NCBI RefSeq assembly: GCF_014274465.1 | Contig: NZ_CP060394.1 | Span: 5,890,001 to 5,954,000, forward strand | Length of the DNA stretch: 64,000 nt | Source of the DNA: Alloacidobacterium dinghuense | Lineage (GTDB): Bacteria; Acidobacteriota; Terriglobia; Terriglobales; Acidobacteriaceae | Reading direction: 5' to 3' | Part shown: in pieces, positions 1 through 64,000 of the stretch | How positions within the stretch are numbered: position 1 is the first letter of the stretch | How the letters are laid out: every line of letters begins with the position of its first letter | The notes under the pieces: generated by a model | What the model saw: only the letters and a program-made list of their open reading frames with translations | Databases searched by the model: none | What the model was told of the DNA's origin: nothing | Position numbers and translations under genes: made by a program

Positions 1-1
1 G

Positions 2-346
2 GGAGCCAATCGCCAGCAGGCTGAAGGTTTCCTCACGCTCGGCTTTGGCGGCAGCGGCAAGGATCTTGCGGCAAACTGGATCATTAATTTTCAGGGAATG
101 GAAGCCATCGACGGCACGCAGACCGCGAAGCTTGACCTGACGCCGAAGCAGGTTGGTAGCAATCAGATGTTTACGCACGTCACCATCTGGATCGATCCGG
201 CTCGGGCGATCTCGCTCAAACAGGTGTTCTTTCAGGAGAGTGGGGACACACGGACGGCGATCTATTCGAATATTCAAATGAATCAGGTCCCTGCGAGTGC
301 GTTTGCTTTGAAAATTCCGCACGATGTTCAGACGATTCGCAAGTAA
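2..346 (+). CDS. LolA-like lipoprotein-sorting family protein, 3' fragment
   Basis: The reading frame is open from the window edge and stops at TAA 344-346, so only the C-terminal ~114 residues are present. The visible part has the LolA-like pattern of alternating strands: a segment predicting polarisation or amplitude of a bound lipid carrier (LTPKQ, then HVTIWIDP, then [11 protein letters not shown] and [10 protein letters not shown]), ending in a short basic tail. In LolA/LolB-type folds these strands form an open beta barrel that binds lipoprotein acyl chains in the periplasm. The N-terminus and any signal peptide lie outside the window. The assignment rests on motif resemblance only. The gene converges on the large fusion gene at 371. 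Confidence 0.55.
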
Positions 347-370
347 AGCCGACATCTCTCGGAAGGTTGC

Positions 371-3300
371 CTAGCCTCCCGCCGCAATCTTCTCTGTCTG
401 CTGCGACATCTTCGCGGTGCGTTCCAGCTTGTCCCAATTGAATGGGCGTCCGTCGATCGCGCGTTTTAATGTCTTGAACAGTACCAGCGAAAATATCTGC
501 CGGTAGGAGAAGCGCTGCAGCCAGATGTGGAAGAGCAGCCAGCCGTCACCTTTGTTTGCCGGATGACGCCGTTCGAGCGTGAAGGCGAGGATCGAGGTCA
601 CGAAGTCGATGAGCAGGAATGCGAGGAAGTAGACTAGCAGCTTCTCGAAGCTGGCCGGGCTGGCGGCTTCCGGATGGTAGTGCTTGTTCCACCAGTACTG
701 GACGATTCCCGCGGCGAACATGATGTCGATGAACGGCGAGACCAGCGGCAGAAGGATCTGGAAAATGACGATGTTGGGCAGCGCAAATAGGCCCATGGCC
801 CGATTGGTGCGGAAGGCCTGTTTGTGTTTGAAGACTGCCTGCAGGATTCCGAAGGACCAGCGGAAGCGCTGGCGCATAAGCCCGTTCATGGTGGTCGGCG
901 CTTCAGTGAAGGCAAGGGCGCGGTCTTCGTAGATGACCTTGTAGCCCTGTTCGAGCAGATTCATGGTCAGATCGGCATCCTCAGCAACGGTATTGACGGG
1001 GTAGCCGCCGCCTTTGATGACTGCATTCGTCCGCCATGCGCCGATCGCTCCGGGAACAACGGTGACAACGTTGAAGAGATCGAGTGCGCGGCGCTCAAAG
1101 TTCTGGCTGGTGATGTATTCAAGCGCTTGCCAGCGTGTCCAGAGATTGACCTTGTTGCCGACCTTTGCGTTGCCGGCAACGGCGCCGATACGCTCGTCGG
1201 CAAAATGACAAACTAGTTTCGCAACCGCGTCGGGCGCGATGACGGTATCGGCGTCGATGCCGACATAGAAATCTTCTTCGAGGCGCTGCAAGGCGAAATT
1301 GAGCGCCTCAGCTTTACCGGCATTCGGCTTTGTGAGCACGGTCAATAGACCGGAAGCAATCTCTTCTGGATATGCCTCGCGCACGACGTCATAGGTGCGA
1401 TCCTTGGAGCCATCATCAATCACAATGATGCGCAGGTTTTTGTAGGTTGAATTCATCACCGAACGCACCGTGCGTACGATGACCTTTTCTTCGTTATAAG
1501 CCGGGATCAATACAGCGACACGAGGCTCGAAGACGCCAGTGTCAGGAGTCTTGCGCTGTCGAAAACGCTCGATCAACGCGAAAAGGCCGACAAGAATGAG
1601 GCGAGCGCTCATCAATACGTCGCCCGCGAAGAAGACGGTCACGACGAAGTGGTTGAAGAAACCAAAGATGAAGAATGCGACTGAGTCGATGCGTGCTTGC
1701 CAGCGCAATTGTGGCGCGATCGGCGGCATCACGTCTGCAGTGGTTTTTCCCATCAGCGCAGAAATGGGAACGAACTCATAGCCCCTTGTGCGCAGCGTAG
1801 TAATCAGCAATGGGAGCGCTGCAACGGTGACCGACCGATCGCCGCCGCCATCGTGCAGCAGGATGATGCTGCCGCGAAAGTCCGGCCTGTCTTTCATCGC
1901 CGCTAGGGCATCGAGAACAGTCTGGACGATCTCCTGAGGTGTCCTCCGCGGATGCTCATTCCAGTCGTCGGTGTCGATCTTGTTCCCGACGATGATGTAT
2001 CCCATCTGCTCAATGCGATCAGCGGGCGCGGCCTGGTCGTTTGTCTCGGGTTCCTGATCAATCGAGTAAGGAGGGCGGAAATAGAGCGGCTGCACTCCGG
2101 TTTCAGCAGCGAAGAGGCGCTCGGTCAGGTTCAATTCGAGATCAAGCTGGCGTGGCGAAATTTCGCTGATGTCCGGGTGGGTAAAGGTGTGATTGCCGAT
2201 CTCGTGGCCTTCGTGCACATAGCGCTTCAGCAGGCCGGGATTTTCCTGGGCCTGCTCGCCGATGACCATGAAGGCGCCTTTCACGTTGTATTGCTTTAGA
2301 ACATCAAGGATTTTCGGCGTCCATTTGGGATCAGGGCCATCATCAAAAGATAAGGCGAGCTTCCTGGGCTGATAGCCATATTGGCCAATCGTGTAGGCGT
2401 GGGGCAGCGTCACCATGTGCTCGTCGGTGACAGTGAAGTTGTCCACATCCATGCTTACTGTGCGGCTGCCTCGCTCGGGACGAGCCACTATGCGCAGAAT
2501 GTCGCCTTCGCCTTCAGTATTTACGTCATGGCCGGGTGGCACATCTTTCAAAAGCTGCGGTGCATCGGCTGCGCCGGGGTGGTCCCAGACTGCCCACATT
2601 GAGCCGTCTTCGGAGCCCAGCCGCCATAGTGCGAAGGTTCTCAAGCCCATTTGCCGCGCAGCGCGCAGCTCGTTCAAGGTGGTTACGCCGTCAAGGAACC
2701 ACACCTGGTGGCGGACATGCTCGTCTTCATCGTCGTAGGCGAAATGGGGATTCAGTTCGTCGCCTTCAAGGTGAACGTCAGCATCGGCGTCAGAGGCGCG
2801 TTGCCATGCCTCCTGCACAGTCAGATCCTCGGTGTCGAGCACCTTGCGACTTGGCTTCTTGCCCTTTTCCGGCAGAGGAGTGGACCAGTCGTAGCCGTAG
2901 TTCCCCAGAGCGCAGATGATCTTCTGTTTCGGAATCAGTTTGAGTACGTGAGCGAGGTTGCCTTCAAACCAGTCCTGCGCCGCGATCGGGCCGGGCTCGC
3001 TTGTTTCCTCGTGCTGGTCATAGTTCATCAGGATGATGCCGTCGCTGTTTTTCGCGATCGCCTTCACAACATCGTCTGGTGTGCTGACCTGCACGTTCAC
3101 GTATAAGTGGAGATTCTTGCCGCGAAAGTCGTTGTAAATCTCTCCGATCCAGGCGGCGTATAGCTTCTGGTCCTCGTCCGGAACCTGCTCAAAATCCAAA
3201 CAAATGCCGTGATAGCTCGGGTTGGCGGCAAGGAACTTGTCTAGTTGGATGTGAAGGCTTTCGCGCGCGGCAGGACTTTCGAGCATCTGCCCAATGACGT

Positions 3301-3874
3301 CGCCATTCCATTTGCCCGCCGCTACGTCGTAATCATTGAGCATGGGGAAGACCTCGGTGTCTTCCTTTGCGGCGGCAATCGTGCGCGCTACAGAATTTTC
3401 CGGATCAATGCCGTGTACCACCCCGTTGCCATCGACAACGTCATAAACACTCACGGGGAAAAGGGGAGTGGCGGCGTGCAACTTTCCATCTGCAGTACTT
3501 ACATGCAGCCAGTCGGGAAAGAGCAGATCGATCTGGTGGATGTGCGCCTTGAGAGCGGCAAGGCTGTTTGCATCGTTCACATAGAAAGCAGCACGGACGC
3601 CTTCGTCGGAATTCAGGGGAATCTCGGATGGCTTGCGATGCGTCTTGCGACGCGTCGAGTGCTGCTGTCCTGTTTTCTTGAGGTCCGGCTGCGGCTTGAG
3701 AGCCTTGTAGTTGCGTTTCTGCGTGGGCAGGAGCAGCTCGGGCAAAGACTGTCGTTTGATCACACTGAAGGCAAAAACTGCGAGGACGACCGTAAGCAGC
3801 ACGGCGGCTACGTCAAGAACACGTCGCAGACGCTTCCAGCGTTTCCGCTGCGGATCATAAAAAACCTGTTTCAT
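371..3874 (-). CDS. GH18-like / NodB polysaccharide deacetylase / GT2 trimodular membrane protein
   Basis: A 1167-residue protein joining three polysaccharide enzymes. Residues ~22-40 form an N-terminal membrane helix. Residues ~90-450 resemble a family 18 glycoside hydrolase, with the acidic catalytic-type stretch GICLDFEQ at 223-230. Residues ~500-705 are a NodB deacetylase: SFDDGPD 509-515 (metal/catalytic Asp), HEIGNHTFTHPD 557-568 (His ligands), RPPYS 600-604 and LHDGG 673-677. Residues ~725-770 are membrane helices. Residues ~785-1010 are a family 2 glycosyltransferase with VIDDGS 818-823, the DAD motif at 874-876, EDADL 965-969 and the QRFRW signature at 1002-1006. More helices follow at ~1025-1100. 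The order matches known acidobacterial and bacteroidete fusions that synthesise and modify an exported beta-linked aminosugar polymer, as PgaB/PgaC do as separate proteins. The GT2 active site should be cytoplasmic and the hydrolase and deacetylase periplasmic. The polymer itself is inferred. Confidence 0.9.
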   Translation of the reverse strand: MKQVFYDPQRKRWKRLRRVLDVAAVLLTVVLAVFAFSVIKRQSLPELLLPTQKRNYKALKPQPDLKKTGQQHSTRRKTHRKPSEIPLNSDEGVRAAFYVNDANSLAALKAHIHQIDLLFPDWLHVSTADGKLHAATPLFPVSVYDVVDGNGVVHGIDPENSVARTIAAAKEDTEVFPMLNDYDVAAGKWNGDVIGQMLESPAARESLHIQLDKFLAANPSYHGICLDFEQVPDEDQKLYAAWIGEIYNDFRGKNLHLYVNVQVSTPDDVVKAIAKNSDGIILMNYDQHEETSEPGPIAAQDWFEGNLAHVLKLIPKQKIICALGNYGYDWSTPLPEKGKKPSRKVLDTEDLTVQEAWQRASDADADVHLEGDELNPHFAYDDEDEHVRHQVWFLDGVTTLNELRAARQMGLRTFALWRLGSEDGSMWAVWDHPGAADAPQLLKDVPPGHDVNTEGEGDILRIVARPERGSRTVSMDVDNFTVTDEHMVTLPHAYTIGQYGYQPRKLALSFDDGPDPKWTPKILDVLKQYNVKGAFMVIGEQAQENPGLLKRYVHEGHEIGNHTFTHPDISEISPRQLDLELNLTERLFAAETGVQPLYFRPPYSIDQEPETNDQAAPADRIEQMGYIIVGNKIDTDDWNEHPRRTPQEIVQTVLDALAAMKDRPDFRGSIILLHDGGGDRSVTVAALPLLITTLRTRGYEFVPISALMGKTTADVMPPIAPQLRWQARIDSVAFFIFGFFNHFVVTVFFAGDVLMSARLILVGLFALIERFRQRKTPDTGVFEPRVAVLIPAYNEEKVIVRTVRSVMNSTYKNLRIIVIDDGSKDRTYDVVREAYPEEIASGLLTVLTKPNAGKAEALNFALQRLEEDFYVGIDADTVIAPDAVAKLVCHFADERIGAVAGNAKVGNKVNLWTRWQALEYITSQNFERRALDLFNVVTVVPGAIGAWRTNAVIKGGGYPVNTVAEDADLTMNLLEQGYKVIYEDRALAFTEAPTTMNGLMRQRFRWSFGILQAVFKHKQAFRTNRAMGLFALPNIVIFQILLPLVSPFIDIMFAAGIVQYWWNKHYHPEAASPASFEKLLVYFLAFLLIDFVTSILAFTLERRHPANKGDGWLLFHIWLQRFSYRQIFSLVLFKTLKRAIDGRPFNWDKLERTAKMSQQTEKIAAGG

Positions 3875-3955
3875 TCGCTCCCGATTGTCTCAGGTATCTA
3901 TTGTATTGGTTGGATGCCTTCGTAAGCGTCTCGCCGCCCTGTATGATGCACATGA

Positions 3956-5329
3956 ATGCTGGTCGCGCTCCCTCGCAAATGGTGGATAGCTCTTCTTGCG
4001 CTCGCTGCTGGGGCCATGCTGCGGCTCTGGTTCATCCATGCCTATCCTGAGGTGCAGGGCGATCCGCTGATCTATGGGGATATTGCCAAGAACTGGATGC
4101 TTCACGGTATCTACGGACTGTCAGGTGGCCAGACCGACGTCGAAGCCATTCGTCCTACGCTCATTCGCCTGCCGGGGTATCCATTGTTTCTGGTGTTATG
4201 TTTCCGCATCTTCGGCATCGAGCACTACCACGCGGTGATGTATGTGCAGACCGGAATCGATCTGCTTACATGCCTACTCATCGCCGGATTTACCGCGAAG
4301 ATCGCGTCGCGGCGCGCCGCATGGGTGGCGCTCTGGTTGGCGGTGCTTTGTCCTTTCACAGCGAATTACGCCGCTACCCCACTCACGGAAACGCTGGAGC
4401 TCTTCTCGATTGCGCTGGCTCTCTTGAGTTTTGCCTGCCTTTTAGAAAACCCGGAGTGGCGGTGGGTGTTGGTGCTGGCCTTTGCATTTAGCTATGCCGC
4501 TATCCTGCGACCGGATGGAGCGCTGTTGGCGGTAGCCTTGTGCCCTGCGATTGTTGCTTACGGGGCTAAGTTGTGGGGGATGCGGTTGATGTTGCGCATG
4601 GCTGTGGTGTGCGGAGTTCTCTCCGTGCTGCCGTTCGTTCCCTGGGCGGTTCGTAACTGGAGAACCTTTCATGTGATTCAGCCGCTGGCTCCGCGCTATG
4701 CCACGGACCCTGGTGAGGCTACAAATCCCGGGTTTAACCGCTGGACCAAGACGGTCTGCGCTGATTTGACATGCACATGGGAGATTTACTGGAACGCGAA
4801 TAGCGATGCTCTGCCGTTCGACCGCCTGCCAAATCGCGCCTTTGATTCGCTTGTGCAGTATGCGAAGACAAAGCAGCTCTTCGCCGACTACAACAAAACA
4901 ACCACACTCAGCCAGGATATCGACGATCGCTTCGGTGAATTGGCTCAGGAGCGTATCAGTGCTGATCCGCTTCGCTATTACGTTGGCATGCCAATGCTGC
5001 GCCTCGCAGATATGTGGCTGAGGCCGCGAACGGAACTGCTCTGGATTGAGTTGCGCTGGTGGGAATATTCGAAGCATCACGCCGAGACGGAGTTTGCTTT
5101 AGCGTATGCTGCTCTCAATCTTGCCTACATTGTGCTGGCCTTGATTGGGCTGTACCGTTCTCCCCGTTTTGCAGGGGCAATGCTGCTTTTCATCCTGCTG
5201 CGCTGTGCGTTGCTTGCAACCATTGAAGCTCCGGAGCCGCGCTACACGCTTGAATGTTTTCCGATTCTTATTGCGCTGGGAGGGGTAGCTCTCGAGCGCA
5301 GGGACGCATACTTCCGCTTGCCGATTTAA
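3956..5329 (+). CDS. GT-C type membrane glycosyltransferase (PMT/ArnT-like, family 39)
   Basis: A 457-residue multi-pass protein. Helix 1 (residues ~8-25) is followed by a periplasmic loop carrying the GDPLIYGDIAKN acidic motif near residues 36-47. This matches the conserved Asp/Glu pair of GT-C enzymes that use polyprenyl-phosphate sugars. About ten more hydrophobic segments follow, then a hydrophilic lumenal-type domain at ~240-370 and a last pair of helices. The family transfers a sugar from a lipid carrier to protein or glycolipid on the outer face of the inner membrane; the substrate is unknown. It is divergent from the trimodular gene (81 bp apart) and lies 16 bp upstream of an O-methyltransferase, so a small surface-glycan cluster is plausible. 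Start ATG 3956 fits a short N-tail before the first helix. Confidence 0.75.
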   Translation: MLVALPRKWWIALLALAAGAMLRLWFIHAYPEVQGDPLIYGDIAKNWMLHGIYGLSGGQTDVEAIRPTLIRLPGYPLFLVLCFRIFGIEHYHAVMYVQTGIDLLTCLLIAGFTAKIASRRAAWVALWLAVLCPFTANYAATPLTETLELFSIALALLSFACLLENPEWRWVLVLAFAFSYAAILRPDGALLAVALCPAIVAYGAKLWGMRLMLRMAVVCGVLSVLPFVPWAVRNWRTFHVIQPLAPRYATDPGEATNPGFNRWTKTVCADLTCTWEIYWNANSDALPFDRLPNRAFDSLVQYAKTKQLFADYNKTTTLSQDIDDRFGELAQERISADPLRYYVGMPMLRLADMWLRPRTELLWIELRWWEYSKHHAETEFALAYAALNLAYIVLALIGLYRSPRFAGAMLLFILLRCALLATIEAPEPRYTLECFPILIALGGVALERRDAYFRLPI

Positions 5330-5345
5330 TCCAAGAAGAGAGACT

Positions 5346-6014
5346 ATGACCAAGGAATTGTGGACTGCTGTTGACGAATACATTAACGACCAGCTCGTGC
5401 CTTCAGATCCGGCCCTCGATGCTGCGTTAGCCGCCTGCGCAGAAGCAGAGCTGCCCGAGATCAGCGTCACGCCGAGCCAAGGAAAACTGCTGCATCTGCT
5501 GGCGCGCCTGATCGCAGCAAGAAATATTCTCGAAATTGGTACGCTGGGCGGTTACAGCACGATCTGGCTGGCGCGTGCCTTGCCTGCCGATGGCCGCCTC
5601 ATCACCATGGAATTTGATCCGAAGCATGCCGAGGTTGCGAGCGCGAACATTGCAAATGCGGGGCTGGCAGAAATGGTCGAGCTGCGCGAAGGCAAGGCTC
5701 TGGAACTATTGCCGGAGCTGGCTGCGGAGGGTTTGGAAACCTTCGATCTCATTTTTATTGACGCTGACAAGTGCAACAATCTGCAGTATTTTGATTGGGC
5801 GCTCAGGCTTTCACACAAAGGCACGCTGATCATTGTGGACAACGTCGTGCGCGACGGCGCGGTGATTGAGGCGGAGAGTACAAACGCAGATATTCAGGGG
5901 GTTCGCAGTATGTTCAAAAGAATTGCCGCCGAGCCGCGCGTGCTTTGCACAGCTCAGCAGACAGTCGGCAGCAAGGGCTATGATGGCTTCGCTATTGCGC
6001 TGGTCATCGGCTAG
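5346..6014 (+). CDS. SAM-dependent O-methyltransferase (CCoAOMT/COMT-like family)
   Basis: A 222-residue soluble class I methyltransferase. The glycine-rich SAM-binding motif ILEIGTLGGYSTIWLA lies at residues ~60-75, the acidic ribose-binding strand ends in MEFDP at ~88-92, and IFIDADK at ~137-143 gives the catalytic metal-binding Asp pair of the caffeoyl-CoA O-methyltransferase group. IIVDNVVRDG (~161-170) is the second metal-ligand region typical of the family. Length matches the family. The substrate is a catechol-like or similar hydroxyl in homologues and is unknown here. It follows the membrane glycosyltransferase by 16 bp with an AGAGA ribosome-binding site, so co-transcription is likely. 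Confidence 0.88.
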   Translation: MTKELWTAVDEYINDQLVPSDPALDAALAACAEAELPEISVTPSQGKLLHLLARLIAARNILEIGTLGGYSTIWLARALPADGRLITMEFDPKHAEVASANIANAGLAEMVELREGKALELLPELAAEGLETFDLIFIDADKCNNLQYFDWALRLSHKGTLIIVDNVVRDGAVIEAESTNADIQGVRSMFKRIAAEPRVLCTAQQTVGSKGYDGFAIALVIG

Positions 6015-6054
6015 CGACGGACGTCACGATGACGACCGGAACCCAAGCTCGAAA

Positions 6055-6828
6055 TCAGACCCAGCCTCCATCGATGACGTAGCTCTGATTTGTAATCGCT
6101 GAGGAGTCATCAGCTGCGAGGAAGAGGACGAGACGGGCCACATCCTCAGGCATGAGCGTCCTTTTAATGCTTTGGCCGGCCAGGATTCTCTCGATGTATT
6201 CCGGGGTCCAGACTAACCGGCGCTGTTTTTCAGTCTGAATCGCGCCCGGCAGCACACAGTTCACCCGGATTCCCGAGGGACCCAACTCGCGAGCCATGGT
6301 GCGCGTCAGGCCCACGATGCCTGCTTTGGCCGAAATGTAGGCCGGAAGCCTGGTTCCTGGAAGCATCCAGGCGATGGAACTCATGTTGATGATCGAGCCT
6401 TGGCTGCGTATTTTCATTCCTGGCGCTACGGCCTGAATCGCGAAGAAGTGATGGCGCAGGTTCACTGCCATCATTCTGTCCCAGTATTCAGGCGTCGTTT
6501 CTTCCCACTCGTGGCGCTCGTCATTCGCAGCGTTGTTCACCAGCACTTCAATTGGGCCGACGCTTTCTTCGGCATTCTGAATGCATGATCCTAACGCGGA
6601 AATATCTGTCAGGTCGCAGGGAAGAAAGAACGGCAGTTGCTCGACGCCTTCAGTGAGGCTCTTGACCAGTTCTTGCGATATAGTTTCGGCGATGTCTAGA
6701 AAAGCTACTTTCGCGCCCTGATGCGCGAACTGCTCCACCATGGAGGCTCCAATGCCGGACCCACCCCCCGTAATTAACACCACCTTGCCCCTGAGACTGG
6801 GGTAGCGGGCAAACCGGTCTGGAGTCAT
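6055..6828 (-). CDS. SDR family NAD(P)-dependent oxidoreductase
   Basis: A 257-residue classical short-chain dehydrogenase. It shows the cofactor motif TGGGSGIG near residues 20-27, the NNAAND segment (NNAG equivalent) at ~95-100, the catalytic serine in INMSS and the YISAK (YxxxK) pair at ~160-164. It ends with the family's DGGWV tail. An acidic residue after the second strand (FLDIAE) suggests a preference for NAD(H). The substrate is a secondary alcohol or ketone, often a sugar in Acidobacteria, and cannot be fixed from sequence. The ATG at 6828 has an AAAGGAA site upstream. It is divergent from the P5C dehydrogenase gene. Confidence 0.88.
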   Translation of the reverse strand: MTPDRFARYPSLRGKVVLITGGGSGIGASMVEQFAHQGAKVAFLDIAETISQELVKSLTEGVEQLPFFLPCDLTDISALGSCIQNAEESVGPIEVLVNNAANDERHEWEETTPEYWDRMMAVNLRHHFFAIQAVAPGMKIRSQGSIINMSSIAWMLPGTRLPAYISAKAGIVGLTRTMARELGPSGIRVNCVLPGAIQTEKQRRLVWTPEYIERILAGQSIKRTLMPEDVARLVLFLAADDSSAITNQSYVIDGGWV

Positions 6829-6900
6829 TAACGGATTTCCTTTCGCCTGCCCTTCATCGCAGCATGTTACAGCAAGTGGATTGCGCTAAACTGGTGGGTT

Positions 6901-8493
6901 ATGGCTACCGCAGAAATATCTACTGTCATCCTGCCGCGTTCGCCTAAGGGCGAATTTCGCAACGAGCCTTTCGTCGATTTCTCAAAGCATGAGAACGCGC
7001 ATGCCATGAAGAAAGCTCTGGAGCGCGTGAGCGCTTTGCTAGGGCACGAATACGAACTCGTCATCGGCGGTGAGCGTGTTCACACGAAAGCCAAAATCGA
7101 GTCGCACAATCCAGCTAAGCCAACGCAAATTGTCGGTATCCACCAGCAGGCTGGACCCGAACACGCTGAACAGGCCATGGAAGCCGCGCTGAAAGCCTTC
7201 GGAGGTTGGCAATACACGCCCGTCGAAGAGCGCGCTTCGCTGCTGCTGAATGCAGCGCACATCATCCGCGAACGAAAACTCGAATTCTGCGCATGGCTGA
7301 CCTACGAGGTCGGCAAGAACTGGGCTGAAGCCGATGCCGATGTAGCCGAGACCATCGACTTCCTCGAGTTCTATTCCCGTGAAGCCCTCCGCCTCGCGCA
7401 GTCGACGACACCGATCCAGTATCCCGGCGAGCGCAACCAGCTGATCTACATCCCGCTCGGTGTGGGCGCGGTCATTTCGCCGTGGAATTTCCCCTTTGCC
7501 ATCATGGCCGGCATGACAGCCGCATCCATCGTCACCGGTAATACGGTTCTTCTCAAGCCCTCTACAGACGCGCCCACCATCGCCGCGCGTTTCCTCGACG
7601 TATTGGAAGAAGCTGGCATGCCGCAGGGAGTCGTAAACCTGCTCCAGGGAGGCCCCGCGCTGGGTCAGGCCATTGTTGAGCATCAGAAGACACGCTTCAT
7701 CGCCTTTACCGGTTCGAAAAAAGTTGGCCTCGAAATCCACGAGCGCGCCGCGAAAAACCAGCCTGGTCAGGTCTGGATCAAGCGGACGATTCTGGAACTC
7801 GGCGGCAAGGACTCCATCATCGTCAGCGCTGACGCGGAGCTCGATGACGCTGTAACAGGCGTCGTCGCATCCGCCTTCGGTTTCAGCGGTCAGAAATGCT
7901 CGGCTTGCTCTCGCGCCATCGTCGAAGAACCGCTGTACGATGTTTTCATCGAACGCATCCGCGAGCGAGTTGCGCAGCTGACAGTGGGCGATCCGGCAAA
8001 AAATCCGAATATGGGACCAGTCGTCAATGCTAACGCCATGCAGAAGATTGCGGGCTACATCGAAGCCGGCAAGAAGGAAGGCCGCCTCATCGCTGGTGGC
8101 AATGTCGTCGAGACACCGGAAAAGGGCTACTTCCTTGAACCGACCGTCTTCGCCGACGTCGCTCCTGATGCAAGAATCTGTCAGGAAGAAATCTTCGGTC
8201 CGGTACTCGCGATCATTCAGGCAAAGGATTACGACGACGCTCTGGCCATCGCCAACAACACGGAATATGGCCTAACCGGAGCCGTGTACACAACCAGTCA
8301 GCAGAAGCTGGATCACGCGCGTCGCAGCTACCACGTGGGCAATCTCTATTTCAACCGCAAGTGCACTGGAGCCATGGTTGGGGCGCATCCGTTTGGCGGA
8401 TTCAACATGTCTGGCACCGATTCCAAGGCTGGCGGGCCGGATTACCTCATCCTGTTCACCCAAGCCAAGTCAGTCGCTGAAAAGCTGCGCTAA
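6901..8493 (+). CDS. pruA: 1-pyrroline-5-carboxylate dehydrogenase (L-glutamate gamma-semialdehyde dehydrogenase)
   Basis: A 530-residue aldehyde dehydrogenase superfamily member oxidising glutamate-gamma-semialdehyde to glutamate with NAD+, the second step of proline catabolism. The early part (NEPFVDFSKHENAHAMKKAL) and overall length match the RocA/PruA monofunctional branch rather than generic ALDHs. The SPWNFP motif, the catalytic ELGGKD glutamate near residue ~300 and the catalytic cysteine in FSGQKCSACSR near ~335 are intact, as is the C-terminal GGFNMSGTDSKAGGPDY block that is diagnostic of this group. No proline dehydrogenase gene is adjacent. A strong hairpin terminator follows the stop. 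Confidence 0.93.
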   Translation: MATAEISTVILPRSPKGEFRNEPFVDFSKHENAHAMKKALERVSALLGHEYELVIGGERVHTKAKIESHNPAKPTQIVGIHQQAGPEHAEQAMEAALKAFGGWQYTPVEERASLLLNAAHIIRERKLEFCAWLTYEVGKNWAEADADVAETIDFLEFYSREALRLAQSTTPIQYPGERNQLIYIPLGVGAVISPWNFPFAIMAGMTAASIVTGNTVLLKPSTDAPTIAARFLDVLEEAGMPQGVVNLLQGGPALGQAIVEHQKTRFIAFTGSKKVGLEIHERAAKNQPGQVWIKRTILELGGKDSIIVSADAELDDAVTGVVASAFGFSGQKCSACSRAIVEEPLYDVFIERIRERVAQLTVGDPAKNPNMGPVVNANAMQKIAGYIEAGKKEGRLIAGGNVVETPEKGYFLEPTVFADVAPDARICQEEIFGPVLAIIQAKDYDDALAIANNTEYGLTGAVYTTSQQKLDHARRSYHVGNLYFNRKCTGAMVGAHPFGGFNMSGTDSKAGGPDYLILFTQAKSVAEKLR

Positions 8494-8495
8494 AA

Positions 8496-8527
8496 CAAAA
8501 AGGGCCGATCGCGATCGGTCCTTTTTG
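8496..8527. terminator. Bidirectional rho-independent terminator
   Basis: A 10-bp G+C-rich stem (GGGCCGATCG paired with CGATCGGTCC, one G-U pair) is flanked by A-runs on the left and TTTTT on the right. It can stop transcription from pruA and, read on the other strand, from the convergent LuxR gene. Confidence 0.9.
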
Positions 8528-8558
8528 AGCAGGAATTCAGCTTAAAACATCAGAAAAT

Positions 8559-9215
8559 CTACACTACCTGCATCATCTGGTCGCCGACGGCTGCTGCCGC
8601 CTCCGCCAGTATTTTGTGGTGCATGGTGAAAAGAGCCAGTTCCAGACGGTCTGAGACACCTGTTTTGTCATAGATGCTGCGCAGATAGTTCTTCACTACC
8701 TGCTCAGTTGTTCCCAGCCGGATGGCAATTTCCTTGTTTTTGCAGCCCTGCGTGATGAGAGCGACAATCTTCATCTCTTTCGATGTGAGACGGTCACGGA
8801 CGCGCGCACCTACCGCGTCCTCTTCCAGTAGTTCGAAGTTACCGGTTGCCGGCTGCTGAAAGCGTTCGCCGCCAGCAACGCGCCGTGCGCAGTCTAGTAA
8901 AGAAGAGCCGCTCACATTGCGGTAGACAAGTCCTTCGACTCCAGCTGAAAGATAGGGCTGAGGTGAATCGTTGTTTTCAAGAATGGCGATCGATCGGCTG
9001 CCGGCACTGGCGATCCGATCCATCAGCATTTTGAGGTCTGTTTTCAATGTGGCTGCAAACATCAGCACCACACCACGAAAAGCATCAATGGCCTGGTACA
9101 ACCGATCTGAATCCGGGCACTGAGCGATGATGCGAAAATCGTCTTCCATGGCGAGGATTTTCGCTGTGCCTGCGCGAAAAATCGCCTGATTATCCGCAAG
9201 AATAATTTTGTTCAT
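8559..9215 (-). CDS. LuxR/NarL-type regulator with degenerate receiver domain
   Basis: A 218-residue protein with response-regulator layout. Residues 1-120 align to a receiver fold and ~140-200 form a LuxR/GerE helix-turn-helix (LTSKEMKIVALITQG at 143-157, then NKEIAIRLGTTEQVVKNYLR at 160-179). The receiver has lost its chemistry: only one acidic residue (D8) remains in the first loop, the strand that should end in the phosphoacceptor Asp reads GVVLMFAAT (48-56) with no Asp, and the conserved Lys is Arg in LVYRN (97-100). It is therefore a pseudo-receiver, probably controlled by protein contacts or a ligand instead of phosphotransfer. It is divergent from the receiver-flavoreductase gene across a ~500-bp gap. 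DNA binding is well supported; the targets are unknown. Confidence 0.85.
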   Translation of the reverse strand: MNKIILADNQAIFRAGTAKILAMEDDFRIIAQCPDSDRLYQAIDAFRGVVLMFAATLKTDLKMLMDRIASAGSRSIAILENNDSPQPYLSAGVEGLVYRNVSGSSLLDCARRVAGGERFQQPATGNFELLEEDAVGARVRDRLTSKEMKIVALITQGCKNKEIAIRLGTTEQVVKNYLRSIYDKTGVSDRLELALFTMHHKILAEAAAAVGDQMMQVV

Positions 9216-9713
9216 ATTTTTAGCTGCGTCCGTTTCCCCGTTAACGAATGCATTGGCTGGCCAACGAAAGATTTCAAGGTCCAGGCAAATTGATCCATGC
9301 AGCCTGAGAACATTTCAGGCCACCTTAACTACATCGACTGCGGCAGAACTCCGAACCTAAGTGTCCTATTTCTTGACATTTACGGTACGGAAAGGGTCTT
9401 CTTTCGCAAGAATTCCCTTCATGTCAACAACTTTTTGATTTGGTGGAAGCAACTCTACATGAGGAAATACCGATTTGGAAATTAAAATTTGAGGGTGTCT
9501 CTTAATAAATTACCACGGTTAGTTACTATTGTGGTCCATTTAACGAGTTAGTAACTCCCCTCATGGAATGAAATTGGAGTCCGCATCCCGAGCCGCGAAG
9601 AGCGAAGTCTTGCTGAATTCCGGCCTTCGATTCATGCGCTTTGCCGTGTCATTTCCCGCAACCGGTCGCCATCTCAATCATCTTTTAAAGGCGACACTTT
9701 AAACTAGAGAAGC
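9216..9713. promoter_or_regulatory. A+T-rich divergent intergenic region with palindromic candidate operators
   Basis: About 500 bp separate the LuxR gene and the receiver-flavoreductase gene. The base composition is clearly more A+T-rich than its neighbours. It holds a perfect 13-base palindrome GAGTTAGTAACTC at 9545-9557, preceded by the related GGTTAGTTACT (9518 onward) which sits between ACCAC 9512-9516 and GTGGT 9531-9535. These are candidate operators for one of the flanking regulators. A 62-codon open frame at 9297-9485 has no recognisable motif and is not called as a gene. Confidence 0.45.
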
Positions 9714-11363
9714 ATGCCTAAGCCTGTCATTCTTGCAGTAGACGACGATATCAGCGTCCTTGAAGCCGTGATACAGGACTTGCGCCGCCAGTATGGCGCG
9801 AACTACCGCATTCTGCGCGCAGGCTCCGGGCAGGCGGCTTTGGACACCTGCACCCAGTTGCAGCAGCGCGGCGACGCGGTTGCGCTCTTCTTATCCGACC
9901 AGCGCATGCCCGGAATGACGGGCGTGGAATTTCTGGAGAAGGCGCAGGATCTCTATCCGGACGCGAAGCGGGCCCTCCTGACCGCTTATGCGGACACGGA
10001 AGCGGCGATCAAAGCCATCAACACGGCCCGAATCAACTACTACCTGACGAAGCCATGGGATCCGCCTGAGGAGAAGCTCTATCCGGTTCTGGATGATTTG
10101 CTGGAGAACTGGAAGGAAGACTACAAGCCGCCATTTGAAGGATTGCGGGTCATTGGGCCGCGGTGGTCCCTCAATGACTACCAAGTACGCGATTTCCTTT
10201 CACGGAATCAAATTCCTTATGTTTGGCTCGATCCCGAGAAAAGTGACGAGGCGGTTCAACTGTTGGAGCGCTTCAGGCTGGATGATCATAAGCTGCCAGC
10301 CGTGCTTTTCCCCGATGGCACATCGCTTGTGCAGCCCAGCCAGACTCAACTGGCGGAGCGCATCGGCCTGCGAACGCAGGCACAGAAGGAGTTTTACGAT
10401 TTGGTGATTGTGGGAGGCGGTCCAGCCGGCCTGGCAGCGGCGGTGTATGGCGCATCGGAAGGGCTGAAGGCTCTGGTGATCGAGCCTGAGGCTCCCGGCG
10501 GGCAAGCGGGCAGCAGTTCCCGGATTGAGAATTATCTCGGTTTCCCGTCTGGCTTAAGCGGCGCCGATCTTGCGCGTCGTGCCTACGCACAGGCTTCACG
10601 CTTTGGCGCAGAATTCCTGACGCAGCGGGCTACGGGGATTCGCTCGGAATCAAACTACCACTTCATCAAGTTGGCCGATGGCAGGGAGGTTTCGTGCCAC
10701 GTGGCGCTGATCGCCGTAGGGGTGAACTACCGCAAGCTGGATATTCCCGGCCTCGATCAGTTCACCGGTGCGGGCGTCTACTATGGAGCGGCGCAAGCCG
10801 AAGCGATTTCCTGTCGTAACGAAGATGTCTATATCGTTGGTGGTGCCAATTCGGCTGGACAGGCGGCAATGCACTTTTCCAAGTACGCACACAAGGTTAC
10901 GATGCTAGTGCGCTCCTCACTGGAGAAGAGCATGTCGAAATACTTAATCGATCAGATTGCTGCTACATCCAATATTGAGGTTCGGACAGGCACTGAGATT
11001 AAGGAAGTGCAAGGTAACGGACGGCTGGAATGCATCAAAGTGGGCAGTCCCAAGGGAGAAATTGTTTGTTCGGCTTCGTCACTCTTTATTTTTATCGGCG
11101 CGGCGCCGCAGACGGATTGGCTGCCAGAGACTGTGATGCGTGATCCCAACGGTTTTGTGCTTTCAGGCCCTGACCTGCAGATAGAGAGCAAAATGCCGAA
11201 GATATGGAAGGAAAGCCGCTCGCCATATCTGCTGGAAACCAGCACTCCCGGCATCTTTGTCGCCGGTGATGTACGCCACGGCTCGGTGAAACGCGCCGCT
11301 TCGGCGGTCGGAGAAGGCTCGATTTCGGTTCAGTTCATGCACCAATATCTCGCTCGTTTTTAG
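9714..11363 (+). CDS. Fused response-regulator receiver / thioredoxin-fold / thioredoxin-reductase-like flavoprotein
   Basis: A 549-residue three-part protein. Residues 1-135 are a canonical receiver with acidic DDD 10-12, phosphoacceptor D62 (FLSDQRMPG) and K113 (LTKPWD). Residues ~142-220 resemble a glutaredoxin/thioredoxin-like fold but contain no cysteine. Residues ~226-549 form an FAD/NAD(P)H pyridine nucleotide oxidoreductase, with FAD motif GGGPAG 234-239, NAD(P)H motif VGGANSAGQAA 375-385 and C-terminal FAD motif GIFVAGDV 513-520. The redox-active CxxC that thioredoxin reductases carry between the two nucleotide motifs is absent: that place reads GVYYGAAQAEA (354-364). Databases often name such fusions thioredoxin-disulfide reductase, but direct disulfide reduction is unlikely. 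It probably couples phosphorylation to flavin electron transfer. The kinase gene follows after 18 bp. Confidence 0.88.
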   Translation: MPKPVILAVDDDISVLEAVIQDLRRQYGANYRILRAGSGQAALDTCTQLQQRGDAVALFLSDQRMPGMTGVEFLEKAQDLYPDAKRALLTAYADTEAAIKAINTARINYYLTKPWDPPEEKLYPVLDDLLENWKEDYKPPFEGLRVIGPRWSLNDYQVRDFLSRNQIPYVWLDPEKSDEAVQLLERFRLDDHKLPAVLFPDGTSLVQPSQTQLAERIGLRTQAQKEFYDLVIVGGGPAGLAAAVYGASEGLKALVIEPEAPGGQAGSSSRIENYLGFPSGLSGADLARRAYAQASRFGAEFLTQRATGIRSESNYHFIKLADGREVSCHVALIAVGVNYRKLDIPGLDQFTGAGVYYGAAQAEAISCRNEDVYIVGGANSAGQAAMHFSKYAHKVTMLVRSSLEKSMSKYLIDQIAATSNIEVRTGTEIKEVQGNGRLECIKVGSPKGEIVCSASSLFIFIGAAPQTDWLPETVMRDPNGFVLSGPDLQIESKMPKIWKESRSPYLLETSTPGIFVAGDVRHGSVKRAASAVGEGSISVQFMHQYLARF

Positions 11364-11381
11364 GATTTCGATAACACAAAG

Positions 11382-12830
11382 ATGGCTCAACAAGTCGCTA
11401 CCGCCAACGCAAGAAAAGTCAGTGCCAAGGAACTTTATCCGGAACTGCGCAGGATTCCCACCTTTTCTCAGACTTCAGAGGAGGACCTTGCCTGTCTAGG
11501 CGATGTGGATGTGCTGGATGTTCCGGCAGGGTCGATCCTCTACCGGGCGGGCGAAAGTGCGGTCTATTTCTGGATCGTGCTGCATGGCGAGTTGCGGGCT
11601 TATAAAAGCGACAGCGACGGCTCGCAGATGTACATCAATGTGGTCAAAGACGGAGACACGTTCGGCGAGGTCGCGATTCTCGCAGGGCATGCGGTTACGG
11701 GAGCCACGTGCGAGACGATAACCGACTGCACTTTGGGACGGGTTCTGCCGGAGAATTTCTGGAGCCTGATGGCGACTTGCCCAGTGGTGCGCAGAGCAGT
11801 TCTTGAGAATATGTCGCGCAGGCTGGAAGCCTATACGGCTCTTACACTGCACCGAGAAAAGCTTATCTCGCTCGGCACTCTTGCCGCTGGACTGATGCAT
11901 GAGCTGAATAATCCCGGAGCCGCGGCCAAGCGCGCGGCCTCGCAACTTAGAGAAAACATGACGCGTCAGCAGGAATTGAGCCTGCGCATGTCCCGCGCGC
12001 AGCTTTCTCCAGATCAGCTTGAATGCCTGGCGCAGTTGCAGGAAGAGGTTTTTACGCCGGCCAAGCATCCGGCTATGAGTTCCCTTGAGCAGAGCGATGC
12101 CGAGGAAGCGCTTACTGAGTGGCTGGAGAGTATCGGAGTTGAAAACGCCTGGAAAATGGCTCCTACGCTCGTCGCCGCGGGCTGGACGCGCGGTGATATT
12201 GAATGCGCGCAGGAGTCGTTCCCGTCGAACGTGCTTTCGGACGCACTGAACTGGCTTGAGGCTCTTGTTTCGAATGTGCAGCTTGTCGGGACCATTGAAG
12301 AGAGCATTGCACGTGTCACCGAGCTGGTGATGGCGGTAAAGAAATACGCCTACGAAGATAAGAACAAACAACACAAGCTCGATATCCACGACACGATCCA
12401 GAGCACTCTTACCATCCTTGGCCACAAGTTCCGCCAGAAGCAGATCACGATCGAAAAGCAGTTCAATCCCGACATTCCTGTACTTACGACCTGCGGCTCG
12501 GGAATCAGCCAAGTGTGGACGAACTTGCTAGACAACGCCATTGATGCATCTCCGGAGCCGGGGAAGATTACGGTTCGCACCTGGACGGAGGGCGAATGGG
12601 TGTGTGTCGGAATTACCGATCAGGGAGCAGGCATCGCTCCCGAACATCGCGCCAAGGTCTTCGAGCCCTTCTTCACGACGAAGCCCGTCGGCATTGGAAC
12701 CGGTCTGGGGCTTGATATCGCCCACCGCGTTGTGACTGGTCACTACGGAGGTCAGATCAGCTTTGCCAGCGAGCCGGGAAAAACGGAGTTCGTGGTGAAG
12801 CTGCCGATGACGAATCCGAAAGAAGTCTAA
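11382..12830 (+). CDS. Sensor histidine kinase with N-terminal cyclic-nucleotide-binding-type (CRP-like) domain
   Basis: A 482-residue soluble kinase. Residues ~27-150 form a CRP/cNMP beta-roll, including GDTFGEVAIL 91-100. The phosphate-binding Arg that should follow is missing (AGHAVTGAT), so cAMP or cGMP may not be the ligand. Residues ~160-190 hold the H-box with H173 in LMHELNNPG. A helical insert with conserved tryptophans covers ~195-310. Residues ~360-478 are the HATPase, with N-box LLDNAIDAS, G1 DQGAGI, F-box FEPFFTTK and G2 GTGLGL. There is no membrane segment, so it senses a cytoplasmic signal. It starts 18 bp after the receiver-flavoprotein, its probable phosphotransfer partner. 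Confidence 0.9.
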   Translation: MAQQVATANARKVSAKELYPELRRIPTFSQTSEEDLACLGDVDVLDVPAGSILYRAGESAVYFWIVLHGELRAYKSDSDGSQMYINVVKDGDTFGEVAILAGHAVTGATCETITDCTLGRVLPENFWSLMATCPVVRRAVLENMSRRLEAYTALTLHREKLISLGTLAAGLMHELNNPGAAAKRAASQLRENMTRQQELSLRMSRAQLSPDQLECLAQLQEEVFTPAKHPAMSSLEQSDAEEALTEWLESIGVENAWKMAPTLVAAGWTRGDIECAQESFPSNVLSDALNWLEALVSNVQLVGTIEESIARVTELVMAVKKYAYEDKNKQHKLDIHDTIQSTLTILGHKFRQKQITIEKQFNPDIPVLTTCGSGISQVWTNLLDNAIDASPEPGKITVRTWTEGEWVCVGITDQGAGIAPEHRAKVFEPFFTTKPVGIGTGLGLDIAHRVVTGHYGGQISFASEPGKTEFVVKLPMTNPKEV

Positions 12831-12967
12831 GGCTCTTCCCAATCCCGGAATAAAGGCAAATTTGTAAGTCCACTCCATCAAGCCCGGATCGCTCCCGTCC
12901 GATAGGCAAAACGAGGCGAGGCTTTCAGGAAACGTGTCTCTTGCCGCGCCTGGCCGGGAGATCTGTC

Positions 12968-13867
12968 GTGTTTGTCATTGTTGGAATGGTAGTCGTGATC
13001 GCAGCAGTGCTTGGGGGCTTCCTCATGGAGCGCGGATCGCTGCTGGTTCTGATGCAGCCCGCTGAGCTGATTATCATCGGGGGAGCGGCGGCGGGAACAT
13101 TGCTGATCGCCAATCCCATGCGCCTTCTTAAGGAGATTGCAGCGCGCGGCCGGCGTGTTTAGCAAATCGCATTACGGTAAGGAAGCCTACCTCGCGGCCT
13201 TCAAGATGATGTATGAGCTGCTCAGCAAGGCGCGGCGCGCAGGCATGCTATCGATCGAGATCGACATCGAGACACCTGCAGAGAGTCCAATATTTCAAGC
13301 GAATCCCGGGTTTCTAAAACAGAAACACATCTGCGATTTTGTGTGTGACACCTTGCGTTTGGCAGTGAGTAACAACGCCGAGCCTTTCTCTACTGACCAG
13401 ATGCTGGAGCTAGACATGGAAGTGCGGCACCACGGCGCAACGGAATCTGCGGGCGCTCTGAGTGCCGTGGCGGATTCGCTTCCTGGCCTGGGAATTGTTG
13501 CGCCGTGCTGGGCGTGGTGATTACGATGAGCGCGCTGGGTGGTCCTCCTGAAGCGATTGGCCACAAAGTGGCAGCGGCTCTAGTCGGGACGTTTCTTGGC
13601 ATTCTGCTTTGCTATGGCTTCATCGGGCCCATCGGATCGCACATGACGAAGATTGCTGAAGAGGAACGAGACTACCTGCACGTGCTGCGCGTATTGATGA
13701 TCTCGGCCATCAAGGGCGATCCTCCGATTATTGCCATCGAAATGGGACGCCGCGCCATTCCACTGCACGAGCGGCCTTCTTTCGTTGAAGTAGAGGCAGT
13801 TTGTCGCGGTGAAGTTGCTGCACCTACTGAAGGCGCGCAGGGCGAGCCTCGCGTAACCGGCCCGTAG
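12968..13867 (+). pseudogene. motA: Frameshifted motA (flagellar stator protein MotA)
   Basis: Three reading frames together give a MotA-like protein. Frame one runs from GTG 12968 (VFVIVGMVVVIAAVLGGFLMERG) to a stop at 13162. A second frame continues from about 13150 (GVFSKSHYGKEAYLAAFKMMYELL, then NPGFLKQKHICDFVCDTLRL) to ~13500. A third completes it (VLGVVITMSALGGPPEAIGHKVAAALVGT, then GFIGPIGSHM) to TAG 13867. One extra base near 13150 and one missing base near 13503, both in short G/C runs, explain both breaks. MotA normally forms the proton channel of the flagellar motor with MotB. No motB follows, and the next sequence is another broken gene. Sequencing or assembly error is the alternative explanation. 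Confidence 0.85.
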
Positions 13868-13946
13868 CCTGATTCAGGAATTCGGATCATAGGTTCCCCG
13901 CCTGCGCTCCATTCCGACGCCCACCGGCGGCGGCACGATGTAATCA

Positions 13947-14203
13947 AGCGGCTACATTGCTGCCTACGACCTGGCGACGGGTGAATTTGATGGTCTGCCT
14001 GAAGATGCGAGCGGGAATCCGATCGCGATCAACGGCATCTGGGCCATTAGCCCGGGCAATGTAAACCCGGCCAACAACGATCCCGCTGGTGCGCCTTCAA
14101 CAGAGTTGTATTTCACACCGCCGGTCCGAATCATGGTTCGGGAGGGTTGTTCGGTTATCTGACAGCAGTTTCGACGGAACTGGTGAAAGGGAACGACCAG
14201 TAA
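13947..14203 (+). pseudogene. C-terminal remnant of a TIGR03118-type protein
   Basis: From 13947 a frame without a start codon reads SGYIAAYDLATGEFDG, then GIWAISPGN. It shifts frame at about 14113, where two bases appear to be inserted, and resumes as GPNHGSGGLFGYLTAVSTEL to a TAA at 14201-14203. The pattern resembles the last ~85 residues of the secreted TIGR03118 family, whose C-terminus has a GLFG motif. The bulk of the gene is missing. With the broken motA upstream, this marks a decaying stretch. The 80 bases between the two remnants show no gene. Confidence 0.6.
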
Positions 14204-14338
14204 GTTTTCAGACCAATCAACCCATCGGTCGACCGGATACTCACGTGTTCAACACCATGGGGCATCCGGTTTTTCTTTTCGGGTTTACGTTGCAGCGGCG
14301 CCTCCTTGGATACAATCTCAATCATCAGGAGGGCCCCA

Positions 14339-15130
14339 TTGGAAAGACGTCGCTTTCTTACTTCGTCTCTGGCCGCATCGACATTGGCATTCGCAGGTAA
14401 ATCCGTAGCGCAGGAATCCACAGGCAAACAGCGCGAGTATTACGAGTTGCGCAAATACTTTATGCAGTCGGGCCAGACGAAGCTGACCGAGAACTATGTT
14501 TCCGGCGCGCTGATTCCGGCGCTGAATCGTATGGGGATGTCTCCGGTAGGCGCGTTCAACCTCACTCTTGGGCCGGAGACGCCGACGCTGTATGTGCTGA
14601 TTCCCAGCACGTCGGTGGAGGCACTGGTGACGGCGGATCTGAAGCTGGCGCAGGACAAAGGGTTCATGCAGGCGGCGGAGCCCTTCTGGAATGCTTCGGC
14701 GAAAGAGCTGCCTTATGTTCGGATTGAAAGCTCGCTGATGATTGCGTTCGAAGGCTGGCCGAAGGTGACTGTCCCGGCGGCCACAGCGCAGCACGCAAAG
14801 CGTGTGTTTCAGTTACGCACGTATGAAAGCCCTACGAACCAGGACCACGTGCGCAAGGTGGAGATGTTCCACAACGGGGAGTTTGAGATTTTCCAGAAGG
14901 CGGGCTTTGGGCAGGTGTTCTATGGAGACTCGCTGATTGGACCGAGGCTGCCGAATCTGACTTACATGCTGACGTTCGGGGATATCGGCGAGATGAATGG
15001 CAAGTGGGCGGCTTTCGGCAGCGATCCGGACTGGAAGAAGCTGTCGGCCTCACCGCGATACGCGTTTGAATCGATTGTGAGCAACATTACGAATCTGATT
15101 TTGACGCCTACGGAGTTTTCGCAGATCTAG
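14339..15130 (+). CDS. Tat-exported NIPSNAP family protein
   Basis: The best start is TTG 14339, six bases after a strong AGGAGGG site (14327-14333). This gives 263 residues beginning with a Tat signal, ERRRFLTSSLAASTLAFA. The mature part has two NIPSNAP-type ferredoxin-like repeats: YYELRKYFMQSG (~40 residues in) and VFQLRTYESPTNQDHVRKVEMF, each followed by the family's FNGGEF/GAFNLTLG-like strands and W-rich ends. The molecular role of bacterial NIPSNAP proteins is unresolved; many are exported in Acidobacteria. An upstream in-frame ATG at 14306 is possible but lacks a site. It converges on the aldo/keto reductase gene. Confidence 0.85.
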   Translation: MERRRFLTSSLAASTLAFAGKSVAQESTGKQREYYELRKYFMQSGQTKLTENYVSGALIPALNRMGMSPVGAFNLTLGPETPTLYVLIPSTSVEALVTADLKLAQDKGFMQAAEPFWNASAKELPYVRIESSLMIAFEGWPKVTVPAATAQHAKRVFQLRTYESPTNQDHVRKVEMFHNGEFEIFQKAGFGQVFYGDSLIGPRLPNLTYMLTFGDIGEMNGKWAAFGSDPDWKKLSASPRYAFESIVSNITNLILTPTEFSQI

Positions 15131-15161
15131 GCTGTCATCTTTAGGAATAGCTATAGACTCA

Positions 15162-15245
15162 TCATTCTGAGCCCAGCGAAGAATCTCAGCGACACTTCCC
15201 GGTACGCATTGCTGAGATTCTTCCTCCCGTTGGTCGTCAGAATGA
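15162..15245. repeat. Long palindromic intergenic repeat element
   Basis: Two nested perfect inverted repeats form the element: outer arms TCATTCTGA (15162-15170) and TCAGAATGA (15237-15245), inner arms GAAGAATCTCAGC (15178-15190) and GCTGAGATTCTTC (15211-15223). It lies between two convergent genes and could act as a terminator-like hairpin in both directions. A related half copy occurs at 45061-45087. Confidence 0.85.
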
Positions 15246-15293
15246 CGGTCGCGTAGTAGAGAGTGCGTATTACGACCTGTTAAGACTCCACAT

Positions 15294-16247
15294 CTAGACG
15301 TCATTTCCCAGATGGAAGATGGGCTCTACGCCGGTTGCGCGGGCGATCAAGGCCTGTTCTTCGTGCGATTCCAGAGGCTTGTAGTTTTGGGCTACGTCCA
15401 TTGCCAGGCGGAAGTACTTTTCATCGCCCGGAGGCAATGCGGCGGTGATGGGGTGACCGAGCGTCCAGCGCAAGCCAAGCGAGGCCTCGTCGGGGAACGC
15501 GGCGGGCTGATACCAGCACTTTGGTTCGGGATGGTTCTGCTTCTGGTCGGTGGACCAGACGGTTTTTGCCATGGATTTCAGTGCGAGGATGCCCATTCCT
15601 TTTTCCTGTGCCTTCTTGAGAATCTGCGGGCCAAAGCTTGCCTGCGAGAAGAGAACGAAATTGACAGGGAAAAGCACTGTATCGAAGTTGTATCGGTCCA
15701 TCGCGGCAACAGCGGTTTCGGCAGAATGCACCGAGAAGCCAATGTATCGGATCTTGCCTTCCTTTTTTGCCGCTTCCATTGTCTCCATCGCTCCGCCCGG
15801 GCCGAGCACCATGTCGAGGTCGGTCATTTTTGTGAGTGCGTGGAACTGATATAGGTCGACATGGTCAGTCTTGAGTAGTCGCAGCGACTCTTCCAACTGC
15901 TTGCGTGAGTCGTCTTTCATTCGGCCTTCGGTCTTGCAAGCGAGGAAGCAGTTCTTGCGGTAGGGGGCGAGCGCAGGGCCGAGTCTCTCTTGCGCGTTAC
16001 CGTAGCTGGGCGCGACGTCGAAATAGTTAATGCCGCGATCGACGGCTTCAGCCACGATATTGCTGGCCGCGCCAGTTTCTTCGTCCATGACGACAATGCC
16101 GCCAAACCCGATGATCGACAGATGTTCGCCGGTCTTGCCCAATTGTCGGCGGGCGATGGGGTTGGCAGGAGTGGCGGCAGAAAGTTTAGTTGTGGCAGCG
16201 GCAGCAGCAGCGAAGGCGCTGTGCTTTAGAAAGTCGCGGCGTTCCAT
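15294..16247 (-). CDS. Tat-exported aldo/keto reductase
   Basis: A 317-residue aldo/keto reductase with an N-terminal twin-arginine signal (ERRDFLKHSAFAAAAAATT), so it is predicted to act outside the cytoplasm. The AKR barrel is visible: FDVAPSYGN (Asp/Tyr of the catalytic tetrad), FLACKTEGR (Lys) and DLYQFHAL (His). The (beta/alpha)8 pattern continues through RYIGFSVHS and ILALKSMAK. An exported NADPH enzyme would need a cofactor supply, so it may load cofactor before Tat export or use another donor. The substrate is unknown. ATG 16247 follows AGGTCA. It is divergent from the VWA gene, with 163 bp between them. Confidence 0.88.
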   Translation of the reverse strand: MERRDFLKHSAFAAAAAATTKLSAATPANPIARRQLGKTGEHLSIIGFGGIVVMDEETGAASNIVAEAVDRGINYFDVAPSYGNAQERLGPALAPYRKNCFLACKTEGRMKDDSRKQLEESLRLLKTDHVDLYQFHALTKMTDLDMVLGPGGAMETMEAAKKEGKIRYIGFSVHSAETAVAAMDRYNFDTVLFPVNFVLFSQASFGPQILKKAQEKGMGILALKSMAKTVWSTDQKQNHPEPKCWYQPAAFPDEASLGLRWTLGHPITAALPPGDEKYFRLAMDVAQNYKPLESHEEQALIARATGVEPIFHLGNDV

Positions 16248-16410
16248 AGGTGACCTCGTTGAGGGGATGAAGGCAGAGCCGGCTTACTAGGTATATCTTC
16301 CCAGATTCATGAAGGATTTGTCACAGGTGAATATGAATTTTCACACCTGCAATGAACGCGCTGTCTCAACTGTTTTCCGACTCTTTCGTCTAACAATGTG
16401 ACAACCCACT

Positions 16411-17571
16411 ATGCTTTCATCGAAGTCTACGTTTCTCTCTTCCGCGATAGCTTCCGGGCTCTTCGCTGCTGCCAGTCTCCTTGCCCAGACAGCAACACCA
16501 CAGTCTGCAACCCCCGGGCCACCGAAAATCACGGCGCCCCCCACTACGTTGTCAGTAGACGTAAAGGTTGTGACCCTGCCGGTTACGGTTCGCGATAAGA
16601 AGGGCCAGATTGTTACGAATCTCACGAAAGACGATTTCACTCTGCTTGAAGACTCGCGTCAGCAAACCATTAAATACTTCAATTTAGATACAAATCTGCC
16701 CCTTACGCTGGGCCTGCTGGTGGATACCAGTATGAGCATGCGCAACGCTTTCGATCAGGAAAAGACGGCGAGCAAGACCTTTCTCAACCAGATGCTTACG
16801 AAGCCCGAGGACAAGGCCTTCTTGATTCACTTCGACCGCGAAGTGGAGTTGTTACAGGACCTAACCCCATCGAAAGAGAAGCTTTCGACAGCCCTGCAGG
16901 ATCTGGGCCCTACGCAGCAGCCGTATCAAACTACCTCGGACTCCGACTCTGGGCAACAGCGGGCGCATCACGGCGGCGGCACGCAGCTTTATGACGCGAT
17001 CTTTCTCGCGGCTGATGAACTTATGAAAAAGCAGCAAGGGCGCAAGGCCATCGTCGTCCTGAGTGATGGACAGGACCGCGGCAGCCGGGAGACGCTGAAT
17101 TCAGCCATCGAAGCTGCGCAGCGGTCGAACACGGTCGTTTACACCATCTATTTCCAGGGTGAGCAACAGCATGACTACGACAATCGCGGCGGTGGCTATG
17201 GTCGCCCACGGATTGGGATGGGCGGCGGAGGTTATCCGGGTGGTTATCCTGGCGGCGGAGGCGGATACCCCGGCGGGCGCGGCGGCCAGAGGCCGTCCGA
17301 CGAGCCACATGTTGACGGTAAGAAGATTATGACCCAGATCGCCGAGCAGACTGGCGGCCGCATGTTCGAGGCAAAGAAGAAGGAGAACTTCGATCAGGTC
17401 TACGCCAGCATCGCCGAAGAACTGCGCTCGCAGTACATGCTTGGTTACACGCCGGATAAATCCAGCTCCGACGAGAGCTATCACCGGATCACGCTGACTG
17501 CGAACAAGAAAGACCTTATTGTGCAGACGCGGGACGGCTACTACGCGGATAAGGAAACGGCTGGGAAATAG
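16411..17571 (+). CDS. VWFA-related Acidobacterial domain protein (TIGR03436-type), secreted
   Basis: A 386-residue protein with a Sec-type signal (residues ~1-26, hydrophobic core then LLAQ). The VWA domain follows, beginning with VKVVTLPVTVRDKKGQIV and NLTKDDFTLLEDSRQQTI, the hallmark of the acidobacterial family. The MIDAS motif is DTSMS near residue ~108 (LLVDTSMSM), and VVLSDGQDRGS near 216 supplies the distal Asp. A glycine/tyrosine-rich low-complexity insert (~255-292) interrupts the domain before HVDGKKIMTQIAEQTGG and the closing YMLGYTPDK and VQTRDGYYA strands. The role is probably extracellular adhesion or scaffolding; the partner is unknown. Confidence 0.92.
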   Translation: MLSSKSTFLSSAIASGLFAAASLLAQTATPQSATPGPPKITAPPTTLSVDVKVVTLPVTVRDKKGQIVTNLTKDDFTLLEDSRQQTIKYFNLDTNLPLTLGLLVDTSMSMRNAFDQEKTASKTFLNQMLTKPEDKAFLIHFDREVELLQDLTPSKEKLSTALQDLGPTQQPYQTTSDSDSGQQRAHHGGGTQLYDAIFLAADELMKKQQGRKAIVVLSDGQDRGSRETLNSAIEAAQRSNTVVYTIYFQGEQQHDYDNRGGGYGRPRIGMGGGGYPGGYPGGGGGYPGGRGGQRPSDEPHVDGKKIMTQIAEQTGGRMFEAKKKENFDQVYASIAEELRSQYMLGYTPDKSSSDESYHRITLTANKKDLIVQTRDGYYADKETAGK

Positions 17572-17651
17572 GCGCCGTAGGCGCGTCCGCCTGGACGGCA
17601 AGTCCCGTGGTAAGTTAGAAGGTTCCGTATCTTCCAACGAAGGATCCTGCC

Positions 17652-18791
17652 GTGTCCACTTCCACAGCTGCTCCTGTCCTGCGCAAGACCGCTCTGAACG
17701 CCGTCCATCGTCACCTTGGCGCTAAAATGGTCGATTTTGGCGGATGGGATATGCCCGTTGAATATTCGGGCCTGATTGCCGAGCACATGGCTGTGCGGAC
17801 CGGAGTTGGGCTCTTTGATGTGAGCCACATGGGCGACATTCAGCTGCGCGGGCCCGAATCGCTCGATGCGATTCAGCACATCTGCATGAATGATGCCGCG
17901 AAGCTTCGGGTAGGGCAGGCACAGTATTCGGCGATGCTCTACCCGCAGGGGACGTTTGTGGATGATGTGATCGTCCACAAGCTTTCTGACAATGACTATC
18001 TGATTGTGATCAATGCGGGTACACGCGAAAAGGACTTCGGCTGGGTCAAGAGCAACGCGCAGAAATTTCATTGTCACGTGAGTGATTACAGTGACTACTA
18101 CACGCAGCTTGCGATTCAGGGTCCGAAGGCGGCGGAGACACTGCAGAAGCTAACAAGCGTCGATCTTTCGACGATCAAGTTCTACTGGTTCAAGTGGGGA
18201 ACCGTTTGCGGTCTACCCAACACGCTGATCGCCCGCACCGGATATACGGGTGAAGATGGATTTGAGATTTATATTCCATCTGACGAGGCCACCAGCAGGC
18301 GCGTGTGGGACGAAGTGCTGGAAGCGGGCAAGGAGTTCGAGATCATTCCCTGTGGACTGGGTGCGCGGAATACGCTGCGCCTCGAATCGGCTTTGTCGCT
18401 CTACGAACACGAAATCTCAGAAACCATCAACGTTTTTGAAGCGAGGCTCGATCGTTTCTGCAAACTGGAGAAGGGCCCGTTCATCGGCGCTGAGGCCTTA
18501 CAGCGCGTTATTGCTGAAGGCGGCCCGACGCGCAAACTAGTTGGTCTTGAGGTGATCGAACGCGGGATCGCTCGCGATGGTTATTGTGTCTTCAATGAAG
18601 GCGGCACGCAGATTGGATCAGTAGTAAGCGGCTCGCCTGCGCCATTCCTGAAGAAAAATATTGCACTGGCTTTTGTTCCACGCGAGTACGCCTCACTCGA
18701 CTCTGAAGTTTTTGTGCAGGTGCGCAACGCGATGGTTCGCGCCAAGGTTGTGCCCATTCCGTTCTACCGCCGCCCGAAAAAGCAGTCCTGA
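17652..18791 (+). CDS. gcvT: Glycine cleavage system aminomethyltransferase (T-protein)
   Basis: A 379-residue T-protein. It releases ammonia from the aminomethyl group carried on the lipoyl arm of GcvH and gives 5,10-methylene-tetrahydrofolate. Family landmarks are [28 protein letters not shown] at the N-terminus, [24 protein letters not shown] with the conserved folate-site residues, [13 protein letters not shown], and the C-terminal barrel with [20 protein letters not shown]. The GTG at 17652 has AAGGA upstream and fits the family N-terminus. It is the first gene of gcvT-gcvH-gcvPA-gcvPB. No glycine riboswitch was recognised in the 80 bp upstream. Confidence 0.96.
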
Positions 18792-18825
18792 CCACAACAG
18801 ACCGTACAATAGAAAGAGAAATCAC

Positions 18826-19215
18826 ATGGCATATCCTGCGAATTACCGCTATACCCGCGAGCATGAATGGATTGAGGTTACTGGCAAGGTCGGCAAGATC
18901 GGTATCACCGACTATGCTCAGGACTCACTCGGCGACATTGTTTTTGTGGAATCCCCCAAAGTGGGCGCAGCTGTGACGAAGGGCGAAGTCTTTGGCAGCG
19001 TTGAATCAGTGAAAGCTGTTTCGGATTTGTATTCGCCTGTTACCGGGACGGTCACCGAAGTGAATGAGGAACTTGCCTCCGCTCCGGAAAAGATCAACAC
19101 CAGCGCGCACGAGGCATGGATCATGAAGGTTGAGCTGAGCGATCCAGCGGAGGTCGATTCGCTTCTGAGCGCGGCAGACTACGAGAAGTTCATCGCTGAA
19201 GAGACGGGCCACTAG
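18826..19215 (+). CDS. gcvH: Glycine cleavage system H-protein
   Basis: A 129-residue lipoyl carrier. The start ATG 18826 follows AGAAAGAGAA and gives the standard N-terminus MAYPANYRYTREHEWIEV; longer upstream frames overlap gcvT and are not needed. The lipoylated lysine lies in GSVESVKAVSDLYSP, near residue 63. The sequence continues with the conserved EINEELA-like stretch (VNEELASAPEKIN) and EAWIMKVELSD. H-protein shuttles the aminomethyl intermediate between P- and T-proteins. It sits 34 bp after gcvT and 89 bp before gcvPA. Confidence 0.96.
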   Translation: MAYPANYRYTREHEWIEVTGKVGKIGITDYAQDSLGDIVFVESPKVGAAVTKGEVFGSVESVKAVSDLYSPVTGTVTEVNEELASAPEKINTSAHEAWIMKVELSDPAEVDSLLSAADYEKFIAEETGH

Positions 19216-19304
19216 GCCCAATCCTCTTTGTTCCGTGTTGCGACGAGATGAATATTTTTGCGTTCCCACGATTGATTTTCTTTTAGCAGTAAGGAATAAG
19301 AATC

Positions 19305-20654
19305 ATGCGTTATTTACCGAAATCACCCGCCGAGCGCGCTGAGATGCTGCGTGAAATCGGCGCTTCTTCCATCGATGATCTCTTTGCGACTATTCCCGAG
19401 GAATACCGTCTAGGGCGGGATCTCGATATTCCGCGGCAGATGGGCGAGTCGGAGATCATCGATCACTTCAAGAACGCGGCAGTGCACAACGCCGTTGGCT
19501 ATGCCAGTTTTCTTGGCGCGGGCGTGTACCGACACTATCGCCCTGTGATTATCGACTCGCTGGTGCAGCGCGGCGAGTTTCTGACCTCGTACACACCGTA
19601 TCAGGCGGAGATTACGCAAGGCACGCTGCAGGCCATCTTCGAGTTCCAGACGATGATCTGCGAGCTCACTGGAATGGACATCGCCAATGCCTCGATGTAT
19701 GACGGGTCAACGGGAGCTGCGGAAGCGGCGATGATGGCGGTTCGTGTTACAGGGCGCGATGGCGTGCTCGTTGCGCGCACAGTTCATCCTGAGTATCGCG
19801 AAGTGATGGAGACATACTCGCAGCACCAGGAGCACTCGGCGAAGGAAGTTGCTTACGGCGCTGACGGCCGCATCGATCTTGCGGCACTTGAGCAAGCGGT
19901 GACCGATAAGACTGCGTGCGTGATGGTCCAGTCACCGAACTTCTTCGGTGTGGTCGAAGATATTCCTGCCATCGCTGAGATCGCGCACAAGAAGGGCGCA
20001 CTGCTGGTTGTTTCGATTGCGGAAGCGGTTTCGCTCGGTATTGTGCGACCTCCCGTAGAGGCAGATATCGTTTCGCTTGAAGCGCAGTCGTTTGGAGTGG
20101 CCCCCAGCTATGGCGGACCGTTCTGCGGTGTGCTGGCAGCGAAGGAAAAATATCTGAGACAGATGCCGGGACGTCTCGTCGGCGAGACGAAAGACAAAGA
20201 TGGACGCCGCGGTTTTGTCCTCACGCTTTCGACGCGCGAGCAGCATATTCGGCGAGAGAAGGCGACTTCGAATATCTGTACCAATCAGGCGCTTGTGGCC
20301 TTGATGGCGACGATCTTTATGACCGTCTACGGCAAGGAAGGAATCAAGGAACTTGCGGTGCAGAATCTTGCCAAAGCGCAATACGCGGCGAAGACGATTA
20401 GCGAGAGCGGCAAGCTACTCTTTGCTGGGTCGCCACGCTTCAATGAGTTTGTTCTCGAAACGAGCGAGGCTCCTGATCAACTCAATGTACGCTTGCTCGA
20501 AAACAAGATCATCGGCGGAGTGCCGCTCAAGAAGTGGTATCCGGAACTGGGGAATGCGACGCTCTGGTGCGCGACGGAATTGACTACAAAAGACCAGATC
20601 GATCAGGCCGCTGCAGTCGTGGCGGAAGCGCCCGTCGCAGCATCCGCAAGGTAG
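19305..20654 (+). CDS. gcvPA: Glycine dehydrogenase (decarboxylating) subunit 1
   Basis: A 449-residue alpha subunit of the split P-protein, which with GcvPB decarboxylates glycine and loads the aminomethyl group on GcvH. The start [19 protein letters not shown] and the block [20 protein letters not shown] are characteristic. [11 protein letters not shown] and [16 protein letters not shown] match the fold-type I PLP enzyme family. PLP is held by the partner subunit, so no Schiff-base lysine is expected here. Length matches bacterial two-subunit systems. It lies 18 bp upstream of gcvPB. Confidence 0.95.
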
Positions 20655-20672
20655 CAACAAGGAAATTTGAAG

Positions 20673-22229
20673 ATGGCAACAACAGAACAAACTTTTGGCG
20701 GCACGCCGCGCAAGGTAACAGCGCATCTTACGCAGAACGAAAAACTGTCTTTTGAAATTTCATCGCCGGGCAAGAAGGCATACAGGCTGCCTCCGCTGGA
20801 TGTGCCCGAAGTTGATCCCTCCACACTTCTCGGTGAAGCGGCGCGCGAGAGCACAGGCACACTGCCTGAGTTGAGCGAGATCGAGATCATTCGCCATTTC
20901 ACGCGGCTTTCGACATGGAATTACGCCATTGATCTTGGCATGTATCCGCTGGGTAGCTGCACGATGAAGTACAACCCGCGCGTGAACGAATTCGTCTCGC
21001 GACTAGAGGGCATCGCTGAAGCCCATCCGTATCAGCCGGAGTCGCTCTCGCAAGGCTCGCTGCAGATTGTGAAACTGTTGCAGGACTGTCTGATCGAGAT
21101 CACGGGTATGGACACGATTACGCTGCAGCCCGCTGCTGGAGCGCATGGCGAATTCACCGGCATTCTGCTTGCGCGCGCGTATCACCAGTCAAAAGGCAAC
21201 ACGCGCAAGAACATCATCATTCCTGACTCGGCCCACGGGACGAATCCGGCCACCGCTGCCGTCTGCGGCTACCAGGTCATCAATCTCAAATCCAATGCAC
21301 AGGGCGGCATCGACGTCGCGGCTCTTGAGCAGATGGTCAATGAAGACACTGCCGCGTTGATGCTTACGAATCCGTCGACGATTGGTGTTTTCGAAAATCA
21401 GATTCACAAGATAGCCGACATTCTGCACGCGAAGGGCGCGCTGCTCTATATGGACGGTGCAAACATGAACGCATTGTGCGGGAAAACGCGGCCTGGCGAC
21501 TTTGGCGTCGACGTGATGCACCTGAACCTGCACAAGACTTTCTCGACGCCGCACGGTGGTGGTGGTCCGGGGTCAGGACCGGTGGCATGCAAGAAGATTC
21601 TCGAGCCGTTTTTGCCGATCCCGGTAGTCGAAGAGGGAAGCGACGGACAACTTCACTGGAACTACAATCGTCCGCAATCTGTGGGGCGCGTGCGCGCCTT
21701 CTACGGTAACTTTGGCATGTTTGTGCGTGCACTCGCATACACCCTTGCCAACGGCCCTGACGGCCTGCGTCAGACAACTGAAGACGCGGTACTCAATGCG
21801 AATTACATTCGCAAGAAGCTCGAAGATGTCTACGATTTGCCGTACAACACGCCTTCCATGCATGAAGTGGTCTTTAGCGATCGTCGTCAGGTGAAGAATG
21901 GCATTAAGACCGGAGACATTGCCAAGCGCCTTATCGATTACGGCTTCCATCCGTATACGACGGCGTTTCCGCTGATCGTGCCCGGCGCGCTGATGATCGA
22001 GCCCACGGAGAGCGAATCGCGCGAGGAACTCGATCTTTTTGTCGATGCCATGCGCCAGATTGCGCGCGAAGCGGACGAGAATCCACAGCTGATTCTCAAT
22101 GCGCCGCATTCGACGCGTGTTTCGCGCCTGGACGAGACGACTGCCGCGCGCAAGCCGATCCTGCGGTGGAAAGCGCATCCTGCCAGCACGCCGCTCACTC
22201 CGGACGACACTCCGGCCAAGGAGTGGTAG
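20673..22229 (+). CDS. gcvPB: Glycine dehydrogenase (decarboxylating) subunit 2
   Basis: A 518-residue catalytic beta subunit of the two-subunit P-protein. ATG 20673 is chosen because AAGGA lies nine bases upstream; an in-frame TTG at 20667 is less likely. The conserved YPLGSCTMKYNPR near residue 90, PAAGAHGEFTG, PDSAHGTNPA, the PLP-binding lysine in HLNLHKTFSTPHGGGGPG (near residue 287) and the C-terminal PTESES block are all intact. The residues beyond ~480 (KPILRWKAHP) vary in the family. It is the fourth gene of the gcv operon, followed after 7 bp by a small unknown gene. Confidence 0.96.
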   Translation: MATTEQTFGGTPRKVTAHLTQNEKLSFEISSPGKKAYRLPPLDVPEVDPSTLLGEAARESTGTLPELSEIEIIRHFTRLSTWNYAIDLGMYPLGSCTMKYNPRVNEFVSRLEGIAEAHPYQPESLSQGSLQIVKLLQDCLIEITGMDTITLQPAAGAHGEFTGILLARAYHQSKGNTRKNIIIPDSAHGTNPATAAVCGYQVINLKSNAQGGIDVAALEQMVNEDTAALMLTNPSTIGVFENQIHKIADILHAKGALLYMDGANMNALCGKTRPGDFGVDVMHLNLHKTFSTPHGGGGPGSGPVACKKILEPFLPIPVVEEGSDGQLHWNYNRPQSVGRVRAFYGNFGMFVRALAYTLANGPDGLRQTTEDAVLNANYIRKKLEDVYDLPYNTPSMHEVVFSDRRQVKNGIKTGDIAKRLIDYGFHPYTTAFPLIVPGALMIEPTESESREELDLFVDAMRQIAREADENPQLILNAPHSTRVSRLDETTAARKPILRWKAHPASTPLTPDDTPAKEW

Positions 22230-22236
22230 TCAAGGC

Positions 22237-22506
22237 ATGTCTATTTTTCACGACCGCCGCGACGAGCTCGAAAAGTACGAATTCATGATGGGACCGGCTC
22301 GCGGGCGGCTTGCTGTGACGCTCGACGCGCTGACCGATGCGCTCATCCTCATTGGTCAGCACGGAGTTTATTGCGCGTCGAACCGTAATCCATCGAAGCC
22401 GGCGCTTGATCTCGAAACCGTGATGAACGAAATCAACGGCGCCAAGGAACTGATCCAGTCCGTCATGCAGGAGCTAGAGCAGGCAAGGGAAGCGAGCCGG
22501 AGTTAG
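22237..22506 (+). CDS. Small hypothetical protein at the end of the gcv operon
   Basis: An 89-residue, mostly helical, charged protein beginning MSIFHDRRDELEKYEFMMGP and ending in a coiled-coil-like stretch (GAKELIQSVMQELEQAREASRS). There are two cysteine-poor helices around LAVTLDALTDALILIG and no membrane segment or signal. It starts 7 bp after gcvPB and is almost certainly co-transcribed with it. I do not recognise the family. The placement suggests an accessory or regulatory role for glycine cleavage, which is inference only. Its TAG stop shares bases with the stop of the convergent DUF2911 gene. Confidence 0.7.
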   Translation: MSIFHDRRDELEKYEFMMGPARGRLAVTLDALTDALILIGQHGVYCASNRNPSKPALDLETVMNEINGAKELIQSVMQELEQAREASRS

Positions 22507-23051
22507 GGGATCGCTGTTACGCCTACATAGACGTCCGTCGTCTCCCAGAGCAGGTGCAATTCGGTCGTCAGGTCTTTCGTGTGCTCGAATTTCATCTGGA
22601 AGGTTTCAACCGGGCTGCTGGGCATGACGCCTTCTGTCATTTTCACGCGTCCCAGGTCCTGAGTCTCGTCGTATTTCGTGCCCCACTGGCCTGTCTGCTT
22701 GTTCACAATGAGAGTCCAGCCGCTCTTCTCCGGAATGGTGTACAGCGTATATGTCCCGGCTGGCACGCCAAGGTCACCGATTTTCAAATTGATGTCGGTC
22801 TTCAGTGTCGTTGCAGAATTTGCGCCTGTACGCCACCAGTGATCGTAGGGAACCAGTCCCCCGAAGATCTTGCGTCCGCGCATCGATGGCGCACTGTAGT
22901 CGATAGTCACAGTCTTGCTGCCGAAAGTCACCTTCGCCTGTGCCGGTGGGCTGGCTGGCGGCTTCTGATCGTTTTGCGCAAAAGCTAAGGAACTGACAAT
23001 GGCTGCGAACAAAATGCAACAGAGTGTTTTTGCGAATGTCCTGCGATGCAT
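22503..23051 (-). CDS. DUF2911 domain secreted protein
   Basis: The start ATG at 23051 is fixed by AAAAAGGAGAG eight bases upstream. It gives 182 residues with a Sec signal (RTFAKTLCCILFAAIVSSLAFAQ). The DUF2911 core is clear: VTFGSKTVTIDYSAPSMRGRKIFGGLVPY, then WWRTGANSATTL and VPAGTYTLYTIP, ending with WGTKYDETQDLGRV. The family forms a beta-sandwich in secreted proteins of unknown function that are abundant in Acidobacteria and Bacteroidetes. It is convergent with the small gcv-operon gene, sharing four bases (TTAG) that encode both stops. Confidence 0.9.
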   Translation of the reverse strand: MHRRTFAKTLCCILFAAIVSSLAFAQNDQKPPASPPAQAKVTFGSKTVTIDYSAPSMRGRKIFGGLVPYDHWWRTGANSATTLKTDINLKIGDLGVPAGTYTLYTIPEKSGWTLIVNKQTGQWGTKYDETQDLGRVKMTEGVMPSSPVETFQMKFEHTKDLTTELHLLWETTDVYVGVTAIP

Positions 23052-23145
23052 CGGAACTCTCCTTTTTGTGCCGGAAGTGGGCCTCTCCATCAAATCGCGA
23101 AGAGGCCCGCGTGTCAAAACTTCCGGTATAGTATCCTAAGGACGC

Positions 23146-23222
23146 GCGCCCGTAGCTCAGCTGGATAGAGCGAATGCCTCCGGAGCATTAGGTCGGGAGT
23201 TCGAATCTCTCCGGGCGCACCA
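23146..23222 (+). tRNA. tRNA-Arg (anticodon CCG)
   Basis: A full 77-base cloverleaf. The acceptor arms are GCGCCCG and CGGGCGC with discriminator A and an encoded CCA (23220-23222). The D-arm is GCTC AGCTGGATA GAGC. The anticodon stem AATGC/GCATT holds loop CTCCGGA with anticodon CCG, which reads the CGG codon. The T-arm is GGGAG TTCGAAT CTCTCC-like with the TTCGAAT loop. Confidence 0.96.
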
Positions 23223-23377
23223 GATCCCCTTACCATCTCATTTGCTGGATCAACCCAATCCCAGAGTCTTGGTTGAACTTCGCCACAACCCTTATCCAAG
23301 GGCGTTGACGGAGCATCCGCAGAGGAATACGATCCTCGACACTATGCTCTGTCGGCATTGGTGAAAGGAGACCTAAG

Positions 23378-23554
23378 ATGACCAAAGTCTTGACGTGCCG
23401 GGATGTTGGCGTGGATTGTGATTTTGTTGCTCAGGGCGCAAGTGCTGAAGAAGTCATGGAGAAAGCGGCCCAACACGCTCGTAAAGATCATGGATTTACT
23501 GACATTCCGCCAGAGTTGATGGAGAAAGTGAAGGCAGCCATTCACGATGCGTAA
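23378..23554 (+). CDS. DUF1059 small protein
   Basis: A 58-residue protein beginning MTKVLTCRDVGVDCDFVAQG, preceded by GAAAGGAG seven bases upstream of ATG 23378. The pattern C-R-x(3)-G-x-D-C near the start, then AEEVMEKAAQHARKDHGF and a short C-terminal helix, is that of DUF1059, a family of tiny proteins of unknown function. Two cysteines and two histidines could bind a metal. It is followed within 30 bp by a strong terminator, so it is a single-gene unit downstream of the tRNA. Confidence 0.85.
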   Translation: MTKVLTCRDVGVDCDFVAQGASAEEVMEKAAQHARKDHGFTDIPPELMEKVKAAIHDA

Positions 23555-23582
23555 GCTTGCAGGATGATTGGATCAAACAAAG

Positions 23583-23613
23583 AAAGCCGGCCATATTGTT
23601 GGCCGGCTTTTTT
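23583..23613. terminator. Bidirectional rho-independent terminator
   Basis: An 11-bp perfect stem (AAAGCCGGCCA with TGGCCGGCTTT) and a 6-base loop, followed by TTTTTT. It serves the DUF1059 gene on the plus strand. The A-run on its left makes it also usable for msrA, which ends five bases away on the minus strand. Confidence 0.93.
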
Positions 23614-23617
23614 GCAC

Positions 23618-24088
23618 TCAGATGTGGCAGCTAGCTAATCCGCGCTTCTCGAGATACTTCTGGTGATACTCTTCCGCCTTCCAGAATGTCTGCGCTGGCA
23701 CTACCTCGGTTACGATCGGCTTCGCGAAACGGCGCTCTGCTGTTAGCTTCTCGATCACGCCCTTTGCCGCAGCCTCCTGCTCGGGTGAGTGATAGAAGAT
23801 GGCGGAACGGTATTGTGTGCCCCAGTCCGGGCCCTGACGATTGAGCTGTGTCGGATCGTGCAACGAGAAGAATGCCTCCACCAGCTTTTCGTAGCTGACT
23901 TTTGCCGGGTCGAACGTTAGCTCCACTACTTCGGCATGGCCGGTTGCGTCGGTGCAGACATCCTTGTAGCTGGGATTATCGAGCTTGCCACCCTCATAAC
24001 CAACGGCAGTTTCAAGTACACCGGGAATCTGCCCGAAATTGACTTCAACTCCCCAGAAACAACCTGCGCCAAATGTTGCCTTTTCCAT
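23618..24088 (-). CDS. msrA: Peptide-methionine (S)-S-oxide reductase
   Basis: A 156-residue MsrA that repairs methionine-S-sulfoxide in proteins. The catalytic motif GCFWG is at residues 9-13 (ATFGAGCFWGVE). The family blocks VGYEGG, HAEVVELTFDP, FFSLHDPTQLNRQGPDWGTQYRSAIFY and KAEEYHQKYL are intact. A resolving cysteine is present in the C-terminal SCHI tail. No signal peptide, so cytoplasmic. It is not linked to msrB in this window. Its 3' end abuts a shared terminator. Confidence 0.96.
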   Translation of the reverse strand: MEKATFGAGCFWGVEVNFGQIPGVLETAVGYEGGKLDNPSYKDVCTDATGHAEVVELTFDPAKVSYEKLVEAFFSLHDPTQLNRQGPDWGTQYRSAIFYHSPEQEAAAKGVIEKLTAERRFAKPIVTEVVPAQTFWKAEEYHQKYLEKRGLASCHI

Positions 24089-24192
24089 TTAAACCTCCAG
24101 ATGCAGCCTGTCAGCGCATCCCTTACTTCCTTTATAAGCACCCTGTTAGATGTCGGTGAGTCGCATTCCGAACCAGAATCTCAATCGTCTGA

Positions 24193-24861
24193 CTAGGCAG
24201 GATGTGCGGCGTATTCAGCCAAAATCTCTGCCACTTCCGTGTGGCCTCGCTCGCGAGCATAGTCGGCGGGGGATTTGCCGCGGTCGCAGATGCAATCTAC
24301 CCGTGCCCCGTGTTCGAGGAGCAGCCGGACCAGATCTTTCCTCCCAGCAGCGGCGGCCTGCAATAACGGAGTGTATCCACCGTGTTGGGTCGCATTTATA
24401 TCGGCGCCACACTCAAGCAGGACCGCAACCACGTCCAGCGAATGGTTCAACGCAATGCAGGCGTGGAGCGGTTGGTTGTGCATGGGGTTGTGCGAGAACT
24501 GGTGTACGTGCGCCCCATGTTCCAGCAGAAGCGTAACCGGTTCAGGGCCGGCGAAGGCTGCGGCAAGGTGAAGGGGTGTCCAGCCGTCAGAAGAGACGGC
24601 GCGGGCGGACATGGCGTCTTCCTTGATGAGCTGCTGAAGGCGGCCGCAGTCGCCAGTTGCGGCGGCTTCAAAGATGTCCAGGTCTTTCAGGTGCGCCAGG
24701 AGGTAATCGCGGATCACCGGCTGCTGCGTATAGATAGACAGCATGAGCGCTGAGATTCCCTGAGCATCGCGAGACTTGGCAACCGATGGCTGAACTTCGA
24801 CGGCCTCGGCGATTTCGGTGGTCTTTCCCTGGCGGATCAGGTCGAAGAAGTGCTGGCTCAT
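24193..24861 (-). CDS. Ankyrin repeat protein
   Basis: About 222 residues from the ATG at 24861 (MSQHFFDLIRQGK); two further in-frame ATGs upstream, up to 24912, cannot be excluded. Ankyrin units are visible at ~30-60 (AQGISALMLSIYTQ), ~90-122 (DGWTPLHLAAAFAGPEPVTLLLEHGA), ~125-160 (MHNQPLHACIALNHSLDVVAVLLECGAD) and ~163-195 (GGYTPLLQAAAAGRKDLVRLLLEHGARVD), with a capping repeat SPADYARERGHTEVAEIL. There is no signal sequence. It is a protein-protein interaction module whose partner is unknown. It is divergent from the alcohol dehydrogenase gene. Confidence 0.87.
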   Translation of the reverse strand: MSQHFFDLIRQGKTTEIAEAVEVQPSVAKSRDAQGISALMLSIYTQQPVIRDYLLAHLKDLDIFEAAATGDCGRLQQLIKEDAMSARAVSSDGWTPLHLAAAFAGPEPVTLLLEHGAHVHQFSHNPMHNQPLHACIALNHSLDVVAVLLECGADINATQHGGYTPLLQAAAAGRKDLVRLLLEHGARVDCICDRGKSPADYARERGHTEVAEILAEYAAHPA

Positions 24862-24982
24862 TCGCCGAGTATAGCTCTGCATGGGCTGCATTTTCAGCGC
24901 AAGCTTTTGCACCTATCTTTTCCTCTTCGTAATCTCTCATCCGTCACTGTCTGAAATAATCCAACGCCAAGGAGAAATTCGA

Positions 24983-25999
24983 ATGCAGGGAAGATATGTG
25001 CAGGTAGCCAAGGGCGGCGCGCCTCTGGAAGTCGTGATGCGAGACGTGGCCGAGCCGAAACCGGGACATGTGCGGGTCCGTGTTCAGGCGTGCGGTGTGT
25101 GCCATAGCGATTCCGTCACCGTACAGGGGCTTTTCCCCTTCATCACCTATCCGCGTGTGCCGGGCCATGAGGTCATTGGGCTGATCGATGCTGTGGGCGA
25201 GGGCGTTGTGCCCTGGAAAAAAGGGCAGCGTGTCGGCGTTGGCTGGTATGGCGGCCATTGCGGACACTGCGAGCCTTGTCGCCGTGGCGATCTGGTTGCG
25301 TGCCAGAATGCGCTGATCCCAGGTGTCACTTATGACGGCGGCTATGCCGACTACATTGTGGTCCCGGCCGATGCGCTGGCGGCGGTCCCTGATTCGTTCA
25401 AGAGCGCTGAGGCTGCGCCTCTTCTATGTGCCGGGATCACGACCTTCAACTCGTTGCGCAACACCAAGGCGAAGCCGCCTGACACCGTTGCGGTTTTCGG
25501 AATCGGGGGCCTTGGGCATCTTGGGGTGCAGTTCGCGGCCAAGATGGGCTTCAACACCGTTGCGATCGGCCGCGGGGCGGACAAGACTGATTTTGCCCAT
25601 AAGCTGGGTGCGCGGCACTATATCGACAGCTCAAGCGAGAACGTGGCTGAGGCGCTCCAGAAGCTTGGCGGCGCGAGAGTCATCGTGGCCACGGTGCCCG
25701 ATAATGATGCGATGTCGGCCGCGGTTGGCGGCCTTGGCTATGCAGGCGAGTTAGTAGTGCTTGGAGTATCGATGACGCCGTTGCAAGTCTCGACGCTTCC
25801 GTTGATTCTACAGCGGCAATCCGTCCATGGCTGGCCAAGCGGAACTTCGATCGAGTCAGAGGACACGCTCAAGTTCAGCGAATTGACAGGAGTGCTGCCC
25901 TTGATCGAAAAGTATCCGCTGGATCGCGCGGCGGAAGCGTACGAGCGCATGATGAGCGGCAAGGCGCGATTCCGGGTGGTGATTGAGACGGGCGCCTGA
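24983..25999 (+). CDS. Zinc-dependent alcohol dehydrogenase
   Basis: A 338-residue medium-chain dehydrogenase. ATG 24983 follows AAGGAG by eight bases; the open frame extends upstream but without a site. Catalytic zinc ligands are in ACGVCHSD and the GHE motif (VPGHEVIG). Structural zinc cysteines lie in CGHCEPCRRGDLVACQN. The Rossmann motif GIGGLGHLGVQFA is near residue 175. The architecture matches the bacterial AdhA-type NAD(P)-dependent group that oxidises primary alcohols. Single gene, divergent from the ankyrin gene. Confidence 0.92.
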   Translation: MQGRYVQVAKGGAPLEVVMRDVAEPKPGHVRVRVQACGVCHSDSVTVQGLFPFITYPRVPGHEVIGLIDAVGEGVVPWKKGQRVGVGWYGGHCGHCEPCRRGDLVACQNALIPGVTYDGGYADYIVVPADALAAVPDSFKSAEAAPLLCAGITTFNSLRNTKAKPPDTVAVFGIGGLGHLGVQFAAKMGFNTVAIGRGADKTDFAHKLGARHYIDSSSENVAEALQKLGGARVIVATVPDNDAMSAAVGGLGYAGELVVLGVSMTPLQVSTLPLILQRQSVHGWPSGTSIESEDTLKFSELTGVLPLIEKYPLDRAAEAYERMMSGKARFRVVIETGA

Positions 26000-26035
26000 C
26001 CCCCTTCCCCTCCCGTCAGGCTGGCTTCATTATTT

Positions 26036-26078
26036 ATCAATCACTTAGGAGGGAATCATCCCCTCCTAAGTGATTGAT
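26036..26078. repeat. Perfect 18-bp inverted repeat with a third arm copy
   Basis: ATCAATCACTTAGGAGGG (26036-26053) is exactly complementary to the segment 26061-26078, with a 7-base loop. A third partial copy, TCAATCACTTAG, starts at 26109. The arm is not G+C-rich and no T-run follows, so this is not a typical terminator. It looks like the end or core of a small palindromic mobile element or a protein-binding site. Confidence 0.85.
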
Positions 26079-26148
26079 TTCAATGCCGTTAGGTGCTTTC
26101 TAGTGTTTTCAATCACTTAGCGGGGGATCCTCACTCAAAAAGCAGAGC

Positions 26149-26166
26149 GCCCGCTCTTCAGCGGGC
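26149..26166. repeat. Short G+C-rich hairpin
   Basis: GCCCGCT, loop CTTC, then AGCGGGC form a 7-bp tetraloop hairpin in the gap before the GIY-YIG gene. There is no strong T-run, so its terminator function is weak at best. Confidence 0.5.
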
Positions 26167-26263
26167 ACTTCTAGGGAATTTCTCCCCTTAATTCCAGTAT
26201 AGCAATTTCGGCGAAATAGTACGCCAATTCAATTTTTCAATTAAGTATTTTGTTTCGTGCTGT

Positions 26264-26611
26264 TTATCGGGAGCCGAGCTCTCGCAGGGGCTTGACAGGT
26301 TTCGCCTTGCCGGAATTCTCGCTGAAGTCGTTCCAGGAGGGATTTTCATTCGCCACTAAGGCGAGTTTTTGTGCACGAGACCAGCTTTTAAGCTGGGTTT
26401 CGCGTGCAATTGCGCTTTCCGGAGAGACATGGTTTTCAAACCACACGAGTCGATTGCAGCGGTTTCGTAAGGCGAACGCCGGTATTTCCTCGTTTTTGGG
26501 GTCCCTGTGGCCGTGCATGCGGCGCTTCAGGTTCCGGGTAATTCCCAGATAGAGGACACGGGTGCGGCTTGCGGCGATGTAGACGTAGAAACTTGCCTGA
26601 CCCATCTGCAT
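26264..26611 (-). CDS. GIY-YIG nuclease superfamily protein
   Basis: A 115-residue single-domain protein of the UvrC/YhbQ-like small GIY-YIG type. Its FYVYIAASRTRVLYLGITRNLKRRM stretch (residues ~8-32) holds the YVYI and YLGIT signatures, with the catalytic-type Arg following. H34 and the later WFENHVSPESAIARE glutamate match the conserved active-site pattern, and the LKSWSRAQKLALV segment is typical. Similar proteins are frequent, often in multiple copies, in environmental genomes; their role is unclear. It sits just beyond the 26.0-26.2 kb palindromes, which may be its associated element. The start could also be the second in-frame Met. Confidence 0.85.
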   Translation of the reverse strand: MQMGQASFYVYIAASRTRVLYLGITRNLKRRMHGHRDPKNEEIPAFALRNRCNRLVWFENHVSPESAIARETQLKSWSRAQKLALVANENPSWNDFSENSGKAKPVKPLRELGSR

Positions 26612-27011
26612 GCAGCGTAGCTTGGCTCCGTATAGGGAGATGCGCGGATTCTGGTTCGCAAGCAGTGGATTTCGAACCGAAAGTAATCAAGCTGCGCCAA
26701 CGGGGTCTCAGATAAACCGTAATTTGGCGTTTGCTCCAAACGGGGGCACCTACCAAAAGGTTGCAGGTTGACGCCAAGAGGTCGGCTTTTGACGTTGCCG
26801 AGTTCTTTGACCGATTGTCGTCAGCCAGAGGTTTCCGGCAGCCATTGGACGGCTATAGCGAAATGTCCGGTTTGCCGGTGATACATCTGTCACATCACTT
26901 CCCACAAGCCGACTTTTCGGTACTAATCTTGCTCTTGCCGTCTAAGCTCTCAACCAATTGGTAATTACCGAGTTGGCGGTGACACGACTCGCAGTCGACA
27001 AGGGGGCACGG
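26612..27011. other. Intergenic stretch without recognisable gene
   Basis: About 400 bp between the starts/ends of two minus-strand genes. Short open frames exist on both strands but show no motif or ribosome-binding site. No tRNA, repeat or convincing hairpin was recognised. It probably contains the promoter of the GIY-YIG gene at its left end. Confidence 0.4.
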
Positions 27012-28817
27012 CTAAAGCAATCCGAGATAGTCTGGATACTTGGCTTGCAAGGCGCTGACCAAGACCTCAAATTCAGGGAGGGTCCGCAGATTCTCGAGGC
27101 CAATGTCTTTTAGAAAAAACGGCCAGCACGCAAATCCAGTACCAACGCTCCGTTCCAGCCATTCAAAGGCCGCCTCACGCCGCTCCAAAATGGCATAAAT
27201 GCAAGCGACTTGATAATAAGTATGGTGGGAGTGTCCAAACGATTTTGCGGTGCCGCAGGCGCGAGCCACGCACTCCAGTGCTTGTTCAGCTTTGCCGACC
27301 AAAGCGAAATAGAGACCCAACAAACTGACAATCATCGGTTCTTGAGGGAAGACTCGAACCGCGTCATCCAACAGAGCTCTCGCCTCGTTCCAATCTCCGG
27401 TCATCATGGCCAGCTGCGGAGCAAAGTAGATGGCGTACTTGTTGCCTGGATTCTCTGCTCGCCACGCCTGGATCTCTTCCCGTGCCAAATCGAGCTCATG
27501 ATTCCAGACATACACTTGGACGACACTGTGATTGGCGGCCTTCTTCGGCTGGAAAGGCCGCCCGCGCTCATACATTTCACGAGCACGATCGAGCAGGCCG
27601 ATGTGCGCCAGAATTGTCCCCAGACGGTTGTAAGCATGAGGCAGATTCTTCTGCAGCGAAATCGCCCTCCGCAGTTCGGCAATCGCATCGAGGTGCTGAA
27701 AGTTTTTCGATGGACCCCAAAGGAGAAAGGCATTGGCGACATGCCCTTCAGCCAAATCGGGACTTAGTTCAAGCGCCCGACGGCAATGAAACTCAGCTTT
27801 CTCCAACCATTTGCTCGCTGGGTCGAACTCGAAATAGCGAGTCGCGCAGGCAAGCGAAAGCGTTGCATGAGCAAGAGCGAAGTTCGGATCTCGGGTCGCC
27901 GCATTACTCAAGCGTTCGATTGCTTCATCCAAGACGGCAGTGTCACCAGAGGAGCTAAGTCGGTATCCGCGGACAAATTCCGCATAAGCCATCTGATCTC
28001 TGCTATAGCGCGGGCGCTGCTCTGTCTGTGGGCGCAATGGCCGATTCAATGCACTCGCGATTTGTCTGGCAATTTCATCTTCAAGGTCGCATAGCCGATT
28101 CACATCGAGATCGCACTTCCGTGAGAAGCCTGCGCCCTGCAAATGTGTGTCGAACATCTGCAGGGAAAGACGCCACTGTCCCTTCGATTCTCGGATAGCG
28201 CCGTGGATTACAAAGCGGACGCCGAGGCGTGACCCAACGTCCGAAGCGCTCATGTCGACCGGCACGTTAAGCATCGCCGAGGTTGGTAAGACATTGACGC
28301 CCTGCAGATTTCCGAGCCGCGATACTAATGCGTCTGCAAACCCGAGACATACTCCCCTGTCATCGGGACTGTTTCCGAGCAGACAAAGTGGGAGTACGGC
28401 GAGGGACGGGCGTTCGTCTCGCACAGAAAGACCTTCCCAGTTGGCCTCAACTGCCGGAGACCCCTCCAGCTCGGAACACTGGAAGCGAGCATGAATCACT
28501 CGCACCGGGCCGGTGAATCGGTACCCTTTGCCAACTACCGTCTCAAGAAAACGCGGCTTAGCGGAGGTGTCGCCTAAGGCCGTTCTGATTTTTCGTATGA
28601 CGTTGTTAATGGCAGGCTCGGCATCGATAAATACGTCCGAACGCCAGAGTTTCGTGATAATATCCCTCCGCGAAACCAGCTGATTCCTGCGCGACACAAG
28701 GAAAATCAACAGTTCCATGGGCTTCTTCTCGAGCTTTACCGGCCGCCCGCGGCGGCGAAGCTCGTAGCGCCCGAGGTCTAACTCAATTTCACTAACTTCT
28801 TGTTTTGCACCCGGCAT
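27012..28817 (-). CDS. Winged-helix (OmpR-type) regulator fused to TolB/FlgO-like and TPR domains
   Basis: A 601-residue CadC/ToxR-style regulator. Residues ~8-105 are an OmpR-type winged helix (ELDLGRYELRRRGRPVKLEKKPMELL, then FLETVVGKGYRFTG). Residues ~135-245 resemble the nucleotide-cyclase-associated or FlgO-like domain (LAVLPLCLLGNSPDD, then GVRFVIHGAIRESKGQWRLSLQMFD). Residues ~255-600 are TPR-like helical repeats. No transmembrane helix separates the parts, unlike CadC, so it acts as a soluble one-component sensor. It is divergent from a secreted cupin gene, its most likely target. The signal is unknown. Confidence 0.88.
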   Translation of the reverse strand: MPGAKQEVSEIELDLGRYELRRRGRPVKLEKKPMELLIFLVSRRNQLVSRRDIITKLWRSDVFIDAEPAINNVIRKIRTALGDTSAKPRFLETVVGKGYRFTGPVRVIHARFQCSELEGSPAVEANWEGLSVRDERPSLAVLPLCLLGNSPDDRGVCLGFADALVSRLGNLQGVNVLPTSAMLNVPVDMSASDVGSRLGVRFVIHGAIRESKGQWRLSLQMFDTHLQGAGFSRKCDLDVNRLCDLEDEIARQIASALNRPLRPQTEQRPRYSRDQMAYAEFVRGYRLSSSGDTAVLDEAIERLSNAATRDPNFALAHATLSLACATRYFEFDPASKWLEKAEFHCRRALELSPDLAEGHVANAFLLWGPSKNFQHLDAIAELRRAISLQKNLPHAYNRLGTILAHIGLLDRAREMYERGRPFQPKKAANHSVVQVYVWNHELDLAREEIQAWRAENPGNKYAIYFAPQLAMMTGDWNEARALLDDAVRVFPQEPMIVSLLGLYFALVGKAEQALECVARACGTAKSFGHSHHTYYQVACIYAILERREAAFEWLERSVGTGFACWPFFLKDIGLENLRTLPEFEVLVSALQAKYPDYLGLL

Positions 28818-28973
28818 AGAGCTTGTCTTGCAGGCATTCTTCTCTAAGATTGAGCACTTTACTCCGATATATGAAAGATATGGAACCGTTATCTGAGCCC
28901 GATTGAAATGGCGCCCTGGTTGGAGGAATATTCTTGGCGTTCGGTATCGAATTCAACGACGGAGGCAAAGTCT
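28818..28973. promoter_or_regulatory. Divergent promoter region between wHTH-TPR regulator and cupin gene
   Basis: A 156-bp gap between two divergent starts. A G+C-poor core includes GATATATGAAAGATATGG near 28866-28883, with a GATAT direct repeat, a possible wing-helix binding site or -10 region. The placement is the evidence; no operator is proven. Confidence 0.4.
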
Positions 28974-29462
28974 ATGAACCGGAACGTAAATCTCGCGGCT
29001 ACACTGGCAGCACTGCTGTGCGGAGTAGCCCTCGTCTTCACGAGTGGGGCTCAAACGGATTCTTCGAAACACGCATTCACACCCGATGCCATTCCATATG
29101 GTCCCGCCCCAGCATTTGTGCCCGCAGGAGCGCAACTCGCAGTACTTGAGGGCAATCCAGGTGCTTCCAGTGGGGACTACACCATTCGCTTGAAGATGCC
29201 AGACAGATATCGCATCGCGCCACATTGGCATCCTCAACGAGAAAACGTCACTGTCATCACAGGGACTTTCAAAGTGGGAATGGGAGATCGGTTTGATGAA
29301 ACCAAGATGGGAGATTTCCCGGCCGGCAGTTTTGCTTTTCTCGACCCCGATATGCATCACTACGCGATGGCAAGCGGAGAAGTTGTGGTGCAGGTCCACG
29401 GCATGTCCCCGTTGCAGTTCAACTACGTCAATCCTGACGACGACCCAAGCCGGAAGAAGTAG
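28974..29462 (+). CDS. Secreted cupin domain protein
   Basis: A 162-residue protein starting at ATG 28974, eight bases after GGAGG; the longer upstream frame is not needed. Residues ~1-25 form a signal peptide (LAATLAALLCGVALVFTSGAQ). The single cupin barrel follows: motif 1 HWHPQRENVTVITG (His/His/Glu ligands) near 85-98, and motif 2 PDMHHYAMA near 125-133. A metal site with two to three His and one Glu is expected. The domain resembles the periplasmic cupins that Acidobacteria carry near regulators. The substrate is unknown. It is probably controlled by the divergent wHTH-TPR regulator. Confidence 0.88.
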   Translation: MNRNVNLAATLAALLCGVALVFTSGAQTDSSKHAFTPDAIPYGPAPAFVPAGAQLAVLEGNPGASSGDYTIRLKMPDRYRIAPHWHPQRENVTVITGTFKVGMGDRFDETKMGDFPAGSFAFLDPDMHHYAMASGEVVVQVHGMSPLQFNYVNPDDDPSRKK

Positions 29463-29774
29463 CGGAATCGCGCTTGCCGCATGCGACTCGAAACGCTCCT
29501 GGGCGTGTGGTCGCCCACCCGGAACTAACTCAAGAGTAAACACTTGAGACCGAGACGGCCGCCCTCTTCCAAGATAGATACCGAAAAACGCCCTTGTGTT
29601 GAGTAACGTCCGGTTGGTCGGCAATCCGGAATGTATCAATCCATCGGCCAAACTCTCGGTTGGCAGATGGCACAGCGTCGATTAGGCGATGGATGTGTTC
29701 ACCATGCCACTCGGAATCTGTATTCCAGGGATCGATATGAGCGTTGAGTCATAGAGAGGGGGAAGTCACACGCC
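29463..29774. other. Intergenic region carrying repeat copy A
   Basis: 312 bp without a supported gene. It contains one copy of the TTCCGGATTGCCG element (29616-29631, minus orientation) that also occurs at 30632 and 31727. Confidence 0.5.
29609..29631 (-). repeat. Dispersed TTCCGGATTGCCG element, copy A
   Basis: On the minus strand it reads TTCCGGATTGCCGACC followed by AACCGG. The 16-base core at 29616-29631 matches copies B and C with one or two changes. Confidence 0.75.
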
Positions 29775-30377
29775 TTATTTGGCAGCGGCGGCCGTCTTCT
29801 TTTTTTGAGCCTCCACGGTCCAGGGAGGCACGATGCCATTTTGCCGGGCGTAGGCGACTAGCTGGCCGAGGTGTTCGTGCGCGTCGGCAACGAGGAGGTA
29901 AACAACGTCACCCTCGTTAGCCTGCGGGCCGAGCTTTGGCAGCAGCTTTGCGAAATCCGCGTTGCTCATGCCATTGATCGCCTTGCTCGCGAAATCCCAG
30001 GATTGATTCAGCGCCTCGATGATGTGACCCTTTTCGGTGGTGGATTTGTCGAACTCGCCCGCTTTGAACCCTGCCGGAGGAGTCGCACCCATCATGCTGA
30101 GGAATGCGTAGCGTTCTCCAGCTACATGCAGAAACACTTCGGCAAAGGACCGGGTGTCGGGCGAGGGGCGCCAGGTGAGTTTGTCGCTCGGAAGTACCTG
30201 GGCAAGATCGACGCACTTCTTATTCACCTCTTGCAGGTCGAGAAGCGCCTGGGCTTTCATGTCATAGCTGGGTGCAGTGCGGTCTGTGGAGGCGTCGGAA
30301 GTTTGCGCGTGCATTGAGAGAGCACCGGCATTCAGGACGCAGGCGATACAAATCGAAGAGAGAATCGGCGATTTCAT
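29775..30377 (-). CDS. Secreted DinB-family protein
   Basis: A 200-residue protein with a signal peptide (residues ~1-25, ending SMHAQ). The DinB four-helix bundle follows. Metal-site histidines are in FLHVAGERY near residue 87 and in DAHEHLGQLVAYAR near residue 170; the usual W-R-P stretch is present (LTWRPSPDTRS). Many DinB proteins use a His triad for a thiol or metal cofactor, and exported ones are common in Acidobacteria. The function is unknown. Single gene with repeat-bearing gaps on both sides. Confidence 0.87.
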   Translation of the reverse strand: MKSPILSSICIACVLNAGALSMHAQTSDASTDRTAPSYDMKAQALLDLQEVNKKCVDLAQVLPSDKLTWRPSPDTRSFAEVFLHVAGERYAFLSMMGATPPAGFKAGEFDKSTTEKGHIIEALNQSWDFASKAINGMSNADFAKLLPKLGPQANEGDVVYLLVADAHEHLGQLVAYARQNGIVPPWTVEAQKKKTAAAAK

Positions 30378-30581
30378 TGCGGTCTCCGCTGGAATCGAAA
30401 CTCTTGCAATCGCCCGAGGCTAGAGCAGAGGCGGGGAAGATACAAGCAGTTCGTGATCATCCGGAAGTTTTGAGGGACGAGTCGCCGCGTTCACGGGATT
30501 GATGATTCCGGAGATGGCGCTACAGATGCTCGAACGTTAAATTGTTGGGGACCTGCGTTACGAGAGCGATCACACGCGATT

Positions 30582-30660
30582 TCGTTACCCTTAGGCCGGT
30601 TGGTCGGCATACGGACATTTCGGCGGGTAACTTCCGGATTGCCGGTCATACGACCGGAGC
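30582..30660. repeat. Dispersed TTCCGGATTGCCG element, copy B (inverted pair)
   Basis: The plus-strand arm TTCCGGATTGCCGGTCAT (30632-30649) faces a minus-strand arm spanning CCGGTTGGTCGGCATACGGA (30597-30616), separated by ~16 bases, so the site can fold as an imperfect hairpin. Both arms resemble copy A. It fills the gap between the DinB and lepB genes. Confidence 0.75.
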
Positions 30661-30695
30661 GCACCAAGATCAAATCGGGATCTTACAATTTCGGT

Positions 30696-31529
30696 TCAAC
30701 GAACGACGTGGAAAGTGCGTTTCCAGCGCGTGTCTGGGAAGAAATGCACCAGAACGTGGCCGATCCACGCGAGCTTGTGACCGAATCCTGTTTGTTCAAG
30801 TTGCCCGTCTGCGGCCTCGAACGACCAATAGTTGAAAAGCGGACGGCCAAGTATGTTAGCGCGCGGCACGAAGCCCCAGTAGCGCGAGTCCAGGCTGTTG
30901 TGCCGGTTGTCGCCCATCATGAAATACATGCCGGGTGGAACCACCAGGTCGCCGTCCTGGATATAACTCGAGAAGTTCACGGCCCACGACTCTGTTGACC
31001 CAGGCACCTCGGCTGGAGGTACTGCGGGGAAATCGTCGAGGAACTCGTTGAAGTTATCCGTCGTTGTCGGCTGCGCAAATCCCCCGGGCTGTGCAACACC
31101 ATTAACAATCACAATGCCGTTGCGTAGATGAATATGATCTCCCGGTACGCCAATCAACCTCTTCACCAGGGGAGTGTATTGTGGTGTTCCGTCGGCGTCA
31201 GTGGCATCAATACCAGGCTGATTGACGGGCTTGTGGAAGACCACGATATCGCCGCGCCTCGGCTCGCGATACCTGATGAGCGGCATCCACGAAGCAAGCG
31301 GCATTAGCGTGATCCGGTCGACGAGCAGGTGATCGCCTACAAGCAACGTGTTCTTCATCGAACCCGACGGAATGACGTAGTTCTGAGCTAAGAAGGTCAG
31401 AATAAATAGGCCCACCACCAGAACTGAGCAGATGCTGGCCAGCGCTTCGAAAGGAGTCTCCTCCTGATTGATCTTGGCGGAAGCTGCGGGCTTCGTTGAA
31501 ACAGGAGAAATCTTCGTCGCTAGGCGCAT
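30696..31529 (-). CDS. lepB: Signal peptidase I
   Basis: A 277-residue type I signal peptidase, which cleaves Sec and Tat signal peptides at the outer face of the inner membrane. ATG 31529 follows GAGGAG by seven bases; an upstream in-frame ATG at 31556 is less likely. A membrane helix lies near residues 32-50 (SICSVLVVGLFILTFL). The catalytic serine is S57 in VIPSGSMKNTLLVGD and the general-base lysine K123 in PLVKRLIGVPGD. Boxes GDIVVF and MMGDNRHNSLDSRYWG (box E) are intact. Good length for the family. It would serve the many secreted proteins in this window. Confidence 0.95.
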   Translation of the reverse strand: MRLATKISPVSTKPAASAKINQEETPFEALASICSVLVVGLFILTFLAQNYVIPSGSMKNTLLVGDHLLVDRITLMPLASWMPLIRYREPRRGDIVVFHKPVNQPGIDATDADGTPQYTPLVKRLIGVPGDHIHLRNGIVIVNGVAQPGGFAQPTTTDNFNEFLDDFPAVPPAEVPGSTESWAVNFSSYIQDGDLVVPPGMYFMMGDNRHNSLDSRYWGFVPRANILGRPLFNYWSFEAADGQLEQTGFGHKLAWIGHVLVHFFPDTRWKRTFHVVR

Positions 31530-31826
31530 CCAAGGGCTCCTCAGGAAGGCTGGCAAGCCCCAGGGCGTTCACAGCGGTCCCTTCGAAAGGGATGATTTCA
31601 TGTACGTTCGACTGTCGTCGGGTTTTCGTCTTGACCAGAGTCTATCAAATCCCTGTGCAACGTAGAATTCTCCGGATGATTCGGCGTGCGAGCGGCTAGT
31701 CGCCAATACGGAAGTAATCCGGTTAGTTCCGGATTGCCGATCATCTGCTAACTGCGCATATTCAGTCGTTGCGTGCGATTCTTCGTGCCGCAACTTTGAA
31801 TACAGGCTGTTCGCTACGGGAGACGG
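31530..31826. other. Intergenic region carrying repeat copy C
   Basis: About 300 bp between lepB and the channel-like gene. It contains copy C of the TTCCGGATTGCCG repeat and otherwise shows no supported gene. It includes the lepB ribosome-binding site and presumably its promoter. Confidence 0.5.
31695..31744. repeat. Dispersed TTCCGGATTGCCG element, copy C (inverted pair)
   Basis: The right arm TTCCGGATTGCCGATCAT (31727-31744) faces a left arm AGTCGCCAATACGGA (31698-31712), with a loop of ~15 bases. This gives an imperfect hairpin like copy B. Confidence 0.75.
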
Positions 31827-32582
31827 TCAGGACTCTTTGGAGTCGGGATAGGTTCGTCGATAGGCGCCTACCAGCCTTGAGATCATGACCGCGAGATACA
31901 GGACTCCCAGAATGGATTCGATCACTGAGAGAGAGCGCACCTGCGGCGAGACGGCCACGATGCTACTAGCACCGGCTGTAGTCATGGATCCGAAACTGAA
32001 GAAGATGAAATCGAAGCCCACTGGAAGAGTGTGCTGGTTGGTCGCCGGATCGAGATAAAAGGCATGGGGGCTGAGGGCTGCGATAAGAGCGTAAAGCCGG
32101 GCGAAGGCGAACCCGATCAAAAGATAGATGCACAATGCGCCAAAGAGAGTTTCCGCGCTGGGCTTGTCGGGGGCAAAGATGCGCCGGAACATTACGACGA
32201 TCACGAAGACATCAAACGCAAAGCCGACAAATACATTCAAAGCGGATAGCGCCCCGATGCCGGTGTGGAAGAACACCCTGCGTTCCATCATCGCGGGAAT
32301 GCCGAGCGCCAAGGCGACGAAGATCAAACCCTTGCGGAAACTGACCGCATAGACAGTAATCAAAGTTACGGCTATGCCCAACCCGCGGAGCACATAATAC
32401 CGCGCGCCGAGAGAATCGCTGACGAAGGGATAGAAAGCGAGATCTGCCAGGAGGAAGACAAACAGCAGAAAAAATCTGTGCTCGGTGATGTGTAGAGAGA
32501 GCCTGGCGGTCGTCACAGTTGTGCGGATGCCTTGAGCTTGAAAGTCGAAGAAGATCGTACACTTTTCCAATTGGCATAGCAC
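31827..32582 (-). CDS. Ion-channel-like membrane protein with altered selectivity filter
   Basis: A 251-residue protein with about six membrane segments; the start codon (GTG 32582 or a later GTG) is uncertain. The last ~65 residues look like the pore loop plus final helix of two-TM potassium channels (Ion_trans_2): PVGFDFIFFSFGSM, filter region TTAGASSI at 201-208, then VRSLSVIESILGVLYLAVMISRLVGAY. The expected TVGYG-type signature is replaced by TAGAS, so potassium selectivity is doubtful. The surrounding residues, including the ARS/QVRSL and LYLAVxxARLVG blocks, match the bacterial family. Single gene. It may be a channel of other selectivity or a non-conducting relative. Confidence 0.72.
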   Translation of the reverse strand: MLCQLEKCTIFFDFQAQGIRTTVTTARLSLHITEHRFFLLFVFLLADLAFYPFVSDSLGARYYVLRGLGIAVTLITVYAVSFRKGLIFVALALGIPAMMERRVFFHTGIGALSALNVFVGFAFDVFVIVVMFRRIFAPDKPSAETLFGALCIYLLIGFAFARLYALIAALSPHAFYLDPATNQHTLPVGFDFIFFSFGSMTTAGASSIVAVSPQVRSLSVIESILGVLYLAVMISRLVGAYRRTYPDSKES

Positions 32583-32681
32583 ATGAAGTTTGCTCGAAAG
32601 AAATTCTTAACGTTCAGCAGGATTCGCGGAGTTTTATCCATAATGGCAATGAGCCTCCGAGACCGCGAACGCATTAGTGCC

Positions 32682-33635
32682 CTATCCGGCGGCGATGCGT
32701 TTCGCAAGCCCGGATAGCCCATAAAGCCAGATCACGAGCGAGATGACGGAAACCAGAGTTGTCATCGAGACAGTGGACGCTACCATCATTTCCTCGCAGC
32801 GGTACTCTCCGGCAAGAATGTAGACAGTCTTGGCCGTGGGCACTGCGGCGCAGATTACAGCCGCAATGGTGTAGAGGGGGTCGAGCCCCAGAGATACGCT
32901 CAGTCCGTACACGATCACAGGCATGATAACGAGCTTGACGGCCGAGAGCAGCGAGGCTCGACCAATGTTGGCGCGCAATCCATCGATCGACAGCCCCAGC
33001 CCGATGGCGAATAGAGCACAAGGCGTGAGAGCATCTGCCAGGATGCCTAGGTAAGCGGTGACTGGCCCGGGCATGTGGAGATTGAGGACCGACAAAAGCA
33101 TGCCAATCAGGGTTGATATGACCATCGGGTTAAGCACGACATGCTTCACTGTGACCATTGGGGTCGTGCGTGAGCCACGCGCATCTCGCTGATCAAGTTC
33201 GAGCAGGATCACAGCTGCTGGAAACATCACAACGGCCACGAATACCGTGGCGATCGCCGCCGGCAACACAGCGTGCTGACCATAGATCGCCTGCAGGACG
33301 GGTAAGGCGACGAAGCCGGTATTGGTCATCGATGCCGCCATGCCATGCATCGTTCGGCTTGCAAGACTTCGCGAAGCATGAATGCTCATGATGCCGAAGA
33401 CGAAGGTGAAGCAGAGGAGGGAGCCACCACCAAAGGCAACAAGAAAGCGCCAATTAATCAGCGAATGACTTGGCTCTTGTGCAATGGTGACGATCAGCAA
33501 GGCCGGCATTGCGATGTTATAAGCGAAGTGAATCAGTGCGTCCGACAATGCCCGCGACAGATACCCCGTAAAGCCAACGATCCAGCCAGTCAGGATCACT
33601 GCAAATACAGGTAGGATGAGGTCAGCGATTTGCAC
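32682..33635 (-). CDS. AEC family transporter (auxin efflux carrier/malonate-type permease)
   Basis: A 317-residue protein with ten predicted helices in two 5-helix halves. Helix-break motifs NIAMPALL near residue 40 and ASMTNTGFVALPVLQAIYG near residue 105 in the first half, and the matching ALFAIGLGLS and CAAVPTAKTVYILAGEY in the second half, mark the AEC family. Homologues carry carboxylates or auxin-like weak acids; the substrate is unknown here. The N-terminus MQIADLILPVFAVILTG starts inside the first helix, typical of the family. Single gene. Confidence 0.9.
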   Translation of the reverse strand: MQIADLILPVFAVILTGWIVGFTGYLSRALSDALIHFAYNIAMPALLIVTIAQEPSHSLINWRFLVAFGGGSLLCFTFVFGIMSIHASRSLASRTMHGMAASMTNTGFVALPVLQAIYGQHAVLPAAIATVFVAVVMFPAAVILLELDQRDARGSRTTPMVTVKHVVLNPMVISTLIGMLLSVLNLHMPGPVTAYLGILADALTPCALFAIGLGLSIDGLRANIGRASLLSAVKLVIMPVIVYGLSVSLGLDPLYTIAAVICAAVPTAKTVYILAGEYRCEEMMVASTVSMTTLVSVISLVIWLYGLSGLAKRIAAG

Positions 33636-33817
33636 CAGGGATATCTCAGATTGAAGGAGAGTGTAGCACTGGGAATTAGCTTTGTTCGGTTGATTTTGTG
33701 CTCTGCCAGTCTTCTAGAGAGCTTGGTCATCGCAGTAGCTCTGGGCAGAGCGGACATGGCCACTCTCTTTTAGTGAAGTGCGAAGATAAAATTATCGTTT
33801 ATTGAGGCGGGGCTTAG

Positions 33818-34450
33818 TTAACGGCGAGCGTTCCATTCCTTAGCGGTAATCTCCCAAATTTCAGCAGTGTACCGGCCAGAGACGAAATCGCGTTCCTCGG
33901 TGCGGAGCAGGCGCATGCCCTGTTTCTCCGAGATGCGGCGGGAGCCGATATTCGGGACTGCTTTTGGCACGCGGAGAACGAGCATATTGAGGGTGTTGAA
34001 CCAGAAATCGGTGACGGCGTTGCAGGCCTCGGTCATCAGACCCTGGCCCTGATGCTCGGGAACGATCCAGAAGCCGCGGTGGGTTTCTTCGCGGTTGTGA
34101 AGACTGATGAAGCCAATGATCCGGGCGGGGGCTGCTTTGAGGCGGATCGTCCAGGCCCAGCCGTCGCCGCGCTTCATCGATGGCAGCATCTGGTCGCGTA
34201 AGAATGTCATTGCGCCGTCGGGCGGATACGGCCAGGGAACAACTTTGCCGAGGTATTTCACGATCTCCCATTGCGGGAAGATGCGCTGGATCTGTTCGGC
34301 GTCCGCAACGATGGGCGGGAGAAGGAGAAGCCGCCGGGTTTCGAGGTCTGGGGTCATTGAGGCTTCGAGATTCCCGCCTTCATCGTCGCCCGATTTCTGA
34401 GTCTGATCAACCCGATCGGACTCAGGAATGTGCTGATGGTCTTGCTTCAT
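33818..34450 (-). CDS. GNAT family N-acetyltransferase (RimJ/RimL-like)
   Basis: A protein of about 210 residues starting at ATG 34450, or ~180 residues if the Met of MTPDLETRRLLLLPP (34357) is the true start; the core begins there. It shows the RimJ-type acetyltransferase order: ETRRLLLLPP, WAWTIRLKAAPARIIGFISLHN, the acetyl-CoA P-loop region GFWIVPEHQGQGLMTEA (Q/R-x-x-G-x-A type) and NIGSRRISEKQGMRLL near the end. The substrate is unknown. It is divergent from the toxin-antitoxin genes and shares their ~45-bp promoter region. Confidence 0.82.
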   Translation of the reverse strand: MKQDHQHIPESDRVDQTQKSGDDEGGNLEASMTPDLETRRLLLLPPIVADAEQIQRIFPQWEIVKYLGKVVPWPYPPDGAMTFLRDQMLPSMKRGDGWAWTIRLKAAPARIIGFISLHNREETHRGFWIVPEHQGQGLMTEACNAVTDFWFNTLNMLVLRVPKAVPNIGSRRISEKQGMRLLRTEERDFVSGRYTAEIWEITAKEWNARR

Positions 34451-34468
34451 GGCTGCGAACGCCTTATT

Positions 34469-34488
34469 ATGTAGATATGTTTCTACAT
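34469..34488. promoter_or_regulatory. Candidate operator: palindrome before the antitoxin gene
   Basis: ATGTAGA (34469-34475) and TCTACAT (34482-34488) form a 7-bp inverted repeat with a 6-base spacer. It sits between the divergent GNAT and antitoxin starts. Phd/YefM antitoxins bind such palindromes to repress their own operon, so this is the expected operator. Confidence 0.6.
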
Positions 34489-34496
34489 TGGCCGCT

Positions 34497-34754
34497 ATGA
34501 CTGCCACAACATTTTCCAGTCGGGAATTCAATCAGGATGCGGGCAGGGCGAAGAAAGCTGCCAAGCGAGGGCCTGTCTTTATCACTGATCGTGGGCGCAC
34601 CTCTCATGTGCTTCTTTCGATCGAAGAGTACGAGAAGATTACCGGCACGGGAGAAAACATCGTTGATTCGCTGGCAATGCCAAATGCGGCCGAGGTTGAA
34701 TTTGAACCGCCTCGTATCAGCGGGAATATTCATAAGCCAGCGAGTCTGCCCTGA
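34497..34754 (+). CDS. Phd/YefM-type antitoxin
   Basis: An 85-residue antitoxin starting at the ATG of MTATTFSSREFNQDAGRAKKAAK. It has the Phd/YefM N-terminal DNA-binding pattern (SREFNQDAGRAKKAAKRGPVFITDRGRTSHVLLSIEEYEKI), then an acidic, less ordered C-terminal stretch that would wrap the toxin. It neutralises the downstream PIN toxin and autorepresses. Its TGA stop overlaps the toxin ATG by one base, so translation is coupled. The longer open frame from 34449 runs through the promoter palindrome and is rejected. Confidence 0.93.
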   Translation: MTATTFSSREFNQDAGRAKKAAKRGPVFITDRGRTSHVLLSIEEYEKITGTGENIVDSLAMPNAAEVEFEPPRISGNIHKPASLP

Positions 34755-35173
34755 TGTTCCTTTTAGACACGAATGTTGTCTCCGAATTACGCAGAGCGAA
34801 GACCGGCAAGGCTGATCGGAATGTGTTGTCCTGGGCTAAAGGCGTCCCCTCTGGACGGCTGTTTCTTTCGGTGATCTCGGTACTGGAATTGGAGATCGGG
34901 ATTCTGCTGATTGAGCGCCGAGACCATCATCAAGGCGGGCTGCTTCGCTCCTGGATGGAAGAGCAGGTATTGCCTTCGTTCCATGACAGGATTGTGGCTA
35001 TCGATACCTTGGTTGCCCAGCGTTGCGCGGCACTTCACGTTCCCGATCCGTGTTCTGACCGGGACGCCCTGATAGCCGCAACTGCTTTGGTCCATGGAAT
35101 GACCATTGTTACGCGGAATACGGCCGATTTTGAGTTGACTGGCGTGTCGTTGCTGAATCCATGGCTAGATTAG
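34754..35173 (+). CDS. vapC: VapC-type PIN domain ribonuclease toxin
   Basis: A 139-residue PIN toxin that cleaves RNA (tRNA or rRNA in characterised relatives) when freed from its antitoxin. Acidic metal-site residues are visible: D5 in MFLLDTNVVSELRR, the glutamate in SVISVLELEIGI near residue 43, D in PDPCSDRDALIAATAL near 99-103, and D in TRNTADFELTGV near 119. Length and order are those of a full active toxin, with all four acidic positions kept. Partner of the overlapping Phd-type antitoxin. Confidence 0.94.
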   Translation: MFLLDTNVVSELRRAKTGKADRNVLSWAKGVPSGRLFLSVISVLELEIGILLIERRDHHQGGLLRSWMEEQVLPSFHDRIVAIDTLVAQRCAALHVPDPCSDRDALIAATALVHGMTIVTRNTADFELTGVSLLNPWLD

Positions 35174-35289
35174 CCGTCGATTGATTGGCAATGACGCCTT
35201 CGCTTCCCTGCATTTTTCCTTGTGGTTAGGACCATCGTCACAGCGGTGAGCAAGAGATGAAAGCAGGAGCCGTGCTTTACACTTTTTTC

Positions 35290-37257
35290 ATGAACAGATT
35301 TGCTCCCGCGTTGTTTCTCCTTGCCTTGACGTCGCCTGCTGTTGCACAGAAGCAATCGCAGCCTGAGCCTACGTCGATGCCGCCCGCCATTGCGGCGCCA
35401 GTGGATAAGCAGTATTCCGGGCCGGTCCAGCTCTCCGTCGACGTTACTGACCTGACCGATCGCGTGGAGAAGGTACACGAGGAGATTCCGGTAGAGCAGG
35501 GTGCGAAGGAGATGGTGCTGCTCTATCCGCAGTGGCTTCCGGGAGAGCATGCGCCGGGTGGGCCGATCTCGGCGCTGGCTGGAATTGTGACGACGGTAGA
35601 TGGCAAGCGCGTGCAATGGGTGCGTAATCGCGTGAACATGTATGCCTTTCACGTACCGCTCAGCGAGGGCGCAAAGACGGTGGGTCTGGACTTCGATTAT
35701 CTCTCGCCCATCAAGGCGAGCTCTGGCCGGATTGAGATTTCCGATGCGATGGCCGATATCGAGTGGAACGAGATTGTGATGTATCCGGCGGGGTACTTCT
35801 CGCGCGGCATTTCAGTGGATGCGACGCTGAAGCTTCCCAAGGGCTGGAAGTACGCGACGGCTTTGGAGACGGCTTCGAATGATGGCGATACGGTCCACTT
35901 TGAGCGGACGACGCTGAATACGCTGGTGGATTCGCCGCTGTATGCGGGGCTTTATTTCGAGCGCATCGATCTGTCGCCGACGCCGACCGACACAGTGCAT
36001 CTGAACATCGTTGCAGATAAGGCCGAAGATCTGAAGATGACGCCAGAGGAGTTGCAGGCGCATAAGAATCTGGCGATGGAGGCGGATAAGCTTTACGGAT
36101 CGCACCACTACAAGCACTACGACTTTTTGCTGCTGCTCAGCGAAAAGGTGGGAGGCGTCGGGCTCGAACATCATCAGTCGAGCGAGGACGGGCTGGGCGC
36201 GGACTACCTGACGGACTGGGCGGGCGGAGTCTCGGACCGCGATCTTCTGGGGCATGAGTACACGCACTCTTGGAATGGGAAGTTCCGGAGGCCCGCCGAT
36301 CTATGGACGCCGAATTTCAACGTTCCGATGCGCGATGACCTGCTGTGGGTCTACGAGGGCATGACGCAATATTGGGGCAACGTGCTGACAGCTCGCGCGG
36401 GCATGCGCACTCCGGAGCAGACGCGCGACATTCTGGCTGCTACCGCGGCACACTATGCGATCAGCCGCGGACGGGACTGGCGGCCACTGGTGGATACGAC
36501 GAATCAGCCGATTGTTTCGCAGCGGCGCCCGGTGAGCTGGGTGAGCTACCAGCGGCCGGAAGATTATTACGAGGAAGGCATGCTGATCTGGCTGGACGCG
36601 GACACGAAGATTCGCGAGCTGACCGGAGGCCAGAAATCGCTGGATGACTTCTGCAAGAAGTTCTTCGGGGTCTACAACGGCAGCTTCATTACGTATCAGT
36701 ACACGCTGGAGGATGTGGTGAAGGATCTGAATGCGGTTGCTCCGTATGACTGGCGCGGCTTCCTTCAGGAGAGAGTGTATGACCTGCATCCAGAGGTGCC
36801 GATGAACGGCTTTGCGCAAGGCGGCTACAAGCTGGTGTACACGGACAAGCCGATTGAGTGGGCAGAAAAGGAAGAGGCGAAGGCTGGAATCGTGAGCTTT
36901 TGGACGTCGCTGGGCTTCTCGCTTGGATCGTATGGAAACAAAGGCACGGAACCGAAGACGATCGGGAATGTGGTGTGGGACAGCCTGGCGTTCAAGGCAG
37001 GGGTGACTCCCGGTATGGAACTTGTTTCTGTGAACGGCACGGCGTACTCGGCGAAGGTGCTGCGGGATGCCATTCTTGCAGCGGAAAAAGATAAGCAACC
37101 GATACAGTTACAATTTCATATAGAGGACCGCTTCGTGACGATCCCGTTCGCTTACTATGATGGGCTGCGTTATCCATCGTTGGAGCGGGTTGAGAGGACG
37201 CCGGATCGGCTGGACGATATTCTGGCGCCGAGTAAGAGTCCGTTGCCTGCGATGTGA
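35290..37257 (+). CDS. M61 family metallopeptidase with PDZ domain (glycyl aminopeptidase type), secreted
   Basis: About 655 residues from ATG 35290, with an upstream ATG at 35257 as the alternative. A signal peptide is visible (APALFLLALTSPAVAQ). The M61 N-terminal beta domain leads to the gluzincin core: HEYTHSWNGKFRRP (zinc ligands of HExxH) near residues 322-335 of this model and the third ligand in LLWVYEGMTQYWG some 35 residues later. A C-terminal PDZ-like domain (IGNVVWDSLAFKAGVTPGMELVSVNG) ends the protein. M61 enzymes remove N-terminal glycine or similar residues from peptides. All catalytic residues are intact. Single gene after the toxin-antitoxin pair. Confidence 0.93.
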   Translation: MNRFAPALFLLALTSPAVAQKQSQPEPTSMPPAIAAPVDKQYSGPVQLSVDVTDLTDRVEKVHEEIPVEQGAKEMVLLYPQWLPGEHAPGGPISALAGIVTTVDGKRVQWVRNRVNMYAFHVPLSEGAKTVGLDFDYLSPIKASSGRIEISDAMADIEWNEIVMYPAGYFSRGISVDATLKLPKGWKYATALETASNDGDTVHFERTTLNTLVDSPLYAGLYFERIDLSPTPTDTVHLNIVADKAEDLKMTPEELQAHKNLAMEADKLYGSHHYKHYDFLLLLSEKVGGVGLEHHQSSEDGLGADYLTDWAGGVSDRDLLGHEYTHSWNGKFRRPADLWTPNFNVPMRDDLLWVYEGMTQYWGNVLTARAGMRTPEQTRDILAATAAHYAISRGRDWRPLVDTTNQPIVSQRRPVSWVSYQRPEDYYEEGMLIWLDADTKIRELTGGQKSLDDFCKKFFGVYNGSFITYQYTLEDVVKDLNAVAPYDWRGFLQERVYDLHPEVPMNGFAQGGYKLVYTDKPIEWAEKEEAKAGIVSFWTSLGFSLGSYGNKGTEPKTIGNVVWDSLAFKAGVTPGMELVSVNGTAYSAKVLRDAILAAEKDKQPIQLQFHIEDRFVTIPFAYYDGLRYPSLERVERTPDRLDDILAPSKSPLPAM

Positions 37258-37364
37258 TCTGACAGAAAGATGAGAGCGACTCAGCACCTAGCAAATCGTT
37301 AAACGATAGCGATTTGTCGTCATCTGTCACGAGAGTCACTAGGCCCTCTGGCCTAGGCGACCGC

Positions 37365-37910
37365 TTAGGTTGGCAGAGGTGATTGTGCTGGTTGGGGCGT
37401 CCGTGTCCTTCGCAAGACGACTGAGGAAATCAGGGTGATGGCGAGGCCAACCGGGAAGGGCTCGATGAATGTCACCGCTGCGTTGTAGAGGGGGTTGTTG
37501 TAGAGCTGCTCTAAGCGCGTCATTTGCTGGCTTTGTGCCTGGAGGGCTGCTGGGCTGGCGCCTGAGGCTTGCGCCTTTTGCATGACGTGGGCCGCATATT
37601 TGTGCATGAAGTCGGGCATGAACTGGAAGAAGATGATCTCCCATGTGATCACATAGCAGATGCACGAGATGAGCGTAATGGAGATTCCGACGATGAATGC
37701 CTTGGCAAAGGTAATCTGACCGTTGCCGGTGGTGTCGCGGTATGAGCGGATGCCGAAGAAGACCAGCAAGAATGACAGCACGATGGTGGTGTAGCCGACG
37801 AAGGCGCCGCGATCGAGGCCGATCCTGTTTGCGATCATTATTGTGACGCCCATCAGCAGCGAGGAAATGGCACCGGAAATCAGTCCGAAGGTGAGTATGG
37901 TCTTTTTCAT
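37365..37910 (-). CDS. DUF4199 membrane protein
   Basis: A 181-residue protein starting at ATG 37910 (AGGAGA six bases upstream). It has four membrane helices: ILTFGLISGAISSLLMGVTI, the stretch VGYTTIVLSFLLVFFGIRSY, FAKAFIVGISITLISCICYVITWEI and AVTFIEPFPVGLAITLISSVVL. The GNGQITFAKAF motif in the second cytoplasmic loop is typical of DUF4199. A coiled stretch of ~30 residues lies before the last helix. The function is unknown. It is the second gene of a minus-strand pair with the membrane-anchored LuxR regulator. Confidence 0.87.
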   Translation of the reverse strand: MKKTILTFGLISGAISSLLMGVTIMIANRIGLDRGAFVGYTTIVLSFLLVFFGIRSYRDTTGNGQITFAKAFIVGISITLISCICYVITWEIIFFQFMPDFMHKYAAHVMQKAQASGASPAALQAQSQQMTRLEQLYNNPLYNAAVTFIEPFPVGLAITLISSVVLRRTRTPQPAQSPLPT

Positions 37911-38020
37911 CTGTGTCTCCTGCGAATGTGAACACACCTTACCGTGGCGGGGAGGGGCTCTGTCGTCATCCTTTCGGGTGATTTCGGCGGATGGATAGAA
38001 AAATCATGCGTTTGCATGAC

Positions 38021-38470
38021 TCATTTCGGAAGCAGACCGAACTCCTTGCCGAGCTGGACGGCCTGTGTCCGTCGCTTGGCTCCTAGTTTGTCGAAGGCAC
38101 GGCTGCAATGCGTCTTGACCGTGTTCTCGCTCACGTAGAGTTTTCCTGCGATCTCGCGATTGCTCATGCCCTGGGCGATGAGTTCAAGGATTTCAAGCTC
38201 GCGGCGTGTGATGCCGAGGTCACCCCGTTTTCTCTCGTTCAGGACGAACGGCTTTTCGGTCGGGACGGAGATTTCTTTCACAACAATTTTTTGCCGCGAC
38301 GATCTCAGCTTGATGCCAAGCCAGATTCCAAGAGCGGCAAAGATGGCGGCGATCAGCGCCCCATAGATTGCCATCGAATGTTCGATGACCAGGAACTGGT
38401 ACTCAGTCCACTGAAGAGCGGCGATCAGGATTCCGCCGATCAAGCCGAAGATAAGTACGTGGCGCGCCAT
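38021..38470 (-). CDS. Membrane-anchored LuxR-type transcriptional regulator
   Basis: A 149-residue protein with two N-terminal membrane helices (VLIFGLIGGILIAALQW at ~5-21 and MAIYGALIAAIFAALGIWLGI at ~33-53), a short charged linker, and a GerE-type helix-turn-helix at ~88-147 (GITRRELEILELIAQG, then SNREIAGKLYVSENTVKTHC). It has no receiver domain, so control must come through the membrane part, a partner or proteolysis. The downstream DUF4199 membrane protein (110 bp away) is the obvious partner or target. A tethered LuxR of this size is unusual, though the pairing occurs in Acidobacteria. Confidence 0.87.
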   Translation of the reverse strand: MARHVLIFGLIGGILIAALQWTEYQFLVIEHSMAIYGALIAAIFAALGIWLGIKLRSSRQKIVVKEISVPTEKPFVLNERKRGDLGITRRELEILELIAQGMSNREIAGKLYVSENTVKTHCSRAFDKLGAKRRTQAVQLGKEFGLLPK

Positions 38471-38670
38471 GCGTCAGGAGGGAAGGCTTCAGTTACGATC
38501 AAAAGACCGAGTGCTGACTCATGTTAGCGCAGGGGGGAGCTTCGGTACTCGCTAATTTTGCCGAGAACATCTCGAAGAGATATGGGAGGCTTGCCATCTC
38601 GATTGAGAGGGTCATCCCCTTATAGTCTTTTGACAGGGCGGAATCACGCGCGTACCCGTCTGCCTCGCAA

Positions 38671-41235
38671 CTATTCATTCCGAAGTGCAACGATCGGTTC
38701 GACTCCCGCAGCCCGGCGTGCGGGAATCACCGTGGCGAGGAGTGCTGCCAGCGCCAGCAGCAATGTAGCCAGCGTGAGCATGACCGGATCCCAGGGCTTT
38801 ACGCCGAATAGTTGATCGGTCATCAGTTTTCCTACGCCTATTGCCGTCGGGATGCCAATTGCCAGTCCGATAGCGATCTGCGAGAACGCGCCGCGCAGCA
38901 CCATCTTGACCACTTGTCCGCGATCTGCTCCGAGCGCCATGCGCACGCCAATCTCGCTCGTGCGCTGTTCCACCGTGTATGCCATTACTCCGTAGAGGCC
39001 AACTGCTGCCAACACCAGCCCGAGTATGCCAAAGAGCGTCGTCAGTGTCGCAATCATGTTTTGCTGCTGGAAATCCGCGTCGACGACTTTGCTGTACGGG
39101 TCAACTCCGTAAAGAACGAAATTTGGATCGACGCCGGCCAAGACCTTGCGCACGCGCTCTTCCAGTCCCGGCGGATTCCCCGGCGCCCAGATGACGATGT
39201 TGTAGAGGTAGTGTGACCAGATTTCGCCGCTCATGTATGCCGTCTCGTCGTACTGCACAGTCTGTGCCTCCGGCACCCAGAACATCGGGCGTATGGCCTC
39301 CTTGTAGTCGTAGGTCATATACCGTATGTTTCGGATGACACCGACGATTTCGTAGGTTGCGGAATACTTGATCTTGTCAGGACCGAAATGCTGTCCAATC
39401 GGGTTCTCGCCTTTGAAGAACTTCTTCGCGAAGGCTTCGTTGATGACCGCGATCTTCCGCGTTGCATCGGTATCGTCTTCAGTAATAGGCCGGCCCAGCA
39501 CAACTTTTGCGCCTATGGTTTCAAAAAATCCTGGCATGACTCGCGACCAGCCCGCGGAGGTGTCTTCCTTCGCTCCGGGTTCCGGCCTGCCTTCGATGCG
39601 GATACCGTCGTTCCAACTGTCGCCGCTCATTGGCGCATAGAGTGCCGGGGCGACCATACGCACGCCCGGAATCTGACGCAGGCGGGCGTCGATCTCACGG
39701 AACATTGGCTCCATTTGTTCCGGCTTGTAGTTGCTGAGCAGCGGATTGATCCAGGCTATGTAGCGTCCGCGCATGTCGAATCCGAAATTCTGGTGCTGGA
39801 GGTTGCGCAAGCTCTGGCCTAGCAGAGCCGCTGCCGACAGGAGGATCAGCGACATAGCTGCCTGTCCGATCACCAGAGACTTCTGCGCCCACGAGCGCCC
39901 GCCGCCTACGGAGCGGTTTGCGCCGCGCAGCGCTTCTACAGGTTCCGCATGCGAGGTCATCCAGGCCGGCGCGATCCCGAACAAGATGCCGGTGAGCACC
40001 GACACGCCCAGAGTGAAGAGCAGCACTGGCCAGGATGGGCTCGCATCGATCGGCACATAATTGTTCGGACCGCCGATCTGAAAGGCCAGATGCAGGATCA
40101 GCCGTGTTCCAGCGTAGGCCACGGCTATGCCGATGACTCCACCAATGACAGCCAGCAGGACGCATTCCACCAGCGCCTTGCGCACCAGCCGTTGCCGTGA
40201 AGCGCCCAATGCCACGCGCACCGACGTTTGCGCGCGATCCTTCAATCCGCGCGCCAGCATGAGATTTGCCAGATTTCCGCAGGCCACCAGCAGCACGCAG
40301 GTGGAGGCGATCAGCAGCAGCCTCAGGCCATCCTCATACTGAGCCTTCATGGATGCTACTCCGGCACCGCCAGGTACCAGATGCAACGTTTGCTGCTGCC
40401 AGAGTTGCTTCTCGCCCGGCTCCATGTCGGGAACATGACTGGCGAGCCAGTCATGGAATTCAACCCTGAGCTTTGCCTCAAGCGTCTTTGGATTCACTCC
40501 CGGATGCACTCTTCCGAGCAAGTCGAGGAAGTTGCCATTCGGCCTTTTCAGGCGCGCCGTCGCACCATCGATCAACAACTCTGTCGTGAGCGGCAGCCAG
40601 AGATCCGGCATGTTAAACCCAGATAGCCTGCCACCATAGAATCCCGGCGGAGTAACCCCAATCACGGTGAACGGATGTCCGTTGATCTGATAGCTGGCGC
40701 CCACGACGGAGGGATCGGATCCGTATTTCTGGCTCCAGATGTGGTAGCTCATCACCGCTACCGACGGCGCGCCTTCCTTATCGTCCTCGTCGGTCATGAG
40801 CCTACCGATCCATGGTTGGATGCCAAGGGTCCTGAAGAAATTTCCCGATACATACTCGCCATTGCGCGTGTCGACCGGAGCCTGCGATCCTTCTCTGCGG
40901 ACGCCGAGAGGCGCATTGCCTGCCTGCAGTGCAGCCAAGTCTGAGAACTCCGGCGTATGCGCACGAAAGTTCTTGTATGCCTCCCACGAGAACAGCGAGA
41001 AATCCCCGTCGTCACCCTGGACGTACCCACCCCAGTTGCAGCAGCGGTCCAGGTCTCCAATCCGCCACAGCTCATCTGGTTTGGTCACCGGCAGCGATTT
41101 CAACAACACCTGGTGCACAAGCGTGAAGATGGCCGTTGTCGCACCGATGCCCAGTGCCAGCGTGATCACAGCTGTCGCGGTAAACCCCGGTGCTTTTCGT
41201 AGTTGTCGCAGTGCGTCCCGCAAATCTGCCAACAT
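38671..41235 (-). CDS. ADOP-type MacB/FtsX-family permease
   Basis: An 854-residue protein of the acidobacterial duplicated orphan permease group (TIGR03434-like). ATG 41235 begins the standard LADLRDALRQLRKAPGFTATAVITLALGIGATTAIFTLV block. The first half holds a MacB-type periplasmic core (~100-270) and FtsX helices (~290-420). The second half repeats the layout with a second periplasmic part (~500-690) and closing FtsX helices ending VEPIVALRNE. No ATPase gene adjoins it, hence orphan. Homologues are thought to work with MacB-type ATPases in export or cell-envelope stress; here the substrate is unknown. The longer frame to 41634 is rejected. Confidence 0.94.
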   Translation of the reverse strand: MLADLRDALRQLRKAPGFTATAVITLALGIGATTAIFTLVHQVLLKSLPVTKPDELWRIGDLDRCCNWGGYVQGDDGDFSLFSWEAYKNFRAHTPEFSDLAALQAGNAPLGVRREGSQAPVDTRNGEYVSGNFFRTLGIQPWIGRLMTDEDDKEGAPSVAVMSYHIWSQKYGSDPSVVGASYQINGHPFTVIGVTPPGFYGGRLSGFNMPDLWLPLTTELLIDGATARLKRPNGNFLDLLGRVHPGVNPKTLEAKLRVEFHDWLASHVPDMEPGEKQLWQQQTLHLVPGGAGVASMKAQYEDGLRLLLIASTCVLLVACGNLANLMLARGLKDRAQTSVRVALGASRQRLVRKALVECVLLAVIGGVIGIAVAYAGTRLILHLAFQIGGPNNYVPIDASPSWPVLLFTLGVSVLTGILFGIAPAWMTSHAEPVEALRGANRSVGGGRSWAQKSLVIGQAAMSLILLSAAALLGQSLRNLQHQNFGFDMRGRYIAWINPLLSNYKPEQMEPMFREIDARLRQIPGVRMVAPALYAPMSGDSWNDGIRIEGRPEPGAKEDTSAGWSRVMPGFFETIGAKVVLGRPITEDDTDATRKIAVINEAFAKKFFKGENPIGQHFGPDKIKYSATYEIVGVIRNIRYMTYDYKEAIRPMFWVPEAQTVQYDETAYMSGEIWSHYLYNIVIWAPGNPPGLEERVRKVLAGVDPNFVLYGVDPYSKVVDADFQQQNMIATLTTLFGILGLVLAAVGLYGVMAYTVEQRTSEIGVRMALGADRGQVVKMVLRGAFSQIAIGLAIGIPTAIGVGKLMTDQLFGVKPWDPVMLTLATLLLALAALLATVIPARRAAGVEPIVALRNE

Positions 41236-41447
41236 CCCGTCCCCCAAGTGGTGTTTCGGTGGTTTCTTTGTATCTTGAAGCCAAATAATGTCGAGCACGT
41301 TGCCTACCGTTCTTGAGGTCACCGACTCTTTGAGAATGAAGGACTTAAGCGAACCGTGGCAAGGGTTTCTGTCCGCAAATGGCCTCATCTGTTCGGAATC
41401 GAACAGTTTTGGTTGGATCTGCGACGAACGGGCACTTTTCTGGGAAT

Positions 41448-41459
41448 CATGTATACATG
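41448..41459. promoter_or_regulatory. Perfect palindrome in the gap between ADOP and DM9 genes
   Basis: CATGTATACATG is a 12-base perfect palindrome 74 bp before the DM9 gene, in an A+T-richer stretch. It lies in the ~300-bp divergent region (41236-41532), which otherwise shows no gene. It is a candidate operator; no binding protein is identified. Confidence 0.4.
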
Positions 41460-41532
41460 GCGGTGAAAATTTATCCATAATGAACCGGCTAACGCAGGTT
41501 CCTCGCATCTTTCTCTTTCCCGCAGGCTTAAC

Positions 41533-43086
41533 ATGAAATTCTTCGGTCGCCCCTACCGTCTTGTGCTGCTCCTGGTGTTGTTGGGTAACTTCAGCATTTC
41601 TTCGGTTGCGCAGAATGGCTCTATGTTGGGCCAAAGCATTTCATGGAAGCGTGTTCAGTCGCCCTTTACGCCGGACCAGTCGAACGGAGCAATCGCAGGC
41701 GGGCCGGGCTCCGATCCCAATCCCGGGGCACCGATGTTTATCTGCCGCGCGCAGATCCAGGGGAGCGTTGTTCCCGGCAAGTGGGTTCAGGGCAATTGCA
41801 ACGTGCCGTACGGCGGATCGGAACAGATCATGCGCTCGTATGAGGTCGCTTATGGGAGCGCCCGTTGGGGGCAATATCAGGGCAGCGTCTATGGTCTTGC
41901 GCAGACGGGAAGCAACGCTGACGGAAGCCCACTCTATTCATGCCGCGTTCACTACTCTCCCAATCCCGGAACGGATTACGGCTATCAGCCCGGCAAATTG
42001 GTCTCCGATGGGACGTGTCACATCCCGATGGGCGGAGGCGAAGTCGTGCAGGGTCCGCCGTTTGAAGTGCTCTATGCCACCGGCGGCGGAAGGCCGCCAT
42101 ATCCTTATCCGCCACCGTATCCACCGTACCCGCCGTATCCTTACCCGCCAGTGCAGCCTGCCCAGCCGTATCCACCGTGCCGGCGTGACGATCCGAGTGT
42201 GACGCGGCAGGTGCAGGGAGGGACGAGCTGGTATGTTGGACCGCGGTGTTCTTCGATCGATGCTTTTGGCAATGTTCAGCCCAAGTATCCACAACCCGGA
42301 GATTACGCGCCTCCTCCTCCGTATGATCCGGGAGCGAGCTCAGTGAACTGGCAGCAAGCACAGTCGCCCTTTGTTCCGGGAGACGACGCGGTGAAGGGAG
42401 GTCCGGGCAACGGTCCCAAGCCTGATTCGCCTCTTTATGTCTGCCGAGTCTATTCCAACAACGCTCTTGTACCTGGAAAGTGGGTTGAAGGAGAGTGCCG
42501 ATTCGTCAACGACCAGGGAAAAGAGGACTCGTCGAAGAGCTATGAGGTCGCCACTGGCCCGGCGGAGTGGCGCAATTTCGATGGCAACATAGGAGCACTG
42601 GTGCCTGGCGGATACCTCGCCGACGGCACCCACATTTACATCTGCCGCAAGCAGATCAGCTACTTCGGCAGCAAAAAGGGGTATCAGCCGGGCTTCCTGG
42701 CCAACGGCAAGTGCCACATTCCCTATGGGGTTGATAATGTCGAGGGCACTCCGTTCGATGCTCTATACAATTCCGCGCCTCCTCAGCAAATGCCACCTCC
42801 GCCTCCTTCCGGGCCGGCTCAGCCGCATGGGATTCTGATTTCGTTCGTGAGCGGCACAGGTGCGACTGCGGGGACGGTGACTGTGACCAACGGATCGACG
42901 AACAACACCGTCACTAAGCCCTTGCCGGCCAACTCGACTCCACCGCAATGTATGGAGATTGTGCAGCAGGCTGCTTTTCAGGCGGGGCTGCAGATTCAAG
43001 CCCAGCCGGATGGGGGTCTGCGGGTCTTTGGGACGAACAATGCGGTGAATGTCACGCAGGCTTCGATTTCGGTGAGCCAGTTTTAG
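41533..43086 (+). CDS. Secreted protein with two DM9 (DUF3421) repeat blocks
   Basis: A 517-residue protein with a signal peptide (residues ~1-27, hydrophobic then SVAQ). Two DM9 blocks follow. The first (~37-180) is WKRVQSPFTPD, then PMFICRAQIQGSVVPGKW, SYEVAYGSARW, and GYQPGKLVSDGTCHIPMGG. The second (~271-415) is NWQQAQSPFVPGD, then PLYVCRVYSNNALVPGKW, SYEVATGPAEW, and GYQPGFLANGKCHIPYGVD. A proline/tyrosine-rich linker with PYPPPYPPYPP-like repeats (~190-220) joins them. A C-terminal ~85 residues with LISFVSGTGATAGTVTV form a separate domain. DM9 was first described in insects and acts as a mannose-binding lectin in oyster; its role in bacteria is unknown. Confidence 0.88.
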   Translation: MKFFGRPYRLVLLLVLLGNFSISSVAQNGSMLGQSISWKRVQSPFTPDQSNGAIAGGPGSDPNPGAPMFICRAQIQGSVVPGKWVQGNCNVPYGGSEQIMRSYEVAYGSARWGQYQGSVYGLAQTGSNADGSPLYSCRVHYSPNPGTDYGYQPGKLVSDGTCHIPMGGGEVVQGPPFEVLYATGGGRPPYPYPPPYPPYPPYPYPPVQPAQPYPPCRRDDPSVTRQVQGGTSWYVGPRCSSIDAFGNVQPKYPQPGDYAPPPPYDPGASSVNWQQAQSPFVPGDDAVKGGPGNGPKPDSPLYVCRVYSNNALVPGKWVEGECRFVNDQGKEDSSKSYEVATGPAEWRNFDGNIGALVPGGYLADGTHIYICRKQISYFGSKKGYQPGFLANGKCHIPYGVDNVEGTPFDALYNSAPPQQMPPPPPSGPAQPHGILISFVSGTGATAGTVTVTNGSTNNTVTKPLPANSTPPQCMEIVQQAAFQAGLQIQAQPDGGLRVFGTNNAVNVTQASISVSQF

Positions 43087-43096
43087 GTTTCCGGCC

Positions 43097-43414
43097 ATGC
43101 TGTTTGCCAAGCGACTGCGCGAGGGGATTCGTCGCGGAGAGATCACTTGCAGCGTCCGAATTTGGATGAGTCCCCGTGTGCGAGTGGGCGGACGATATCG
43201 CATGGAAGAAGGCGAAATCGAGGTGGATTCGATTGAGACGATCGGGTTCCCAGACATTACTCCCGAGCTTGCGCGTGAGTCGGGATTCTTAGGTGTTCTG
43301 GATCTGCTGAAGGTGGCAAAGCATGGTAAGGGCGAGAATATTTACCTCATCCGGTTTCACTATGTGCCACCGCGCTCTCGTACGGGGCAGGGATGCTCTG
43401 AGCCGAAGGTGTAG
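43097..43414 (+). CDS. ASCH domain protein
   Basis: A 105-residue protein beginning MLFAKRLREGIRRGEITCSVRIW, with the ASCH pattern of a basic start, W-x-x-P-R-V-x-x-G-x-x-Y-R, then beta strands and the closing IYLIRFHYV. ASCH domains resemble PUA-like RNA-binding folds and may modify or bind RNA. It starts 10 bp after the DM9 gene, so the two are probably co-transcribed, an odd pairing of a secreted lectin-like protein with a cytoplasmic RNA-type domain. The C-terminus (~20 residues) is unstructured. Confidence 0.78.
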   Translation: MLFAKRLREGIRRGEITCSVRIWMSPRVRVGGRYRMEEGEIEVDSIETIGFPDITPELARESGFLGVLDLLKVAKHGKGENIYLIRFHYVPPRSRTGQGCSEPKV

Positions 43415-43526
43415 GTTTACAGGTGCAGACTCACGCGTTTTCGATTTGATCAGAGTTTTCGCGGGTGTCATTGTTAAGATATCGCTGGCTTCAATCTACT
43501 GTCTGCTCGACGGTCAACGATAACGA

Positions 43527-44231
43527 TCATCCGCTTTTGCAGATTCGTTCGGCCAAGATAGGTTGGATGGTTGCGAAAAAAACATTCTGAAATTTCTCGA
43601 TTGCTTCAAGTTCTTTACGAACCTCTTTGACAAGTCTTTTTCGAGTCTCTTGGTAGGCCAAGTCGGCGTGAACCCTCCAAGCGGCTGGATCTATTGGGTC
43701 TTTAGGCAGCGGGCTGTTTGCAATCAACTCTAAGCCCTGAGCGTGTGAGATATCGTCCGTTGTATATCGTGTTTCATGAACATGGTTTGATCGTTGTCGA
43801 GCTCGCCGTTCGAATAAAGTGACAGTCAACTTAATGAGGTTATCCAATTTAGTAGCATCGCGCGGATCCAGCCGTTTGGACTTCCTTTTTACATATTTTG
43901 CGAATAGGAGAAATCTCTCCCGCAGAACGAAGAGTTCCTGCAAGTAACTCTCCAGCAGAAAGCTGAGATAGGTAGCCTTGTTAACCTTCGGAGACCGTCC
44001 AGGCCTAGCACCGAGCAAAGCAGCAATTAACCGAAGCCTCTCGACAGAGTTGATAATTTCTACAAAGTGCTGAAAAAGATCGACGATGAATAGTTCACTT
44101 GGATTTAGCGCTGACCGTCCTAAGGTCGGAGGGGATTTTGTCTGATCGGGCCATTGCGACTTCAATACGGTCCTCATCGAACTCATAATCGCCTCTTGCA
44201 AGAGTCGAGATTGTCCTTCTGTTGACGCCAT
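43527..44231 (-). CDS. Hypothetical helical protein, likely acquired
   Basis: About 234 residues from ATG 44231 (with AAGGA close upstream), or ~251 from a TTG at 44282. It is rich in Leu, Glu, Lys and Arg. Helices such as ELFIVDLFQHFVEIINSVERLRLIAALLG and SFLLESYLQELFVLRERFLLFAKYVKRK dominate. A conserved-looking YLQELFVLRERF-like pattern recalls HEPN-type helical bundles but no catalytic motif was confirmed. Base composition is lower in G+C than its neighbours. No signal or membrane part. It lies antisense to and just upstream of the rplM operon. I do not recognise the family. Confidence 0.6.
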   Translation of the reverse strand: MASTEGQSRLLQEAIMSSMRTVLKSQWPDQTKSPPTLGRSALNPSELFIVDLFQHFVEIINSVERLRLIAALLGARPGRSPKVNKATYLSFLLESYLQELFVLRERFLLFAKYVKRKSKRLDPRDATKLDNLIKLTVTLFERRARQRSNHVHETRYTTDDISHAQGLELIANSPLPKDPIDPAAWRVHADLAYQETRKRLVKEVRKELEAIEKFQNVFFATIQPILAERICKSG

Positions 44232-44592
44232 GGGGTCCTTAGGCAAGCTATAGAAACGAATGTTGATCTTGGACGGTGTCAACAGATTGTACTTTAGGCC
44301 AATTTGATTGACTCGAACCCCAAAATCCCGTATTCTAAAATCCTTGCGCAGTTCCGCGTCTGCTTGTCCGTATGTCTGCGACCATCTCGCAGATTGACTG
44401 GGCGCCGAACCCGGAAAACCCCAATCGGTTGAGCCTGCGCCAAATCACCCCAAAACGCGAACATCGCGCGTGTTGGGGGCCCCGAGCCTCACGCGTCCAT
44501 GAAGTTCTCGTCGTGGGTAAGTTTTGAAGCCGCGCTGTGATTTGCGCGGTCAAATTGCGTTTGAACGCAAGTTTTTAGTGGAGATAGCAGAG
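44232..44592. promoter_or_regulatory. rplM leader/promoter region with two hairpins
   Basis: The 360-bp gap before rplM ends in two adjoining hairpins: CCGCGC (44530-44535) with GCGCGG (44544-44549), then TTGCGTT and AACGCAA (44555-44570). Ribosomal-protein leaders often fold this way for autogenous control, and L13 has known leader motifs in some bacteria. Here the match is structural only. The rest shows no gene. Confidence 0.4.
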
Positions 44593-45027
44593 ATGTCGAC
44601 GTACATTCCCAGCGCGCACGAGATTGAGCGCAAGTGGTTCGTGGTAGACGCGAGCGGCAAGACCCTGGGGCGTCTTGCGACCGAGGCGGCCAGTGTGCTG
44701 AGCGGTAAGCGGAATCCCAAGTACACCCCATACATCGATATGGGCGATCACGTGATCGTGATCAACGCCGAGAAGGTTCGGTTGACCGGCCTGAAGAGCC
44801 AGCAGAAGGTCTATCGTCGCTACACCGGTTTCCCGGGTGGCCTGCGCGAGGAGTCTTTTGTCCGCTTGCTCGAGCGCAAGCCGGAAAAGATTGTGGAAGA
44901 GGCGATCAAGGGCATGCTGCCCAAGACCAAAATGGGCCGCAAGATGGGCACGAAGCTGAACGTCTATCGCGGCGATCAGCATCCGCACCAGGCCCAGAAG
45001 CCGCAGCCTCTGGAAGTGAAGGCGTAA
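44593..45027 (+). CDS. rplM: 50S ribosomal protein L13
   Basis: A 144-residue uL13 with ATG 44593. The [27 protein letters not shown] start, the [18 protein letters not shown] strand, [14 protein letters not shown] and the closing [30 protein letters not shown] are full-length family features. It binds 23S rRNA early in large-subunit assembly. First gene of the usual rplM-rpsI pair, here separated from rpsI by an 88-bp gap holding a dispersed repeat. Confidence 0.97.
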
Positions 45028-45060
45028 GGCATTTAAGTATCCTGCCGGGGAGAGGGAAAA

Positions 45061-45087
45061 GCAGATCCTTCGCTCCGCTCAGGATGA
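45061..45087 (-). repeat. Half copy of the palindromic intergenic element
   Basis: On the minus strand it reads TCATCCTGAGCGGAGCGAAG then GATCTGC. This matches one arm of the 15162-15245 element (TCATTCTGAGCCCAGCGAAG then AATCTCAGC). It sits between rplM and rpsI. Confidence 0.8.
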
Positions 45088-45115
45088 CAACGTATAGAGA
45101 GTTCAGGACAAGCGA

Positions 45116-45511
45116 ATGGCAGATTTGGTTCAGTATTACGGAACGGGACGCCGCAAGTCGGCGATTGCCCGCGTCTTTCTGCGCCCCGGCAGCGGCGAGT
45201 TCAAGGTCAACGACAAGGCGTTTGACGCTTACTTTGTCACCGAGCAGCAGCGCGTGGCGGCGAAGCGCCCGCTGGCTCTGACGGAGACCACGGCAACCTT
45301 TGACGTGATTACGCGGGTTGCCGGTGGCGGCGTAAATGCGCAGGCTGACGCGATCAAGATGGGCATTGCCCGCGCCCTGCTCGAGTTCAATGCGGAACTG
45401 CGCAAGACGCTGAAGGGCGAAGGCCTGCTGACCCGTGACGCACGCGCCAAGGAGCGCAAGAAGTACGGTCAGAAGGGCGCTCGTAAGCGGTTCCAGTTCA
45501 GCAAGCGCTAA
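45116..45511 (+). CDS. rpsI: 30S ribosomal protein S9
   Basis: A 131-residue uS9. The N-terminal [21 protein letters not shown] block, [22 protein letters not shown] and the C-terminal [18 protein letters not shown] tail, which reaches the P-site tRNA, are complete. ATG 45116. The dispersed half repeat lies just upstream of its start. Confidence 0.97.
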
Positions 45512-45527
45512 TTTGGTTTTGGGAAAA

Positions 45528-45563
45528 CCCCACCCTGTCCGCAAATTGCGCGACAAGATGGGG
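45528..45563. repeat. Imperfect palindromic repeat after rpsI
   Basis: CCCCACCCTGTC pairs with GACAAGATGGGG (two mismatches) around an A+T-richer centre. The CCCACCC...GGGGCACCC layout is of a kind common between acidobacterial genes; it may also act as an rpsI terminator, though no T-run follows. Confidence 0.65.
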
Positions 45564-45673
45564 CACCCGGACTTAGCAGCTGCGTAGAGTTTAGGTAGTT
45601 AAATCTTCCCAAATAGGGGAATCAATTCCGGCGACCTAACCATTGCCGGGATGCAGTCCACGAAGGAGGCTGT

Positions 45674-46570
45674 TTGGCAACCATCACCATGAAGGAGCTG
45701 CTCGAAGCGGGAGTCCACTTCGGGCATCAGACGAAGCGCTGGGATCCTCGCATGAAGGAATACATCTTCGGCGAGCGCAACGGCATTTACATCATCGACC
45801 TGCAGAAGACCCTGAAGATGTTCAAGGACGCGAGCAAATTCGTGACCGACATCACCTCGCAGGGCAAAGTAATTCTTTTTGTCGGCACCAAGCGCCAGGC
45901 ACAGGACGCGATCGCCGAAGAGGCGAACCGAGCCGGGATGTTCTACATTAACAACCGCTGGCTGGGCGGGTTGCTGACCAACTGGGTGACGGTGCAGAAG
46001 TCGGTGAAGCGCCTTCAGGAACTGGATGAGATGGCCACCGACGGCCGCTATGATCTGCTGACCAAGAAAGAAGTCATTCGCCTCGAGCGCGAACGCAAGC
46101 ACCTTCAAGCCAATTTGGCTGGCATCAAGAACATGAAGCGTCTTCCTGATGCGCTCTTCGTGATCGACTCGAACAACGAAGCAATTGCTGTGAAGGAAGC
46201 CCGTAAGCTGGGTATTCCTGTCGTCGCTGTTGTTGACACGAACTGCGACCCAACGGTGGTTGACTACGTGATTCCGGGCAACGATGACGCGCTCCGCGCG
46301 ATCCGCCTCTTCGCTTCAAAGATTGCCGATTCGGCAGTAGAGGGCGTGCAAATGGCCGGCGATAAGACGCTCGCCGAAGTGGCTGGCGTGAGTGCTGACG
46401 GTGTGGCTGGCGATGTCGAAGCGGGCACGCTCGAAGGCATTCAGGCTGGTGCTCTGGAATCTCCGGAAGACGAGGTTGATCTGGAAGCAGCGCTGGGTGG
46501 AGGCATTCGCAAGTCGCCTGCAACCGTGAGCGCGCTGGACGACGCTGAGGCAGCCGAAAGCAGCTTCTAA
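45674..46570 (+). CDS. rpsB: 30S ribosomal protein S2
   Basis: A 298-residue uS2 starting at TTG 45674, five bases after a perfect AAGGAGG (45663-45669). The [40 protein letters not shown] start, [23 protein letters not shown] and [14 protein letters not shown] blocks are all present. Residues ~250-298 form an acidic, low-complexity extension beyond the usual core, seen in several phyla. TTG start with a strong site is unusual for a ribosomal gene. A terminator follows. Confidence 0.96.
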
Positions 46571-46624
46571 GAGATAAAAGCAGCCTGCGCCGGTTTCGAT
46601 GCGGACTGCGACGTATTCTTCGCG

Positions 46625-46660
46625 AAAGCGTGGCTGCAGTTCTTATCGAGCCACGCTTTT
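46625..46660 (+). terminator. Rho-independent terminator after rpsB
   Basis: An 11-bp stem (AAAGCGTGGCT with AGCCACGCTTT) and 13-base loop, followed by T-rich TTGTTGTG. It separates rpsB from tsf and may attenuate between them. Confidence 0.75.
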
Positions 46661-46787
46661 GTTGTGTTCCCGCGGTTTTCGTTCATCGCACTGTAAAGAC
46701 AGGTTGTAACACTGATGTTTTTGGTGCGCGTTTTGCGGAAATCCAGCCGCCAATGAAAAGATTGAGTAGAAGGGATTTGGAAAAGGA

Positions 46788-47447
46788 ATGTCGACTGTGA
46801 GCGAGAAGATTGATGCAAAGCTGGTGAAGGAGCTGCGCGAGAAGTCCGGCGCCCCGATGGGCGATTGCCTGAAAGCGCTGCAAGAGTCGAAAGGTGACAT
46901 GGAAGAGGCTTTCGTCATTCTGCGCAAGCGCGGGATGGCCTCGGCGCAGAAAAAGGCTTCGCGTACCACGAATGAGGGCGCAGTGGGCACCTACATCCAC
47001 GCAGGCGGCAAGATCGGCGTGCTGGTCGAAGTGAACTGCGAGAGCGACTTCGTTGCCCGCACTGCGGACTTTCAGGAGCTGCTCAAGGACATCGCCATGC
47101 ACATTGCCGCGACCGATCCCCGCTACATTCGCTCTGAGGATGTAACGGCTGAGGATCTCGATCGCGAGAAGGACATTTTCCGCGCACAGGCGGCGGCGAC
47201 GGGCAAGCCCGCTCCGGTGATCGAAAAGATCGTCGAAGGAAAGATGAGCAAGTTCTACGAGGAAGTCTGCCTGCTTGAACAGCCATTCATCAAGGAGCAG
47301 ACGGTTTCGATCAAGGACCTGATAGCACAGAAGGTTGGCAAGCTGGGTGAGAACATCACCGTCCGCCGCTTTGCCCGCTTTAAGGTTGGCGATCCGAACT
47401 GGACGGTTGCTCAGACCAAGGCTGTTACGGAAGAAGCGCAGTCGTAA
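46788..47447 (+). CDS. tsf: Elongation factor Ts
   Basis: A 219-residue EF-Ts, the nucleotide exchange factor of EF-Tu. The N-terminal UBA-like part KLVKELREKSGAPMGDCLKALQESKGDMEEAF and the core GGKIGVLVEVNCESDFVARTADF, then IAMHIAATDPRYI and QPFIKEQTVSIKDLI are complete. At 219 residues it is shorter than the E. coli protein (282), lacking part of the second dimerisation subdomain, as in Thermus-type short EF-Ts. A strong terminator follows, and pyrH is not adjacent. Confidence 0.97.
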   Translation: MSTVSEKIDAKLVKELREKSGAPMGDCLKALQESKGDMEEAFVILRKRGMASAQKKASRTTNEGAVGTYIHAGGKIGVLVEVNCESDFVARTADFQELLKDIAMHIAATDPRYIRSEDVTAEDLDREKDIFRAQAAATGKPAPVIEKIVEGKMSKFYEEVCLLEQPFIKEQTVSIKDLIAQKVGKLGENITVRRFARFKVGDPNWTVAQTKAVTEEAQS

Positions 47448-47469
47448 GAGAATTGTTTTGTGAAATGCG

Positions 47470-47498
47470 AAGGCCCGGTGGTATGCCGGGCCTTTTTT
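47470..47498 (+). terminator. Rho-independent terminator after tsf
   Basis: AAGGCCCGG and CCGGGCCTT form a 9-bp stem with a 7-base loop followed by TTTTT. Confidence 0.9.
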
Positions 47499-47730
47499 CA
47501 TGGTCGGGAACTCGGCTGGTTCTGTTTCTCTTTGAAATAGAGAATCAGATCCAGATCGGTGTAAACGATATCGATCATGGCGGTGAACCCTCCGTCCTCC
47601 GTCACCGCGCAACCATCGCTGGAGGTTGAAATTGCTCTAAAGTGTACGCTTGTCCGGAGGCGATGCTTTGTTAAAGAGAAGTGACCGAACTCCATAAAAA
47701 GTGTCAGCTCTCTTTCAGAGAGTCGAATGG

Positions 47731-50124
47731 TTATCTGCCAATCACGTCGATTACCGTCGCATCCGAGCCGCTCCAGGCTTGTGCTCCTTCGTGGGTAAGT
47801 TGGTGTGAGCTGTCGTTCCAGTGCAGGTGCGTGATCTTTGCGTCTCCTTTTTCGTAGGCGTAGGTGTTGCCGTCGTCCTGAAAGAGGGCGAAATCAGCAT
47901 CGGCTCCGGGATAGACATGGACTTTTGCAATCTGCTGGGGCTGCGAAGTGTTTTCGATGTAGGAACCGGTGGGGATGATCGAGCCGGCACGGACGAAGAG
48001 TGGAATGGTGTCGATTGGGGCATTGACAGTGATGGTCTGGCCGCCCTTTATGCGCTCATTCGTCCAGTAGTTGTACCAGTCGGCGCCTGCAGGTAGATAG
48101 ATGCTGCGGCTGGTTGCGCCTTGCTCCGTCATCGGAGCCACGAGGAACGCCGGGCCGAGCATGTATTCGTCGCGAATGTCGATCACATTCGCGTCATTCG
48201 GGAAATCCATGAAGAGCGCACGCATGAACGGGGCTCCGGTTTGGTAGGTCTGGTAGCCGAGGGAGTAGATGTAGGGCAGCAGTTCGTATCTGAGCTTGAG
48301 ATATTTTTCGAGTATCGGCTCTGCCTGTTTGCCGTAGGACCAGACCTCGTTGTAGCGGCGGCTTCCATGTGTGCGCATGATGGGCAGGAAGGTCGCGTAT
48401 TCGAACCAGCGCGTGTATAGCTCGACGTAGTCGTCGTAGCCGCCGACGTTGTCGTGAACGTCAGACGGATCGATCAGCGGGGGATGCTCGGGATGATGAA
48501 CGGCGGGCAGCGGCTGCCATCCGCCAGTATCGTTGCTCCAGTAAGTCAGACCGGATGCTGTGAAGTCGAGGCCTGTCGGGACCTGGCGCCTGAAGGCGTC
48601 CCATGTGGCTGTGATGTCGGACGACCAGAAGATCGCGCCGTTTCTTTGTGCGCCGAGATATGCGTCGCGCGAAAGGACCAAGCCGCGATGTGGCGTGTCG
48701 CGCCGGAAGCCATCGTAAATCGCAGCGGTGTGAAAGAGGGGATAGACGTTGAAATATTGTGTGCCGGGGCCGATCTGCAGATAACTGCCGTTAGGAGGGA
48801 GATCGGGCTCGGTTTCATCGGCCCAGATGGAATCGAAACCTTTGCTGATGATGTTTTCTTTGATCATGTTCCAGTACCAGTGGGCTGCGTCGGGGTTGGT
48901 CGTGTCGATGTCTGAGCCTGCTTTGTCAAAAGGCAGGCCGTTTGTTGGCGTGCCATCGGCGAGGTGCTCGAACCAGCCTTTTTTCAAGATGAAATCGTAG
49001 TAGCGCGAGCCTTGCTCAAAGCGCGGCCACACGCTGATCATCGTCTGGAAACCCATTTTGTGCAGCTCGCCGTTCATCGCTTTTGGATCAGGCCAGAGAT
49101 TGGGGACGAAATCCATCTGGCCCATCTTTGAGTAGTAGAGCCAGTCGACGACGATGACGTCGGCAGGCAGATGGCGCTCGCGATAGCCTTTGGCAACGGC
49201 CATTACCTCATCCTGCGAGCGGTAGCGCTGCTTGCACTGGATGTATCCGTAATCAGCTTTAGGCAAGAGAGGCGTCGCTCCGGTTAACAGGCGGTAGCCT
49301 GCGTAGATTTCGTCTGTCGTTTTGCCAGCGATGAGGAAGAAGGAAACGCGAGCACCCGCTTCGGAGGTCCAACTGGTGCGCTCGTTGAAGTGCGGGGCGA
49401 TGGTGGTCTTCGACGGATTATCCCAGACGATACCATAGCCGTAATTTGTAACCATGAAAGGCACACATACGCTCTGGCCGCCGGGAGCGTTGTAGTCGTG
49501 CCAGCAGTGCACGACATGACCCCGATGATCGAGATAACCCTCCTGGTTTTGTCCCAGGCCATAGTAGTGCTCATCGTCGGGCGAAGCGAAGTCCGCACCC
49601 ACCTGGTAGAAGTTGGGGTCGGTGGTGCGACGGTCGTATAGGACTTGCGAATTGCCGTCTTTGTGATTCGGTGCGGACATGGACCAGCCATTCAATTCTG
49701 CCAACGTCTTGCCTTCCGGAGTTGTGAATGTGATATCCGCGCCGGGAGTTGAGCCGCTGAAGTACTTGCCGGGATCCATGACAGATTGTGGTGGAGGCGT
49801 GCCGCCCGTGCGATGACCTTTCAGCGTTACAACCAAGCGCGATGATCTATAAACGTCATCGATACCGCCCTGAGCGTGGTTCCAGCCTGTGGCTGAAGGC
49901 GAGGCGACGAAGCCATATCCGGGAGCAGCGAGCGCAGGGTCTTTGAGCAGGCTGAGCGTAACGCGGATGACATTGGGAGCGTATGGCTCAAAGACGATGG
50001 TGGAGTCGCCGCGTTCCATCACGAGGCGCTGCTCGCCAGCCTGCGCGTTCGCGTAAGCAAATGAAATCAGGATTGCGGCGCTGACAATGGCTGTAAGAGA
50101 AAACTTCTTGATCAGTTTCTGCAC
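47731..50124 (-). CDS. Secreted GH31 family glycosidase (alpha-glucosidase/alpha-xylosidase)
   Basis: About 798 residues from GTG 50124, which opens directly into a signal peptide (FSLTAIVSAAILISFAYANAQ); a longer frame to 50241 lacks one. The N-terminal beta-sandwich has YYGLGQNQEGYLDHRG and VPFMVTNYGYGIVWDNP. The catalytic barrel has the GH31 nucleophile in FDSIWADETEPDL and the acid/base side in FWSSDITATWDAF. FLPIMRTHGSRRYNEVWSYG and GPAFLVAPM follow before C-terminal beta domains. Family members release glucose or xylose from alpha-linked oligosaccharides; xylosidase versus glucosidase cannot be decided here. Confidence 0.92.
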   Translation of the reverse strand: MQKLIKKFSLTAIVSAAILISFAYANAQAGEQRLVMERGDSTIVFEPYAPNVIRVTLSLLKDPALAAPGYGFVASPSATGWNHAQGGIDDVYRSSRLVVTLKGHRTGGTPPPQSVMDPGKYFSGSTPGADITFTTPEGKTLAELNGWSMSAPNHKDGNSQVLYDRRTTDPNFYQVGADFASPDDEHYYGLGQNQEGYLDHRGHVVHCWHDYNAPGGQSVCVPFMVTNYGYGIVWDNPSKTTIAPHFNERTSWTSEAGARVSFFLIAGKTTDEIYAGYRLLTGATPLLPKADYGYIQCKQRYRSQDEVMAVAKGYRERHLPADVIVVDWLYYSKMGQMDFVPNLWPDPKAMNGELHKMGFQTMISVWPRFEQGSRYYDFILKKGWFEHLADGTPTNGLPFDKAGSDIDTTNPDAAHWYWNMIKENIISKGFDSIWADETEPDLPPNGSYLQIGPGTQYFNVYPLFHTAAIYDGFRRDTPHRGLVLSRDAYLGAQRNGAIFWSSDITATWDAFRRQVPTGLDFTASGLTYWSNDTGGWQPLPAVHHPEHPPLIDPSDVHDNVGGYDDYVELYTRWFEYATFLPIMRTHGSRRYNEVWSYGKQAEPILEKYLKLRYELLPYIYSLGYQTYQTGAPFMRALFMDFPNDANVIDIRDEYMLGPAFLVAPMTEQGATSRSIYLPAGADWYNYWTNERIKGGQTITVNAPIDTIPLFVRAGSIIPTGSYIENTSQPQQIAKVHVYPGADADFALFQDDGNTYAYEKGDAKITHLHWNDSSHQLTHEGAQAWSGSDATVIDVIGR

Positions 50125-50270
50125 GCTGGATCCAGGTAAAGAATGAAGTGCTCTGCGCAGATGAGTGTAAAACGGTTTAGCTGGGAATGTCTTGTTTTCA
50201 TACCGAGGCAGCGACGGCGTGCATTTTGCCCACGCAGCCATTGCTGTGGGAACTCAGGGCAAGGTGCGTC

Positions 50271-50309
50271 AGGCGCAAAAAGAAAGGGCGACCGGTGAAC
50301 GGTCGCCCC
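50271..50309 (-). terminator. Rho-independent terminator of the 51393-50330 operon
   Basis: On the minus strand GGGCGACC and GGTCGCCC (50286-50308) form an 8-bp stem followed by CTTTCTTTTTG, 20-odd bases after the stop of the second gene. Confidence 0.85.
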
Positions 50310-50329
50310 TTGACACTGTGGGTGAAGCT

Positions 50330-50836
50330 TTAAACATTGAGCAATCTGTCAAAGAACGTGCGGTAGCGTTGCAAGGCAAGGCGCAGCTCTTCTGTGGAGA
50401 CATCCTCTCCACGGTCCCATTGTTTTTCCAATGTGGAACGCTCCTCAGAAAAACCAGCCGTGAGGCGGTCCATTGCGGTAGCGACCAACTTATCGGCTTC
50501 TCGCACCGCCCAGCGCGGTTCATCCACGAAACCTGCCTGAACGCTGCCCCAGCGTGTGCGCAGATCTCCTACGTCCGCCGTTGAAAATAGCGGCGTGACG
50601 GAATTTGCAGCCGGTGAAGATTGTCTGTTCATGGTTGCGGGAGTCGATTCGAAATCGCGAGTGTCGAAATCAGACCTCGTTGTCGCATTCTCGACAGGCA
50701 GCGAAGCGTTTATCAATCGCGGCTTGTTCAGGGATTGAGTCTCGTTATCGTTCTCTAGAAAGACTCCTTCGCGATCGTTTGCCATTTTCGTCCGGTCAAA
50801 ATACTGCTCTTCTTCCTGACGTCTTAGTTCTGCCAT
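50330..50836 (-). CDS. Hypothetical protein, paralogue of the upstream gene (C-terminal domain)
   Basis: A 168-residue protein. The first ~85 residues are polar and poorly ordered. Residues ~88-168 form a helical domain (LRTRWGSVQAGFVDEPRWAVREADKLVATAMDRL, then ERSTLEKQWDRGEDVSTEELRLALQRYRTFFDRLL) that is clearly related to the C-terminal ~100 residues of the upstream gene. There is no signal or membrane segment, so this copy appears soluble while its partner is membrane-anchored. Its ATG overlaps the upstream stop (TAATG), so translation is coupled. Family not named; it resembles a conserved W-x-x-V-Q-x-x-F-V-D-x-P domain of unknown function in Acidobacteria and Actinobacteria. Confidence 0.75.
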   Translation of the reverse strand: MAELRRQEEEQYFDRTKMANDREGVFLENDNETQSLNKPRLINASLPVENATTRSDFDTRDFESTPATMNRQSSPAANSVTPLFSTADVGDLRTRWGSVQAGFVDEPRWAVREADKLVATAMDRLTAGFSEERSTLEKQWDRGEDVSTEELRLALQRYRTFFDRLLNV

Positions 50837-51393
50837 TATGCCACCTCTCGTTTCGCGCGCACGGCATTCGATTCAAGCAGTTCATCGAATAAGGTGCGGT
50901 AATAAATCATTGAATTTCGTAGATCTTCAGTGCTGGCTTCGCCGCGTTGGTGTCGCAGCGCGACCTCGTGAGCCGCGCGATAGTTGTTCACTACGAGCGG
51001 GTAGTGCACCGAAATGTCTGCTGACCGTTGTTCGAAGTCCGTCATCGGGTAGCCGCGAAACTGCATCAGCCTTGTGACAAGAGCATCCGCTTCAGTGACT
51101 GCCATAGCCGGATCGTCTACGAAGCGCGACTGGACGATACGCCACTCGGTGATGAAGCGCTCGCGCTCGTCGACAGCGAGCGTGCGAAGATGGAACTTCT
51201 CCACTCGCTGTTGCCGCTCCAGCAGAACCGTTTCCGCACGAGTGGCGCCTTGCTCTTTGACGACCCGCTCGTATTCAGGGCCAAAATTCTTACGCAGCAC
51301 CACAGTGCGTTGACGTTTCCGCATTACTGCCCAGACAACGATAAGCAGAGCGATCACTGCCACCGCTATGACGACGATTATCTTGGGATCCAT
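50836..51393 (-). CDS. Membrane-anchored hypothetical protein, paralogue of the downstream gene
   Basis: A 185-residue protein from ATG 51393 (the open frame runs on to 51729 but through unrelated sequence). A single N-terminal membrane helix ([20 protein letters not shown], ~4-23) is followed by a basic patch and a long helical region: [33 protein letters not shown], then the domain [35 protein letters not shown] and [26 protein letters not shown]. The domain is shared with the coupled gene downstream. It probably faces the cytoplasm. The function is unknown; a scaffold or stress protein is possible. It is divergent from pyrH. Confidence 0.78.
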
Positions 51394-51490
51394 GCTGCCT
51401 CCGCTGTTAAAAGGGATGCCTCCCTTTGGTCGCCTGTTGTACTGGATTCCCATTTCACCCCCACCGAGTCGCATGCGATACTCAAAGAGA

Positions 51491-52195
51491 ATGTACAATC
51501 GCGTCGTTTTGAAGCTTTCTGGAGAAGCGCTGGCCGCAGGACGCGGCTTTGGCGTTGACGGTGACCGCGTCCACGAAATCGCTGGCGAAATTGCCGAGGT
51601 CAGGGACTTGGGAGTGGATATCGCTATTGTGGTTGGCGGCGGGAACTTCTTTCGCGGCGTGGCCGAGCAGGCCAAGGAAATGGATCGCGTCTCGGCTGAC
51701 CATATGGGCATGCTGGCTACGGTCATCAATGCGCTGGCTATTCAGGACGCACTGGAGAAATGCGGCGTACATGCGCGGGTGATGTCGGCGATTGAGATGC
51801 ATCAGGTTTGCGAGCCTTACATCCGGCGACGGGCGATTCGGCACTTGGAAAAGGGTCGTGTGGTGATTTTTGCCGCTGGCACCGGAAATCCGTACTTTTC
51901 CACAGATACGGCGGCATCTTTGCGAGCCATGGAGATCAAGGCGGACGTCTTATTGAAAGCGACCAAAGTGGAAGGCATCTACGATGCTGACCCGGTCATC
52001 AAAACCGATGCTGTGAAATTTGAGCAGATTACGTATATGGACATCCTGCGGTTGGGCTTGAAAGTAATGGATACGACCGCAGTTAGCCTGTGCAAAGACA
52101 ACAATCTGCCCATGATTATCTTCAACATGAACCGGCCGGGAAATATCCGACGCGTAATCAGCGGGGAGAAGGTCGGGTCACTGGTGACAGCCTGA
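51491..52195 (+). CDS. pyrH: UMP kinase
   Basis: A 234-residue amino-acid-kinase-fold UMP kinase that makes UDP. ATG 51491 gives the standard [21 protein letters not shown] start. [69 protein letters not shown] and the closing [19 protein letters not shown] are intact. In many bacteria pyrH follows rpsB-tsf and precedes frr; here ~4 kb of other genes intervene and frr is missing downstream. Confidence 0.97.
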
Positions 52196-52227
52196 GTTTA
52201 GAGACGCAATACGCCTCCTCGGCTGCA

Positions 52228-53379
52228 GTGCTGGAGCAGCCTGCAGAGATACTGCATCCCTCCCCTGAGGCTGGCGCCGCAGTAGAAGTTATAAAACCTG
52301 CAAAGAAATCGTTATTACCGGCGCTGTCCGGCCTGCGCGCCTTCGCTGCTCTGAATATCGTCTTTTACCACTTTTCGAATCCGAAGTGGTTTGGACCGTT
52401 CGCTCCTATCGTTGACAACGGGTATACGTCGGTCAGCTTCTTCCTGCTGATGTCGGGCTTCATTCTCGCGTATAACTACAGCGACCGCGCGCAGAGTGGT
52501 CAGTTCAAAGTCAAGCATTTCTGGATTGCTCGCTTCTCGCGGCTTTATCCCGTATACATCTTCGCCCTGATTGTTTCGCTCGGCATGCTGATGGCCGAGT
52601 GGCATGTGCGAACCCATGGCGAGTTTGCGCTTGGCGTGGTTCTTACGCCCCTGCTTTTGCAGGGATGGATTCCGAAGCTGGCGACTTTCTGGAATACGCC
52701 GGCGTGGACGATGTGCACCGAAGGCTTCTTCTACTTGATTTTCCCGGTGGTGGTCTGCTGGCAGCGTCCGCAACGGTGGCGTGGTCTGATTGGTCTGCTC
52801 GCTCTACTCTGGGTTGCAGGTATGTTCTTGCCAACGTTGTACACGCTGCTGCAGCCTGACGGTCCGCATCCGGGGCGATATACAGACAGCTTCTGGATGC
52901 GCGCGCTCAAGTTTTCGCCACCGCCCCATGTGCCTGCATTTCTGTTTGGCATTGTGCTGGCGGATGTGGATGCGCGCATCTCTCGGGCTAATCGCTGGCG
53001 GCTGTTGCTGGGTATTCTCGGCGTGGGGGCGATATATACAGTGCTTTATTACGGCGACCTCATGCCGTTTGCCCTGATGCACGATGGCTTGCTAATGCCG
53101 CTCTTTGGCCTTGCCATTCTCGGCCTTGCCGGACACAACATTGTTGCCCGCTTTTTTGGGTTCTGGCCTTTCGTTGCTGTGGGACAGGCGAGCTATTGCC
53201 TGTATATTCTGCACTTCAATCTGTGGGACCTGATTCACAAGTCGCATATGCTCGAGGCGACGCATCTCATCGCGTTCGATCCGTGGATCAGCTATGGGCT
53301 GCTCGTTGCGGGGGCGCTGCTGACGATGAAGCTTATCGAGAAACCGACGCAGAAGTGGATTCGCGGATTGGTTCGTTAA
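52228..53379 (+). CDS. Acyltransferase family 3 membrane protein
   Basis: About 383 residues from GTG 52228; the frame is open back to 52090, inside pyrH, and no clear ribosome-binding site decides the start. The Acyl_transf_3 signature is LSGLRAFAALNIVFYHFSN near residue 32, then GYTSVSFFLLMSGFILAYNY and HFWIARFSRLYPVYIFAL. About ten helices follow to KPTQKWIRG. Such proteins O-acetylate or acylate surface polysaccharides or lipids. The close 3' end of pyrH suggests shared transcription. Confidence 0.85.
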   Translation: MLEQPAEILHPSPEAGAAVEVIKPAKKSLLPALSGLRAFAALNIVFYHFSNPKWFGPFAPIVDNGYTSVSFFLLMSGFILAYNYSDRAQSGQFKVKHFWIARFSRLYPVYIFALIVSLGMLMAEWHVRTHGEFALGVVLTPLLLQGWIPKLATFWNTPAWTMCTEGFFYLIFPVVVCWQRPQRWRGLIGLLALLWVAGMFLPTLYTLLQPDGPHPGRYTDSFWMRALKFSPPPHVPAFLFGIVLADVDARISRANRWRLLLGILGVGAIYTVLYYGDLMPFALMHDGLLMPLFGLAILGLAGHNIVARFFGFWPFVAVGQASYCLYILHFNLWDLIHKSHMLEATHLIAFDPWISYGLLVAGALLTMKLIEKPTQKWIRGLVR

Positions 53380-53384
53380 CAGGC

Positions 53385-55076
53385 TTAGACGGTGGCCAGC
53401 GGAGTGTCAGCAATCACCACCTGATTCCGACCGCCATGTTTTGCCAGATAAAGCGCGCGGTCGGCTGCGCGCAACATTTCTTCCAGCGTGGTACCCGACT
53501 GCGGATATGTGGCTACCCCGACGGAAATGGTGATTTCGCGCAAGGCCTCGCTGCGGAATCGGACCCTGAGTTCACTTACGCGCTGTCGAATATTCTCAGC
53601 GCGCTCCAGTGCGGATTCCTGCGAAGTTTCCGGCAGGATGATGACGAATTCCTCACCGCCGTAACGGCAGATGATGTCTTCGGCCCTGACAGATTGGCGG
53701 AAGGTTTCGGCAACTTCGCGCAGGATGCAGTCCCCGGCTTCGTGCCCGTAGGTGTCGTTGAATTTCTTGAAGTGGTCAACATCGAGCATCAGGATGGAGA
53801 TGTCGGTCTGGTTTCTTGCCGCGCGGCGTACTTCGCGATCGAGCGAGATTTCCATGAAATGACGGTTGTAGAGATTGGTGAGGCCGTCGCGGATCGATTG
53901 ATGTTCCAGGCGTGCGCGCAAATTCAATCCGGCGATAGACATGGACGCGATTTCCGCCAGTTCTTCCAGATTGTCTAGATTCGCTCTAACATCAATCCCG
54001 ACCAGCACTGTCGGGCACTCTATGTAGAGGACGCCAAGCGTATCTCCATGCGCCGCCAATGGAATGCACAAGTAGTTCTCTGGAGAAGCACCGACGAAGT
54101 GAGCGCAATGAACCTCGGATTGTCCAGGCTTTCTCCACCTGAGTGTGCCGGATCGGAGACCGCAACATGCGTCGACGGGAAAGCCATCCAGCAATTTTGT
54201 TTCACCCTGCGACTCTGAAACGATCTCCACCATGTGGCGCGAATTGTTGATCATGAGGAGCGCAGCATGCACGGAAGGTAGTAGTTGCTTGGTGTAGCGA
54301 ACGACTGCCTCATGCGCCTGCGTCGGTCTTGTGCAAAGCTGTAGTTCCTCGCGGGCGGCGGTCAGCAGGGTCGATTCAGAAGCTCGTTTTTGCAGGGTCA
54401 GCACTGTGACTTCGAGTTGGGAATTTGCGTTAATTACCTGCTGGTCCAGCCTTCGACGACGTCTCGCGTCACGCACGAGGAAGGCGAATAGGGCGATGAC
54501 TACTGCGAGCGAGACAACCAGAAAGCCAGCGCCAGCGAGCAGGCTGCGATAGATGCTTTTCTGAGATTCTTCGGTTCGTTGACTGAGGAGGGTTCGTTCC
54601 GATTCCTGCATTCTGCTGGCATCGTCACGGCACTCGAAGACCTTGTTGTGAGGACTCACGCCCTGTGGCAGAGCTTCATTTATCTGCTGTTTAAGGCCCA
54701 AGACGCAGTTGTCGAGTTCGCGTGCTCGCGCCACTTGCGCCGCATTATCCTTTACCAGCTCAACGAGGTGTACGAGGCCGGCATCCAGCGCAATTGCATT
54801 GGCTTGAGCGACAGAGATGTCCTCTTCATTTTTCTCCAAAATGTAGAGGCGGCTGGAAAGGTCGATGCGGTCGAGCCGTTGCGAGGTCAGCTGCAGAGTG
54901 CTCAGCACCTCCTGAGAATGGTCCCGCCAATCGCGTGAGGCTACCAGGTGCTGGGTAGTGTTGTAAACGAAGAAGGCTGAAGCGCAGATAAAGAAGATAG
55001 CGCCTGTCGCGGCGAGCAGCAACAAAGGAACTGTGTGGTCCTTAGTGTTTACCGTAGATGGAACTGGTGTATCCAC
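53385..55076 (-). CDS. Diguanylate cyclase with CHASE3-like and GAF domains (copy 1)
   Basis: A 563-residue membrane cyclase producing c-di-GMP. Two helices (~17-38, ~179-201) bracket a periplasmic CHASE3-like four-helix sensor; a GAF domain covers ~235-385, and the GGDEF domain ~395-555. The active site is GGEEF 473-477 (RYGGEEF). The inhibitory I-site RxxD is present as RAED 464-467, five residues before. The GAF carries a conserved cysteine/histidine cluster (DACCGLR at 302-308, then CAHF at 324-327) that may bind a metal or redox cofactor. Its paralogue lies directly upstream on the same strand. Confidence 0.94.
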   Translation of the reverse strand: MDTPVPSTVNTKDHTVPLLLLAATGAIFFICASAFFVYNTTQHLVASRDWRDHSQEVLSTLQLTSQRLDRIDLSSRLYILEKNEEDISVAQANAIALDAGLVHLVELVKDNAAQVARARELDNCVLGLKQQINEALPQGVSPHNKVFECRDDASRMQESERTLLSQRTEESQKSIYRSLLAGAGFLVVSLAVVIALFAFLVRDARRRRRLDQQVINANSQLEVTVLTLQKRASESTLLTAAREELQLCTRPTQAHEAVVRYTKQLLPSVHAALLMINNSRHMVEIVSESQGETKLLDGFPVDACCGLRSGTLRWRKPGQSEVHCAHFVGASPENYLCIPLAAHGDTLGVLYIECPTVLVGIDVRANLDNLEELAEIASMSIAGLNLRARLEHQSIRDGLTNLYNRHFMEISLDREVRRAARNQTDISILMLDVDHFKKFNDTYGHEAGDCILREVAETFRQSVRAEDIICRYGGEEFVIILPETSQESALERAENIRQRVSELRVRFRSEALREITISVGVATYPQSGTTLEEMLRAADRALYLAKHGGRNQVVIADTPLATV

Positions 55077-55335
55077 TCAATTATTGAAGATATCGGCATC
55101 AAATCCCGGATGCAGAGCCAAGGATCTAAAGTTATCCAGTGTAGAGAGTGGATCAAGTGTACCGCAAGGGTCGCTGGCATCAAAAGCTAAATTGACAGCA
55201 ATAAAACGGTTTTCTTTCTATAGTAATAGCCCGTACTGAGGGTGAGTTTCCACCTTCTTAAGCTCCTTTGCTGACAGATTGCACTTATAAACTAGGCGGC
55301 AAGAGAAGTTAGGAGTACTTTGGCAGATCGATTTC
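55077..55335. other. Gap between the two cyclase genes
   Basis: About 260 bp, more A+T-rich than its sides, with no supported gene. It probably contains the promoter of the downstream cyclase; a separate promoter would let the paralogues be expressed independently. Confidence 0.4.
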
Positions 55336-57030
55336 TCAGACTGTGATCGGAGAACTGGCTGCCTGAACGCGGTTACGTCCGCTTTCCTTCGCGTTATACA
55401 GGGCGCGGTCGGCCGAGTGGACTAGTTCCTCGACCGCCTGACCGGCCTGCGGGAATGTCGACACCCCGATGGAAATGGTTACTTCTTTCGTTGCTTCTCC
55501 GGGAAAGTCGAGGCGCAACTTGCTCACGCGCTGGCGAATGTCTTCCGCGCGCCAGAATGAAGCCTCGGCTCCCATGCCGGGCAGAATGACAAGAAACTCC
55601 TCGCCTCCGTAGCGGCAGACAATGTCTTCCGTGCGTACGGCGTCGCGCAGAATTTCAGCCACTTTTCGCAGGATCTGGTCGCCCGCTTCGTGGCCAAACG
55701 TGTCATTGAATCGCTTGAAGTGGTCGATGTCGAGCATCAGCAGCGAAAGGTCGCCCTTTCTCCTTGCGGCCAATCGCAGTTCGCGGTCGAGGGAGATTTC
55801 CATGAATCGACGGTTGAAAAGATTCGTCAGTCCGTCACGAATGGACTCGCTTTCAAAGCGCTCGATCAGATTGAGACCGGCAATCCACATGGAACTCATT
55901 TCCGCCAGCCGTTGCAGGATATTCAAATGGGCATCAAGCTTATCCGAATCGCACTTTTCGGGACATTCAATATAGAAAATGCCCAAAGCTTGTCCGTGCG
56001 CTGCCATCGGCAGACAGAGATAGTCCTGAGGAGGGTTTCCAAGAAAATGCGCGCAGTCGACCTCGGAATTGCCGGGCTTGCGGTGACGTGCGCGAGCCCC
56101 GCGGAGTGAGCAGCAGGCGTCAAGCGGGACCCCGTCCATAAGCTGAGCCTGATGGTCGGACGTAGTGGCAAGATCGAGCAGTTGTCGTGAGTGATTGACC
56201 GTGAACAGCGTGATTTTCGCAGCGGGTAAAACCTGTGCGACGTAACGCTGGGCAGTTCGATATCCTTCAGCCGGAGTCGCGCATAGCTGTAATTCTCCCC
56301 GCAGGGAAGTCAGCAAATTAGTTTCTGTTGCTTGGCTTTCGAGGGTTTTCACCGTGACCTTGAGGCGGTCATTGGTATCTGAGATTTGCTTTTCCATCTC
56401 GATCCGCTTACTAGCATCCCGCAGGAGAATACCAAAGAGAATGAGGACGACGGTGAGCGACACCAGCAGAAAGACAACCCCTGCGATCAGGTTTTGGTAG
56501 GTAATCTGCTGCGCCTCGGAAATACGCTGCTTCAGCAGAATGGCCTCCTGCAGCTGCATTTGGCTAATGATGTCGCGACACTCCAGTACCTTTCGAGTCA
56601 TACTCATTCTGTCTGCCTCGGTGCTCTGTTGAAGTTGTGCAAAGAATTGTTTCTTCAGTTCCTGCACGCAGCTATCGGCATTCTGCGCGCGGCTACGCTG
56701 ACCGGGATCCCTCACCAGATTCCGGAGCTGCTCCATGTCCGTGTCCAGTGAAACTCCAGTTGCCCGAACTGTATTCAGATCGTCTTGATTCCTCGCGGTC
56801 AGATATAGGCGGCTCAGGTAGTCGCCTCGTTCCATCTGTCGCGCCGTCAACTCCAGTAAACTCAGCACTTCCCGCGAATGTCTCTCCAGTTCGTGGGACC
56901 CGAGCAGACGTAGTGTGTTCCTGTAAAAAATGGCTGCGGCTGTGCACGTGAACAGTAATGCCCCGAGGGCGCCAAGCATGAGCAGAGGTATAGTACGACT
57001 TCTTGCACTCAGCGCAGATAGGGGCTTCAT
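55336..57030 (-). CDS. Diguanylate cyclase with CHASE3-like and GAF domains (copy 2)
   Basis: About 564 residues from ATG 57030 (MKPLSALSARSRTIPLLML), chosen to match the N-terminus of the neighbouring paralogue; a GTG at 57069 is possible. Domain order is identical: helix, CHASE3-like sensor, helix (IAGVVFLLVSLTVVLILFGIL), GAF with DACCSLRGARARHRKPG and CAHF, then GGDEF with RYGGEEF and an I-site RTED. Sequence identity to copy 1 is moderate across all domains, with the sensor most divergent. A tandem duplication is the simplest origin. Both appear catalytically intact. Confidence 0.94.
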   Translation of the reverse strand: MKPLSALSARSRTIPLLMLGALGALLFTCTAAAIFYRNTLRLLGSHELERHSREVLSLLELTARQMERGDYLSRLYLTARNQDDLNTVRATGVSLDTDMEQLRNLVRDPGQRSRAQNADSCVQELKKQFFAQLQQSTEADRMSMTRKVLECRDIISQMQLQEAILLKQRISEAQQITYQNLIAGVVFLLVSLTVVLILFGILLRDASKRIEMEKQISDTNDRLKVTVKTLESQATETNLLTSLRGELQLCATPAEGYRTAQRYVAQVLPAAKITLFTVNHSRQLLDLATTSDHQAQLMDGVPLDACCSLRGARARHRKPGNSEVDCAHFLGNPPQDYLCLPMAAHGQALGIFYIECPEKCDSDKLDAHLNILQRLAEMSSMWIAGLNLIERFESESIRDGLTNLFNRRFMEISLDRELRLAARRKGDLSLLMLDIDHFKRFNDTFGHEAGDQILRKVAEILRDAVRTEDIVCRYGGEEFLVILPGMGAEASFWRAEDIRQRVSKLRLDFPGEATKEVTISIGVSTFPQAGQAVEELVHSADRALYNAKESGRNRVQAASSPITV

Positions 57031-57151
57031 ACCCAAGAGCGGCGCACCGATGCGAGAAGTGTACAGCACAAGGTATGAGGCAAGAACGAGTTTCGTTGAG
57101 AGTCTCTAAGGTATAAGTTGTATTTTGCCTGCTACACTAAAAAGTTTTGTT

Positions 57152-58111
57152 ATGACGGATTCAACTACACTCCAACCTGCCCGTTCTTTGCGTGTTGCCG
57201 AGAGCATTGTTGAGCTCATGGGACAGACGCCCATGCTGCACCTGTGTCGTCTCACAACACCCCAGATGGCTGATGTCTACGCCAAGCTTGAGTTCCTCAA
57301 TCCTGGCGGCAGTGTGAAGGATCGCGCCGCCCTTGGGATGATCCTTGATGCAGAAGCGCGCGGCATTTTGAAGCCGGGTTCGACAATTGTCGAGGCTACG
57401 GCGGGAAATACCGGCGTGGGGCTTGCGCTTGTCGGCGTGAATCGGGGATATAGGGTCATGCTCTTTGTTCCCGAAGGCTTTGCCGAGGAAAAATGCATTC
57501 TGATGCGTGGTTTTGGCGCGACGGTTGAGCGCACGCCTGAAGCCGAGGGTATGCGCGGAGCGATTCAGCGTGCGCTTGAATTCGCGAAGAGCGGCGAGAA
57601 TATCTTTCCCGCCCTGCAGTTCGATAATCAGGCGAATCCGCGATTTCATTACGAGACAACCGCGCGGGAGTTGTGGGAACAGATGGAGGGCCGGGTTGAT
57701 GCCTTTATTGCGGGAGTGGGCACCGGCGGTACCTTTACTGGCGTTGCACGGTTTCTGAAAGAGAAGGATCGCAACATTCTCACTGTTGCGATTGAGACGG
57801 AAGGCTCTGTGCTGCAGGGTGGCGAGCCGGGACCGCATAAGGTGGAAGGCATCGGCGCGTCTTTTATTCCCAGAACATTCGATTCTGAAGTTGCGGACGA
57901 GATCGTGCGCGTTACGGATGTGGATGCTTTTACGATGGTCAATCGCCTCGCGTTGGAAGAAGGCGTGCTCGCCGGATCGAGCGCGGGCGCGATGGTGCAC
58001 GCGGCAATCGATGTTGCTGCAAAGCTGGGACCGGGCAAGCGCGTTGCGACACTGATTCCCGATTCGGCGGAACGCTACCTCTCGAAGAAGATTTTTGAAG
58101 GTGGGCTGTAG
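57152..58111 (+). CDS. Cysteine synthase / cystathionine beta-synthase family PLP enzyme
   Basis: A 319-residue fold-type II PLP enzyme, ATG 57152. The PLP lysine is in NPGGSVKDRAALGM near residue 50, the substrate loop TAGNTGVGLALVG near 85, and the phosphate-binding GVGTGGTFTGVARFLK near 188. The C-terminus is intact without a CBS regulatory domain. Neighbouring transsulfuration genes favour cystathionine beta-synthase activity (serine or O-acetylserine plus homocysteine), but cysteine synthase cannot be excluded. First gene of a three-gene set. Confidence 0.93.
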   Translation: MTDSTTLQPARSLRVAESIVELMGQTPMLHLCRLTTPQMADVYAKLEFLNPGGSVKDRAALGMILDAEARGILKPGSTIVEATAGNTGVGLALVGVNRGYRVMLFVPEGFAEEKCILMRGFGATVERTPEAEGMRGAIQRALEFAKSGENIFPALQFDNQANPRFHYETTARELWEQMEGRVDAFIAGVGTGGTFTGVARFLKEKDRNILTVAIETEGSVLQGGEPGPHKVEGIGASFIPRTFDSEVADEIVRVTDVDAFTMVNRLALEEGVLAGSSAGAMVHAAIDVAAKLGPGKRVATLIPDSAERYLSKKIFEGGL

Positions 58112-58185
58112 CAGAGCCTGCCTGTCTCTGATAGCCTTTGCGGGCTTAACAATCAGCGAAAACAAGTGTGCAGGAGCACAAACGA

Positions 58186-59340
58186 ATGACGAAATCGAAT
58201 CATGGATTCTCGACCCGCGCTATTCACGATGGACAGGCGGCTGATCCGCTGACAGGCGCGGTCAATGTGCCAATCTATCTCTCTTCTACTTATCAACAGG
58301 AAGAAATAGGCAGGCACAAAGGATATGAGTATGCGCGAGTCTCGAATCCCACGCGCGATGCGCTGGAGACGAATCTCGCATCGCTCGAAGGCGGCTCAAG
58401 CGCGCACGTTTTTGCGAGCGGCATGGCAGCCATCATGGCGATGGTTACGATGCTGAAGTCTGGCGATCATGTCATTTGTGGTGAAAATGTCTACGGCGGG
58501 ACAGCGCGCCTCTTCAACCAGATCGTTGTGAACTACGGGATCGAGTTTACCTATGTCGATACGTCGGATGTCGAAGCTGTGCGTCGAGCGATCAAGCCAG
58601 AGACGAAGCTGGTACATATTGAGACGCCAACGAATCCGATCATGACCATAACGGACATCCGCGCCGTTGCGGAGATCTGCCATGCACACAAGATTGAGTT
58701 GAGCGTCGACAACACGTTTATGTCGCCGTACTTCCAGCGGCCCATCGAACTTGGTGCCGACATCGTAATGCATTCGACGACCAAGTTTCTTAATGGCCAT
58801 AGTGATGGTCTTGGCGGCGTGCTTGTCGGAACGACTCCAAAGCACAAGGAGCAATTTGCCTTTGTGCAGAAATGCACGGGTGGCATTCTCTCGCCATTTG
58901 AGTGCTGGCTGATATTGCGTGGTGTTAAGACGCTGGCCGTTCGCATGGAGCAGCACGATGAGAGCGGGCGCAAGGTTGCGGCCTATCTCACGCAGCACAA
59001 GAAGGTGAAGCAGGTTTTCTATCCGGGCTTGCCGGAGCATCCGCAGCACGCACTCGCAAAGAAACAGATGACTGGTTTCGGATCGATGATCTCGTTTGAA
59101 ACCGGATCGCTCGAAAAAGCGAACACGCTGCTCAAGAGCGTTCACGTTTGCACATTAGGCGAATCGCTGGGTGGGGTAGAGACGCTTATCTCGCATCCGG
59201 CCACGATGACGCATGCTGCGGTTGGGGAGCAGGAGCGGGCGAGACTCGGCATCACCGATGGTCTGGTGCGCTTGTCTGTTGGTATTGAAGACGTTGACGA
59301 TCTGCTTGCCGATCTCGATCAGGCACTGGCGACGTTGTGA
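58186..59340 (+). CDS. Cystathionine gamma-synthase/lyase family PLP enzyme
   Basis: A 384-residue fold-type I Cys/Met metabolism enzyme, ATG 58186 after AGGAG. N-terminus STRAIHDGQAADPLTGAVNVPIYLSSTYQQE, YEYARVSNPTRDALE, ASGMAAIMAMVTMLKSGDH, the PLP lysine in MHSTTKFLNGHSDGLGG near residue 200, and ESLGGVETLISHPATMTHA near 327 are family marks. The gamma-lyase versus gamma-synthase choice is unclear from sequence; the partner gene upstream suggests reverse transsulfuration from homocysteine to cysteine. The stop TGA overlaps the next GTG start. Confidence 0.94.
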   Translation: MTKSNHGFSTRAIHDGQAADPLTGAVNVPIYLSSTYQQEEIGRHKGYEYARVSNPTRDALETNLASLEGGSSAHVFASGMAAIMAMVTMLKSGDHVICGENVYGGTARLFNQIVVNYGIEFTYVDTSDVEAVRRAIKPETKLVHIETPTNPIMTITDIRAVAEICHAHKIELSVDNTFMSPYFQRPIELGADIVMHSTTKFLNGHSDGLGGVLVGTTPKHKEQFAFVQKCTGGILSPFECWLILRGVKTLAVRMEQHDESGRKVAAYLTQHKKVKQVFYPGLPEHPQHALAKKQMTGFGSMISFETGSLEKANTLLKSVHVCTLGESLGGVETLISHPATMTHAAVGEQERARLGITDGLVRLSVGIEDVDDLLADLDQALATL

Positions 59341-60035
59341 GGAAGGTCCTTGTCTCCTGGAGCAGCGGTAAAGACAGTGCATGGGCGCTCCACCAACTAC
59401 GGCAGGCAGGCGAATATGAAATTGCCGGGCTGCTGACGACGGTAAACGCTGCCTTCGATCGCGTGGCCATGCACGGGACGCGCCGCGAGATTCTTGAAGC
59501 ACAGGCCGATGCAGTGGGGGTGGCGCTGTGGACCGTTCCGCTGCCATGGCATTGTTCCAACGCAGAATACGAAGCTGCGATGAGTGATGCTTGCCGGCGC
59601 GCGGTCGTTGAAGGAATTGAGGCAATCGCTTTCGGCGATCTGTTTCTTGAGGACGTGCGCCGCTATCGCGAAGAGCGCCTCGCAGGCACTGGGCTCGCGC
59701 CGATTTTTCCGTTATGGGGTATGAATACGGTTGCGCTGGTGCGAACTATGCTTCATGCGGGAGTGAGAGCACGCATCGTTTGTGTCGATCCGAAGAAGCT
59801 GCCGCGAGAATTCGCGGGGCGCGATCTCGACGAATCTCTGTTGGAACAGTTTTCGCCAGATATCGATCCGTGTGCGGAGAATGGTGAGTTTCATACCTGT
59901 GCTTACGCTGGTCCCATGTTCCATAAGCCGATTGCAATTGAGAGTGGGGACGTGGTGGAACGGGATGGATTTGTTTTTGCGGATGTGAAGCTGGCTCCGG
60001 AAGCCGTGGGAGCATCCGGAGCCAGCGGTCGTTAG
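59337..60035 (+). CDS. Dph6-related ATP pyrophosphatase
   Basis: A 232-residue PP-loop ATPase of the diphthine-ammonia ligase-like group. The PP-loop is SWSSGKDSAWAL near residues 7-18; GLLTTVNAAFDRVAMHGTRREILEAQADA and FGDLFLEDVRRYREERLAGTGLAPIFPLWG are the characteristic later blocks. Bacteria have no diphthamide, so the enzyme must adenylate and amidate or thiolate something else. It begins with GTG 59337, which overlaps the preceding stop by four bases (GTGA), tying it translationally to the transsulfuration genes. Confidence 0.9.
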   Translation: MRKVLVSWSSGKDSAWALHQLRQAGEYEIAGLLTTVNAAFDRVAMHGTRREILEAQADAVGVALWTVPLPWHCSNAEYEAAMSDACRRAVVEGIEAIAFGDLFLEDVRRYREERLAGTGLAPIFPLWGMNTVALVRTMLHAGVRARIVCVDPKKLPREFAGRDLDESLLEQFSPDIDPCAENGEFHTCAYAGPMFHKPIAIESGDVVERDGFVFADVKLAPEAVGASGASGR

Positions 60036-60310
60036 CGGCGACCGTAGTAATAGGGATGATAGTAGTGCGCATGATAGTAAGGCCGCCCGTAATAGGGGTG
60101 ATAGTAGCTGCGATACGCCCAGCGTCCCGGCACCCAAACCGCGCCAGCATAGTAGCCAGGGGTCCAAATGTAACCTGGTCCCGGGCAAGGTATTGCATAC
60201 ACCGCAGCAGGGCCGACGCGGACTGCAACCCCAACCTGCGCATGAGCAGCCGCAGTGGTAAATAAAGCACCAACGGCAAGGGCAAGAGTGTAAAGTGCGC
60301 GTTTCATCAT
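60032..60310 (-). CDS. Secreted WXXGXW-repeat small protein
   Basis: A 92-residue protein from ATG 60310 (GAGAGGA upstream; a second Met follows at once). The signal peptide is RALYTLALAVGALFTTAAAHAQ. The mature part has GYIWTPGYYAGAVWVPGRW (the WxxGxW repeat pattern, two units) and a tail rich in Tyr, His and Pro (YYHPYYGRPYYHAHYYHPYYY). Such proteins are common in the outer envelope; the histidines could bind metals. Its stop overlaps the convergent Dph6-type gene by the four bases TTAG. Confidence 0.82.
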   Translation of the reverse strand: MMKRALYTLALAVGALFTTAAAHAQVGVAVRVGPAAVYAIPCPGPGYIWTPGYYAGAVWVPGRWAYRSYYHPYYGRPYYHAHYYHPYYYGRR

Positions 60311-60506
60311 GTTCATCCTCTCAGCGTTTCGGCTTCGTTTTTGTCTGCGAGCCTGAACGCTCATTCTTTCCATCAGTGTGAACAGCAGTTGCGGATAAAT
60401 GTTGCGCGGACTTTGCACAGCCGCAGCATTGCGGCGAGTAAGTAACTGCATCGTTCCTGCGCATTTGTGCAGCGCGCTGCTACAGTAATCAGAGCGTTCT
60501 GAAACT

Positions 60507-61877
60507 ATGTTTGCAAAAGCACAGAGGGTGCACTTTATCGGGATTGGTGGAATCGGCATGAGCGGGATAGCCGAGATCCTGCTGAATCTCGGCTATGCGG
60601 TTTCGGGTTCCGATCTGCGCCGGTCTTCCATCACCGACCGCCTTGCGTCGCTTGGGGCCATCGTCTTTGAAGGTCATGCGGCAGCCAATGTGGTTGGCTC
60701 TGGCGTTGTCGTCACCAGCTCTGCCGTAAATGAGCATAACCCGGAAGTCATCGAAGCAAGATCGCGTAAGATTCCCGTGATCCAACGCGCTGAGATGCTC
60801 GCAGAGCTGATGCGCTTGAAGTACGGCATCGCCATCGCTGGCATGCATGGCAAGACAACCACAACATCGATGATTGCGACTGTTCTCGCGGCGGGGAATC
60901 TTGATCCTACGGTTGTGGTTGGGGGCAGGGTCGATGCTCTCGGTTCCAACGCGCGTCTTGGCAAGTCGCAGTACCTGGTTGCGGAGGCAGACGAGAGCGA
61001 TCGCTCCTTTCTGAAGCTGTCGCCGATTCTCGCGGTTGTCACCAATCTTGATCGCGAACACATGGACTGCTATCGCGACATGGCGGACGTGGAAGATGCT
61101 TTTGTGGAGTTCATGGACCGCGTCCCCTTTTATGGGAGTTGTGTCGCGTGTATCGACAACGAGCAACTAGCTGGAATTCTGCCGCGCGTGCGTCGCCGTG
61201 TTTTTACTTATGGGACGACATCCAAGGCAGACTTTATTACGCGCATGCTGCCTCCGTGCGATGAAGCGCGCGCACGATTTGAAGTTGCCGCAAATGGTCA
61301 GGTTTTCGGGCCATTTTCGCTGCATGTTCCCGGACGGCACAACGTGCTGAATGCAACGGCTGCAGTCGCTATTGCCGCGCAGTTGGAAATTGCTCCGGAA
61401 GCCATGGCACGAGGGTTGGATTCATTTCGAGGCGTGGATCGGCGTTTTCAGCTGAAGGGTTGCGAGCGCGGTGTTGCTGTGATTGATGACTACGGCCATC
61501 ATCCGACGGAAATTCGGGCCACTCTGCATGCGGCGCGCGAGTGTAATTATCGCCAGGTTCACGTCATCTTCCAGCCGCACCGTTATTCGCGGACGCGCGA
61601 TCTCATGGAAGAATTTCTAAGCGCTTTTGAAGAGGCCAATACGGTGGAGATGCTCGACATCTATGCCGCGAGCGAAGAGCCGATTGCGGGTGTCACGAGT
61701 AAGGCGCTGGTTGAAAAGATGCACCAGGACGGTGTCGAATATGCTGCCAACACGGAAGAGGCAATCCAACGCGTGGTGGAGCGCGCCAGCAAAGGAGATG
61801 TGATCTTTACGCTGGGCGCAGGCAATGTCTCCCAACTTGCTCCGCAGGTCCTTGAGAGACTGAAATCAGGCAGTTAG
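60507..61877 (+). CDS. murC: UDP-N-acetylmuramate--L-alanine ligase
   Basis: A 456-residue Mur ligase that adds L-Ala to UDP-MurNAc in peptidoglycan synthesis. UDP-binding FIGIGGIGMSGIAEILL near residue 10, ATP P-loop GMHGKTTTTSMIATVL near 111, ADESDRSFLKLSP, TNLDREHMDCY, GRHNVLNATAAVAIA and IDDYGHHPTEIRATL are all intact. It is found apart from the dcw cluster, between an envelope protein and a hopanoid-type glycosyltransferase. Confidence 0.97.
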   Translation: MFAKAQRVHFIGIGGIGMSGIAEILLNLGYAVSGSDLRRSSITDRLASLGAIVFEGHAAANVVGSGVVVTSSAVNEHNPEVIEARSRKIPVIQRAEMLAELMRLKYGIAIAGMHGKTTTTSMIATVLAAGNLDPTVVVGGRVDALGSNARLGKSQYLVAEADESDRSFLKLSPILAVVTNLDREHMDCYRDMADVEDAFVEFMDRVPFYGSCVACIDNEQLAGILPRVRRRVFTYGTTSKADFITRMLPPCDEARARFEVAANGQVFGPFSLHVPGRHNVLNATAAVAIAAQLEIAPEAMARGLDSFRGVDRRFQLKGCERGVAVIDDYGHHPTEIRATLHAARECNYRQVHVIFQPHRYSRTRDLMEEFLSAFEEANTVEMLDIYAASEEPIAGVTSKALVEKMHQDGVEYAANTEEAIQRVVERASKGDVIFTLGAGNVSQLAPQVLERLKSGS

Positions 61878-61913
61878 CGAGAACAGCTCAGCGATACGAT
61901 ATTCTGATAGATA

Positions 61914-63164
61914 GTGATTTCTGCACGAATTCTCGCAGTTCTGATGGGTGTTGGCATTCTCGGCCTCGTCAGTTCCACCGTCTTCCAGGGCCTCGTCTTT
62001 GCGGGTGCCTACCGTTTTGTGATGGCACGGCGGAGGCATCGCATGATGGCGCAGGTCCCTTATCAGCCGTTTGTGAGCCTGTTGAAGCCGCTGCATGGCA
62101 ACGAGCCGAATCTTGACGCGCACATCACCAGCTTTTTCGAACAGCACTACGGCAATTTTGAAATCTTGTTCTGTGCACGCCACGCCAACGATGCAGGCCT
62201 GCAGACTGCACGCAAGGTCGCTGCTCGTTATCCTTCCGTTCCGGTCAAATTCTTAACGACCGGCGAGCCCTCGTACATCAATGCCAAAGTGTCGTCGCTG
62301 GAGAAGATGGCAGCCGCAGCGACGTCAGACATTTTCATCATCAGCGATAGCGATGTGCGAGTGACGCCGAACTATATTCGCGAAGTTGTTGCTCCATTTG
62401 TGAATGCGAAAGTTGGAGCGGTCACTTGTCTCTATCGCGGTGTGGCTGACGAAGGCGTCTGGTCGGAGCTCGAAGCTGCGGGTATGTCCATCGAAATGAC
62501 TTCAGGCGTGCTGGTCGCGAACATGATGGAGGGCATGCAATTCACATTGGGTCCGACGATGGCCGTGCGACGCAGTTGCGTCAATGAGATGGGTGGGTTC
62601 GGCTATTTGGGACCGTACTGCGCGGACGATTTTATTCTGGGCAATCAGGTCGCGGCTCATGGACATGAAGTCGTCCTCTCGGATCACGTGATCGACCACA
62701 TCGTTTTGAATCTGAGCTTTGCTGCATCGGTGAAGCATCAGGTTCGCTGGATGAAGTCGACGCGCTTTTCGCGCCCCAAAGGACACTTTGGAACGTCGCT
62801 GACGTTTGCTGTGCCTTTTGGATTGCTCGCCGGTTTCGCGGCGTTGGCCCTGCACATGCCACGTTTGGCATTAGCGTTCGTCGTTTACAGCGTGGTGGCG
62901 CGCGTGATGCTGGCGGCAGTCGTGGGCAAGACCGTAGTTGAGGAGCGTCATCTGCTGCGAACAAGTCTGCTCTATCCGCTGCGCGACCTGCTTGGATTCT
63001 TCTACTGGGCGGCGAGCTATGCGAGCAGTCACATATTGTGGCGTGGGCGCGTGTATCGCCTGGCTGAGGGCGGCCTGATGCTGCCGAGTCAGATCGAGGG
63101 CGACGAGCCAATGAAACGGTCGGCTGATAAAACGGTCGGCGAAGAACCGCTCAGGGGTCGCTGA
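61914..63164 (+). CDS. hpnI: HpnI-like hopanoid glycosyltransferase (ceramide-glucosyltransferase type, GT21)
   Basis: A 416-residue membrane GT, GTG 61914. N-terminal helix ~8-30, then PFVSLLKPLHGNEPNLDAHITSFFEQHYGNFEILFCARHANDA, the DSDVRV motif near residue 145, CADDFILGNQVAAHGHEV and the QVRW (QxxRW-type) site near 275. Helices near 290-390 close the protein. The family adds N-acetylglucosamine to bacteriohopanetetrol in Acidobacteria, or glucose to ceramide elsewhere. It follows murC by 36 bp. The symbol is by family resemblance. Confidence 0.83.
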   Translation: MISARILAVLMGVGILGLVSSTVFQGLVFAGAYRFVMARRRHRMMAQVPYQPFVSLLKPLHGNEPNLDAHITSFFEQHYGNFEILFCARHANDAGLQTARKVAARYPSVPVKFLTTGEPSYINAKVSSLEKMAAAATSDIFIISDSDVRVTPNYIREVVAPFVNAKVGAVTCLYRGVADEGVWSELEAAGMSIEMTSGVLVANMMEGMQFTLGPTMAVRRSCVNEMGGFGYLGPYCADDFILGNQVAAHGHEVVLSDHVIDHIVLNLSFAASVKHQVRWMKSTRFSRPKGHFGTSLTFAVPFGLLAGFAALALHMPRLALAFVVYSVVARVMLAAVVGKTVVEERHLLRTSLLYPLRDLLGFFYWAASYASSHILWRGRVYRLAEGGLMLPSQIEGDEPMKRSADKTVGEEPLRGR

Positions 63165-63194
63165 ACGATTCTCTACTGACCGCTCCTTAGCAGC

Positions 63195-64000
63195 CTAGAG
63201 CGGCCGATCTGTATATAGCGTGTTGTGCGAGAGCTCCTGCAGTTTGACCAGATGCCCTGCCAGCAGTGTCTCCACATGATCGTGGTGGTCGCCGGGCACA
63301 AAGAGAAATTTGCGCGGACCATTGCCCCACGTCGCAGTCAGATCGTTGTCATCGAGAAAGATGTGCGGAGCATCGGGGTAGTATGAGCCCCAGATCATTG
63401 ATGAAGACTTGCCATTTACGAGCAATGCCTGCCGATGGGTGTAAAAGACGAGTGATGATCCGTCTGCCTGATCGCCATAAAGGATTAATTGATCGGTAGG
63501 CGATGCCAGGTGGTTGACGGTGTCTGCCATTGCCCGCGAGGACAGCATCGGCTCGAAGCGAACGAAGGCTATGTGTGCAGCGATCAAAAAGACAGCCGAG
63601 GTAAACGCGACGGATACTGTCGACTCAAATGAGTGGCCACGCCTGCGCAGAATCCACGCCACGAGCGGGCCCACGAGCAACGTCACAGCTGCCAGTGCAG
63701 CAGGTAATCGCAGTGCTGCGAACGAAGGGCCGGTGAGATCGAAGAAGTGGGACGAGGCCAGGGAATAATCACCCACGCCGCGATGCGCGAGCAGCGTACC
63801 GATGTCCGACTCATAGGGCAGATTGCGCGACGTCCACAGCCCGGCTCCAAGCGCGACGGCGGCAGCGATGCCGACGATCGCAAATGCAGCGTGCGCGCCG
63901 GTGAGCCACTTGCTTTTCGCGTTAAGCCAGCGTCCTGCTTCCGGCGCATCTTCGACTGCGCCCAATGCGCCTGCGGTCAGGATCAGCAGCGGAAGATAGG
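63195..64000 (-). CDS. Membrane glycosyltransferase-like protein, 5' end beyond window
   Basis: The frame is open to the window edge, so only the C-terminal ~268 residues are seen. Hydrophobic helices (ILTAGALGAV-type edge, AHAAFAIVGIAAAVALGAGLW, LRLPAALAAVTLLVGPLVAWIL, VSVAFTSAVFLIAAHIAF) alternate with a periplasmic C-terminal domain (~140-257, LILYGDQADGSSLVFYTHRQALLV). The layout matches the C-terminal half of GT39/ArnT-type membrane glycosyltransferases. It is convergent with hpnI, which fits a glycolipid context. Catalytic acidic residues would lie in the missing N-terminus, so the call is tentative. Confidence 0.6.
   Translation of the reverse strand, partial: YLPLLILTAGALGAVEDAPEAGRWLNAKSKWLTGAHAAFAIVGIAAAVALGAGLWTSRNLPYESDIGTLLAHRGVGDYSLASSHFFDLTGPSFAALRLPAALAAVTLLVGPLVAWILRRRGHSFESTVSVAFTSAVFLIAAHIAFVRFEPMLSSRAMADTVNHLASPTDQLILYGDQADGSSLVFYTHRQALLVNGKSSSMIWGSYYPDAPHIFLDDNDLTATWGNGPRKFLFVPGDHHDHVETLLAGHLVKLQELSHNTLYTDRPL

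Follow-up and report, generated by a model that had tools for sequence, protein, structure and literature searches.

Enzymatic output domains are listed as a known trend among response regulators, and proteins that join a receiver to a thioredoxin reductase (TrxR)-type domain have already entered a census of archaeal two-component systems, where they are called 'Mycobacterium-like' (PMC5847659). The receiver-TrxR combination itself is thus already in print, and it is the combination found in the fusion protein described here; the portion of the census considered makes no mention of a glutaredoxin domain, missing cysteines or a kinase partner. A literature search by title and start of abstract, outside subscription journals, found no treatment of the kinase pair or of a double cysteine loss.

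Thioredoxin reductase assays have been published for a TrxR with a CRP domain, ATII-TrxR from a brine-pool metagenome. It bound FAD, used NADPH (Km 5.2 μM) and NADH (4.2 μM) and was reported to reduce DTNB and thioredoxin, and the legend to a structural model names its redox pairs as 206-223 and 376-467, which are not CxxC (PMC6544261). Compared by description, ATII-TrxR resembles the CRP-fused branch of the present family (cNMP domain 13-146 and TrxR homology 234-522 of 552 aa), but differs from our fusion in that its regulatory domain is in cis, that there is no receiver, and that it is treated as a true thioredoxin reductase (PMC6544261). A protein from the Cupriavidus-record search (L109) was tried as ATII-TrxR and rejected on mismatching cysteine positions. 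The TrxR-like ferredoxin/flavodoxin reductases have, like the fusion, the TrxR fold without a CxxC, and are described as reducing non-thiol partners such as flavodoxin (PMC10294844).

The gene pair studied here lies in a 64,000-nucleotide stretch of the genome of the soil bacterium Alloacidobacterium dinghuense (contig NZ_CP060394.1, positions 5,890,001 to 5,954,000; the window). The fusion gene (9714..11363, + strand) encodes 549 aa, in the order receiver, glutaredoxin-like domain and TrxR-like flavin domain, and is separated by 18 bp from the gene of a CRP-domain histidine kinase (11382..12830, + strand; 482 aa; model pLDDT 90.1); coordinates, strand and gap in the original prediction were all correct on recheck. 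That prediction also placed an enzyme as output under a canonical receiver, and Pfam indeed finds both Response_reg at residues 6-118 (9729..10067, +; E 4.7e-14) and Pyr_redox_2 at residues 228-535. The predicted phospho-acceptor D62 (9897-9899, +) and K113 (10050-10052, +), which had been singled out, are present and together with D10, D11 and T90 form the D-D/D/T/K phosphorylation site of a response regulator. All five residues are invariant in 42/42 aligned fusions and in 94/94 rows of the canonical class, defined by more than 150 bits with a receiver profile built from the same loci. Degenerate receivers also occur in the family, and these retain D62 in 8/21 cases. In three plasmid records with both genes side by side, the products are annotated just as 'FAD-dependent oxidoreductase' and 'ATP-binding protein'.

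With its receiver residues invariant in the aligned fusions and its recurrence across phyla, the gene pair is more than a chance arrangement. When 1.5 kb was available on both sides, a kinase was found within 1.5 kb of canonical receivers in 78/79 loci (77 on the same strand), as against 0/18 degenerate-receiver loci and 0/14 CRP-fused enzyme loci, and in canonical loci with less room the kinase was seen in 40/43, the three without it (L032, L063 and L080) all being at contig ends; these counts precede the removal of duplicate rows, and some loci are counted twice. ORFs of the surveyed loci were taken as the longest frame, and some starts are therefore too early. In a 119-genome phylum sample kinase and fusion co-occurred in 15/15 versus 0/104 genomes (p 2e-19), in a second phylum in 21/21 (149 genomes) and in a third in 4/4 (98 genomes); the samples are even but score first-look candidates only (13 per genome in the 119-genome sample) and include the pair-bearing centre genomes G000, G119 (= L071) and G121 (= L043), picked for having the pair. 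Going by record titles, the pair is shared by Acidobacteria, Cyanobacteria, Gemmatimonadota, Chloroflexi, Bacteroidetes and Actinobacteria, in a set limited to the top 80 of at least 576 loci and therefore biased towards the query. Homologues of the two genes are thus far from rarely found together, but their co-occurrence is confined to the canonical branch, since the degenerate-receiver fusions have no such kinase beside them. In the canonical branch the neighbour is the cognate histidine kinase gene, and phosphotransfer between the products is predicted.

Very tight pairing, and kinase sensors that are exchangeable on a constant enzyme half, would also suit an ordinary two-component relay running in the reverse direction, with the flavin domain signalling redox state back to the kinase and the receiver serving as a phosphate sink. 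We consider this very unlikely, as the CRP-fused sister branch has the same enzyme half, with the CRP domain in cis, and none of its 14 loci has such a kinase nearby; control from input to enzyme therefore fits better than reverse flow.

The kinase has a CRP-like sensor domain at about residues 15-132 (11424..11777, +; Pfam cNMP_binding 47-132, E 3.7e-18) and an ATP-binding domain at residues 374-477 (12501..12812, +; HATPase_c E 4.4e-25). An Arg in the phosphate-binding cassette is the mark of cAMP-binding CRP domains. In the window's kinase the cassette (11664-11714, +) reads GEVAILAGHAVTGATCE, with Thr106 at the position of the Arg, and cAMP sensing by this kinase is unlikely. The reported lack of the phosphate-binding Arg is thereby confirmed for the window's kinase but does not extend to the family: Arg occupies the cassette column in 15/72 aligned CRP-type kinases, and the cassette begins with GE in 54/72, the alignment being loose there. 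The predicted phospho-acceptor His173 (11898..11900, +), in HELNNP, is invariant among 34 aligned kinases, as is Glu174. Between the two DHp helices the kinase model has an extra helical segment at about residues 206-281 (11997..12224, +). Across 77 kinases, a few of which are truncated, the stretch matching residues 206-282 has a median length of 77. Some kinases of receiver-fusion pairs carry PAS or REC-PAS-PAS instead of the CRP sensor, which rules out the CRP sensor as an essential part. The sensor is thus exchangeable, and in the sister branch CRP sits on the enzyme itself.

The TrxR-like FAD/NAD(P)H domain of the fusion (residues 226-548; 10389..11357, +) was identified by Pyr_redox_2 (E 1.4e-34), TIGR01292 (202.7 bits) and Foldseek matches to TrxRs. 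Its fold and motifs are common to the low-Mr thioredoxin reductases (TIGR01292) and AhpF, which also has thioredoxin-fold domains in front. Unlike these enzymes, the fusion has no CxxC in either its flavin or its front domains, and it does not reach the TIGR01292 cut-off of 343.45 bits; membership in TrxR was ruled out on both counts, although the score is a weak discriminator because a CxxC-bearing relative (L100) likewise stays below the cut-off, at 304.1 bits. The sequence groups with TrxR and AhpF and not with FNR, and membership in the TrxR-like FNR was also rejected, FNR chains matching at 2.7e-14 or weaker. A further mark of those reductases is a residue that stacks on the FAD and is supplied by the C-terminal helix of the partner monomer. 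Both cofactor motifs are intact, as had been claimed: G234, G236, G239, G262-Q264, G376, N379 and D519 are invariant in 42 aligned fusions, as are S380, A381 and Q383 in the NAD(P)H-binding motif GGANSAGQAA (residues 376-385; 10839..10868, +), located by sequence.

The redox-active CxxC was originally described as replaced by GVYYGAAQAEA, and this stretch (residues 354-364; 10773..10805, +) does align to the YCAxC site of solved TrxRs. A CxxC beside the flavin is missing from the fusion and from 153/153 branch members, in which Tyr357 is found in 153/153 and Glu363 in 149/153, versus Asp in 30/31 CxxC forms; this argues that the site has been maintained in its new form and has not decayed. The fusion has five cysteines in all, C46, C328, C367, C440 and C452, and therefore none lies in the middle domain or at the site aligned with the CxxC. 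A conserved cysteine pair elsewhere in the flavin domain, which would have spoken for another disulfide site, was absent across 82 aligned proteins, with no column above 60% Cys. This absence counts against a fusion that is still a thiol-disulfide reductase, a reading that we regard as improbable, in which thioredoxin or some small disulfide would be reduced by way of dispersed cysteines (e.g. C367, C328) or directly from the flavin. Position 367 is Cys in 15/15 CRP types and 57/94 canonical receiver types, which favours such an enzyme, but in 0/21 of the degenerate-receiver branch. The reported reduction of thioredoxin and DTNB by ATII-TrxR also speaks for it, as does trxA adjoining CRP-fused enzymes in three plasmid loci, while the non-CxxC pairs named for ATII-TrxR, coming from a modelled-structure legend, speak against it (PMC6544261).

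The middle domain had been called thioredoxin-like and free of cysteine; the second half of this description stands and the first can be refined. A profile of the domain (residues 142-218; 10137..10367, +) matches Mycoredoxin-1 of M. tuberculosis (PDB 2lqo, E 5.8e-11), Pfam Glutaredoxin is found in 24/31 members (best E 1.7e-6), the window's own member not being one of them, and in the predicted structure of the fusion the domain has the topology b-a-b-a-b-b-a of a glutaredoxin fold. Judged by fold and homology, it is a mycoredoxin-type glutaredoxin without its former WCxxC, and not merely thioredoxin-like. Alignments place the lost active site at W151-S152-L-N-D155 (10164..10178, +; WCxxC to WSxxD), where the window's WSLND is neither WCxxC nor CxxS. 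In contrast to Mycoredoxin-1, the first Cys is present in 0/94 canonical rows (Ser in 84/94) and the second position is Cys in 5/94.

As both catalytic disulfides are absent, the flavin domain could, once loaded with NAD(P)H and FAD, serve as a sensor or a docking module, such that phosphorylation and flavin redox state set a protein interaction and no substrate is reduced. The degenerate receivers in the family point the same way, and a comparison of neighbourhoods across phyla found no acceptor gene conserved beside the canonical pair. On the other hand, the residues that contact FAD and NAD(P)H do not vary among the 42 fusions, Tyr357 and Glu363 hardly vary among the 153 members, and the CRP-domain TrxR-type enzyme ATII-TrxR turned over NAD(P)H (PMC6544261). 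We therefore find a purely sensory or docking role unlikely, if less than far-fetched.

The two sites were scored in a comparison set of 202 rows, minus 16 duplicate and 2 truncated rows. Both sites are retained (WCPDC and CATC type) in 13 Grx-TrxR relatives without a front regulator, and both are absent from 153 other members, 149 of which are receiver- or CRP-linked. The tree places the cysteine loss once (SH-aLRT 100), and the ancestor of the fusion was apparently a thiol-reducing enzyme, both of whose reactive cysteine pairs have since been lost. Four cysteine-less proteins (L144, L153, L215 and L216) have no recognised front regulator, and on their account cysteine loss upon regulator gain was rejected; the first to branch off in the tree are L144 and L153, but since the node holding all others has an SH-aLRT of only 60, these two could instead have lost a regulator. 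The AU test formally rejected a single receiver clade of canonical and degenerate types (p 0.0009), probably on account of L072, a receiver-type protein that is truncated at its N-terminus and lay outside the tested group; with L072 the two groups form a common branch in the tree (SH-aLRT 91). Genes for zf-UBP zinc-finger proteins were observed beside receiver-linked, CRP-linked and regulator-free members.

Our favoured reading, to which we give somewhat better than even weight, is a two-component system acting through a redox enzyme, an NAD(P)H:FAD enzyme gated by a signal and reducing a non-thiol acceptor. The kinase would autophosphorylate on His173 when a ligand, probably not cAMP, binds the CRP-type sensor, and the phosphate would pass to Asp62 of the receiver. 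Phosphorylation may then alter the dimer or domain arrangement and switch the attached flavoenzyme on or off. NAD(P)H would reduce the flavoenzyme, and since the flavin-adjacent and the glutaredoxin disulfide are both lost, we infer that the reduced flavin donates directly to an acceptor that is probably not a thiol partner; candidates are oxygen, a quinone, or a protein that the glutaredoxin domain, now free of cysteine, would dock.

We count for the signal-gated, non-thiol enzyme that the AlphaFold model of the fusion resembles a TrxR in its flavin-reducing conformation (5mh4, TM 0.90) more than the same enzyme in its flavin-oxidising conformation (5mjk, TM 0.62), in a comparison of one predicted monomer model whose confidence is low at residues 269-278. 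FAD binding and the use of NADPH and NADH by ATII-TrxR are counted on the same side (PMC6544261). So are several features visible in the sequences: the invariant receiver residues, the pairing with the kinase gene, the homology of the middle domain to mycoredoxin, the single loss of both disulfide sites on the tree and the conserved residues that replaced the CxxC. Against it we count the thioredoxin and DTNB reduction by ATII-TrxR, which would be unexpected of a thiol-less enzyme, if ATII-TrxR belongs to the branch (PMC6544261), the position of trxA just upstream of the CRP-fused, CxxC-less enzymes in the three plasmid loci, and the absence of a conserved acceptor gene beside the canonical pair. 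A bolder proposal, which we offer tentatively and think doubtful as a whole, is that a thiol relay of mycoredoxin and TrxR was stripped of its two disulfides in a single ancestral step and turned into a non-thiol electron donor, wired to signals by a cis CRP domain or by kinase and receiver, with the glutaredoxin domain as a docking platform and the zf-UBP proteins in the same pathway.

The joint loss of two disulfides suggests that some database records carry the wrong chemistry label, as in L220, which is named thioredoxin-disulfide reductase although the site lacks a CxxC. The familiar response regulators act on DNA, whereas this one has a redox enzyme for its output, and several phyla have conserved the gene pair. 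Should phosphate gate the enzyme, the pair would tie a bacterial signal directly to NAD(P)H oxidation, in a way that can be measured quickly, and if a thiol relay has truly been recast as a signal-wired non-thiol donor, it would be a case of two-component control of electron flow, not of genes.

The fusion gene (9714-11363, + strand) encodes 549 aa in three parts: the receiver spans residues 6-118, the middle domain roughly residues 142-218, and the TrxR-like flavin domain residues 226-548. It is followed on the same strand, after 18 bp, by the kinase gene (11382-12830), whose 482-aa product carries a CRP-type domain, a phospho-acceptor box (HELNNP) containing the predicted phospho-acceptor His173, and an ATPase domain. 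The coordinates, strand and 18-bp spacing of the two-gene layout in the original prediction were confirmed. The AlphaFold models were good (mean pLDDT 86.3 for the fusion and 90.1 for the kinase) except at fusion residues 269-278. A predicted helical insert of ~76 residues (11997-12224), found in paired kinases, separates the two DHp helices. Upstream lies a divergent LuxR-family gene (8559-9215, - strand), in which Pfam finds GerE and a weak sigma-70 match only; its receiver-like half is unrecognised by Pfam and, by eye, has no Asp where phosphorylation usually occurs. There are homologues in 57 fetched loci (some counted twice), almost all of them from Acidobacteriaceae and near the fusion. 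The downstream motA-like gene (13004-13810) is apparently broken, since its homology is split across two reading frames.

The closest relatives of the flavin domain are TrxR and AhpF, and the CxxC site is, as predicted, occupied by YGAAQAEA. Once duplicates and truncated rows are dropped, the cysteine-less branch has Tyr357 in 153/153 and Glu363 in 149/153 sequences; the acid aligned with Glu363 is Asp in 30 of 31 CxxC-bearing rows, and this Asp serves as the general acid in E. coli TrxR. Such conservation indicates that the lost-CxxC site is under constraint and not decaying. The predicted fusion superimposes on L. lactis TrxR with a TM score of 0.90 for the flavin-reducing state (5mh4) and 0.62 for the flavin-oxidising state (5mjk); the flavin-reducing conformation, in this single prediction, would fit an enzyme that has no disulfide to reach.

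The middle domain had been described as thioredoxin-like and devoid of cysteine. The absence of cysteine holds, but the domain is more exactly mycoredoxin/glutaredoxin-like: a profile of 31 members matched the mycoredoxin of M. tuberculosis (2lqo) with E 5.8e-11, and Pfam Glutaredoxin was found in 24 of the 31, though not in the window's own domain at E up to 10. The modeled order of elements is b-a-b-a-b-b-a, and W-S-L-N-D stands at the glutaredoxin WCxxC site. Among 94 canonical receiver rows, residue 152 is Ser in 84 and never Cys, and residue 155 is Cys in five.

Both CxxC sites are kept in 13 Grx-TrxR proteins without a front regulator, and one further such protein keeps the TrxR site and has WCPDS in Grx; these regulator-free proteins are mostly 400-450 aa. 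The cysteine-less set (n=153, the window's copy included) contains 112 canonical receiver fusions plus one cut short, 21 with a degenerate receiver (one without any Grx domain), 15 CRP-fused proteins, two with a front part of unassigned type and two with no front regulator. The flavin-site CxxC is also absent from another 15 plasmid proteins, of which the set already includes three; two of the 15, those of loci L215 and L216, have no recognised front regulator. In a maximum-likelihood phylogeny built from 128 flavin domains, with CxxC columns excluded and SH-aLRT as the sole support measure (no bootstrap), a single change of CxxC state suffices (SH-aLRT 100 for the cysteine-less side). Two regulator-free proteins branch first on that side, the node of all others having an SH-aLRT of only 60, and are followed by a branch that is mainly CRP-fused and by a receiver branch (SH-aLRT 91 for the latter). 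From this branching order, the double cysteine loss probably preceded, or coincided with, the gain of the first regulator.

Canonical receivers keep D10, D11, D62, T90 and K113 in 94/94 rows. In the even sample of the window's phylum (119 genomes) all 15 full fusions had an adjoining kinase, and none of the other 104 genomes had a kinase match at E 1e-45. The kinase also lay beside 21/21 fusions with at least 50% identity in the phylum of Kribbella (149 genomes; two of the 21 are incomplete genes) and beside 4/4 full fusions in that of Pantanalinema (98 genomes, Pantanalinema included; a fifth, broken fragment is outside the count). The co-occurrence raised in the original prediction is therefore borne out for canonical receivers, with a kinase in 78 of all 79 fetched loci having 1.5 kb on both sides (some counted twice); the lone exception, on a Nostoc plasmid, has a kinase 2.6 kb off, past a transposase. 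It fails, however, for degenerate receivers (fusions at 39-47% identity, D62 in 8/21), with no such kinase in 18 loci with room or in 20 loci fetched for this purpose (L113-L132). Nor was one found beside 14 CRP-fused enzymes. A CRP-fused paralogue is present in the window's genome (G000:C1:538956), as is a second CRP-domain kinase (L089 6392-7843; G000:C1:212409) with no fusion in the 12 kb fetched. Elsewhere, one fusion has three tandem CRP-domain kinases alongside (L137 1853-6152), and locus L135 has two in tandem.

Most likely, the signal would pass from the sensor via His173 to Asp62, whose phosphorylation would change the flavoenzyme, assumed to be a TrxR-like dimer, and alter NAD(P)H oxidation; electrons would go directly from the flavin to a non-thiol acceptor. 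According to PMC6544261, the CRP-domain enzyme ATII-TrxR from a brine-pool metagenome has similar Km for NADPH and NADH and is reported to reduce DTNB and thioredoxin; the redox cysteines named there (206-223, 376-467) do not form a CxxC, so this enzyme may be a member of the cysteine-less branch. No other result speaks as strongly against a non-thiol acceptor as this thiol activity, taken together with trxA, which adjoins three CRP-fused genes. On three actinobacterial plasmids (L217, L218, L224) the CRP-type enzyme lies just downstream of clpB and trxA in a stress-island-like setting, and in L217 and L218 a zf-UBP gene is interposed.

A small zf-UBP zinc-finger protein is a possible partner of the cysteine-less enzyme. 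In the 149-genome sample, 8/42 zf-UBP matches had a cysteine-less hit no more than 1.5 kb away (7/31 genomes), and zf-UBP was found in 21/31 genomes with a hit versus 11/118 without (p 1e-10, genome size and kinship uncontrolled; hits include three CxxC-bearing Grx-TrxR genomes). The corresponding figures for the window's phylum, after exclusion of a genome with CxxC and of a match below the cut-off, were 13/20 versus 7/99 (p 5e-8, likewise uncontrolled), and just 1/24 matches adjoined a hit (genome G019). Among 14 annotated plasmid regions, six have the gene near the enzyme, of receiver type in two (L112 8107-8460; L222 7137-7487), CRP type in two (L217 and L218, both 2780-3046) and regulator-free in two (L215 4792-5064; L216 3032-3304). 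The window's own genome has its zf-UBP gene 570 kb distant, next to a CDGSH/Fer4_19 gene; this following gene (L225 4968-5883) carries Fer4_19 and two CDGSH motifs.

The combination of receiver and TrxR is already in print (PMC5847659) and is thus not a new kind. Against the literature searched, five points appear new: that the middle domain is a glutaredoxin, that both disulfides are missing together through one loss, that receiver and CRP domain are alternatives, that canonical receivers, and they only, are paired almost without exception with the kinase, and that there is a link to zf-UBP.

The phosphate-binding Arg of cAMP-binding CRPs is replaced by Thr106 in the window's kinase, its loss being as predicted, but this absence is not family-wide: of 72 aligned CRP-type kinases, 15 have Arg in that column, 18 have Ser and 13 have Tyr. 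Given these mixed residues, the kinase family may not share one common ligand. Five scanned kinases encoded before the fusion comprise three with PAS (two of them REC-PAS-PAS), one with CRP and one without a recognised sensor, and a sixth, on the opposite strand, has PAS. The sensors are exchangeable, and therefore the enzyme half is the constant part of the system and the input the variable one.
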